A DNA stretch of 30,367 bases from a virus. Location: positions 1 through 30,367 of IMG/VR virus record IMGVR_UViG_3300046007_000126; one strand, 5' to 3'. Shown piece after piece: positions 1 through 30,367 of this stretch. The notes beneath the pieces were generated by a model. That model was not told the DNA's origin, did not search any database, and worked only from the letters and a program-made list of their open reading frames with translations. How positions within the stretch are numbered: the first letter of the stretch is position 1; each line of letters starts with the position of its first letter. The position numbers and the translations under genes were made by a program.

Positions 1-348
1 AAGAAACTCCAGTTGAATAGATTCCCTTGCAAGATCTTTGTCCGTCTTGAGAGTTTCGATAGACACATACCCTTGCTGGTCGCTTGGCAATCTTGGATCA
101 CGCACATAACTCACCGCGCTAATCATCTTCGTTTCGTTGATGATGTTGATCTTTACGCTGGTTATGATCTGCCGCGCTTGGTCTAGCCGGTACGCATGGC
201 CAGCCTTCTCGTCATCCCACTCAAATAAATGATGCAGGATGCTGTCTGGCTTTTTAGCCTCTTCTACCAAAAGGTTGGGGGTTATCCCATTGTTCTCTTT
301 GTAGATACGACTAATTTCAGCGTTGATGTCTTTGCGTGATGGCTTCAT
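1..348 (-). CDS. Conserved phage protein, partial (C-terminus off the window)
   Basis: An open minus-strand frame begins at the ATG at 346-348 and runs for 116 codons to the left window edge without a stop. It begins MKPSRKDINAEISRIYKEN and continues with an aspartate-rich segment (LFEWDDEKAGHAYRLDQ). Its ATG overlaps the TGA of the preceding 256-aa gene (ATGA), so the two are probably translationally coupled and this is the last visible gene of the early operon. The 'ISRIY...FEWDDEKAGHAYRLDQARQII' pattern resembles small conserved phage proteins that sit near replication genes, but I know no function. The fragment is mostly charged and helical, with no signal peptide or membrane segment. The product is real with good confidence; its role is unknown. 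Confidence 0.7.
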   Translation of the reverse strand, partial: MKPSRKDINAEISRIYKENNGITPNLLVEEAKKPDSILHHLFEWDDEKAGHAYRLDQARQIITSVKINIINETKMISAVSYVRDPRLPSDQQGYVSIETLKTDKDLARESIQLEFL

Positions 349-1115
349 GCTGCCACCTTGATCCCACGGCGTTTGCTTTCTGTCTCAAACCAGGAGTACA
401 ACTCTTCAGTCTCTTGATCGTAGAACTTAGGATTCTCTAGCGCATCCTTCTGAGCCTGACGCCCGCCATTAGCAATCACTTCCAAGAACTCAGGATCATC
501 TGCTGTGGTGAGCTTGTAGCAACCAAAGTTTCCAGAACCCTTCTCCTGCCGCCAGTCGCCCAGACCAGACACGATGCCTGCTGCTGCCAACAGATTGGAA
601 ACCGACTGTTGATTCAGCAAGGGCACGGTGTAGGACATGGAAAGGTAGCAAGCCCACTTCCGCATAACTGCACGGGTCCGAACGTCTGGCGTCTTGTTGA
701 TGTCTGCCGACCGGGTAACAGCCATCATCATCTCCGGGACTCCATAGATGTGGACGATCTGACCGTCAACATAGACCTGCCGCTTGATCTGGGTCTTTGC
801 TACGCCAGGCATATCGAGCGCTGCCGTCATCATGCCGCCCTTAAACCCTGTAGCTAGGACAGTAATCAACGTTGGATCGCTGTCATCCAAAGTAACGTAT
901 GGGCTATCCCGGTACTCTTGAAGCGGGTTGTGCTTCAGGCTGCTGGCCTTCTCTGCCGCGTTCTTTCTTGGAGCCGGGAAGAGTAGGGTCTGCAATACCT
1001 TCTGACTCATTCGGTTATGAATCAGCGGGGTGGTGCCCAAGATACAAAAGTTCAATGTCTCGCGACGCTGCTCGGTTACAAAAATTTCCGTACTAACTTC
1101 TTTCTTTGTTGCCAT
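345..1115 (-). CDS. Conserved phage protein of unknown function in the recombination operon (256 aa)
   Basis: A 256-aa soluble protein. The ATG at 1115 has a good ribosome binding site (AAGGAGAGC), and the gene starts 18 bp after the upstream methyltransferase stop. The N-terminal region has a 'FCILGTTPLIHNRMSQKV' segment (about residues 23-40), followed by a Lys/Ala-rich stretch and an 'ATGFKGGMMTAALDMPG' segment (about 88-104). The C-terminal part is Glu/Lys-rich and ends GIKVAA. The 'TPLIHN' signature recurs in phage proteins of unknown function. It faintly recalls the first strand of RAMP/Cas7-type folds, but I cannot show homology. Its co-transcription with ERF, SSB-like and nuclease genes suggests a nucleic-acid role; that is inference only. 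Confidence 0.8.
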   Translation of the reverse strand: MATKKEVSTEIFVTEQRRETLNFCILGTTPLIHNRMSQKVLQTLLFPAPRKNAAEKASSLKHNPLQEYRDSPYVTLDDSDPTLITVLATGFKGGMMTAALDMPGVAKTQIKRQVYVDGQIVHIYGVPEMMMAVTRSADINKTPDVRTRAVMRKWACYLSMSYTVPLLNQQSVSNLLAAAGIVSGLGDWRQEKGSGNFGCYKLTTADDPEFLEVIANGGRQAQKDALENPKFYDQETEELYSWFETESKRRGIKVAA

Positions 1116-1133
1116 GATGCTCTCCTTGGTTGA

Positions 1134-1676
1134 TTACTTCTGAATAAGCCAACTAGGCTCTTGACTAGCCCAATCGTGCTCGGGTTTACAACTAATAACG
1201 TGCAACTTTCTTTGCTGGTGCGCTGCGAATTTATCAGCCACCTCGACCACCAACGGCCAATGCGATGAGTAGTCATCCCCCACTAGGAACCCACCAGGCT
1301 TAACTTTTGGCCACCACTCAGCCAGGGTCCGCCCGTTCTCTTGTCCCGTATGGGCATACCCATCGATGTAGATGAAGTCAAAATATTCATCTGGAAACAG
1401 TTTCCGTGCCACAGAAAAGTCAGCACGAATCAGACTGAACCTGTTGCGATACTTTTCCAACCTCTTTAACGCGGTCAGGTACTCATCATCCGTATGGTTA
1501 CGCTCCCCGCTATACCGATCCACACCGTAGTGAAAGACACCACGGCCATAGTTCAGCACCGCCTCAGAGAACCCACCTTCAGCCACGCCCAGCTCGATGC
1601 TTACTCCGAACATGGGGATCAGGAGAGGAATGTCATACCGCCGCTCAATCTTTTTAAGGGTGCTGTCTAGGTTCAT
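1134..1676 (-). CDS. Class I SAM-dependent methyltransferase (Methyltransf_24-like)
   Basis: A 180-aa protein. I choose the start at 1676 (MNLDSTLKK) rather than the longer open frame to 1763, because this ATG forms an ATGA overlap with the upstream stop and the extra 29 codons are out-of-frame overlap with that gene. The Rossmann-type signature is clear: motif I GVSIELGVAEGGFSEAVL (about 24-41), an acidic residue after strand 2 (GVDRYSG, about 51-57), a motif IV-like FDFIYIDGYAH (99-109) and KPGGFLVGDDY (126-136). This arrangement is typical of small methyltransferases of the Methyltransf_24 type. There is no recognisable target-recognition domain, so the substrate (DNA, protein or small molecule) is unknown. 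Placement between DNA-processing genes makes nucleic acid plausible but unproven. Confidence 0.82.
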   Translation of the reverse strand: MNLDSTLKKIERRYDIPLLIPMFGVSIELGVAEGGFSEAVLNYGRGVFHYGVDRYSGERNHTDDEYLTALKRLEKYRNRFSLIRADFSVARKLFPDEYFDFIYIDGYAHTGQENGRTLAEWWPKVKPGGFLVGDDYSSHWPLVVEVADKFAAHQQRKLHVISCKPEHDWASQEPSWLIQK

Positions 1677-1951
1677 GGTTTCTCCAGTAGGAGCTCGATC
1701 TGTTCTTTGAGGTACACGCCTATGTCTTTGCCCTTGACCGCCACTAGCTGCGCCTCTGGACACTCATAGACCACCTTTGCTGCGTCCTTAATTCCTTTCT
1801 CGTATCCCGTGTCGAAGGCGTTCTTGTTATCCAAGACCATCGCAATACCATCCCGAACCATCCCAGCCGCCTTACGATCTTTAGCGGCCTTTTTGAGTCG
1901 CTTGTAGTGCTCCTCGGGGATGAAGACTGAATAAGCCACTAGCCTTCCCAT
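1673..1951 (-). CDS. Small ribbon-helix-helix-like protein, possible DNA-binding regulator
   Basis: A 92-aa protein. Its first ~45 residues fit a ribbon-helix-helix (CopG/Arc-like) layout: a short strand (LVAYSVFIP), a basic helix (EEHYKRLKKAAKDR) and a second helix (AAGMVRDGIAMVL). The remainder is a separate acidic/hydrophobic segment ending IELLLEKP. It overlaps the upstream gene by 13 bp and the methyltransferase by 4 bp, so it is embedded in the early operon. RHH proteins often autoregulate and bind short inverted half-sites. This is the only recognisable candidate in the window to bind the TGTTACA array at 4972-5052; that link is inference. The fold call is moderate because the family is short and divergent. 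Confidence 0.6.
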   Translation of the reverse strand: MGRLVAYSVFIPEEHYKRLKKAAKDRKAAGMVRDGIAMVLDNKNAFDTGYEKGIKDAAKVVYECPEAQLVAVKGKDIGVYLKEQIELLLEKP

Positions 1952-2355
1952 ATTTGAAATTCCTTATAAAGTGCGTCCAGCCGGATGCGAGCCTGGTCGT
2001 TTGTTTTCAGCTCGGACCTAGACTGAATCTCTAAGTAATGTCTCAGATACTCGGTCGCTTCTTCTTCGGATGCCTCAAGGATCAAAGCCTGATCGCAGAG
2101 ATACCCCCAGAACTTAGAGTTCCGGCACAGCATCCCCGCGATACGCACGGCCCTGTCGCCCTCAAACTCTTGCTGCCGATCCAAAGGTTCCTCGGTCAGG
2201 TTGAGTCTCACCATGACAACTTGATACCGGGCACCTATAAAGTCGCGCAGCAGCTCTTCTGGAACATCGTCGGGGTGCATACCTAGCGTCAGGACATAAC
2301 CGTTCTTGTCCTGCTTTAAGGCGATCTTGACCCCTTCAAACTGAAGCGTCTTCAT
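1939..2355 (-). CDS. Conserved phage protein of unknown function (138 aa)
   Basis: A 138-aa acidic soluble protein that starts MKTLQFEGVKIALKQDKNG. It has a strand-rich N-terminal half (KIALKQDKNGYVLTLGMHP), then 'DDVPEELLRDFIGARYQVVMVRL' (about 29-51), and a helical C-terminal half rich in Glu. The 'DVPxELLxDxIGxRYQVVMVRL' segment recurs in phage early regions, but I know no biochemical activity. The start is 3 bp beyond the HNH gene stop at 2359 and the end overlaps the next gene, so it is an early operon member. No catalytic motif is visible. Confidence 0.78.
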   Translation of the reverse strand: MKTLQFEGVKIALKQDKNGYVLTLGMHPDDVPEELLRDFIGARYQVVMVRLNLTEEPLDRQQEFEGDRAVRIAGMLCRNSKFWGYLCDQALILEASEEEATEYLRHYLEIQSRSELKTNDQARIRLDALYKEFQIWEG

Positions 2356-2358
2356 GAT

Positions 2359-2832
2359 CTACTCATAAACTGGAGTGTTATGCCTGTGCCACTTTTTGTG
2401 ACATGGTTCACACAACCATCTAAGTTCAAGCGGTTTGGTGTAATCATCGTGATGTCCTTCAACGTTGTAAGTTGAACCACAAACAGAACAAACTTCTTTT
2501 CGAAGAATTTTGCCGTCACGTAAAGCGTTGCAAGTAATTACATGTGCCGCATAAGCCATCGGATACTTTTTTTTGTACTTTATGCTTGCTTTTTTTCTGG
2601 CAATTTTCCCAGCTTCAGTTTTTATGTATTCTTTTCTTGCTTTCACCCTATGCGGTTGTGTGCTTCTTTGTTTGTCGTAAGCGCGAATCTTGTCTAAGTT
2701 GTTGTCCCGATGTTTTTTGACTCGATTCTTAACGCATTCAACACACTTATTGAGGTGTCCGTCTTTCATCATTGGGTGTGCATAAAAATCTGACAGCGGT
2801 TTTGTTTGTTTGCACTCTCTGCATATCTTCAT
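2359..2832 (-). CDS. HNH-type zinc-binding endonuclease-like protein
   Basis: A 157-aa highly basic protein. An N-terminal CxxC pair (C4/C7 and C30/C33) forms a probable zinc knuckle. A Lys/Arg-rich helical linker (about 35-90) follows. The C-terminus has a second CxxC pair (C115/C118) with HHDD at 127-130 and C141/C144-H145-x3-H149. This layout matches phage HNH or recombination-endonuclease-VII-like proteins; H127/H128 and H145/H149 are the likely metal or catalytic positions. The gene is visibly more AT-rich than its neighbours, with many A/T homopolymers. It separates the SSB-like gene from the conserved 138-aa gene and may have its own promoter. It is probably a free-standing mobile nuclease gene rather than a core replication gene. 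Nuclease activity itself is inferred. Confidence 0.75.
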   Translation of the reverse strand: MKICRECKQTKPLSDFYAHPMMKDGHLNKCVECVKNRVKKHRDNNLDKIRAYDKQRSTQPHRVKARKEYIKTEAGKIARKKASIKYKKKYPMAYAAHVITCNALRDGKILRKEVCSVCGSTYNVEGHHDDYTKPLELRWLCEPCHKKWHRHNTPVYE

Positions 2833-2858
2833 AAGAATCTCCTTAAAAAGGTATGCTA

Positions 2859-2864
2859 ATTATA
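2859..2864 (-). promoter_or_regulatory. Possible -10 element upstream of the HNH gene
   Basis: On the minus strand this reads TATAAT, a perfect -10 hexamer, 27 bp upstream of the HNH start codon. The hexamer 17 bp further upstream is a poor -35. An independent promoter would suit a recently acquired gene, but a -10 match alone in AT-rich DNA is weak evidence. Confidence 0.28.
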
Positions 2865-2885
2865 TACCATTCTAAAATGGTATAT
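2862..2885. repeat. 10-bp inverted repeat around the SSB-like stop codon
   Basis: A perfect 10-bp stem (ATATACCATT / AATGGTATAT) with a 4-nt loop spans the stop codon of the SSB-like gene and abuts the TATAAT box of the HNH gene. There is no following T-run, so it is not a standard terminator. It could be an operator, an mRNA-processing or translation-control hairpin, or an insertion scar. Confidence 0.6.
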
Positions 2886-3177
2886 CGTCCGAGTCGTCAT
2901 CCAGGTCCGCCTGCTTAGGTGGCTCTGGTTTCGGTTCGGGTTTGGCCTGCTTCACATAGGGCGCTTGAATGCCTAAGCTCAGATACTCCACCCCTTTGGC
3001 GCTGGTGTTCTCCCAGGCGGATATGTCCATCACAACCAACTCCCCGTCTTGTTCCATCATCTTCTCTAGGAACTCCCGAGACAGATGGATCTGGCCACGC
3101 CGGTCAGGGTGCTTCTCGCTCTGCTTGCCGGTGTTATGGAACAGTGTTCCGGTGTTGGGTTTCTGCTGATAACTCAT
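2872..3177 (-). CDS. SSB-like small protein with an acidic IPF tail (DUF736-like)
   Basis: A 101-aa protein. The N-terminal part (NTGTLFHNTGKQSEKHPD) and the central segment SAWENTSAKGVEYLSLGI resemble DUF736-type small beta proteins, where the 'AWxxTSxxGxEYLSL' segment is typical. The C-terminus changes to a Pro/Glu/Lys linker and ends DDDSDDIPF, a close match to the conserved C-terminal tip of bacterial SSB that docks partner enzymes. The length is far below a canonical SSB (about 170 aa) and no obvious OB-fold match can be seen by eye. The start overlaps the ERF stop (ATGA), so it is probably made with the annealing protein and acts at phage ssDNA. The SSB-like role is inferred from the tail and the neighbours. 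Confidence 0.72.
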   Translation of the reverse strand: MSYQQKPNTGTLFHNTGKQSEKHPDRRGQIHLSREFLEKMMEQDGELVVMDISAWENTSAKGVEYLSLGIQAPYVKQAKPEPKPEPPKQADLDDDSDDIPF

Positions 3178-3866
3178 GCTGCCTCCTGGAATTTGTTCTT
3201 AGCCGCAGTAAAGACGCCCATGAGTTCCTTGTGGGAAACCGCGTCCGTGTTCTTCACAGCCTCAAAGAGAGACTTGTTCTTCTTGTAGATAGCCATCACA
3301 TCGTCAGACGAGGTAGCCGCCTGTAACGCAATGCCAGCCGCCTTGTGAACTAGGGCTAGCCACTCGGTAGGATCTCCCTCTGGTTCAGCAGGAGCATTGA
3401 TCTGCCAGCCACCTTCAACACCAACGATGCGGGGCTTGGCTTCTTCCTTAACCTCTGGCTTGGGCGCAGGCTTAGGCATAGCCTTTGGTTCAACTGCGGT
3501 CGTAGCATCCAGGGCGTCGTGCTCCACGATCTCAAAGGCGTTCGTCCACAGATACCGTCTGAGGTAAGTCTGGACCGCCCCCAAGTTCTGGACAGGGTGG
3601 CAACCTTTCAACTCCGCCGACGACATGGGGGAACTGAAGACCACACACTCGCTGTTGGTCGTGTCATAGATGTTGAGGAAGGCTGCGGTCTCGGTGTAGG
3701 TCACCACACCACAGAGCCCCAACTCGTTACAGATCTCCTGGATAGCAGGCAGGAAGTCGCCTAGTTCAAAGTATTCATAGCCAGCAAATTTATTCTTGCC
3801 AGACTTGGTAAGTTTGCGGCCTTGGAGTTTGATCCGGGCCTGTTGTAGTTTTGCGTAGACAGTCAT
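3174..3866 (-). CDS. erf: ERF-family single-strand annealing protein
   Basis: A 230-aa protein. The N-terminal ~115 residues match the ERF family: an initial helix (YAKLQQARIKLQ), 'AGYEYFELGDFLPAIQEIC' (about 28-46) and 'VQNLGAVQTYLRRYLW' (about 92-107), where the GAxxTYxRRY block is the family hallmark. A Pro/Lys/Glu linker (about 126-148) joins a helical C-terminal region (about 165-230). ERF proteins anneal complementary ssDNA in phage recombination and genome circularisation, usually with an exonuclease and an SSB. Here a PD-(D/E)XK nuclease and an SSB-tailed protein flank it, so the three probably act together. The family call is confident. Confidence 0.9.
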   Translation of the reverse strand: MTVYAKLQQARIKLQGRKLTKSGKNKFAGYEYFELGDFLPAIQEICNELGLCGVVTYTETAAFLNIYDTTNSECVVFSSPMSSAELKGCHPVQNLGAVQTYLRRYLWTNAFEIVEHDALDATTAVEPKAMPKPAPKPEVKEEAKPRIVGVEGGWQINAPAEPEGDPTEWLALVHKAAGIALQAATSSDDVMAIYKKNKSLFEAVKNTDAVSHKELMGVFTAAKNKFQEAA

Positions 3867-3868
3867 AT

Positions 3869-4021
3869 TTATCCTATGTGTTTGTAATACTCATCGACCA
3901 ACGCATTGGCACAGGTGGCTAAGTCTTTGGTGAAGTCTTCGTCGCCCATCCAATCCAGCACATCAGCGTTTGCAGCCAACGCCAACATGAACTTAAGCAG
4001 CAGATCCTGTCTTGTTTCCAT
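3869..4021 (-). CDS. Small acidic protein (50 aa) between ERF and the nuclease
   Basis: A 50-codon minus-strand frame from ATG 4021 to TAA 3869-3871, starting METRQDLLLKFMLALAANAD and ending DEYYKHIG. It overlaps the 3' end of the nuclease gene by 29 bp and stops 2 bp before the ERF start, so it fills an otherwise empty slot in a tightly coupled operon. The purine-rich AGGAGAGC before the ATG is a good ribosome binding site. The protein is mostly helical and acidic, without motifs or a membrane segment. Function is unknown. The position suggests an accessory peptide for the annealing/nuclease pair. Confidence 0.6.
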   Translation of the reverse strand: METRQDLLLKFMLALAANADVLDWMGDEDFTKDLATCANALVDEYYKHIG

Positions 4022-4892
4022 TAATGCTCTCCTGGTAATCCCGCCATTGCTGGCAGTACGTGTTCACCGAACAGAAGTTCTCGCATCGAGTTCTGCTGCC
4101 GGGCCTTACTTCTAACTCCTGCGTCTTTGCATCTAACGCCGCTTCAGCCTCCTCCTTAATTTCATAAACCTTGATAGCCCTGACGCCACCCTTCTTCTTG
4201 ATAGCGTAGGTCGTGGGCCGCTCCCACATTTCATCTGGCGTGCAGTCTGGAAGATCCTCACCCGCCTCGATGGCGAACTCACAGGCCGAGTGCAGCGACA
4301 GGCGATGGGAGATGTACTCCTCCCGCTCCTGGTACGGCCACAGCTTAATAGGGATCTCCTTGACTGGAGCCTGCGGATAGTCTGGGTTCTTAGCTGCCTC
4401 CCGCCGTGACCAGTCTCTAATGATTGCCACGATGCCCAGATCTGTAACGTGCGTATCCTTTTTGACGGACTCCAATAGCCACGCATAGATGTTTAACTGT
4501 TGCTCCCACTCCACCTTCTCGTTCATCACCGCCCAGGCAGAAGTCGTCTTGTAGTCACGGATAGCCACACCGCCGCGCCCGTCTAGGATCTGAAGGTCGA
4601 TGGCCCCAGAGATCCTCCATCCGTCCAGGGTGGCATGGAGCCGCTCTTCTACCTGGTGGTTATCATCCTTGCCATGCTCCAGCACGCCGTGGATCGCTGT
4701 TCCAAAGATCGACCAGACCATGTCAGCAACATCCTGCTCCAGCTCGTCTTCAAACTTCTTGGTCAGCGCTACGATCTTGGGGCTGTTGAGAAGCTGCGTG
4801 GCAGACAGATGCGCCTTTCCCTTGGAGTAGGTGGGGCGCTTGAGTACGTTGACGAACGTCTCAGGAATGTTGTGTTTGTTGGTCAGCTTCAC
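3993..4892 (-). CDS. PD-(D/E)XK superfamily nuclease (RecB/Cas4-like)
   Basis: A 299-aa protein from a GTG start at 4892, chosen because AAGGAGAGAAC lies just upstream; the longer frame to 4979 adds a hydrophobic leader that overlaps the promoter. Core motifs, numbered from the GTG: FGTAIHGVLEHG with H68, ISGAIDLQIL with D99, then IRDYKTTSAW giving D113-x-K115, and EQQLNIYAWLL resembling the QxxxY motif. This is the RecB/Cas4/lambda-exonuclease-like layout. The C-terminus has a TRCENFCSVNTYC cysteine group, reminiscent of the iron-sulphur cysteines of Cas4-like nucleases; I do not see the matching N-terminal cysteine, so a cluster is uncertain. It probably makes ssDNA for ERF. It is the first gene of the leftward early operon. 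Confidence 0.85.
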   Translation of the reverse strand: MKLTNKHNIPETFVNVLKRPTYSKGKAHLSATQLLNSPKIVALTKKFEDELEQDVADMVWSIFGTAIHGVLEHGKDDNHQVEERLHATLDGWRISGAIDLQILDGRGGVAIRDYKTTSAWAVMNEKVEWEQQLNIYAWLLESVKKDTHVTDLGIVAIIRDWSRREAAKNPDYPQAPVKEIPIKLWPYQEREEYISHRLSLHSACEFAIEAGEDLPDCTPDEMWERPTTYAIKKKGGVRAIKVYEIKEEAEAALDAKTQELEVRPGSRTRCENFCSVNTYCQQWRDYQESINGNKTGSAA

Positions 4893-4924
4893 GTTCTCTC
4901 CTTGATATAGTGTTCCTAGGAGAC

Positions 4925-4954
4925 ATATTAGAACAAGAAGTTCACCAATTGCAA
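4925..4954 (-). promoter_or_regulatory. Probable sigma70-type leftward early promoter
   Basis: On the minus strand TTGCAA (4949-4954, -35) and TAATAT (4925-4930, -10) are separated by 18 bp. An A/T-rich block (AAAAAATTTATT, about 4957-4968) sits just upstream of the -35 like an UP element. Transcription would start near 4917 and read into the nuclease gene at 4892, which fits the first gene of a long leftward operon. The half-site array lies immediately upstream. It is predicted from sequence only. Confidence 0.6.
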
Positions 4955-4971
4955 ATAAATTTTTTGCTTGG

Positions 4972-5052
4972 TGTAACAAATGTTACAAACTGTAACAATG
5001 TTACGTACTGTAACAGGCTGTTACAGTTGACTGCCCTGTAACAAATGTTACA
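4972..5052. promoter_or_regulatory. Array of eight TGTTACA/TGTAACA half-sites in the divergent regulatory region
   Basis: Alternating heptamers begin at 4972, 4981, 4991, 4999 (one mismatch), 5009, 5019, 5037 and 5046. They form four inverted pairs with spacers of 2, 1, 3 and 2 bp. Most successive half-sites are 8-10 bp apart, roughly one helical turn, so a protein could line one face of the DNA. The pairs at 4972-4987 and 5037-5052 are both TGTAACA-AA-TGTTACA. The array lies between the predicted leftward promoter and RuvC and ends 8 bp before the RuvC ATG, so it can control both directions. Candidates are a repressor/activator operator, or replication iterons. Confidence 0.85.
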
Positions 5053-5060
5053 GTGGAGGC

Positions 5061-5513
5061 ATGGTCTATTTAGGAATTGATCCAGGGTTCACCGGCGCAT
5101 GGGGGTTGATCAACCACCACGGGGACTACATCGGCTGCGGAGACATGATCCACAACGAAAAGTGGATCGACATAAATTCTGTCTATCGAGAAATATCTTT
5201 GATAAGAGAAAACGATGACATGATGATTGTCGTAGAGGCTGTCCATGCCATGCCCAAGCAGGGCGTCTCTAGTTCCTTCAAGTTTGGTATGTCCTACGGC
5301 GCAGCGCTATGCCTGGCTCAAAGGTTTCTGGAACAGTGGGAACTAGTGCAGCCTAGGGTATGGAAGCGCGACATGGGGCTCACAGCCGACAAGACAGACA
5401 GCCTGAACATGGCCCGCCAGAAGTGGCCAGAAGCCCCGCTAAAGCGCGTAAAGGACAACGGAAGGGCAGAGGCTCTGCTGCTCGCTGAATGGCTGCGGCA
5501 GGCTTACTGCTGA
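5061..5513 (+). CDS. ruvC: RuvC-like Holliday junction resolvase
   Basis: A 150-aa protein and the only gene on the plus strand. It begins MVYLGIDPGFTG with D7 in the RuvC 'GIDPG' strand and has VVEAVHAMPKQG with E59 as the second acidic residue. It ends with KDNGRAEALLLAEWLRQ, where E137 and the D132/N133 position correspond to the C-terminal acidic pair. This RNase H-like layout is common in phage RuvC proteins, which resolve branched DNA before packaging. A GGAGG ribosome binding site sits between the last palindrome and the ATG, so a protein on the array would block its transcription or translation. Its 3' end overlaps the end of the giant gene by 10 bp, tail to tail. Confidence 0.88.
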   Translation: MVYLGIDPGFTGAWGLINHHGDYIGCGDMIHNEKWIDINSVYREISLIRENDDMMIVVEAVHAMPKQGVSSSFKFGMSYGAALCLAQRFLEQWELVQPRVWKRDMGLTADKTDSLNMARQKWPEAPLKRVKDNGRAEALLLAEWLRQAYC

Positions 5514-8500
5514 GTCTCTCTGACCCTGTCGTTGAACCGCTTCATCTGAACCATCATCTGGTTCTCAACCGCCTTGACTTGCTCCTTGGGGGCATCCTTC
5601 TCAATCAGCATATCCCGGCGCTTCTTCAGCTTCTGAATGTTGCGCTCGACCTGATTGGCGTAACCATATAGCCTGGCCTCGGGAAACTCCATGAGGTACT
5701 CACGGGTGGGAACCCTGTCTTTGATCCGCCCCTTGATCTCATTCTCATGCTTGTTGAGTTCGATGAGGTTGCTGTAGAAACGATTACGCTCAGCCGAGAT
5801 GCCTGTGGTTTCGCCAATGAACCGGCCAACGAGCGGCACCTTGTAGATCGGCAGCTCTTCGCCAGTGAATTGACTTGTTACAGTCTGCTCGGCTTTGAGA
5901 ATTTCACGACCAACACCGCCAGTCAACTGCCCAATAAGATAGTCAATTTGATCTGGAGTAGGGCTGATGATGCCAGGCTTGTAGTCTGTGCCACCGGTGG
6001 TTGCGTTCAAGTAGTAGGCCAGCTCTTTGCTCAATGCACTAGCGGCTTCCTTAGCGCGGGTGTAGCCTGGCGTGGGAGACAGGGAGCTGAAGTCTTCCTT
6101 GGCAATCGGCTTACCAGTCCAGTCCTTATTCTCAAAGAGCGCCACCAATGGATCGCCAACCGTCGGAGAGAATGTTTGGAACGACCAGCCAGCGTTACCT
6201 AGAGGGTTGAACATATCCAACAGAGAACCAGTCAACGACGCTACACGCTTCGGGGTCTCTTTGAATCCAGAAAGCGCCCACTCGGTTAGGATGCGTCCCG
6301 TGTTGGGAATGACGTTGTACCCAAGCGGCATTGGAACAGTAAGGTATGTTGTGCTACTCACCGGGATAATAAAGTTTCGCTCTTTTACAAACTCTGGCGG
6401 TTCATCTTCATCAAAGCCCATGGCGGCAAGCATCGCAGCCTGGGAAGAACCCATGATGATTCCGCCCCAGAAAATCTTCTTGCCAAGAGGGCTAAGCTCG
6501 TACCGCTTTCCGTTGAACCGGAACATGGTTTGGGCCATGCGCGTTGTACCTTGGACAGCAGCATTAAAGAACGCGTAGAGCGCGCCAGCCTGGCGACCAA
6601 TCTGACCCTTGCGGTTAAAGTTCACCGTGAGATCTTTAGCAAGATTTGCAGCCTGCTCCGTGGTAAATACGTTATTTCCCTGGGCATCTTTTTTGTCTAA
6701 TGCTGCTTTGTATGCAGCCAGACGAATGGCATTCTCCATAGACTGGTTGTAATCCTCCAACCAATTAAAGAGCGGCGCAGCCATCTTGCGTGCCGTTTCC
6801 ATCGGAACTTTGAGCGTACCGTTTGCAGTGAATACTTTGCCAAGAGGAGTCTTAGTCCAGGACGATGGATCTAGGATTGCTTGTAACGCATCAGCACGTT
6901 CTTGCATCCGACTAAACTGATCGCGGAATCCTGTCTGGCCACCCTCTTTCTGGAACTCTTCCCAGAGTTGCGACCATGTGCCCTTAAGAGGAGGTTTGCC
7001 AGCACGACGATTACGTTCCTCAGCATAGATGCCGCGCAACGCCGCTATGGTATCGCCCAAAATCTTCATCTTGTCACCAGCCAAAGGCGTGGTGTTGATC
7101 TGAATCATCGCGCCTTGAACGTCGCGCAAGAAGTTGATTGCACCAAAGATTGGGTTGTACTGAGTGTTGATCTTTGCGAAGTATTGGGTGAACTGCTGCA
7201 TCGCCCCCATGACTCGGCCAAGATTGTCGGCATCAAGATTTTTTAACGCCATGGCCATCCGCTTGGCGCGTTCATCCTGCGCGTTGAAGATGACGTATTT
7301 CTCTTTGCCGTTGATACGAACAGGGATCACGTACTCGGAGTTAAGTAGCGTCTTGTTCGGACGTTCAACTACCCTGTTGGTAGCCGCATCCACACTTCGT
7401 ATTACTGGTTCTTTAATTATGTTGTCGATGTCCGCAGGGTTAAGTCCAAGCGCATTTAGCTCATCCCTAACCTTTTGAGGATCTTTCATGACCTCTGGGT
7501 CATATGCTAACCAGAACCCTGGGTTGGGATTGCTGACCACGAGACCATAAAGCGCTTTGCTAACCCTGAGCTTTTCTCCACGGACAATTGCACGCTCGCG
7601 TTGCTCAGCAAGGTTCGCAAGAATATCTACAACCTTTCGTGACGAACCAACTGCTGCGCGACTGAACGGACCTTTGACAGCAATACCAGAACCAACACCA
7701 GTACCAATCTTGGTGATGTCGTATTCGCCTTCTTCGCGCTTCAATGGAACATAGTTCTGTAGCGCCTTGTTCCACGAATCAACTGTTTGTTGTGACTCTT
7801 GCCCCGTCTTAACGAGGATTTGTTGCGTATCCTTAACAATCTTATCTACCCGCTTAGCAAGGTCTTCAAAGACTTTCTTTTGCTGAGGAGTGAGACCTGC
7901 GAGGTAAGCCTGGGCGTCTTTCGTTAAGATCCCAGAACCACCATCAGCCATATTTGGATCGCGCTTTGCATTGAACTTATTGCGGGCCTCGGCATGACGA
8001 TTGTGAAGATACTCTTCAAACTGTTCAATGTTAAGACCTTTTGCACCAAGCTCTTTAATCAGCGGCTCAAGGTCACCTTTTAAAAAGTCTTGAACCTGTT
8101 TAGATGTTCGCCCATGGAATAGCGTTTCTTGAAGATACGGATTCCAACGGTCAGCAATTTGCTTACCGGCTTTGCGAATGTTTTCTACCACACGTTTCGT
8201 ATCAATTTGCTTGTCTTGCAACGTGTAGATGACATTGTCCATCTTGCTTTCAATCGGAGCGTCCCATGATCCTTTTGGTATGGGCTGGCCAAATACGTTG
8301 GTCTTGATGTTCTCTAATGGAACAGGGCGAGCACCCGTCTCAGTCACATAGTCAGTCAATGACTGAATACCCATTGGCCTGGGCTCATCACGCATGATCT
8401 GGTCAAATACTTTGTGAACTGCGTATTTGTTGTTAAACCCAAAGACGTTCTTCAGTCCGTCAAAGTATTTCTTGATTGCTTTGACAAACCGATCCCAAGC

Positions 8501-11500
8501 CGTCCCTAGCTTAGACTTCATGAGCGTTTCAGCATTGATCGCCCAATACTCGGACGGGTTTAGATACTGATAGAACTCATAGGACGGCATAGCCTGGACC
8601 GCTGCCGCAAATGTTGCTTCACTAGGCGCATCGAGGAATCCTAAGACCTTGCTAAAGTATTCTTGCGATGGTTGATCTTTGTTGGCCTTGACTGCTTTCT
8701 TCAGAGCATCCTGCCACGCATCAATCACAACTTTGCGCTGCGCTTCAGTCATCATCTGTTCAAGCGAGTGCATGATCTCATGGCGAACTGAAGAAGGATC
8801 TTCAACTCCGCTTGTACCGTTCCACAAGGTAACGATGCGATCAAACGGATTAAAGTTACCCGATGAACGACCAGGCTTCTTGGGAGTCCGTACAGACAAA
8901 CGCAGGCCATTGAGTAGCCACGGCGTCTTGTTATATGCATCCTGAATAGATGCCAAGACATCAGCGCTCAAGTCGCCCTTGTCGTATGCCTCTAGTGCGC
9001 GACGCAAGAAGTTCTCCGGGGAGGTGCTAGGAGCATAGCCCGCTTCAATTTCAGACTTCAGCTCCTTCGACAACTCATCAACGAGGGTCAGACGCCGCTG
9101 TAAATCTACTGTAGCGCCACCTTCAATAACCCCCTGGACCAGACGTTCACGACGAGCACGAAGCGCAGCGTACTGGGCGATGATCTCGTCACGGGTGAGG
9201 GACGGGATCATTGTGGATTCTTGTTCCGTTATCTGCGGCACCGTGTCGATGTTGTACAGGAAGTTCTCTTTCGACCCATACTCAACGCCGCGGGCAAGGA
9301 TCATGTTGCCAATCTGCAATATTGCATCAGCTTTGACTACGGGCAGCGTAGTGCGCCGGTCATAGAAGTAAGCATGACGGGTGGGATCAAATCCTAGCTG
9401 AACATATCGAGGATCGTTAATAGCCTTTTGTGCCATTTCAAATGCGGTTGACGGGGACACATTGACATACTCACCCTCCATCGTCTGAAGCGCATCTTTA
9501 GCAGACCCGGCAGCAATCTCTAATGCTTTGGCCTGGTTACCCAGAGCAAACGTCACATTCTTTGCAAGCGCTACGCTACGGTATCCAATAGCCAGCCCAG
9601 GCTTTGGCGATGTAACTTTGGGGCGACCTTCATGGATCGACACAACAAAGGTCTTGTGATTGTTCCACGCGGGAATGTCGAGACGCAGGCCCACCTTCGT
9701 ACCATCGGGGATAGATACGTTAGCCTTGGGTTTCTTATCCGACGACAGTGCATTGACTACCTGTTCCTCTGTTGCGGGCGTCAATGGCTCTGTGTACAAA
9801 GGAATAGGACGGAACCGATTGACCGCTTGGTCGTATTCTTCCTTGGTTACTTTGCCTTCTTGCAAAAGCTCTGCCAGTGCAGCCAGCTCAGGCGAACGGC
9901 CAGGAGGCAGCTTCTTCTTGGCTTTGGGCAGGTTTTCATCGAGGTCTTTGATGGTCTTTGCATCTTCGCCAAAAAGGTCAGACTGAGGCTCTTGTACTTT
10001 GATGGTTACTTGCTCTTCCATCAACTTACGCATATCAGACCAACTAAAGTATTGATAACCACGTTGGCTCGGTACTTTGGGTATCCGTAAAAAATCAAAG
10101 AGCTTAGATGTGTCTGGTGTTACTACACCCGGACGATCATCTGGAAAAAGGAATTTTGTTCTCCTACTAAACATCTGAGAGAACCGTTCGTACTGACCAT
10201 TTGGTTTGATCCAAATGCCGTCTTCGACCGATGGTCCAACTTTCTTAAGTGCATCCCTATCTCTCGATGCAACCAACAGACGACCGCCGCTTTGTGAAAT
10301 AGCTAACCTAAATAGTGTTCGTGTGACTTGTTCAGGCGTTTTGTTTTTAAACGCATCATTGTCAATAGTTGTGATACCAGTTACGCTAAAATCGTTACCA
10401 AGAGCAATGACGACCATAGACTCAGGATTTTCGTCTACGCGTTTTGCTATCTCAAATGGGTGAAAAGCCTCGGACGCTGTCAAAGGATTTTTTTGCAGAA
10501 GTTCTTTCTGCCCCATATCCTTAGAATAAGTCTGTACGTATCCTTCAGGAGCAATTACTGAATACTTATTTGTGTCTATAACGATATGGCCTTTGTACGC
10601 TAGCTTTGTAAAAGCATTGGTAAAAGATTTAGTCATAGATTGATCGGCTTTGCTAACCTCCACGTTGCCGCTTGGGTGGTTGTGCAACATCCACACGCCA
10701 GTAGCGCCAGCTTGCACAGCCGCCTCTTGAACCTTTTTCATGTACTCGATGCTGCTGTCGCCAACAATTGCAACCGCTGCCGCTGGCAAACGACTTGTTA
10801 CACCGAGTTGAGAAACGACTTCATTTTTGTCATTGACAAAGAACATACGAAAGGTCTCAAACCGGGGATGCCGGTAGACCTGAGACAGAACTGCTAGATC
10901 ATCATGCCCAGTTACTTTTTGTCCAACGAGGCTGACCCGCTGTCGTCTTGCGTAGTCTGTGGAGAGGGCCAGAGCGAGAGGGTTGTCGGTGGACTGTAAA
11001 GCATCCACGGTGGACACGGCCTCCCGTCTCGCAGTTTTTCCGGCTTGATTGTCTTCGTTTGGCGGTAACTGGCTATTAGCAAAGAGGGAGAGTTGTTCTG
11101 CATTTTCTTTCTTCCTTTTGGTAACTTTCTCCGGGGTGACTTGCTCCAGCCCTTCAACACCAAACAGATCTTTTTGAGCACCAGGGGGCGTCGTTCTTTC
11201 TGGTGGCGTAGGCGGAGTAAGACTGAAGAAGTCGCGCTCTAGTTCCGCTCTTCTTCGTTCTTCTGGGCTTGGCTCTCTAATTTGAGGCGTTTCAGCTCTT
11301 CCAATATCCGCTTCTGAGATTGTAGGGGCAACTCCTTCAGCCTCTCCAGCGCGTTCTTCTGCTGCGATTTCTGCGAGTCGGGCGTTGATTTGTCCAAGGG
11401 TCAGCTCCTTTGATAAGTTCTCAATCTTCTCGTCTATCACCCGCAATGCCATCTTGTCGTCTTCGGTCAAGAAGTCATTGTTCTCAATGCGCTCGATGAT

Positions 11501-13636
11501 GTAGTCAACAGCATTACGAACCTTTGAAAATTCATTGGGATCGTAAACATCCTCTGCACGCACGAATACTTTGAGGTCGTCAGGCAGGAAGTCGTTGAGC
11601 TGCTCGTCCTCAATCATTTGCTGCAATGGCTTGCCGCGACCTGTCTTGCTAACAAAACTATTTCGCCGAAGTGTTGCTCCTCGTCCCAGGCCAAAGTCAA
11701 CACGCTTCAGATCTTCATCGAGCGTTAGCATCCCATCTGGCAATGGGCGATCAGCGCCTTCAATCTTTGCAGGCTGAGCTGCTCTACCAGACAACAGATC
11801 AGCAAGGTTATTAAATCCCTTGGTGCCCTTGATGCGGTTGTACTGAATGTTTAGCGCTCTCTGCTTGTCGCTAATGTCTTTGCGTGCAGTCAGCTCTTCC
11901 TCGGACAGGATTGGCTCTTTGCCAAACATCTTCTCTTCAAAGACTGTCTTTGGACCTTTCGCTGGTAACTCTGGTACAGCCTCGACCTCGGGAGCAGTGA
12001 CCTCTGGGGGAAGTGTTGGCGGTGTCGTAAGGGCAATCTTCTCAGCCTCAAAAGTGTTGAGCTTAGCCGCTGCTACGTCAACGGCTTCTTGGCCAACCTT
12101 GTTCTTTTTAAACGCTGTCTCGGCCCGTTTCAGTTCCTGCCGGGCTTTGTTAATGTCCGTTTGTATCTCTTTTGCAGGACGACCAGCAGGTTTAATAACA
12201 GGTGGCGTAGGGGGCGTGATCGTACCAGCAGGGGGAGTAGGAGGCGTGACTGTCCCAGAAGGAGGAGTCGGTGGTGTTGGTGGCGTAACGCTTACGCCCG
12301 TAGGAGTTACGGGAGGTGTAACAGCAGGAGGCACTGTAACATTTGTTACAGTAGGCGCGACACCAGCAATCTGGGCGGCTATGTTATTGGCTTCATCGAA
12401 AGTGCCAAATGTTCCACCATCCTGCGTCTGTCCTGTTGCTGTGTCTATCATCAAGACTTGGAACTGACCGTTCGGAGCCGGGATGATCTGCGTTTCTGTC
12501 TGATCTGCGGGGTTTGTATATCCACCCAGGATTCCTGCCGACGGTGTAACAGGTGTTACAGGAGGCTGTCCTGCGGGTGGCGTAGTGGGCGCAGCGGCAG
12601 TTGGCGCAGCAGATGGGGTAGCAGCGGGCGGCGTAGTAGTAGGAGCAGCGGCAGGGGTGGTTGGTGTCTGAGGCCCCTTATAAGCATCGATAGCTTCTTT
12701 CGTTGTTTGAACAGTAGATCCAAGTCCACCGCCCACAATCGCCCCTTCTAGCCCCGCTAGAGCAGCCTCTTCTAAATCAAATCCTCTTTGAGTCCCAGCG
12801 GTTTCTGCTGAATAGGTACCAAACTCTTCTGCAAACTCTGTGCCTGCTTGAACCCCAGTCTCTTTGGCAATTCTTCCGGGAGCCGTTTTTCCTGTTACCC
12901 CAGCACCAGGCAACAATCTGCCAGTAGCAAATTTTTCAAATAATGTTTCAAACGCAGCAGCGCCAGCAGCGGCAGACACATCACCAACCGTGGCTTCGGC
13001 TAAAGTCTTCTTGTCATTTTCAACACGTGACTTCAGTATCTCGTTGGTTCGTGCGGCAAAGTATGCCGGGGCCATTGAAACCGCAGCCGCCATGTCCGGG
13101 ATGGAAGTTATTACTCGTTCAGCAATAAACGGGACGGCGTTTAAAGGATTTTCTGTAAGGTCTTTAAGCTCTGTGCTTGGCGCGTAACCAACGTCTTTCT
13201 CGTAGTTCAACGCCTTGTCCGCGAACTTCTTGCCTACCGTGTCAATTGGAAGTTCAAAGACCTGGTCTTTTGGAAGGCCAGTAAGGTTTGACATCAATTG
13301 AGCTAACGTGTCTGGAACTTCTAGTGCAGCACCAGCCAACCCAGCAGTTCTGGCCACAGCACCCATCAATGGGTTTTGCGTCTTTACTTCGCCCGGTGCA
13401 ATTGCCTGCGCTGGTGCAGACTCAGGCAGTATTTCTGGCCTTGCCGCACTTAAGAATTTATCTAAGAAGCCCTGCTCTTCTTCTTTTTTAAATGGGTCTG
13501 CGATCTGCCACTCGTTATTGACTAGATATGCGAACTGTCCAGTCTCTGGATTCCGAGCGGTTTGTGACGGAGGAACCCACTGATTATTAACGAGGAACAG
13601 CACCTCACCAGTTTGAGGGTTGACTGCTCTCTGCAT
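5504..13636 (-). CDS. Giant polyvalent phage protein with JAMM/RadC-like and HEXXH motifs (2710 aa)
   Basis: One uninterrupted frame with an AAGGA site before the ATG. Two N-terminal repeats, NPQTGEVLFLVNNQW (6-20) and NPETGQFAYLVNNEW (28-42), are followed by an Ala/Gly-rich region (about 90-320) of the kind seen in membrane-active virion proteins. Next is a Pro/Thr-rich linker (about 325-490) and coiled-coil/charged stretches. A RadC/JAB-type domain lies around 915-1040 with the JAMM motif HNHPSG...SKAD (H985, H987, S995, D998). A 'HAYFYDR' polyvalent-associated segment is near 1410, and HEIMH is at 1619-1623. The C-terminal third includes a 'VNFNRKGQIGRQAGALYAFFNAAVQG' region before a hydrophobic segment near 2390, similar to large-polyvalent-protein domain LPD38. 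Such proteins are thought to be packaged and injected with DNA. The enzymatic roles are inferred. Confidence 0.85.
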   Translation of the reverse strand: MQRAVNPQTGEVLFLVNNQWVPPSQTARNPETGQFAYLVNNEWQIADPFKKEEEQGFLDKFLSAARPEILPESAPAQAIAPGEVKTQNPLMGAVARTAGLAGAALEVPDTLAQLMSNLTGLPKDQVFELPIDTVGKKFADKALNYEKDVGYAPSTELKDLTENPLNAVPFIAERVITSIPDMAAAVSMAPAYFAARTNEILKSRVENDKKTLAEATVGDVSAAAGAAAFETLFEKFATGRLLPGAGVTGKTAPGRIAKETGVQAGTEFAEEFGTYSAETAGTQRGFDLEEAALAGLEGAIVGGGLGSTVQTTKEAIDAYKGPQTPTTPAAAPTTTPPAATPSAAPTAAAPTTPPAGQPPVTPVTPSAGILGGYTNPADQTETQIIPAPNGQFQVLMIDTATGQTQDGGTFGTFDEANNIAAQIAGVAPTVTNVTVPPAVTPPVTPTGVSVTPPTPPTPPSGTVTPPTPPAGTITPPTPPVIKPAGRPAKEIQTDINKARQELKRAETAFKKNKVGQEAVDVAAAKLNTFEAEKIALTTPPTLPPEVTAPEVEAVPELPAKGPKTVFEEKMFGKEPILSEEELTARKDISDKQRALNIQYNRIKGTKGFNNLADLLSGRAAQPAKIEGADRPLPDGMLTLDEDLKRVDFGLGRGATLRRNSFVSKTGRGKPLQQMIEDEQLNDFLPDDLKVFVRAEDVYDPNEFSKVRNAVDYIIERIENNDFLTEDDKMALRVIDEKIENLSKELTLGQINARLAEIAAEERAGEAEGVAPTISEADIGRAETPQIREPSPEERRRAELERDFFSLTPPTPPERTTPPGAQKDLFGVEGLEQVTPEKVTKRKKENAEQLSLFANSQLPPNEDNQAGKTARREAVSTVDALQSTDNPLALALSTDYARRQRVSLVGQKVTGHDDLAVLSQVYRHPRFETFRMFFVNDKNEVVSQLGVTSRLPAAAVAIVGDSSIEYMKKVQEAAVQAGATGVWMLHNHPSGNVEVSKADQSMTKSFTNAFTKLAYKGHIVIDTNKYSVIAPEGYVQTYSKDMGQKELLQKNPLTASEAFHPFEIAKRVDENPESMVVIALGNDFSVTGITTIDNDAFKNKTPEQVTRTLFRLAISQSGGRLLVASRDRDALKKVGPSVEDGIWIKPNGQYERFSQMFSRRTKFLFPDDRPGVVTPDTSKLFDFLRIPKVPSQRGYQYFSWSDMRKLMEEQVTIKVQEPQSDLFGEDAKTIKDLDENLPKAKKKLPPGRSPELAALAELLQEGKVTKEEYDQAVNRFRPIPLYTEPLTPATEEQVVNALSSDKKPKANVSIPDGTKVGLRLDIPAWNNHKTFVVSIHEGRPKVTSPKPGLAIGYRSVALAKNVTFALGNQAKALEIAAGSAKDALQTMEGEYVNVSPSTAFEMAQKAINDPRYVQLGFDPTRHAYFYDRRTTLPVVKADAILQIGNMILARGVEYGSKENFLYNIDTVPQITEQESTMIPSLTRDEIIAQYAALRARRERLVQGVIEGGATVDLQRRLTLVDELSKELKSEIEAGYAPSTSPENFLRRALEAYDKGDLSADVLASIQDAYNKTPWLLNGLRLSVRTPKKPGRSSGNFNPFDRIVTLWNGTSGVEDPSSVRHEIMHSLEQMMTEAQRKVVIDAWQDALKKAVKANKDQPSQEYFSKVLGFLDAPSEATFAAAVQAMPSYEFYQYLNPSEYWAINAETLMKSKLGTAWDRFVKAIKKYFDGLKNVFGFNNKYAVHKVFDQIMRDEPRPMGIQSLTDYVTETGARPVPLENIKTNVFGQPIPKGSWDAPIESKMDNVIYTLQDKQIDTKRVVENIRKAGKQIADRWNPYLQETLFHGRTSKQVQDFLKGDLEPLIKELGAKGLNIEQFEEYLHNRHAEARNKFNAKRDPNMADGGSGILTKDAQAYLAGLTPQQKKVFEDLAKRVDKIVKDTQQILVKTGQESQQTVDSWNKALQNYVPLKREEGEYDITKIGTGVGSGIAVKGPFSRAAVGSSRKVVDILANLAEQRERAIVRGEKLRVSKALYGLVVSNPNPGFWLAYDPEVMKDPQKVRDELNALGLNPADIDNIIKEPVIRSVDAATNRVVERPNKTLLNSEYVIPVRINGKEKYVIFNAQDERAKRMAMALKNLDADNLGRVMGAMQQFTQYFAKINTQYNPIFGAINFLRDVQGAMIQINTTPLAGDKMKILGDTIAALRGIYAEERNRRAGKPPLKGTWSQLWEEFQKEGGQTGFRDQFSRMQERADALQAILDPSSWTKTPLGKVFTANGTLKVPMETARKMAAPLFNWLEDYNQSMENAIRLAAYKAALDKKDAQGNNVFTTEQAANLAKDLTVNFNRKGQIGRQAGALYAFFNAAVQGTTRMAQTMFRFNGKRYELSPLGKKIFWGGIIMGSSQAAMLAAMGFDEDEPPEFVKERNFIIPVSSTTYLTVPMPLGYNVIPNTGRILTEWALSGFKETPKRVASLTGSLLDMFNPLGNAGWSFQTFSPTVGDPLVALFENKDWTGKPIAKEDFSSLSPTPGYTRAKEAASALSKELAYYLNATTGGTDYKPGIISPTPDQIDYLIGQLTGGVGREILKAEQTVTSQFTGEELPIYKVPLVGRFIGETTGISAERNRFYSNLIELNKHENEIKGRIKDRVPTREYLMEFPEARLYGYANQVERNIQKLKKRRDMLIEKDAPKEQVKAVENQMMVQMKRFNDRVRETQQ
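12335..12350. promoter_or_regulatory. Dispersed palindrome, same sequence class as the promoter array
   Basis: TGTAACA-TT-TGTTACA. With one flanking base on each side (12334-12351) it is the exact reverse complement of the promoter-region site CTGTAACAAATGTTACAG at 5036-5053. It lies in the Pro/Thr-rich linker of the giant protein (about residues 429-435, TVTNVTV). A nearby half-site TGTAACA is at 12317-12323. Confidence 0.6.
12545..12560. promoter_or_regulatory. Dispersed palindrome, second copy in the giant gene
   Basis: TGTAACA-GG-TGTTACA, with perfect 7-bp arms and the same 2-bp spacing as the promoter-region sites. It lies in the same linker of the giant protein (about residues 359-365, PVTPVTP), 194 bp upstream in reading direction of the copy at 12335. 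Confidence 0.55.
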
Positions 13637-13645
13637 TTTTAATCC

Positions 13646-15190
13646 TTATGGTTGTAATACAAATCCAGGAGGTAAAGCAGGCGGCTTTCCAGTTGTACTT
13701 GACGCAGCCCTCGGAGACCCCACGTTCAACAAATAATCTACTTGCTCTTGTAACCTTTGCCGATCTTTTGGATCCGAAAGGTCAAGCTGCTTACCGTAGT
13801 CTGTTGATAATACTTTATTGACAGCCTCTTCTCTAGTCATCGTGCCAGCGCCAACCGACCACAGTTGAGCAAAGAGTTGCGGGGTAAGCGGAACGTTATT
13901 TTTCTTAGCCCAATCTGTTGCGAGCGACCACTTTTTCTCAAAGTCTGTCATACGCGTTCCAATCGTGGATCGCGCAACATCTTTTTGAATCTCGCCAGAA
14001 AGCATCGTATTGGTAAGGTTTGTTATAGCGCGATCCCGGCTATCAGCCCTCTTCTCAACGCGATCTCGGGCTTTATCAATTTGCCCTTGAGTGATATTGG
14101 CCTTACCCATCGCGGCTTCGTTCTGCTTAAGCAACAAGTTCTGCTCGGCCAATTGATACTCGCGCTCAGCTTTTTTGATCTCTTTAATATCGGAAGCCAG
14201 ATTACGCAGCGCAGGTGTAGCGCCCTTGCCAATGTTTTCAAAGGCGTTTGGTGACGTACCAGCCATGATTCCAAGGCCGGCCTCTAAGAGACGGAAGTTA
14301 CGGGCTTCTGTGCGGTCTTTGGCTAATGCCTCACGTTGCCCAGAAATGTCTTGTCCCATGCGTTTGAGCAAGCCTTCGTCGTAACCAGATCTTTCAAGCA
14401 GCTCAGATGTTTGTTTGCCCGCTTGTTCGACGGTTGGAACGACATCATCAGGTCTCGGCCCGAACCCTAAAGCATCGGTTAGTCGTGTTGCTTCGCCAAC
14501 AATAGAGTTAATACCACGTGATGGGGGTATAGCCGGCTCAGTCATGTCGGGAGCAATACCCAAATCTTTGGGTGGAGGAATAGCTCCAGGAACGCCAACA
14601 CCTTGTCGTGCAAACTTAGATTGCTCTCGTCCTGCATCTATAGCGGTGATCCCTGCCTGCATACCAGGAACGCCCTGTCCTTGACGCGAAAACTTCCGCG
14701 CCTCTCTATCGGTTAGTTGTGCAATAAGTTGCTGGCGTCTCTCTGGAGAAGCCTGAGCAATCGCATTACGCAGGAAGTTTGGATTGAAAGAAGGATCGCG
14801 CTGCACCATATCTGCTATGGCTTGCTCGATCATGTCATCTTCTACCAGCCCCTGGTTCTGGAATCGCTGCACCTGTCCACCATCTTCAAACGCTACGATC
14901 CCACCACCAGCAAACTCTGGTGCCTCGATGGGGAGTTGGTCTATACCACCCTCATCCATCATCTGTTGATTCTGCGCCTGGTCCATGACCTGCTCAGCAA
15001 TCGTAGGCTCCTGACCTTGTGCCATACGGGCTGCTGCGGCTGAACGCATCCGCTGCTCAAAGGCGATCTTTTCTTCCAGGAGAGGCACGCCCATGTAGGC
15101 CGGGATAGTCCCAGACTGAATGGCCTGCTGTAGCTGGGGGATGCTGAGCTTTTCTGCCGTATCCAGACGGCTAAGAGCGCTTCCGATCAT
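13646..15190 (-). CDS. Virion-type protein with a GGGIVAF motif (514 aa)
   Basis: A 514-aa protein that ends 9 bp before the giant gene and begins 4 bp inside the preceding gene (ATGA). Residues 79-108 contain DEGGIDQLPIEA followed by FAGGGIVAFEDGGQVQ, a motif pair I recognise as recurrent in uncharacterised virion-type proteins of environmental phages. A short internal repeat, KFSRQGQGVPG (166-176) and KFARQGVGVPG (192-202), follows. A long basic/acidic helical region (about 270-400) looks like a coiled coil, and the C-terminus is Pro-rich (PPALPPGFVLQP). There is no enzyme signature. Placement between the giant protein and other structural genes suggests an internal virion or ejection protein; that is inference. 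Confidence 0.75.
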   Translation of the reverse strand: MIGSALSRLDTAEKLSIPQLQQAIQSGTIPAYMGVPLLEEKIAFEQRMRSAAAARMAQGQEPTIAEQVMDQAQNQQMMDEGGIDQLPIEAPEFAGGGIVAFEDGGQVQRFQNQGLVEDDMIEQAIADMVQRDPSFNPNFLRNAIAQASPERRQQLIAQLTDREARKFSRQGQGVPGMQAGITAIDAGREQSKFARQGVGVPGAIPPPKDLGIAPDMTEPAIPPSRGINSIVGEATRLTDALGFGPRPDDVVPTVEQAGKQTSELLERSGYDEGLLKRMGQDISGQREALAKDRTEARNFRLLEAGLGIMAGTSPNAFENIGKGATPALRNLASDIKEIKKAEREYQLAEQNLLLKQNEAAMGKANITQGQIDKARDRVEKRADSRDRAITNLTNTMLSGEIQKDVARSTIGTRMTDFEKKWSLATDWAKKNNVPLTPQLFAQLWSVGAGTMTREEAVNKVLSTDYGKQLDLSDPKDRQRLQEQVDYLLNVGSPRAASSTTGKPPALPPGFVLQP

Positions 15191-16725
15191 GCTGCCACCT
15201 TTTTCATAGCTTTTTGAAGGGCTAGGGTATCAATTCCTTCTTCGATCTTACCGCCTGCTTTCTTGCCCTGACCTGAACCTGCTAACTGAGAGAACCCGTA
15301 TGCGGCTGTACCCAAACCTGCTAGTTGAGACACAGGACTTGGCGCTGCCTGGTATTGAGAGACCGTAGTGACCGGAGTTTGATAACCACGTAACAGAGCG
15401 TTGTACGCCGCCAGTTGCTGCTGCGGGTACTGTTGGGCCATCGCGTAGTTCTGGATAGCCTGGTTGATGATCTGCTGCTCTTGAGACTGCTGCGCTCCGC
15501 CAACCTGCTGCTGGAACTGTAACCGCGCAATGTCTGCCGCCTGTTGCTGCTGAGCAATATCTGCAAGTGACCGGCCCATCTGGCCCATAAGTCCGTAGCC
15601 AGCCTGAGCACCAGATACACCTTGAAGCCCAACACCCGCTCCTTGCATACCTGCTTGAGCGCCCTGCATCCCAAGACCATAGAGTTGACCAGCCTGACCA
15701 AGTCCACGAAGCCCAGCTTCTTGCCCCGCCATCGCCTGGCCGATACCAGATAAGCCAAGTTGACCACCCTGTAGCGCTGTTCCAAGTCCTGCCTGTGCAC
15801 CCTGGAGACCTTGCATACCAGCCGTGACGCCAAACTGTTGTGCCTGTTGAGCTTGTTGGAATGCGTTTTGAAGACCTTGGGCCTGGATGTCGCTGAGCTG
15901 CTGCTGTAGACCAGCCTCACGCTGCCCTTGGAGAAGCGCCTGGCGAGCACCACCGTATGTACCCGTGCGGACCGAACCTAGATTCTGACCGAGTTGAGCA
16001 CGTTGGGCATCATCAATAGCCTTGCGTTTAGCGATCTCTGTGACGTTCTGTTGGTACGGGGACATGTAGGCTTGCATAGCCCGAGGATCGGTAGCCATAC
16101 GCTCATAAGTACCGCCCATGCTTGCTGCTTGACGAGCGTACTGACGGGCTTCTTCTCCTACATCCCGGCCAAGTTCTTCAGCTCGGAGACCCATGCCACC
16201 AATGTCTGCTGCGGTGCGTCCATACATCTGTGCTTCAGGAGCCATCCCGGCCCCCATCATTCCGTAACCAGCACCAAGTCCACCATACCGCGTACCCATT
16301 TGGCCATAGTCATATGCTTGCTGAGCGCTTTCCATGCCACCCATGCCAGCACCACCAACCATTCCCTGGCCCATACCAAACCCGCCAGGTCGCTGCATCA
16401 TTCCCGTTTCGTACATCGACTGCTGTTGCATCGGGCTAAACGGAGCAAAGTAGTCACGGGGATCGGCACTGTACGGCGTGAAAGGTTTGACGCCTGTGAT
16501 CTCGTAAGTACCCTCTGGAGTACGCTGAGTCTGAAATGTCTCTTGCGTCGCAGCACCCAGGAGCGCTTCGGTCTGAGGTCTTAGCCAATCAGGAATTGAA
16601 GACTGAGTGACTGTGCTGGTTGTGTGACCGCCACCACCGCCACCGCTGCCCTCTAAAGTCATGCCGCCAAAGGGGCGCTTCTGAAAAGCCCGCTCGGGCA
16701 GCATCGAAAAGTGATCGTATCTCAT
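15187..16725 (-). CDS. Gln/Gly/Ala-rich virion-type protein (512 aa)
   Basis: A 512-aa protein. After a Gly-rich stretch (GSGGGGGG, about 27-34) it has a conserved-looking block SSIPDWLRPQTEALLGAA (about 43-60) and 'PFTPYSADPRDYFAPFSPMQQQ' nearby. The middle (about 120-400) is a low-complexity run of Gln-Ala-Gly-Leu repeats such as GLQGAQAG and GLGQAGQL, with a helical segment around MSPYQQNVTEIAKRKA. The C-terminus is KKAGGKIEEGIDTLALQKAMKKVAA (split here only by description: a Gly-Gly, an EEGIDTL and a basic end). It is coupled to the genes on both sides by ATGA overlaps. The composition resembles internal or ejection proteins of podoviruses. No enzyme motif is visible. Confidence 0.75.
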   Translation of the reverse strand: MRYDHFSMLPERAFQKRPFGGMTLEGSGGGGGGHTTSTVTQSSIPDWLRPQTEALLGAATQETFQTQRTPEGTYEITGVKPFTPYSADPRDYFAPFSPMQQQSMYETGMMQRPGGFGMGQGMVGGAGMGGMESAQQAYDYGQMGTRYGGLGAGYGMMGAGMAPEAQMYGRTAADIGGMGLRAEELGRDVGEEARQYARQAASMGGTYERMATDPRAMQAYMSPYQQNVTEIAKRKAIDDAQRAQLGQNLGSVRTGTYGGARQALLQGQREAGLQQQLSDIQAQGLQNAFQQAQQAQQFGVTAGMQGLQGAQAGLGTALQGGQLGLSGIGQAMAGQEAGLRGLGQAGQLYGLGMQGAQAGMQGAGVGLQGVSGAQAGYGLMGQMGRSLADIAQQQQAADIARLQFQQQVGGAQQSQEQQIINQAIQNYAMAQQYPQQQLAAYNALLRGYQTPVTTVSQYQAAPSPVSQLAGLGTAAYGFSQLAGSGQGKKAGGKIEEGIDTLALQKAMKKVAA

Positions 16726-17153
16726 AGTTGTACTTCCACTAAAGTAGTTCGTGGCTCAAAGCCGTACCGTTTCCATAAACGCACGATAGATTCTCTACCG
16801 TATCCCTGGACTTTTGTCGCCCCGCGCTGCTTTAGAATCATCTTCAACTGCTCAAACGTGTTTCTGTTTGAAATCAACTTCCCGCCGATAAGAGTGATGA
16901 ACGCCACTCGGGCCATCGGGTAGTTCGCAAAAGACACTGTGGCTGCTCCGTGGATCTCTCCTTGTTCATCTACAGCCACCAACAACAACCAGATACCGCT
17001 CGTTAAGAATCCTTGGACATGATGTATGTTGTAACAGTTACTCCACTCCGGCGCATCATTGTCTTTAATCAGGGCATCGATTAAGTAATTGTCTACACGC
17101 GGCCATACTTGGGCAATGTAGTTAGGATCAACAGCCTGGATAGAAAGATTCAT
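16722..17153 (-). CDS. GNAT-like N-acetyltransferase
   Basis: A 143-aa protein. The central part has paired strands (WLLLVAVDEQGEIHGAATVSF and MARVAFITLIGG, about 55-90). The C-terminal helix-turn (TFEQLKMILKQRGATKVQGYGRES) ends in 'IVRLWKRYGFEPRTTLVEV', typical of the last strand-helix-strand of GNAT enzymes, where 'YGF' follows the final helix. The acetyl-CoA loop is not a textbook Q/RxxGxG/A, so catalytic competence is uncertain. GNAT-like genes of this size are common in structural clusters of environmental phages. It is coupled at both ends (4-bp overlaps) to virion-type genes, so a virion protein or a host protein are both possible substrates. Confidence 0.7.
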   Translation of the reverse strand: MNLSIQAVDPNYIAQVWPRVDNYLIDALIKDNDAPEWSNCYNIHHVQGFLTSGIWLLLVAVDEQGEIHGAATVSFANYPMARVAFITLIGGKLISNRNTFEQLKMILKQRGATKVQGYGRESIVRLWKRYGFEPRTTLVEVQL

Positions 17154-17848
17154 TTTTTCAACAGTGAGTCAATACCTTCTTCTACGCCGCCACCTTTTTT
17201 AAACCCACCTCCATCAAAACTTGGCGGAGGAGCTGCCGCCGCTGCATCTGCTGCCGTTCTAGCATCAACCTGGGTTTGTGTCATATAAGGAATAGGCCGG
17301 TACTGTGACTGCATCGGCTGCGGGGAGAGCATGGGTTGGAAACGCTGTTGCTGCATTCCACCTTGCAATCTGGACTGTGACATGGGTTCCGACAAAACAC
17401 TCCTTCTTTCACCGGCAGGCCCAAATATATCCGCAGCCGGTCTGAACATGTCCTGTTGTTGTGGCATCTGTCTTAACGCCGCTTGTCCCTGATCCGATAT
17501 ATCTGTAGCTGGCCCAAACATTCCTGGCGGCATCATGTGCTGATCCATAGGATTGTTACGGAATACGCCTTGCCCAGTCATATCAAAGTTGCTTAGGTCA
17601 TCAAGTGATCTTTGAGGTTGGCTAAACTTTTGACCGAACCCCATTCTCTGCGGCATATAGAACCCACCAAAAGGTGCCTGGCCATAACCCATCGGAGAGA
17701 ACTGTGAGTAGCTCGGTTGATAGATCGGCTGGTAGAACTGTTGGTTCGGACCATACGGCATGTAGTTCGGCCTACGTGATGCTGTGTAGGGGTCGTATTG
17801 AGGAGACTGCTGCATTTGATTTTGAATTGCGCCTGTTATCCCGCCCAT
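17150..17848 (-). CDS. Gln/Pro/Tyr/Met-rich disordered protein with a GGGVEEGID tail
   Basis: A 232-aa protein of very biased composition: Tyr/Pro/Gln/Met-rich throughout (for example YQPIYQPSYSQF), with no predicted fold, signal or membrane segment. The C-terminus FDGGGFKKGGGVEEGIDSLLKK closely matches the end of the 512-aa neighbour (KAGGKIEEGIDTLAL). It overlaps the GNAT gene by 4 bp and starts 9 bp beyond the end of the Gly/Ala-rich gene. It is most likely a virion-associated or assembly protein whose conserved part is the C-terminal tag. Function is unknown. Confidence 0.7.
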   Translation of the reverse strand: MGGITGAIQNQMQQSPQYDPYTASRRPNYMPYGPNQQFYQPIYQPSYSQFSPMGYGQAPFGGFYMPQRMGFGQKFSQPQRSLDDLSNFDMTGQGVFRNNPMDQHMMPPGMFGPATDISDQGQAALRQMPQQQDMFRPAADIFGPAGERRSVLSEPMSQSRLQGGMQQQRFQPMLSPQPMQSQYRPIPYMTQTQVDARTAADAAAAAPPPSFDGGGFKKGGGVEEGIDSLLKK

Positions 17849-17857
17849 GTCTATCTC

Positions 17858-18808
17858 CTACGCAGGAAGGTACTTGCTGGAGTTGATCTCTTTGCCCTGG
17901 CGCTTACTACCAGTACGGGACTTGCGTACCTTGTCCATCATGGCATAGAGCTTCCGTGCGCCAGCGTCTGTGGATCCATTGCCCAGGCCAGAAACGACAT
18001 CTGCCGGAACGACAAATTCACCGTCCGCTAAACGAGCAGGCTGCTTGGCCCCAATCTTGGCAGGGATGCTGTCAGACATTCCATCGCCCGGCCCTTTCAG
18101 TAGACGGCCACCATCGGAGTAAGAACCCAGATGACCGCCTTTCATGTAACGCTGTGCTACTGCGGTATCTGCTAGACCACCACTTGCCATCGCCGTGCGA
18201 TACCTGTCAGGGTTGTAACTGAATCGACTAAGGGGGCCGCTGTATTCCTCTTCTTCTGGAAGACCGGGCCTGTCATAAGACTGCCCAATCGCCGCCGTCG
18301 TTGCGCCCAAACCAGCAGGCATAAGCACGGGATTTCTAGCGTAAAAGGAATTGATGGACGGGAAAGTAGGAGACCCTGCCGTGCCCATTTGACTAGCACC
18401 AACATCAGACGCTAAGTTTTGAGCCATAGCAGAATCTGCTGCTACTTGAAAACCTTGGGACGGGGCAAACGATCCCCCAGCCAACATATCTGTTCCGTAT
18501 CCAGCAGTAGTCGGCGCTGATAGCCCCTGACCAAGCCCCATAGTTGCTGACTGAGTAGGAGCGACACTTGCTAAATTGGCGGCTTCCGCTGCCGTTGCAG
18601 CCTGAGAACCTGCGTTGATACCTGTTTGTACCCCCGTACTTGTCGCCCCGGTAGCAGCACCAGTCCCCGCTCCGGCTATTCCAGCCCCAACGCCACCACC
18701 GGCAGCGCCTAAGAGAGCGCCCTTAAGCGGGTCTCCACCTGTTATTGCAGAAGTACCAGCGCCTGTTACGGCACCAATGATCATCGCCTCGCCTACGCCC
18801 GTACCCAT
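17858..18808 (-). CDS. Gly/Ala-rich virion-type protein with a GDGMSDSIPA module (316 aa)
   Basis: A 316-aa protein with a strong AGGAGGA site before the ATG. The N-terminal third is Gly/Ala/Thr-rich (GAVTGAGTSAITGG and following, about 12-80), resembling glycine-zipper or membrane-inserting segments. The C-terminal third has a conserved-looking module: KGGHLGSYSDGG, then LKGPGDGMSDSIPA, QPARLADGEFVVPADVVSGL and GARKLYAMMDKVRKSRTG. I recognise this module as recurring at the ends of different proteins in environmental phages, so it is a transferable domain. A DNA-ejection or virion-assembly role fits its neighbours but is inferred. Confidence 0.78.
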   Translation of the reverse strand: MGTGVGEAMIIGAVTGAGTSAITGGDPLKGALLGAAGGGVGAGIAGAGTGAATGATSTGVQTGINAGSQAATAAEAANLASVAPTQSATMGLGQGLSAPTTAGYGTDMLAGGSFAPSQGFQVAADSAMAQNLASDVGASQMGTAGSPTFPSINSFYARNPVLMPAGLGATTAAIGQSYDRPGLPEEEEYSGPLSRFSYNPDRYRTAMASGGLADTAVAQRYMKGGHLGSYSDGGRLLKGPGDGMSDSIPAKIGAKQPARLADGEFVVPADVVSGLGNGSTDAGARKLYAMMDKVRKSRTGSKRQGKEINSSKYLPA

Positions 18809-18876
18809 AAAATCCTCCTAAATACTTGAATTGACATATTATCCGTGAATTAACCATCTCAGGGAAGTGCTGAAAC

Positions 18877-19353
18877 TCAAATCGTGTACCACTGGGTTGT
18901 AGTGGTTGCAAACAATTGAACGACCGACCCAGCGGTCAAAGAGTAAGAATTGTTGGCACCCAAAGCATTAATTTCCGCTCCAGTCGCTGGATATATTTTT
19001 AATGTATCTGCCGCATCAGAATTTCGCACTAAAATCGTTACGCCTGGCACTGCTGTCGGTAACCTTACGCCGTCATTAGTTGCTGTTACTACAGTCACAT
19101 TGTTGATGCTAGATGTTAACTCCACCGCTGCGTTCTGCGTAGTTCCTGTTGCAGTAACGCTTGAGCTCACCCCACCTACAAAAAATCCCCCGATAAACTC
19201 ATCTGCTCGATAAGAGTTTGCCTGTTGAGGGGTAAGCGAATCTAACTGGTTGAAGTACAACCGTAAAGCATTGATTAACTGATCCATCTGCTGACGGTCA
19301 TACTGCTCCCGTGGCAGAGGAAGTGCTGGTGCGCGGAATCCTATAAGGGCCAT
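18877..19353 (-). CDS. Small virion/tail-type protein, beta-rich (158 aa)
   Basis: A 158-aa protein. A helical N-terminus (about 15-50: REQYDRQQMDQLINALRLYFNQLD) leads into a Ser/Thr/Val-rich beta region ending KIYPATGAEINALG...SVVQLFATTTTQWYTI. The final block, with 'TLKIYPATGAxIN' and a closing 'WYTI', is frequent in small phage head-tail or tail-tube proteins. Its ATG shares one base with the stop of the stabilisation gene (TAATG), so the two are coupled. The 68-bp gap to the next gene contains that gene's ribosome binding site and no clear terminator. Confidence 0.7.
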   Translation of the reverse strand: MALIGFRAPALPLPREQYDRQQMDQLINALRLYFNQLDSLTPQQANSYRADEFIGGFFVGGVSSSVTATGTTQNAAVELTSSINNVTVVTATNDGVRLPTAVPGVTILVRNSDAADTLKIYPATGAEINALGANNSYSLTAGSVVQLFATTTTQWYTI

Positions 19354-21584
19354 TACCGTTTGCCGTCTGGCTGCGCGTCCAGCCTAGGAGCACCAAGTTG
19401 CCATTGCACCCCAAGCCCGTCTGAGCTGATCCGCATAGCCATCTGCCGTCCTCTGGTACGGATGAATACCTGTTCCGTGTACTGGTCTACCGTAGTCTGA
19501 ATGACCGGCTTCTCGTTTAGAGCGTTGTTGGTAAATGTTGAACCAGGGAAGTTACGGGACCGAACGCCCATAGTGACTTCGGGATCGTTGGCTGTAGAGC
19601 CACTAAAGTTAATGTCTGGGATCACCCGCTTGGTCAGCATCAGCTTGTCACCGTCCTCGATGTCAAAGTCAGATGACTGGATAAATGCTTCTAGCGGCAG
19701 CGTGTTGTCATTCACCCCTACCTCATGGGTATAGAGGATGCCTGGATTCTGGTTCTGATCCGTAGATACTGCCGTGGGGAAGTCTCTGGAGGACACATCG
19801 AGCCAGGCCGTGCGGGTCAAGTTACCGTAATACCAGATCCGATCCAGGTGGTTATAGATTACATACCGGTCAACCCAGTTGGAATTGGCGCTGCAATAGA
19901 ACCACCAGACTTCGTTGTATCCCTCGTTCGTACCGCAGATTACCTGGTCGGCCTGATTGAAGTTGATGTCCTTGAAGACATACTCTCGCAGCGTGCAAGG
20001 CAGCGTCTGTACCCGGCCATCATAGGCATAGAACTTGTCCAGACCCATCCAGTACGTCACGTTGTTCACTGAGATACATGACCGTGGAGACATGATCGAG
20101 ATGTTGTCGGCCAGCTCCTGGAGACCAAACACCTCAATAGTACCTAGGAACTGAAAGCTGTACAGGTGTGTATCTGTGAAGACCACAATCTCCTGCTTCG
20201 TTGGCAGCGCCCGGACAATCCTCGATCCACGGGACACCCGAATAAATCCAGCGGAGTTCGTCAGCAACGGTGTCCAAACGTTTGGCTGATCCTGCGTAGC
20301 CCAACGAATCAGGAGAGGGTCGAAATCACCGACAGACCCGGCGTATGGCTGGCACCCAAACGCTAGAAGGTGTTTATCGTTTTGTGAGACCAGAATTTGA
20401 TAGGCTGAATCAGGAACGTCTGCCGGGGCCACGCCATCTAATGTCAGCCCAGAAAGAAGAACCGCCCGAGTGTTAAGTGACGCCTGTGGGTTTGTAGCCG
20501 TGTCTCGCACCCAGTAGTAGATTGGTCCGCCGGTAGAGATACCAGAACCAGTCGTAATGGCCCGGATGTTCATCACCAGGTCATTGTCAAAGTTATCAAA
20601 AAACCAATCCCGCTGCGGAAGGTTTACGGGAACAGGACTAGCAAGCCCCCAACCAGTCGGAGACGATACAAGTTGAGCGCTGTGTGTTCCACTCTGTGTT
20701 CCCGTAGTATTGATGACTGCACCAGCAGATCCGTTAGGCAGAATCAAAGCAAGATTACATGTGTTACCAGAGGCTCCAACCACGTAATAAGACACGCCAG
20801 CAGAAAGCCCTGTAGGCAACGCACCGGTCGTAGACAAAATGATGACTGTGTTGTCCGCTGGGGTATAAGCAGCAAATGTCAAAACAGCCGGGGATGCAAT
20901 AGTTACTGTAAACGTACCCATCGTAGAAAGCCCGGTTGTTCCACCGAAACCACCAGTCCCCCACCCGTAACCCGCCGTCTGGAGAGGAAAGCCTGGATGG
21001 ATCTGGCATCCAACAAAGATCGCTGTACCACCCCCGTTACTCACGGTTGATGTGGCCGCAGTCGATACGGTAATCGTAAAGTTATTGTTATCTGTAACAG
21101 ATGTTACAGTGTGCTCCGCGTTCAATATGGCACTGGGTATACCGCCTACGTCAGTCGCACCGGCAATCGTGATGTAGTCACCAACTAGGCATCCATGCGC
21201 CGTGATGTTGATATTGACTGTGGTTGAACCATTAGTCGTATCAATACAGTTATCTGTAGTGGGAGTCTTAAATGTGTACTCTTCATCGGGCGAGGCAAGT
21301 GGACTGCGGATAGGCGTGATGTCGTAGAACAACCCACCAACCTCGATGTAGACCTTCTGATCCGTACCAACCGCCAGAAAGTTATCTGAATACGAAGTAA
21401 CCCAGTTCCAGAGCTGCCGACAGGTTCCAATGAACCGCTCAGTCGTAGCTTCTACCCAGCCGCCAATCTTCTGCGGGAATCCAGAGTAAAACCGGACTTT
21501 GTCGCACTCGTAATAGCCGCCCTCGTTGGCGTAGTTCGTGGTGTCACGATTGATACCAGGACGCAGGACGATCTTTTTAAGCAT
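19353..21584 (-). CDS. P22 gp10-like packaged-DNA stabilisation protein
   Basis: A 743-aa protein. It opens with RPGINRDTTNYANEGGYYECDKVRFYSGFPQKIGGW (described in parts: a 'PGINRDTTNY' start, 'CDKVRF' and 'GFPQKIGGW'), the signature of phage stabilisation proteins that seal the portal channel and form the lower tail hub. The remaining chain is a series of propeller-like repeats with conserved Trp/Asp/Gly (NWVTSYSDNFLAVGT, ALPTKQEIVVFTDTHLYSF, ITYWMGLDKFYAYDG-like). Residues about 112-170 and 200-290 carry Thr/Ser/Gly-rich Ig-like or adhesin-like inserts (ITAHGCLVGDYITIAG; SAGVSYYVVGASGN), which makes it longer than P22 gp10 (472 aa). It is the strongest structural anchor for a podovirus-type tail here. 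Confidence 0.85.
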   Translation of the reverse strand: MLKKIVLRPGINRDTTNYANEGGYYECDKVRFYSGFPQKIGGWVEATTERFIGTCRQLWNWVTSYSDNFLAVGTDQKVYIEVGGLFYDITPIRSPLASPDEEYTFKTPTTDNCIDTTNGSTTVNINITAHGCLVGDYITIAGATDVGGIPSAILNAEHTVTSVTDNNNFTITVSTAATSTVSNGGGTAIFVGCQIHPGFPLQTAGYGWGTGGFGGTTGLSTMGTFTVTIASPAVLTFAAYTPADNTVIILSTTGALPTGLSAGVSYYVVGASGNTCNLALILPNGSAGAVINTTGTQSGTHSAQLVSSPTGWGLASPVPVNLPQRDWFFDNFDNDLVMNIRAITTGSGISTGGPIYYWVRDTATNPQASLNTRAVLLSGLTLDGVAPADVPDSAYQILVSQNDKHLLAFGCQPYAGSVGDFDPLLIRWATQDQPNVWTPLLTNSAGFIRVSRGSRIVRALPTKQEIVVFTDTHLYSFQFLGTIEVFGLQELADNISIMSPRSCISVNNVTYWMGLDKFYAYDGRVQTLPCTLREYVFKDINFNQADQVICGTNEGYNEVWWFYCSANSNWVDRYVIYNHLDRIWYYGNLTRTAWLDVSSRDFPTAVSTDQNQNPGILYTHEVGVNDNTLPLEAFIQSSDFDIEDGDKLMLTKRVIPDINFSGSTANDPEVTMGVRSRNFPGSTFTNNALNEKPVIQTTVDQYTEQVFIRTRGRQMAMRISSDGLGVQWQLGAPRLDAQPDGKR
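21093..21108. promoter_or_regulatory. Dispersed palindrome in the stabilisation gene
   Basis: TGTAACA-GA-TGTTACA with perfect 7-bp arms and 2-bp spacing; with flanks it reads CTGTAACAGATGTTACAG. It lies within the insert-like region of the stabilisation protein (about residues 160-165, TVTSVTD), some 16 kb from the promoter array. Confidence 0.55.
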
Positions 21585-21586
21585 GA

Positions 21587-22054
21587 TTAAGCAACCAATC
21601 CAGGTAGATACATCACCTTACCGTCTCTTCTTGTTGCAGTAAGATTTTGTTTCTTTAAGTTTTGTGGGTCATACGACACGTGTACCCATCCACTATCAGG
21701 TACGCCCGGCGTTACAAACTCAAGAATCAATTGGGTGTACGTTAAATTATTTGCTATCCATTCTGCTAAATCTGGATTTCCTACCCCCGGTATCTCAATG
21801 TCAGCAGCCATTCCTCGGCAGTGATCCGAGGTTCTAGACCCCCCTACTTTAGCATTTACATCCGGCGAGCGATAGCCCGAATTAACCTTGACGCCCTTCT
21901 GGTAGTGGTCACGGATGGGCTGCAATACGTTGGCGCAGAGGTTCAAAAGATTGTTCAGTTCGTCTGGGCCAGGGTTGTTTGGTAGGTCATGGCGCAGCGC
22001 AGTCTCAGACTTCACCATCTCGGCAAGGCTAAAGTTCTTGGTCAGTTGGGTCAT
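21587..22054 (-). CDS. M15-family peptidase endolysin (peptidoglycan L,D/D,D-cleaving)
   Basis: A 155-aa protein. Zinc-binding motifs of the peptidase M15_3/VanY-like family are clear: VNSGYRSPDVNAKVGG (57-72), TSDHCRGMAADIEI with H78 and D85, and GWVHVSY with H125; E112 may be the catalytic acid. There is no signal peptide, so export would depend on the holin. Its ATG overlaps the holin stop (ATGA), the usual holin-endolysin order. It cleaves stem-peptide bonds of peptidoglycan at lysis; the exact bond cannot be read from sequence. Confidence 0.88.
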   Translation of the reverse strand: MTQLTKNFSLAEMVKSETALRHDLPNNPGPDELNNLLNLCANVLQPIRDHYQKGVKVNSGYRSPDVNAKVGGSRTSDHCRGMAADIEIPGVGNPDLAEWIANNLTYTQLILEFVTPGVPDSGWVHVSYDPQNLKKQNLTATRRDGKVMYLPGLVA

Positions 22055-22488
22055 TTCTTCTCCAGCAGATCGTCAATTTGCTTGGTTTTCTCTTTACTAC
22101 CAGCAGAACTACCGAAGTAATACCCAAGCACCATCGTCATAGCAGAGGTAAGACCACCTAGCACATAGACCAGAATGTCTTTTGACTGGGCATTGACATC
22201 CACAAAGATGATGACGGTAAAGAGGATAAAGGTCAGACCAACCGTGCCTAGCGCCAGGATAGGCGTCACCACCTTGCTGATAAAGGGTGCATTGGTTGAT
22301 ACGGCAATCTCAATCTCCCGCCGTCTGGCTGAGTCCATCTCTTTAGCCATGAACTCCAGCTCAGCAAGGTCACCCTTCTGCGCCATCTCCATGAGTTTGG
22401 CTTGGGCTTCTGCTTTAGCACCGGGGTCTGGAATGACCTTATCTAAGACCTTCTCACCAATCGATAACAGGGCGGCTATGGGTAGCAT
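22051..22488 (-). CDS. Holin (3TM-type phage holin family)
   Basis: A 145-aa protein. An amphipathic N-terminal region (MLPIAALLSIGEKVLDKVIPDP) is followed by charged helices (about 24-62), transmembrane segments at about 73-96 and 104-126, and a charged tail KEKTKQIDDLLEKK. 'GYYFGSSAGSKEKT' after the last segment is typical of GTA/podovirus-type 3TM holins. The position directly before the endolysin supports the role: pores formed here let the endolysin reach the cell wall. Confidence 0.8.
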   Translation of the reverse strand: MLPIAALLSIGEKVLDKVIPDPGAKAEAQAKLMEMAQKGDLAELEFMAKEMDSARRREIEIAVSTNAPFISKVVTPILALGTVGLTFILFTVIIFVDVNAQSKDILVYVLGGLTSAMTMVLGYYFGSSAGSKEKTKQIDDLLEKK

Positions 22489-22722
22489 TTACTTTCCTAT
22501 CCTTGTGCTTGCGACGCCGGAGATCACACCAATAGCCACCAGCATAATCTCTTTCAAAATCTCAAGAAACTTCTGGTCTATGGGAGCCATCTGTGTCAGG
22601 TCATGGTCTACGAACAAAACACTAAGAATGATGCCAATGGTTGAGATAACCAGCAACGACAGCACGCCTATGACCACCGTGGCCCAGACTATCGTTTGAA
22701 TTTCTTCTGCTGTGTATTTCAT
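22489..22722 (-). CDS. Small two-segment membrane protein of the lysis cassette
   Basis: A 77-aa protein with a hydrophobic segment at about 10-37 and a second, weaker one at about 57-73, separated by FVDHDLTQMAPIDQKFLEIL. It lies directly upstream of the holin (no gap) and overlaps the next gene by 4 bp. It could be a second holin, an antiholin or a membrane partner of the cassette; the 'QxAPxDxxF' turn recurs in small phage membrane proteins. The role is inferred from context. Confidence 0.65.
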   Translation of the reverse strand: MKYTAEEIQTIVWATVVIGVLSLLVISTIGIILSVLFVDHDLTQMAPIDQKFLEILKEIMLVAIGVISGVASTRIGK

Positions 22723-23186
22723 CCTCGGCCTTTCAACATGTATAACCAGATTGCACCGACCATCAGCCCAACAAATATAGACCCTGCCACAAACAACCAG
22801 AACCCCAGAAGAAGCTGTTCCATCAGTCTTGCACGGCGAACTTTCTTCTCCTGCGCTGCCTTTGCTACTTCTCGTGCTGCTGCTTCTCTATTCTGCCTAG
22901 CCTTGACTTGAAACGCTTGCCAGTCATCCCACAGCCCAGGTCTGCCCTGGTAGATAAACATTTCCCGCAGTTCCTGCTCTTGCTTCTTTAACTGCTCTAG
23001 CGCAAAGAATTCTTCTAGGTCGTTGCGCTTGTGATCCGGTGTTGCTACTACTTTTTCTTGAATCTTTGCCTTGTTGTCGAAATACTCAAATACCGCTTTG
23101 CCAGCCTGGATGATCTCCCCGCTGTTATTGATAGCCTCCTTTATCACTGCAAAGGCTGCGTTGGCAGCAGCAAGTTCTAACAACAT
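22719..23186 (-). CDS. Phage protein with coiled-coil body and C-terminal membrane anchor (155 aa)
   Basis: A 155-aa protein. It starts MLLELAAANAAFAVIKEAINNSGEI, continues with a charged helical body (about 40-122) containing FIYQGRPGLWDDWQAFQ (78-94), and ends with a single hydrophobic segment (about 124-149). The 'xGRPGLWDxW' core is recurrent in podovirus-type late regions. A tail-anchored coiled coil next to holin and endolysin could act in lysis (spanin-like), but spanins have an N-terminal anchor or lipobox, which I do not see. Function is unknown. Confidence 0.65.
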   Translation of the reverse strand: MLLELAAANAAFAVIKEAINNSGEIIQAGKAVFEYFDNKAKIQEKVVATPDHKRNDLEEFFALEQLKKQEQELREMFIYQGRPGLWDDWQAFQVKARQNREAAAREVAKAAQEKKVRRARLMEQLLLGFWLFVAGSIFVGLMVGAIWLYMLKGRG

Positions 23187-23201
23187 GACAGACCCTTTCC
23201 A

Positions 23202-23513
23202 TTACCAAGGAACCCCTTGGGCGGTTTGTACGTGCTGCTTAGCTATGGAAGAAATTAAACCTCGCTCCATCTGAGCAATTCTTTCTGGGCCTAACTGCTC
23301 TTGAACCCATGCAATAGTCTCAGCTTCAGTGAGCTGGTCAAACGGTATAAAGTCTGGGTCTGACGGAGACTTGTACGGCACCTTTTGGCCCACGTTTCCA
23401 TTGGCTTTATATTGACCATCTACCATCGAGACATTGCAACAAACCATGATTACCACGCCTTCTGGCACGGTACGAATTAGGTTATATACATTCCAGATCA
23501 TCTGGTTATCCAT
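23202..23513 (-). CDS. Small conserved phage protein (103 aa, DUF7936-like)
   Basis: A 103-aa soluble protein. A strand-rich N-terminus (MDNQMIWNVYNLIRTVPEGVV) precedes IPFDQLTEAETIAWVQEQLGPERIAQME (about 56-83) and a C-terminal GVPW. That 'I(P/Y)(F/Y)xxLTExxxIxWVxExLG ... GxPW' pattern occurs in small phage proteins located next to tail genes (DUF7936-like by memory). It overlaps the tail-fibre start region by 8 bp. Function is unknown; tail or adsorption-associated by context. Confidence 0.65.
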   Translation of the reverse strand: MDNQMIWNVYNLIRTVPEGVVIMVCCNVSMVDGQYKANGNVGQKVPYKSPSDPDFIPFDQLTEAETIAWVQEQLGPERIAQMERGLISSIAKQHVQTAQGVPW

Positions 23514-25155
23514 TCACCTTCTCCTTCAACGCATTGATCTCTGCACGGAGCTTCTGAATCTCTTTCAGCATCGGCGCAATAAGCTGTTCGTAATTGATGC
23601 CAGCAACTTCACCCTTAACAAATGCACAAATCTCTGGGCGCACAGTAACAACGTCTTCGGCAATAAGGCCAAACTCTGCTGTTTCATGGATCTTGCCCGT
23701 ATAGGAACCGTCTTCAGCTCTTTCACGACGGTTATATGACACAGGCTCCAAAGACATCAACCAGTCTGCGTCTGCTATTGGCGCAATGTTAGCCTTCGAC
23801 TCACGGGTAGAACTTAAGGTGCCAACAAGCCCGGTGTTATCTATATAAAGAGCACGATTAGTGCCGCCTACCGCAATTGAATACGTATCATCAAACAACA
23901 CTCTATTGTCGGCTCGCAAAGAATACGTGCGACCAGCAGCTACTGTTTTAAGAGACGCATTTGCCGCTGGAGTGTCATTAATACCAATCTCTCCAGTTGC
24001 GGTAATTAATATGCGACCAAATCCGTCTGTATAAATAGCAAAGTCTTGTGTTACACCAGTACCAACAGAATTTGATTCTATAAATGCGTTAATTGGAGAA
24101 GAGTAAAGAGATACATAGCTACAATTTGCTGGGTCTGTTGACCCATACAGAATTAATGACGTATCACTTTGTATTGACGAGACTCCAGGAATTACCCCTA
24201 AAGAAGTTCCCATAGTCGGCGTTGAGTGCTGCAACAAAAAACCATTAGCGTTTTGCGAATCAAACTTCGCTTGAAGCCTTCTAGCATCTCCACTAAATAC
24301 TAAGTTGGCACCAATAGTTTGATTGGCCGTAAACGTCTGGGCTTCTTCAAGAAACGCAAAGGTTCTGTTGCCTGACACAGCAGGTACTGTCAGCGTCCTG
24401 GCTGCATTGGTGGTGTAGTTAATTGTTGCTTTGTTAGTCTGGGTGCCAACGTTCAATGTACCAATGTTGCCGGTGGTCATTGAAATTGTTGATGCTGAAA
24501 AAGAACCTGTTCCGTCTCTGGCCACAATCGTGGATGCTGTACTTGCAGACGCTGTAGTGATCGCGTGGGTGTGAGTTGATCCAGACACTAGGTTAGTTGT
24601 CGTGGTGTCGAGCGTGCTTGGCGTTCCAAGAGTTACCGATCCAGTCGTGGTAATCGTGGAGAAGTTCATCCCATTACCAGCCGCAACAGATGAGACCGTG
24701 CCACCTGCCGTGGAGATTGCCGCCCCGCCAATCGTTGCTCCAGCAGGAAGATTAGTCACCGCGTTTACTACGTCCGTCCCATTGTTGTATAGGTGCATCG
24801 TCGCACCGTTGGGCACAGAGACACCTGTCTGGCCAGCTACCTTGACCGTAACCGCAAATCCACCAGTCGTACCGTTTTTGACGATGTAAGCTTTTTGGAC
24901 CGCTGGAACTTCTAGGACAGCAGCTCCGCCAGGCGTGCCCGTAAGGTTCAGATAAAGCGCCCGAGCATCTTGTGCCGCATTGGTATTTGTGAGCGTGAGC
25001 TGTTCAGTTGTGCTCGACATCGTCACATCTGCTTTGCCACCTATGGCCTGCTCAATGGCTGTGCCTAGGTTCGTGTTTGTGGTTTGCCCCCACGTCGAAA
25101 CCTGTTCGCCAGTACCAATTAACTCAATTTTTAAAGGTGAGTATGTAGATGCCAT
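23506..25155 (-). CDS. Tail fibre/spike with C-terminal peptidase S74 chaperone domain
   Basis: A 549-aa protein. The N-terminal ~45 residues (MASTYSPLKIELIGTGEQV then STWGQTTNTNLGTAIEQAI) are a conserved tail-fibre start. A Thr/Ser/Gly/Ala-rich beta shaft follows (about 50-290), then a more specific region (about 290-445). The end is an intramolecular chaperone of the endosialidase type (peptidase S74): SSTRESKANI with S449 and K454 as the likely Ser/Lys autocleavage pair, then FGLIAEDV and a C-terminal coiled coil (LKEIQKLRAEINALKEK). The chaperone trimerises the fibre and cleaves itself off. A homing endonuclease gene abuts its 5' end. Confidence 0.88.
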   Translation of the reverse strand: MASTYSPLKIELIGTGEQVSTWGQTTNTNLGTAIEQAIGGKADVTMSSTTEQLTLTNTNAAQDARALYLNLTGTPGGAAVLEVPAVQKAYIVKNGTTGGFAVTVKVAGQTGVSVPNGATMHLYNNGTDVVNAVTNLPAGATIGGAAISTAGGTVSSVAAGNGMNFSTITTTGSVTLGTPSTLDTTTTNLVSGSTHTHAITTASASTASTIVARDGTGSFSASTISMTTGNIGTLNVGTQTNKATINYTTNAARTLTVPAVSGNRTFAFLEEAQTFTANQTIGANLVFSGDARRLQAKFDSQNANGFLLQHSTPTMGTSLGVIPGVSSIQSDTSLILYGSTDPANCSYVSLYSSPINAFIESNSVGTGVTQDFAIYTDGFGRILITATGEIGINDTPAANASLKTVAAGRTYSLRADNRVLFDDTYSIAVGGTNRALYIDNTGLVGTLSSTRESKANIAPIADADWLMSLEPVSYNRRERAEDGSYTGKIHETAEFGLIAEDVVTVRPEICAFVKGEVAGINYEQLIAPMLKEIQKLRAEINALKEKVNG

Positions 25156-25947
25156 TTACAAATCCTTTGTTAAATAAACATGGGCCTTGCGTTTTTTTAT
25201 CAACAAAACCATTTTCTTAGAAACGCTATGAGCTTTTGCGGTTTGCGCTAAGGATAAATTTGAATAAAAAATTTCTTTTACCGTCTCTTCAGAAAGTTTT
25301 GCGTTTTTACTACGCTTCCCTTGAACTGCTAATTTTTGTGCAGCTATGGTAACTGCACGTAACCTATCAAACATTTCTTTTGTTTGTTGTCGTCTTTCGT
25401 TGCTTAATGGAAGTTTCCTTGATCCTTGTTTAACTAAAATTGGTGGGTGCTGTGCATCTAAATGCTTCCAACACTTTCCTTGCCTTGCTGCTTTAATTGT
25501 ATCGACATTGATCTTTTGCCCAAACGCTTCTTCAAGCATCTCTAACAATTCCCTATTTGACTTGTTCCACAGACTAGGGCTTCTGATAAACGCAACCATC
25601 TCTTCTGTAAGTTTTGCGTTATGAGACTCTTCTCCTATTTTGCGAACAACTTTGCCTTCTCCTTCTCCTCCCAAAGTAAGGTTGTATCCTCCACTACGTA
25701 CATACGATCCGTACTGCGCTATCAATCCTTTTTCTACAGCTTGTATCTCTAATCGATCAACACCTTCATACAATAGGACAATTTGAAACTGGTCTATTCC
25801 GTGCTTTCGCATAGCCTTATACAACGGCGTATCAAGACCAGAACGAGCGGCGCATTTGTGCTCTCGCCAACGCTTTTCCAATGAACAGGCAGTAATGCCA
25901 ATATACAACTTGTCATTTATTTTGTTAGTGATCTTGTATACGTACAT
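25156..25947 (-). CDS. GIY-YIG homing endonuclease
   Basis: A 263-aa protein. The N-terminal GIY-YIG nuclease domain is intact: MYVYKITNKINDKLYIGIT (YIG at 15-17), R27 in KRWREHK, E72 in QAVEKGLIAQYG and GYNLTLGGEGEG at 87-98. Two later segments, SHNAKLTEEMVAFIRS (about 108-123) and SKNAKLSEETVKEIFYS (about 214-230), are repeated DNA-contacting modules of the NUMOD type, with a final helix-turn-helix-like stretch (LAQTAKAHSVSKKMVLLIKK). The gene is AT-rich relative to its neighbours and its stop codon directly abuts the tail-fibre ATG. It cuts DNA at a homing site and spreads by recombination. Confidence 0.88.
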   Translation of the reverse strand: MYVYKITNKINDKLYIGITACSLEKRWREHKCAARSGLDTPLYKAMRKHGIDQFQIVLLYEGVDRLEIQAVEKGLIAQYGSYVRSGGYNLTLGGEGEGKVVRKIGEESHNAKLTEEMVAFIRSPSLWNKSNRELLEMLEEAFGQKINVDTIKAARQGKCWKHLDAQHPPILVKQGSRKLPLSNERRQQTKEMFDRLRAVTIAAQKLAVQGKRSKNAKLSEETVKEIFYSNLSLAQTAKAHSVSKKMVLLIKKRKAHVYLTKDL

Positions 25948-25953
25948 TGCAAT

Positions 25954-26022
25954 TTAAACTCCGGCTACCTGCTCACCGGTTCCAATCAGTTCAATCTTTA
26001 ATGGGCTGTAATCACTTGCCAT
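25954..26022 (-). pseudogene. Remnant of a tail-fibre 5' end, upstream of the homing endonuclease
   Basis: A 22-codon frame reads MASDYSPLKIELIGTGEQV and then AGV and a stop. Its first 19 residues match the start of the tail fibre at 25155 at 17 of 19 positions, while most codons differ (about 7 of 19 identical). A GGAG ribosome binding site from the upstream gene end remains in place. The similarity stops exactly where the sequence leads into the GIY-YIG gene. It looks like the leftover start of a resident tail-fibre gene interrupted at codon 19. Confidence 0.8.
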
Positions 26023-26025
26023 GAT

Positions 26026-26406
26026 TTACTCCGCTTCTACGTTGCCTGCGACCTGCATTTCAATCCAAGAACCCGTGTCTTCATCCCACGAATACATACC
26101 GCCTTCAGGCATTGGCACCGGTGCCTCCCACTGGGCCGTGTCATTGTTCAGCAGCCAAGACGCAAAAGGTTTGGGCGGTACAAACGCATCAATGTCGGCG
26201 TTGTAGGTGTAACCGATACCAGCGTAGTTCTTGCGGATGGTGCCGTTGTAAGAGGTTTGCTTCCATGTGCCGCCAAAGAGTTTCTCGCAGAACGCAGCCC
26301 CGATGTATTCCTTCTCCACACCATTAGCGTCTGCCGTGTCTTTGTTAGCCACCACGATGACTTGCGTCACCACGTTATTACCGTCAATCTGGGCGAAGTG
26401 CGCCAT
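26026..26406 (-). CDS. Conserved tail-region phage protein (126 aa)
   Basis: A 126-aa protein. It opens MAHFAQIDGNNVVTQVIVVAN and continues with AAFCEKLFGGTWKQTSYNG, RKNYAGIGYTYNADIDAFVPPKPF and 'SWDEDTGSWIE'. The combination of 'NVVTxVIVV', 'FCxxLFGGxWxQTSYNG' and 'GxGYTYxxDxDAFxPPxPF' is widespread in tailed phages next to tail-fibre genes. It is probably a small virion or fibre-associated protein. Its stop is 3 bp before the tail-fibre remnant start, so originally it would have been followed directly by the fibre gene. Confidence 0.75.
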   Translation of the reverse strand: MAHFAQIDGNNVVTQVIVVANKDTADANGVEKEYIGAAFCEKLFGGTWKQTSYNGTIRKNYAGIGYTYNADIDAFVPPKPFASWLLNNDTAQWEAPVPMPEGGMYSWDEDTGSWIEMQVAGNVEAE

Positions 26407-26417
26407 TTAGATCTCCT

Positions 26418-26990
26418 TTACCAAGTCCATGAAACGTATGAATAACGAATGCCCGATTTCACAGGCTTTACCTCATGCGGATACATGAAGTTACTGGGAA
26501 AAACTACTACCGCCCCAGCAGGCAGATGAATACGGTGGTCACCAAACATCATCAACTCACCGCCTTCGTAATCGTCGTTTAAAGCACCCAGTATCGTCAA
26601 GGTTGGGATGCCTTTTCGCTGACCATCAAACATCGAATGAATGTGGTCACAGTGCAGTTTCATCTGCGTGGTCGGGTCATACCGGTTAAACCGAATATTG
26701 GTGTACCCATTCCAGCCGCCAAACCAAGACTCAAAACTAGCGAAGTCCTTTAATACATAGCGCTCGACGGCAAACCAGACCTGCTTATTGATCTCGGCCT
26801 TCTCTGCAATATCGTCATGGCTAATGGCTAGTTCGTGGTCGTAACTGACATAAGAGTCAGTCCCAGACTGATAGAAGGTGTGCTGCTTCCAGTTGATCTT
26901 GTCGAGGTTCTCTGAAGCCGACTTGCATAGATCCACAGGTAGGTGGTTTTCATACACCTTGACATAATCTAGGAGATTCTGCGGCGTCAC
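26418..26990 (-). CDS. 2OG-Fe(II) oxygenase, prolyl-4-hydroxylase-like
   Basis: A 190-aa protein. The double-stranded beta-helix core has the iron triad H113-x-D115 (KLHCDHIHS) and H172 (MYPHEV), and R182 (SGIRYSYVSW) for 2-oxoglutarate. YEGGELMMFGDH (141-152) and AGAVVVFPSNF (158-168) are typical of P4Hc-type enzymes. The N-terminal region (1-95) is a helical extension. The substrate is unknown; related phage enzymes are common in aquatic phages. The stop overlaps no neighbour, but its 5' end overlaps the next oxygenase by 4 bp, so the two are coupled. Confidence 0.82.
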   Translation of the reverse strand: MTPQNLLDYVKVYENHLPVDLCKSASENLDKINWKQHTFYQSGTDSYVSYDHELAISHDDIAEKAEINKQVWFAVERYVLKDFASFESWFGGWNGYTNIRFNRYDPTTQMKLHCDHIHSMFDGQRKGIPTLTILGALNDDYEGGELMMFGDHRIHLPAGAVVVFPSNFMYPHEVKPVKSGIRYSYVSWTW

Positions 26991-27586
26991 AGGTGTAGCC
27001 CAGTCAATGATTCGTCTTGCCCAAAGTTGCCGATGGGGAAGGTGTTAAACGACAGACTAATGCGAGTCTGCTTACCCTCTACGGTCTCAACCATGTGCGT
27101 CAGGTGAGAGGGGAATATAAAGAGTCGGCCTGTGTAGGCTTCCATCCACCAAGACTCAGAGTTGTACGGATTGAAGTCTTCTGTAGGCGTCTTTAGTTGC
27201 TGATACCCGTCACGGTAGAAATAGATCTTGTCCGTTTCTTTATCGGCCTGGGGGTAAAACACACCAGAGACAAACGAATTGGGGTGAGCGTGTTTGTGGT
27301 GAAACTGACCCGGCTCGGTGTAATTGCACCATGACTGCGTGATGCGGAGCGTGGTCTCGTGCTTGGGGGCGTAGACGGCCTTGAAATAATTGGCAACAGA
27401 CTGCTCAATAAAGTCCTTCACACCCTTTAGTTCAGGGTTCTTTAGGATCGTGTTATCGACGCTTGTGGTATTGCCCATGTTATTGCGCTTCTCTTGGTTC
27501 TTGATGAACGCAATTTCTGTCTCGGTAAAGTCACGCCCGAGGTCGAACATACTTAATGCGGTAGGAAATAGGTTGTGGATATTCAC
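26987..27586 (-). CDS. Putative 2OG-Fe(II) oxygenase (TIGR02466/2OG-FeII_Oxy_5-like)
   Basis: A 199-aa protein. SWCNYTEPGQFHHKHAHPNSFVSGVFYP is described in parts: a 'YTEPGQF' turn, then HHKHAH (96-101) as the likely iron site, then SGVFYP. Later GRLFIFPSHLTHMVETVEGKQTRISLSFN supplies H164 (probable ligand) and an Arg near 175 for 2-oxoglutarate. The 'HxHxxSxxSGVxY ... FPSxLxHxVxxxxxxxRxSxSFN' pattern matches the TIGR02466-type oxygenases. It forms a coupled pair with the neighbouring P4H-like enzyme. The substrate is unknown; it could be a virion protein or a nucleic-acid base. Confidence 0.8.
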   Translation of the reverse strand: MNIHNLFPTALSMFDLGRDFTETEIAFIKNQEKRNNMGNTTSVDNTILKNPELKGVKDFIEQSVANYFKAVYAPKHETTLRITQSWCNYTEPGQFHHKHAHPNSFVSGVFYPQADKETDKIYFYRDGYQQLKTPTEDFNPYNSESWWMEAYTGRLFIFPSHLTHMVETVEGKQTRISLSFNTFPIGNFGQDESLTGLHL

Positions 27587-27840
27587 GCTACCGCCTTCTC
27601 TAAGGCTTCTACTTGACCGGTGAGTCGTGCCCAGTCTTCTGGCAACCAGATAGTATTGATGGACTCTTCAAACTGACGAATCTTTTCCATCGTCTCGTCA
27701 ATCTCTTCCCATGTCGGGCAAGGTCTTGGGTCATCCCACCGAGTAATGATGCGGTTTGATATTTCCCACTTAGCACCTGGGCGCAAGAGTTCCATTGCGG
27801 TATTGATGCCAAAAAGCCTATAAATTTTTGCCTGATTCAT
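27583..27840 (-). CDS. Small conserved phage protein (85 aa)
   Basis: An 85-aa soluble acidic protein. The segment ITRWDDPRPCPTWEEIDETMEKIRQFE (about 32-58) recalls the short 'W.d..prPTWeEi' proteins found beside phage tail-fibre genes. There is a good AAGGAGAGG ribosome binding site that overlaps the end of the Gly-rich gene, and a 4-bp overlap with the oxygenase downstream. There is no catalytic motif. A fibre-assembly or accessory role is possible, from context only. Confidence 0.68.
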   Translation of the reverse strand: MNQAKIYRLFGINTAMELLRPGAKWEISNRIITRWDDPRPCPTWEEIDETMEKIRQFEESINTIWLPEDWARLTGQVEALEKAVA

Positions 27841-27850
27841 TCCCTCTCCT

Positions 27851-30367
27851 TTACCAACGAATTATGACAATTCCTGCGCCGCCTGCGCCGCCTGCATATC
27901 CAATATTATAAGTTGGGTTATTCGTACCGCCGCCACCGCCGCCGCCACCCGTGTTAACAACTCCATTTGAACCAGCAGTATTTGTTGGGCCACCGTCGCC
28001 GCCACCCCCTGTACCACCAGTTCCCCTCGTAGCACCGCCCCCACCACCGCCCCCACCACCAGCGTAAGTTACAGACACACCAGAAATCGACGACGCTGTA
28101 CCAGTGCCACCATTACCGGATTGTGTTGTTGTCCCATTGGCCCCAACTGCTGATGCGCCGCCACCACCCCCCGCTCCATAGTTTGCAGAGGCAGTGTTAT
28201 TTCCACCGTTATTGCCTTGTGATGGAGACACTGATGGTGTGTCACCAGCCCCTCCTGTCAAACTTGCTGCACGAATCCCAGCGCCGCCGCCAGAACCACC
28301 AGAACCACCATTACCTGCTGTTGCTGCAATTCCCGCAGCGCCAAACCCTCCACCGGCAGATGTTATGGTACTAAATACTGAATTTGACCCGGCCACACCA
28401 TTATTTAAAGCAGGGGCAGTTGCCTGAGCACCGCCACTGCCTCCAGCGCCTACTGTTACTGTATAAGACGTTCCAGCAGTGACTGCCAAACCGTTTCCAG
28501 TGCGATAACCCCCCGCACCTCCGCCACCGCCGCCCGAACCACCTCCACCACCCCCCGCTACAACGAGGTACTCGACTTCAGTAACCCCCGTTGGGCATAC
28601 CCATGTGCTAGTAGCCTGGAAGATTTGGAAATTGGGCTTGGAGAGGTATTTAAGGATCACGATACCGGAGCCGCCGTTGCCACCAGTTGCTGACGTTGGT
28701 GCATTCCAACCGCCTCCACCAGCACCACCACCTGTGTTATCTGTGCCATTACCTCCAGCAGTAGCGGCTGGAGTTGCATTACCACCATTTCCACCACCAC
28801 CTGTACCGCCTGTACCACCTGTAGTTCCACCCCCACTATGACCGCCACCACCTCCACCACCGGAATACGTTACTGATGTGCCAGAAATAGAGGATGCTGT
28901 GCCGTTACCGCCACCTCGTGCTGGAGAACCGCTTGCCGATTGACCTACTGCGGATGCGCCACCGCCACCTCCGCCACCAAATAGGGTAGGGCCATAAATT
29001 CCTGAACCTCCGTTGTTTCCTTGGCTTGGCGAAACAGAAGGTGTATTTCCTGTACCGCCTGGGCCAAACGTAGCTGGCCCATCTTTAAGAGTGCCGCCAC
29101 CACCAGAACCTCCATCTGCTCCCGTAGCAACTGCTGCCGAAGGGTTATTTATATAAGAACCACCGCCTCCGCCACCCGCAGAAGTAATTGTGCTGAATGT
29201 TGAAGACGTTCCAGAGTCAGCTTTTACTGATGAATTTTTACCAGCACCACCGGCACCAACAGTAACCGGATAAGAAGTTCCTGGGGTAACAGAAAGCCCT
29301 GTCCCCGTTCTAAAACCACCAGCACCGCCTCCACCACCAATGTGACCACCTCCACCACCGCCAGCCACGACGAGATACTCCACCGTGCTGACCCCTGGTG
29401 GGGCTACCCATGTTCCTGAAGATGTAAAGGTGTTTGTGACCTGTAAGGCTTGAGTCCACTTGAGAATGACAATGCCGGAGCCGCCTGCGCCAGCAGCAAT
29501 GTTGTCATCTCCAGCGCCGCCTCCGCCTCCGCCTGTGTTAGCGGTTCCAGCACTTCCAACAGCAGGGGCTTTTCCTCCAGCGCCGCCTCCGCCAGAACCT
29601 CCTGAACCAGCCGATCCTCCACTAGATCCCATCCCACCGCCACCACCACCTGCATAAGTGAAAGATGATCCAGATATAGTGGATGCGGTTCCATTACCAC
29701 CATTACCCGATGCGGGAGATGTTGCATTACCACCTACCGCACTAGCACCGCCGCCACCTCCAGATGGTCTATTGTTGGCACTTCCAGATGTGAAACCATT
29801 GCCCCCATTATTTCCCTGAGATGGCGATGTAACGGGAGTATTACCAGAGCCGCCAAGCCCCTGTGTCGTGAAAAAACCTCCAGCACCGCCGCCTGATCCA
29901 CCGTTCCCGCCATTTGTATCAAAACTAGCCCCGTTACCCCCACCAGCAGATGTAATGGCGCTGGGTGCATTTCCAAATACGGAATTTGCGCCAGGACTCC
30001 CTTGATTATTGGGCGCATTTCCAGTAGCGGCAGCACCGCCTGCACCAACAGTTACAGTGTATGAAGTACCTGCGGTAACAGAAAGTCCAGTTCCAGTTCT
30101 AAATCCGCCTGCTCCGCCTCCGCCACCCTGTTGCCTAGCTCCCCCACCCCCACCAGCAACCACAAGGTACTCAACACTTGTCACCCCTTCAGGGGCAGTC
30201 CAGTTGCCAGATGATGTAAAGGTCTGAACTACATCAATCGTAGTCGCAGGAGTGACCGTGTATTTGATGATGACGATGCCAGAGCCGCCTGAACCGCCTG
30301 CTGCTGATGCCAAAGGAACAAGCGAACCATTGCCGCCACCGCCGCCACCGCCGGTATTCTCTCTCCC
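27851..30367 (-). CDS. Gly-rich tandem-repeat tail/adhesin protein, partial (N-terminus off the window)
   Basis: The frame is open from the right window edge to TAA 27851-27853 (about 838 codons); no true start is visible, so the N-terminus is missing. It contains three complete repeats of about 256-269 residues. Each begins with a 'FTSSGxWxxPxGVxxVEYLVVAGGGGG' block, followed by long runs of Gly with Asn, Ser and Thr ('SPSQGNNGG', 'GGGGGGASAVG'), and ends 'GGSGIVIxK'. The leftmost fragment of a further repeat lies at the window edge. This is the composition of phage Gly-rich domains found in tail or adhesin proteins, where poly-Gly helices form receptor-contacting tips. It is probably a host-recognition protein; inferred. 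Confidence 0.82.
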   Translation of the reverse strand, partial: GRENTGGGGGGGNGSLVPLASAAGGSGGSGIVIIKYTVTPATTIDVVQTFTSSGNWTAPEGVTSVEYLVVAGGGGGARQQGGGGGAGGFRTGTGLSVTAGTSYTVTVGAGGAAATGNAPNNQGSPGANSVFGNAPSAITSAGGGNGASFDTNGGNGGSGGGAGGFFTTQGLGGSGNTPVTSPSQGNNGGNGFTSGSANNRPSGGGGGASAVGGNATSPASGNGGNGTASTISGSSFTYAGGGGGGMGSSGGSAGSGGSGGGGAGGKAPAVGSAGTANTGGGGGGAGDDNIAAGAGGSGIVILKWTQALQVTNTFTSSGTWVAPPGVSTVEYLVVAGGGGGGHIGGGGGAGGFRTGTGLSVTPGTSYPVTVGAGGAGKNSSVKADSGTSSTFSTITSAGGGGGGSYINNPSAAVATGADGGSGGGGTLKDGPATFGPGGTGNTPSVSPSQGNNGGSGIYGPTLFGGGGGGGASAVGQSASGSPARGGGNGTASSISGTSVTYSGGGGGGGHSGGGTTGGTGGTGGGGNGGNATPAATAGGNGTDNTGGGAGGGGWNAPTSATGGNGGSGIVILKYLSKPNFQIFQATSTWVCPTGVTEVEYLVVAGGGGGGSGGGGGGAGGYRTGNGLAVTAGTSYTVTVGAGGSGGAQATAPALNNGVAGSNSVFSTITSAGGGFGAAGIAATAGNGGSGGSGGGAGIRAASLTGGAGDTPSVSPSQGNNGGNNTASANYGAGGGGGASAVGANGTTTQSGNGGTGTASSISGVSVTYAGGGGGGGGGATRGTGGTGGGGDGGPTNTAGSNGVVNTGGGGGGGGTNNPTYNIGYAGGAGGAGIVIIRW
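27854..28621 (-). repeat. Gly-rich tandem repeat, unit 3 (about 256 aa)
   Basis: It begins with FQATSTWVCPTGVTEVEYLV and ends with GGAGIVIIRW. It is the last unit before the stop, with the same order of blocks as the other units but a diverged opening (Cys in place of Ala). Confidence 0.8.
28622..29428 (-). repeat. Gly-rich tandem repeat, unit 2 (269 aa)
   Basis: It begins FTSSGTWVAPPGVSTVEYLV and ends GGSGIVILKYLSKPN before unit 3. The block order VEYLVVAGG, FRTGTGLSV, SPSQGNNGG and ASAVGQ matches units 1 and 3. Confidence 0.82.
29429..30220 (-). repeat. Gly-rich tandem repeat, unit 1 (264 aa)
   Basis: It begins FTSSGNWTAPEGVTSVEYLV and ends GGSGIVILKWTQALQVTN. The sequence right of 30220 is the end of a further, incomplete unit that continues beyond the window. 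Confidence 0.82.

What the first reader, a model, noticed from the sequence alone, without database searches (positions are those of the whole stretch)
4972..5052. Helically phased TGTTACA/TGTAACA array between divergent early genes
Eight alternating 7-bp half-sites fall in 81 bp, forming four inverted pairs, most about one helical turn apart. They lie between a predicted UP-element promoter for the leftward early operon and the only rightward gene (RuvC). A protein covering this array would switch both directions. Arrays of short inverted half-sites are typical of ribbon-helix-helix or HTH operators, and also of replication iterons.
Basis: partly seen in the sequence, partly recalled or inferred. 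Interest (0 to 1): 0.8.

Follow-up and report, generated by a model that had tools for sequence, protein, structure and literature searches.

The report
Scattered docking sites for phage ParB-like protein
The short mirror-image DNA repeats in this bacterial virus look like docking sites for one of the virus's own DNA-binding proteins, a relative of the bacterial chromosome-partition protein ParB; the same sites recur at other promoters and inside genes in related viruses, and protein and site appear to change together.

Summary
The array is real: four inverted pairs (7 exact TGTWACA heptamers plus one TGTTACG) in 81 bp between a PD-(D/E)XK nuclease gene and a RuvC gene. It belongs to a set of palindromes, consensus (T)GTAACA-N1-3-TGTTAC(A), that in related phages stands upstream of three operons: nuclease/RuvC, PAPS-reductase/ParB-like, and LexA-like/terminase. 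Copies also lie inside late genes; three of them in this window survive a synonymous-codon control (0 of 3000 permutations). The first-stage candidate, the 92-aa RHH-like protein, is not supported. My own first candidate, a 78-aa LexA-DBD protein whose gene follows one array, was also dropped as binder. The best-supported binder is a phage-encoded ParB-like protein, just outside the window. Genomes that lost its HTH lost the sites. Across 55 distinct proteins one recognition-helix residue predicts one half-site base: Lys/Arg/His go with G in 27 of 28, Ser/Ala/Gly/Gln with non-G in 27 of 27. That residue aligns with the ParB/Noc specificity residue R173, and the base sits where parS has the base linked to it. 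What binding does is inferred: most likely KorB-like repression and autoregulation. No binding was measured.

The parts
4972..4987 (.). palindrome 1, TGTAACA-AA-TGTTACA
4991..5005 (.). palindrome 2, TGTAACA-A-TGTTACG (one mismatch)
5009..5025 (.). palindrome 3, TGTAACA-GGC-TGTTACA
5037..5052 (.). palindrome 4, identical to palindrome 1; ends 8 bp before the RuvC start codon
5027..5054 (+). sigma-70-like promoter match TTGACT-16-TACAGT (extended -10), overlapped by palindrome 4
   Evidence: 2 matches in the region, 0.5 expected in shuffles; weak evidence
5061..5513 (+). RuvC-type Holliday junction resolvase, 150 aa
   Evidence: PHROG 1770 E 2.6e-23
3993..4892 (-). PD-(D/E)XK exonuclease; probable GTG start at 4892 after GGAGAG (the listed TTG start at 4979 lies in the array)
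12335..12350 (.). intragenic palindrome TGTAACA-TT-TGTTACA in the 2710-aa ORF
12545..12560 (.). intragenic palindrome TGTAACA-GG-TGTTACA in the 2710-aa ORF
21093..21108 (.). intragenic palindrome TGTAACA-GA-TGTTACA in the 743-aa ORF 19353-21584
5504..13636 (-). 2710-aa ORF that carries two of the intragenic sites
1673..1951 (-).

Best explanation
The array is a cluster of four recognition sites for a phage-encoded ParB-like DNA-binding protein (ParB_N-type domain, helix-turn-helix, long coiled coil; about 275 aa). Its gene lies outside the window, in the PAPS-reductase/ParB-like operon, and was read on a contig identical to the window where they overlap. A dimer is expected to grip one palindrome, each HTH reading one (T)GTAACA half-site. 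Sites stand at the nuclease/RuvC junction, at the promoter of the protein's own operon and upstream of the LexA-like/terminase operon, with further single sites inside late genes. Supported by co-variation in sequence: which protein reads the sites and which residue reads which base. Inferred: bound protein represses the divergent nuclease and RuvC promoters and its own operon, in the manner of plasmid KorB, and intragenic sites serve as extra loading points or roadblocks. Not shown: binding itself, direction of regulation, timing, any CTP requirement.
For: Recognition code: 55 distinct ParB-like proteins with a site in hand; HTH residue 132 Lys/Arg/His -> half-site base 2 is G in 27 of 28; Ser/Ala/Gly/Gln -> not G in 27 of 27 (Fisher 7.6e-15). 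Of the alignment columns scanned, residue 132 predicts the base best (0.95; next 0.84). It aligns with the Arg of Thermus Spo0J, the place of Caulobacter ParB R173, whose change to Gln goes with base 1 going from G (parS) to A (NBS) (PMC7383237, passages). Profile: G019 and G020 keep the LexA-like gene but have lost the ParB_N+HTH part and have no such site. HTH motif MT[VI] versus a site near the gene: 22 of 30 against 1 of 16, p 2.3e-5. A shared odd HTH (SHSTVNRIK) goes with a shared odd site TGGAAC..GTTCCA in L284 and G033. Distant sites in one genome share a dialect: 136 of 296 pairs, permuted mean 47, maximum 74. The model resembles ParB, Noc and KorB structures.
Against: No binding was measured. 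Phylogeny is not fully removed: 11 changes of residue class on the best tree, but only 3 independent pairs on well-supported branches (all 3 agree in 198 of 200 pairings; sign test p 0.25). The 75% cut-off for 'mostly G' was set after the first 25 genomes had been seen; by simple majority the two classes separate fully. 8 of 30 genomes with the canonical HTH show no site in the stretch held. One genome with a variant HTH (TKVTV, L312) still has TAACA sites. Spacers of 1-3 bp within one array are unusual for ParB-type sites (recalled). The GERR motif of CTP-binding ParBs is GFHR here. No ParA was found. The LexA-like protein also fits by location and by a published precedent.
Confidence: 0.74

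Rival explanations
1. The sites are operators of the phage's 78-aa LexA-DBD-only protein, which would control its own gene and the other operons; it works like gp6 of phage GIL01.
For: In a sample chosen by LexA-like protein only, TAACA-N1-3-TGTTA lies within 300 bp upstream in 20 of 34 de-replicated loci, 207-fold denser than elsewhere in them, best of all 1024 five-base arms. The fold is LexA DBD. GIL01 gp6, a truncated LexA, binds GaCACAn-nTGTGaC (PMC6182141, sections 16-18), a similar plan.
Against: Helix GRGN versus a site upstream: 17 of 27 against 3 of 7, p 0.41. G019/G020 keep LexA-like proteins (G020 with a helix like that of site-bearing relatives) but have no site. G025, G036 and G038 have odd LexA helices and still TAACA sites. 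It does not account for the residue-base code in the ParB-like HTH.
Confidence: 0.14
2. Partition or genome-organisation sites: the ParB-like protein uses them as dispersed parS-like loading sites to compact, segregate or package phage DNA rather than to regulate genes. (Same binder as the best explanation, other purpose; the two overlap.)
For: Same pairing evidence. Sites lie inside genes beyond what codons give, often in the front part of the giant late gene. ParB/Noc-like fold.
Against: No ParA (PF13614) in 15 contigs, control family found in 14 of 14 genomes. Dense arrays sit at promoters, right before start codons. GERR motif replaced by GFHR.
Confidence: 0.25
3. Sites for a host regulator of the CRP/FNR or LexA type that the phage exploits.
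For: TGTAA-N6-TTACA resembles CRP-type sites (recalled), and the HTH profile weakly matches CRP (E about 0.3).
Against: Site dialects change in step with a residue of a phage protein; spacers of 1-3 bp do not suit a rigid CRP dimer (recalled).
Confidence: 0.03
4. Replication iterons or a repressor array for the 92-aa RHH-like protein.
For: Clustered short repeats; RHH-like gene in the same leftward gene run as the nuclease.
Against: Sites at several promoters and within genes; RHH protein present without sites and not detected in one genome with a site.
Confidence: 0.03

Closest known systems
KorB of plasmid RK2 and its OB operators (PMC11790492, passages)
   Same: ParB-type protein used as a gene regulator, 16-bp operator, promoter-near and distant sites; the model matches the KorB-KorA-DNA complex 8qa9 (TM 0.53-0.54 by target).
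   Different: Phage-borne; sequence similarity only at profile level; GFHR instead of GERR; sites also inside late genes; several dialects; no KorA identified (the LexA-like protein could play that part, untested).
ParB-parS and Noc-NBS (PMC7383237, passages)
   Same: HTH position that sets the base at half-site position 1, here mapped to half-site base 2 of (T)GTAACA; palindromic 7-2-7 layout as in parS (parS letters recalled).
   Different: TGTAACA instead of TGTTTCA half-sites (recalled), spacer 1-3 bp, no ParA found, no evidence of partition.
Stoperators of mycobacteriophage L5 clade (PMC6550527, passages)
   Same: Many sites across one phage genome, mostly not at promoters, with genome-specific dialects that follow the binding protein.
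   Different: Those are 13-bp sites with one predominant orientation, bound by a lysogeny repressor; here the sites are palindromes, and no relative in bacterial genomes was found (LexA-like query only).
GIL01 gp6 (PMC6182141, sections 16-18)
   Same: Truncated LexA regulator in a phage with a palindrome ACA-nn-TGT.
   Different: In our phages the LexA-like protein does not co-vary with the sites.

Membership tests
ParB superfamily (ParB_N + HTH) | ParB_N-type domain followed by HTH | tested here: met
   PHROG 1033 'ParB-like partition protein' E 1.9e-16; profile to ParB/Spo0J chains E 6.9e-5 to 4e-4; Foldseek ParB, Noc, KorB. Pfam ParB_N itself is below its cut-off (8 of 19 members match at 0.01).
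ParB superfamily (ParB_N + HTH) | GERR-type CTP-binding motif | tested here: not met
   GFHR in the aligned members that keep the domain; GERR in the ParB chain aligned to it.
ParABS partition system | ParA ATPase | tested here: not met
   PF13614 in 0 of 15 contigs; rings in 14 of 14 controls. Contigs may be fragments.
ParB-parS recognition | specificity residue at the R173 position reads half-site base 1 | tested here: met
   co-variation in 54 of 55 proteins plus alignment to Spo0J; not biochemical.
KorB-like global regulator | operators at several promoters including its own | tested here: met
KorB-like global regulator | repression of transcription, CTP-dependent sliding | not testable with these tools
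   needs protein and reporter assays
LexA-DBD operator (gp6 type) | recognition helix tracks the operator | tested here: not met
Replication iterons | clustered direct repeats at an origin beside a Rep gene | tested here: not met
   inverted pairs at several promoters and inside genes; no Rep gene seen next to the array

The most novel reading that the evidence does not exclude
A large family of apparently virulent phages carries a KorB-like global network: one ParB-like protein, lacking the usual GERR motif, loads at palindromes spread over promoters and the bodies of late genes, each phage keeping its own site dialect through a single recognition residue; it could be both a genome-wide gene switch and an organiser of phage DNA.
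Probability: 0.4. Interest if true: 0.85.

Novelty: new variant of a known kind. Interest (0 to 1): 0.72.

Why it matters
It pairs an orphan array with a candidate protein and a near one-to-one residue-to-base rule across 55 natural proteins, which makes a phage regulatory network testable in two simple experiments. It also extends the ParB/Noc specificity story to uncultivated phages, and suggests that ParB-type proteins without a ParA can act as genome-wide regulators there. Sites hidden inside late genes under codon constraint are a useful warning that coding sequence can carry operators.

Tried and rejected
2) RHH-like 92-aa protein: not discriminating. 3) A dispersed mobile repeat shared by unrelated phages: I read that way because loci with the same flanks held no window proteins; they proved to be other parts of the same phage group. 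5) Changed recognition helix of LexA (GEG clade) with a new palindrome: nothing convincing. 6) Looking for LexA-like relatives in bacterial genomes: 38 stretches matched a pattern, none encodes a relative. 7) Isolated relatives by terminase/capsid (Planktothrix phage Pag-Yong1, DSL-LC04, Pelagibacter phages HTVC023P and HTVC027P): no TAACA palindrome in the stretches fetched; in the phage collection the ParB-like protein has only 4 partial matches, so no isolate is at hand. 8) Paper searches for phage ParB-like regulators with dispersed sites; none describing this system was seen in the listings. One search, a search for the two heptamers, gave unrelated papers. 9) An early genome-length guess (58 kb, in my notes) was wrong; adding coordinates of overlapping contigs gives about 64 kb (inference).

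Full report
WHAT IS THERE. The window is a 30,367-base virus record. At 4972-5052 it holds eight heptamers in four inverted pairs with spacers of 2, 1, 3 and 2 bp. TGTTACA occurs 18 times in the window against 3.98 expected. The array separates a leftward PD-(D/E)XK exonuclease gene from the rightward RuvC gene (PHROG Holliday junction resolvase). Palindrome 4 ends 8 bp before the RuvC start codon and overlaps the one rightward promoter-like match near that gene. The nuclease most likely starts at the GTG at 4892, behind GGAGAG, not at the TTG at 4979 in the ORF list. Palindrome centres are not helically phased with one another. In a close relative (contig 3300044858_000687, 94-97% DNA identity over most of the matched stretches and 90% over one) the array is a single 16-mer: window stretches 4972-4987 and 5037-5052 both map onto that one copy, so copy number changes, presumably by recombination between the identical outer palindromes.

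THREE PROMOTERS. A contig identical to the window in the overlap (3300046011_003628, G001) continues beyond the left end. There palindromes stand just upstream of an operon for a PAPS-reductase-like and a ParB-like protein. A third array stands upstream of a 78-aa LexA-DBD protein that precedes the large terminase gene. One contig (G007) carries the last two arrays and is 100% identical to G001 over 9,485 bases. In relatives with roughly 45-95% protein identity, palindromes of the same type recur at these promoters: LexA-like in G005, G008, G009, G012, G013 and G018; PAPS or ParB-like in G005, G008, G009 and G013; nuclease/RuvC or nuclease in G005, G008, G009 and G018.

NOT CHANCE. In 80 loci chosen only by similarity to the LexA-like protein, 79 had at least 150 bp upstream and fell into 34 clusters. 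TAACA-N1-3-TGTTA lies within 300 bp upstream in 20 of 34, at 3.9 per kb against 0.019 per kb in the rest of the same loci; of all 1024 five-base arms it is the best, the next reaching 4 of 34. The next base outwards is symmetric in 32 of 39 sites. In 20 contigs the pattern occurs 70 times and its backward control never; G000, G004 and G007 belong to one phage group, so these are not 20 independent genomes. In a second sample chosen by the ParB-like protein, 18 of 46 clusters have a site within 1400 bp upstream, 0.339 per kb against 0.030, and in 20 long contigs the pattern occurs 84 times against 1 for the control. A free search for any short palindrome ranks TAACA or GTAAC first in 12 of the 13 contigs chosen for having sites (all but G012), and does not list them in G019, G020, G033, G035, G041 and G028; in G027 GTAAC ranks second.

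SITES INSIDE GENES. The three copies at 12335, 12545 and 21093 read V-T-x-V-T in the late genes. Permuting synonymous codons within each gene gives the exact 16-mer 0.0027 times on average, and 0 of 3000 permutations reach 3; for the core, 0.104 on average and 0 of 3000. Other genomes: 0 of 400 permutations reach the observed number in G013 and G010, 5 of 400 in G018, 16 of 400 in G004, and G005 (220), G008 (70) and G009 (58) are not significant; G012 has none in its ORFs. In seven more genomes 0 of 200 reach it in six, and G031 is not significant (18 of 200). Gene calls here are simple long ORFs. Sites in the giant late gene are seen in this window, G013, G024, G030, G031, G034, G036 and G038, in G033 in another dialect, and not in G005, G008 or G009.

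WHICH PROTEIN. Three phage proteins were weighed. The RHH-like protein is in 24 of 27 contigs whether or not they have sites. The LexA-like protein sits beside one array and has a precedent in GIL01 gp6, but its helix does not track the sites (17 of 27 against 3 of 7, p 0.41), and G019 and G020 keep it without any such site. In those two genomes the ParB-like protein is reduced to its coiled-coil part. HTHs of the form MT[VI] have a site near the gene in 22 of 30 cases, other HTHs in 1 of 16 (in 4 of the 16 the HTH could not be read). G033 and L284 share a different HTH and a different palindrome, TGGAAC..GTTCCA. Some contigs lacking the LexA-like gene (G027, G033) are fragments without that region, so they do not bear on the question.

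THE RESIDUE-BASE CODE. The HTH resembles that of CRP weakly and aligns with ParB. This suggested looking at the residue after the conserved Ser (His132 here) and the second base of (T)GTAACA. In 25 genomes: Lys/Arg/His with mainly G in 17 of 17, the other residues with mainly G in 2 of 8. After two further scans made for this purpose: 233 loci, 88 distinct proteins, 55 with at least one site and a readable HTH (33 dropped for lack of either). Lys/Arg/His: 27 of 28 with at least 75% G (the exception, L264, has 67%); Ser/Ala/Gly/Gln: 0 of 27. By majority: Lys 22 G, His 4 G, Arg 2 G; Ser 9 T, 3 A, 1 C, 2 mixed; Ala 2 C, 1 A, 2 mixed; Gln 1 C; Gly 5 mixed, 1 T, which fits the expectation that glycine makes no contact. 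The column scan puts this residue first by a clear margin. On a tree built without the HTH columns there are 11 changes of residue class and 12 of base class; only 3 independent pairs rest on well-supported branches, all in agreement in 198 of 200 pairings. In ParB and Noc the aligned residue (R173 or Q173) goes with G or A at position 1 of the half-site (PMC7383237, passages read); that this is the same place as base 2 of (T)GTAACA rests on my recall of the parS letters.

HOW IT PROBABLY WORKS. Inferred: a dimer held by the coiled coil binds each palindrome through flexible HTHs, which could explain spacers of 1 to 3 bp. Four palindromes at the nuclease/RuvC junction would give high occupancy and shut or tune both directions; the sites at the protein's own operon would give feedback; sites inside late genes could block or slow elongation or load more protein. 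KorB of RK2 is the nearest functional parallel (PMC11790492, passages). The GERR motif is replaced by GFHR and no ParA was found, so neither CTP-driven sliding nor partition may be assumed.

LIMITS. All evidence is sequence evidence. Records are fragments, hosts are unknown, and no isolate with this protein over most of its length was found in the phage collection. The ParB-like gene is not in the window itself. Of the papers cited, PMC6182141 was read in abstract and sections 16-18 and passages; PMC7383237, PMC11790492 and PMC6550527 as passages; PMC9599517, PMC12753301 and PMC12373910 were only searched for terms.

Noticed in passing
L167 (1697), L169 (5938), L183 (575), L195 (4485): An exact match to the canonical bacterial parS (letters recalled) stands about 60 bp upstream of the LexA-like gene in one clade, where other phages carry TAACA palindromes. 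The phage may recruit the host's ParB.
   Followed up: partly
L137:165-401 and relatives: A 74-78-aa LexA DNA-binding-domain-only protein just before the large terminase gene; 534 of the first 600 pattern stretches in the viral collection encode a relative, none confirmed in bacterial genomes. Function open.
   Followed up: partly
G019:26069-26353, G020:32095-32370: The ParB-like protein survives as a coiled-coil fragment after loss of the DNA-binding part, so the coiled coil may have a use of its own.
   Followed up: no
window 2359-2832: HNH-like gene absent from the close relative L005, as expected of a homing endonuclease.
   Followed up: no
window 4972-5052 versus L136 7415-7430: The array shrinks from four palindromes to one between close relatives.
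   Followed up: partly
G014:38277-39086: The ParB-like frame holds one in-frame TAG; pseudogene, sequencing error or recoding not examined.
   Followed up: no
G035 21262, 27002, 48637: A different palindrome dialect, TGTTC(A)..(T)GAACA, near the giant gene, near the nuclease gene and before the LexA-like gene, alongside an unusual ParB-like HTH SISTVQRLR.
   Followed up: partly

Follow-up and report, generated by a model that had tools for sequence, protein, structure and literature searches.

A putative GIY-YIG homing endonuclease gene in a phage tail fibre gene, probably accompanied by a re-spelled fibre start

How can an endonuclease gene come to lie inside a tail fibre gene, between two versions of the same fibre start, while a full-length fibre gene is kept? 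The question is raised by IMG/VR record IMGVR_UViG_3300046007_000126, of which the whole stretch of 30,367 nucleotides was analysed and is called the window here. A fibre stub, a GIY-YIG gene and a complete fibre gene lie end to end on its minus strand, so the layout described in an earlier note on this DNA holds. Ahead of them on the same strand is a gene for a 126-aa protein (26406-26026), which matches PHROG 7759, a family with no function assigned in PHROG. The stub open reading frame starts with an ATG at 26022, reads MASDYSPLKIELIGTGEQVAGV over 22 codons and ends with a TAA at 25956-25954. It is followed by the GIY-YIG homing endonuclease gene, or HEG (25947-25156, minus strand, 263 aa), a separate open reading frame that has a stop codon of its own ahead of the fibre ATG. 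The complete fibre gene (25155-23506, minus strand, 549 aa) begins with an ATG that abuts this stop codon, has a Shine-Dalgarno core, AAAGG, 8 nt ahead of the ATG within the last codons of the HEG, and encodes a Peptidase_S74 chaperone domain (Pfam PF13884) at its C-terminus.

Other genes of the window were noted on the same strand. Two adjacent 2OG-Fe(II) oxygenase genes (26418-26990 and 26987-27586; PF13640 and PF13759) lie between fibre genes, and a fibre-like protein that is rich in glycine and has about three internal repeats (27851-30367) runs off the window end. A large polyvalent protein of 2710 aa, in which LPD38 and a RadC-like JAB domain are present, is encoded at 5504-13636.

The stub and the start of the complete fibre encode nearly the same protein with different letters. 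Over codons 1-19 they agree at 39 of 57 nt, and a codon-by-codon comparison gives 7 identical codons, 11 synonymous ones and 1 non-synonymous one. The codons are mostly different, as the earlier note had said, and the residue match is 18 of 19 instead of the 17 that it had counted, D4/T4 being the sole difference.

The window HEG is a putative GIY-YIG homing endonuclease gene, judging from conserved positions of the catalytic domain. Its product matches Pfam PF01541 (GIY-YIG) above the cut-off with E=3.3e-10, PHROG 314 (homing endonuclease) with E=9.9e-29 and, in a profile comparison, PDB 1mk0/1ln0 (intron-associated endonuclease 1, the I-TevI catalytic domain) with E=5.4e-5. Residues Y4, Y15, G17, R26, E72 and N89 are invariant in 15 endonuclease members, and the Tyr, Tyr, Arg, Glu and Asn positions among them are those we take to be catalytic in the GIY-YIG domain. 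The predicted structure (mean pLDDT 74, pTM 0.38) has a nuclease-like domain at the N-terminus and, in its C-terminal part, helical segments at 115-156 and 220-255; the pTM is low, and the model therefore says nothing about domain packing. In sequenced cellular genomes one distant match was the only relative found. In cultured phages the matches are distant as well and mostly cover the N-terminal nuclease part, and the few that span most of the endonuclease length are below 30% identity. A group I intron as host of the HEG was considered and ruled out, as Rfam gave zero matches in window positions 23400-26600.

The origin of the two fibre starts can be read from a relative without the HEG, L013 (IMG/VR 3300037502_000112), which was found by a search with the window fibre. 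In L013 a single unbroken fibre gene comes immediately after the 126-aa upstream gene that the window also has, in line with the earlier expectations that the insertion would go with the HEG and that in a relative lacking it the fibre would follow that gene directly. The stub (26022-25963, minus strand) is identical to codons 1-20 of the L013 fibre at 60 of 60 nt, through the GCC of codon 20 at 25963, and a resemblance by chance is excluded because of this identity. The stub is thus the old start of the resident fibre, as had been suggested, and it does break off there, slightly beyond the codon 19 that had been given as the breakpoint. Over 26112-25963 the window and L013 have zero mismatches. 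The next stretch, GGAGTTTAA (25962-25954, minus strand), is the part of the insert that closes the stub frame, and it is absent from L013.

On the other side of the HEG, the window fibre differs from L013 across codons 1-25, with the last mismatch at 25081, and from there the two show 2 differences in 2103 nt (25080-22978). Since the stub and the body both match L013 they belong to one allele, and the foreign DNA consists of the HEG and 25 codons. The fibre body (25080-23506, minus strand, codons 26-549 and the stop) is that of the resident allele; only codons 1-25 (25155-25081, minus strand) are foreign, and they form a re-spelled 5' patch that replaces the resident codons.

These breakpoints bear on the reading given in the earlier note, in which the resident fibre gave way to an endonuclease plus a diverged full-length fibre and host range shifted with homing. 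A point for it is that, leaving the insert aside, the window and L013 hardly differ over the tract 26112-22978 (minus strand), amid a background that has diverged by 5-10%; by its sequence, this fibre block is the product of a recent exchange between the two lineages by some recombination. However, comparable near-identical blocks are present elsewhere in the alignment, and the tract therefore need not stem from homing. With the stub and the body both of the L013 allele, and with the bodies of L176, L187, L190 and L233 likewise matching those of HEG-less relatives, replacement of the full-length fibre is very unlikely. The exchange of a host-range gene falls with it: the part that was swapped is the conserved N-terminal start and not the receptor-binding part.

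The same comparison makes it barely credible that the fibre start was duplicated in tandem and diverged in place, with the HEG then inserted between the copies. Two copies of the start do flank the HEG, but compared with L013 the stub and the body carry next to no mutations and the patch differs at about 30% of its nucleotides, a contrast that local duplication cannot give. No HEG-less relative with two fibre starts, which the earlier note had named as evidence against its proposal, turned up in a scan of about 100 fibre loci that lack the HEG. In several lineages, the window excepted, the patch is also closer to other HEG-linked patches than to HEG-less starts.

All of the evidence comes from metagenome contigs, L013 and the other relatives included, and the exact junction of stub and HEG in the window is known from a single contig, a junction search having found no further one. 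One could thus suppose that an L013-like fibre start was joined in assembly to the HEG-fibre segment of another phage. Such a chimera is extremely unlikely: past the patch the fibre body returns to the L013 type, so two chimeric joins around 0.9 kb would be needed, and an equivalent structure with a different left junction is found in four other contigs.

Those four contigs, L192-L195, were retrieved by endonuclease profile search, and their endonuclease is 46% identical to that of the window. Each has a stub that reads MATAYTSLLGLALPVTGELAGTWGEV up to its stop, then the endonuclease, then a fibre that reads MASSYTPLLGLVLPVTGELAGTWGTVWNDS. The HEG-less L242 serves as the empty allele for L192-L195 and for L233. 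The L192-L195 stub is identical to L242 at 69 of 69 nt, the identity running on through TGGGGCGA and the match extending through GGCACATGGGGCGA in codon 25. The patch agrees with L242 at 47 of 69 nt, and from about codon 32 the fibre body is about 96% or more identical to it. As far as sequence comparison goes, L192-L195 are thus an independent instance of a HEG and a diverged 5' patch placed on top of a resident fibre body.

In other members the HEG is flanked by the upstream gene and the fibre, without a stub, as seen when L176 is paired with the HEG-less L102, L187 and L189 with L162, and L190 with L163. Against the HEG-less relative their fibre starts have an identity of about 70%, which then rises abruptly to more than 90%, at codon 41 for L176/L102, codon 27 for L187 and L189/L162, and codon 23 for L190/L163. 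Presence/absence polymorphism at the same site is therefore represented by the empty alleles L013 and L242, and also by L102, L162 and L163. Across 17 pairs of HEG-bearing and HEG-less fibres, identity is 0.720 in the 5' part (nt 4-75) and 0.897 in the body (nt 127-300), whereas 33 control pairs of HEG-less fibres give 0.853 and 0.865 for the same parts. These pairs are non-independent and several HEG-bearing contigs are near-duplicates, which leaves about four or five independent replacements with good empty alleles. A general 5' hypervariability of fibre genes is ruled out by the control pairs. The similarity of HEG proteins correlates with that of patches with a rho of 0.76 (permutation p 0.0005), compared with 0.55 for the body.

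There is one exception. L352, which carries a HEG and has L356 as its empty context, has a fibre start 96% identical to that of the HEG-less L355, and the linkage of the HEG with divergent spelling is therefore not absolute. L352 adds nothing to the evidence for the patch, because its fibre start and that of L355 have not diverged. The HEG-less start at L355:2501 may be a patch left after loss of the endonuclease, or a patch of local origin. The endonuclease genes of L340 (2377-3197), L341 (2377-3197) and L352 (2374-3182) open with fibre-like codons (MPSSY or MPATY), which suggests that in these three contigs translation of the enzyme begins at a start codon of fibre type.

The arrangement of HEG and fibre is constant in the family. 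The searches used the endonuclease alone and are therefore not biased towards fibres. In 35 of 35 contigs examined, several of them near-duplicates, the fibre ATG lies at most 2 nt from the HEG stop. All 35 also have AAGG 7-9 nt ahead of the fibre ATG, within the last HEG codons (L351, which carries GAAGG and was missed by the script pattern, is included), and Trp-Gly (WG) at fibre codons 22-23. The shorter GIY-YIG genes of L198-L205 (222 and 190 aa) likewise stop immediately ahead of fibre starts, which belong to other families.

Altogether, the locus has the traits of intronless homing, namely the lack of an intron, presence/absence polymorphism and a diverged 5' flank in carriers, with L352/L355 as the exception. 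It is highly probable that the insert arose by intronless homing of a GIY-YIG HEG together with a short re-spelled 5' patch of the fibre gene. The patch would re-encode roughly the first 23-41 fibre codons and so restore a full-length gene on the resident body. In the window and in L192-L195 the resident fibre is broken at codons 20-25, with the HEG and then the patch following. The end of the stub lies 3 nt ahead of TGG in the window and 8 nt past the T of TGG in L192-L195, and all right breakpoints lie at or beyond TGG; from these positions we infer a break near the Trp-Gly codons, with the enzyme presumably cutting empty fibre genes at or near these conserved codons. Homology within the coding sequence of the fibre would then serve to repair the right side of the break, with breakpoints varying over codons 23-41. 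The left side would in most members be repaired by homology through the upstream gene, leaving no stub, and in the window and L192-L195 by illegitimate repair inside the fibre, so that a stub remains.

The different spelling of the patch may have two effects. It may shield the patch from cutting, and it may make the patch too diverged from the stub for the recombination that would delete the insert, the longest exact run common to the two being 6 nt in the window. The motif CAC[CTA]TGG, which was chosen post hoc, is found at the site in 0 of 14 HEG-bearing and 26 of 56 HEG-less fibre starts, and it is present in the paired empty alleles L013, L242, L102, L162 and L163. Its absence from the carriers is suggestive and would fit protection by spelling, with the reservation that the motif is a post hoc one. 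For expression, the HEG may be translated from the original start of the fibre by way of the stub, through re-initiation, and the 3' end of the HEG may provide the fibre with a new ribosome-binding site.

Whether the patch is functional in its own right is a separate matter. Flank co-conversion is standard for T4 homing endonucleases (PMC2988022), and a fibre-adjacent HEG might simply drag a short flank along, the patch having no role. The right breakpoints do vary, and the spelling differences resemble ordinary divergence under purifying selection, both of which favour this explanation. It does not account well for the stub-bearing insertions, which without a patch would destroy the fibre, nor for the finding that in 35 of 35 contigs HEG and patch are joined at a distance of 0-2 nt and the HEG contains the ribosome-binding site; we consider ordinary co-conversion alone a real but rather unlikely explanation. 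The chances are about even that HEG and patch form one co-evolving mobile cassette, in which the patch is functional: it would resist the enzyme, block loop-out against the stub, be joined through the ribosome-binding site, and give the element entry into the coding sequence of a gene that is presumably essential, in fibres of different families.

Known phage systems share parts of this picture. T4 SegF, SegG and MobE are free-standing endonucleases that cut a neighbouring gene in HEG-less relatives and co-convert the flanks, and in the T4 intron system one-sided illegitimate repair has been described (PMC2988022). Like the window HEG, the GIY-YIG (Seg) genes of T4 lie between phage genes and their flanks are co-converted, but they sit beside intact genes, whereas the window HEG interrupts a coding sequence that the patch rebuilds, and its target is a tail fibre. 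In phage Aeh1 mobE in nrdA and T4 mobA in gene 60, the endonuclease lies within a coding gene (PMC2988022), as in the window; these leave the gene in pieces, while the window patch restores one full-length gene. In L004 (4313-9080) a GIY-YIG gene lies between N-terminal (NTPase domain) and C-terminal (finger, HHH) pieces of DNA polymerase III alpha, possibly a gene-in-pieces polymerase, and L006 and L008 have a similar layout, by open reading frames only. I-TevI shares with the window enzyme the GIY-YIG domain, and the model of the latter has an N-terminal nuclease-like and a helical C-terminal part; I-TevI is intron-encoded, whereas the window HEG has no detected intron.

The closest likeness is to fungal mitochondrial mobile ORFs (mORFs), which carry a foreign carboxy-terminus and leave the native end as a remnant, for example in atp6 of Allomyces macrogynus and in atp6, atp9, cox2 and nad3 of Glomus sp.; the duplicated ends of Glomus atp6 are 63.5% identical in DNA and 91% in protein (PMC3630166). 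The window insert, like that of L192-L195, also brings along a substitute for one end of its host gene (the patch, 25155-25081) and leaves a native remnant (the stub, 26022-25963). In both systems an endonuclease ORF has entered a coding gene that is essential, presumably so for the fibre, supplies a diverged version of one gene end and leaves the resident end as a remnant. The fungal elements replace the 3' end in mitochondria, in contrast to the 5' end in a phage here, with a ribosome-binding site from the HEG 3' end. The replaced end being the amino-terminus, the window element works like a fungal mORF and is not a member of that group. In a search of the open-access literature, no description of a phage HEG carrying a replacement gene start was found.

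The nucleotide-exact breakpoints in empty alleles predict both the cut site and the protected sequence, and the mechanism is therefore directly testable. The locus shows that a free-standing HEG can enter a presumably needed coding gene without breaking it, and that the solution of fungal mitochondria, a carried replacement gene end, also exists in phages in mirror image. For tail fibre genes it means that an abrupt N-terminal divergence can be a footprint of homing and not of host-range selection.
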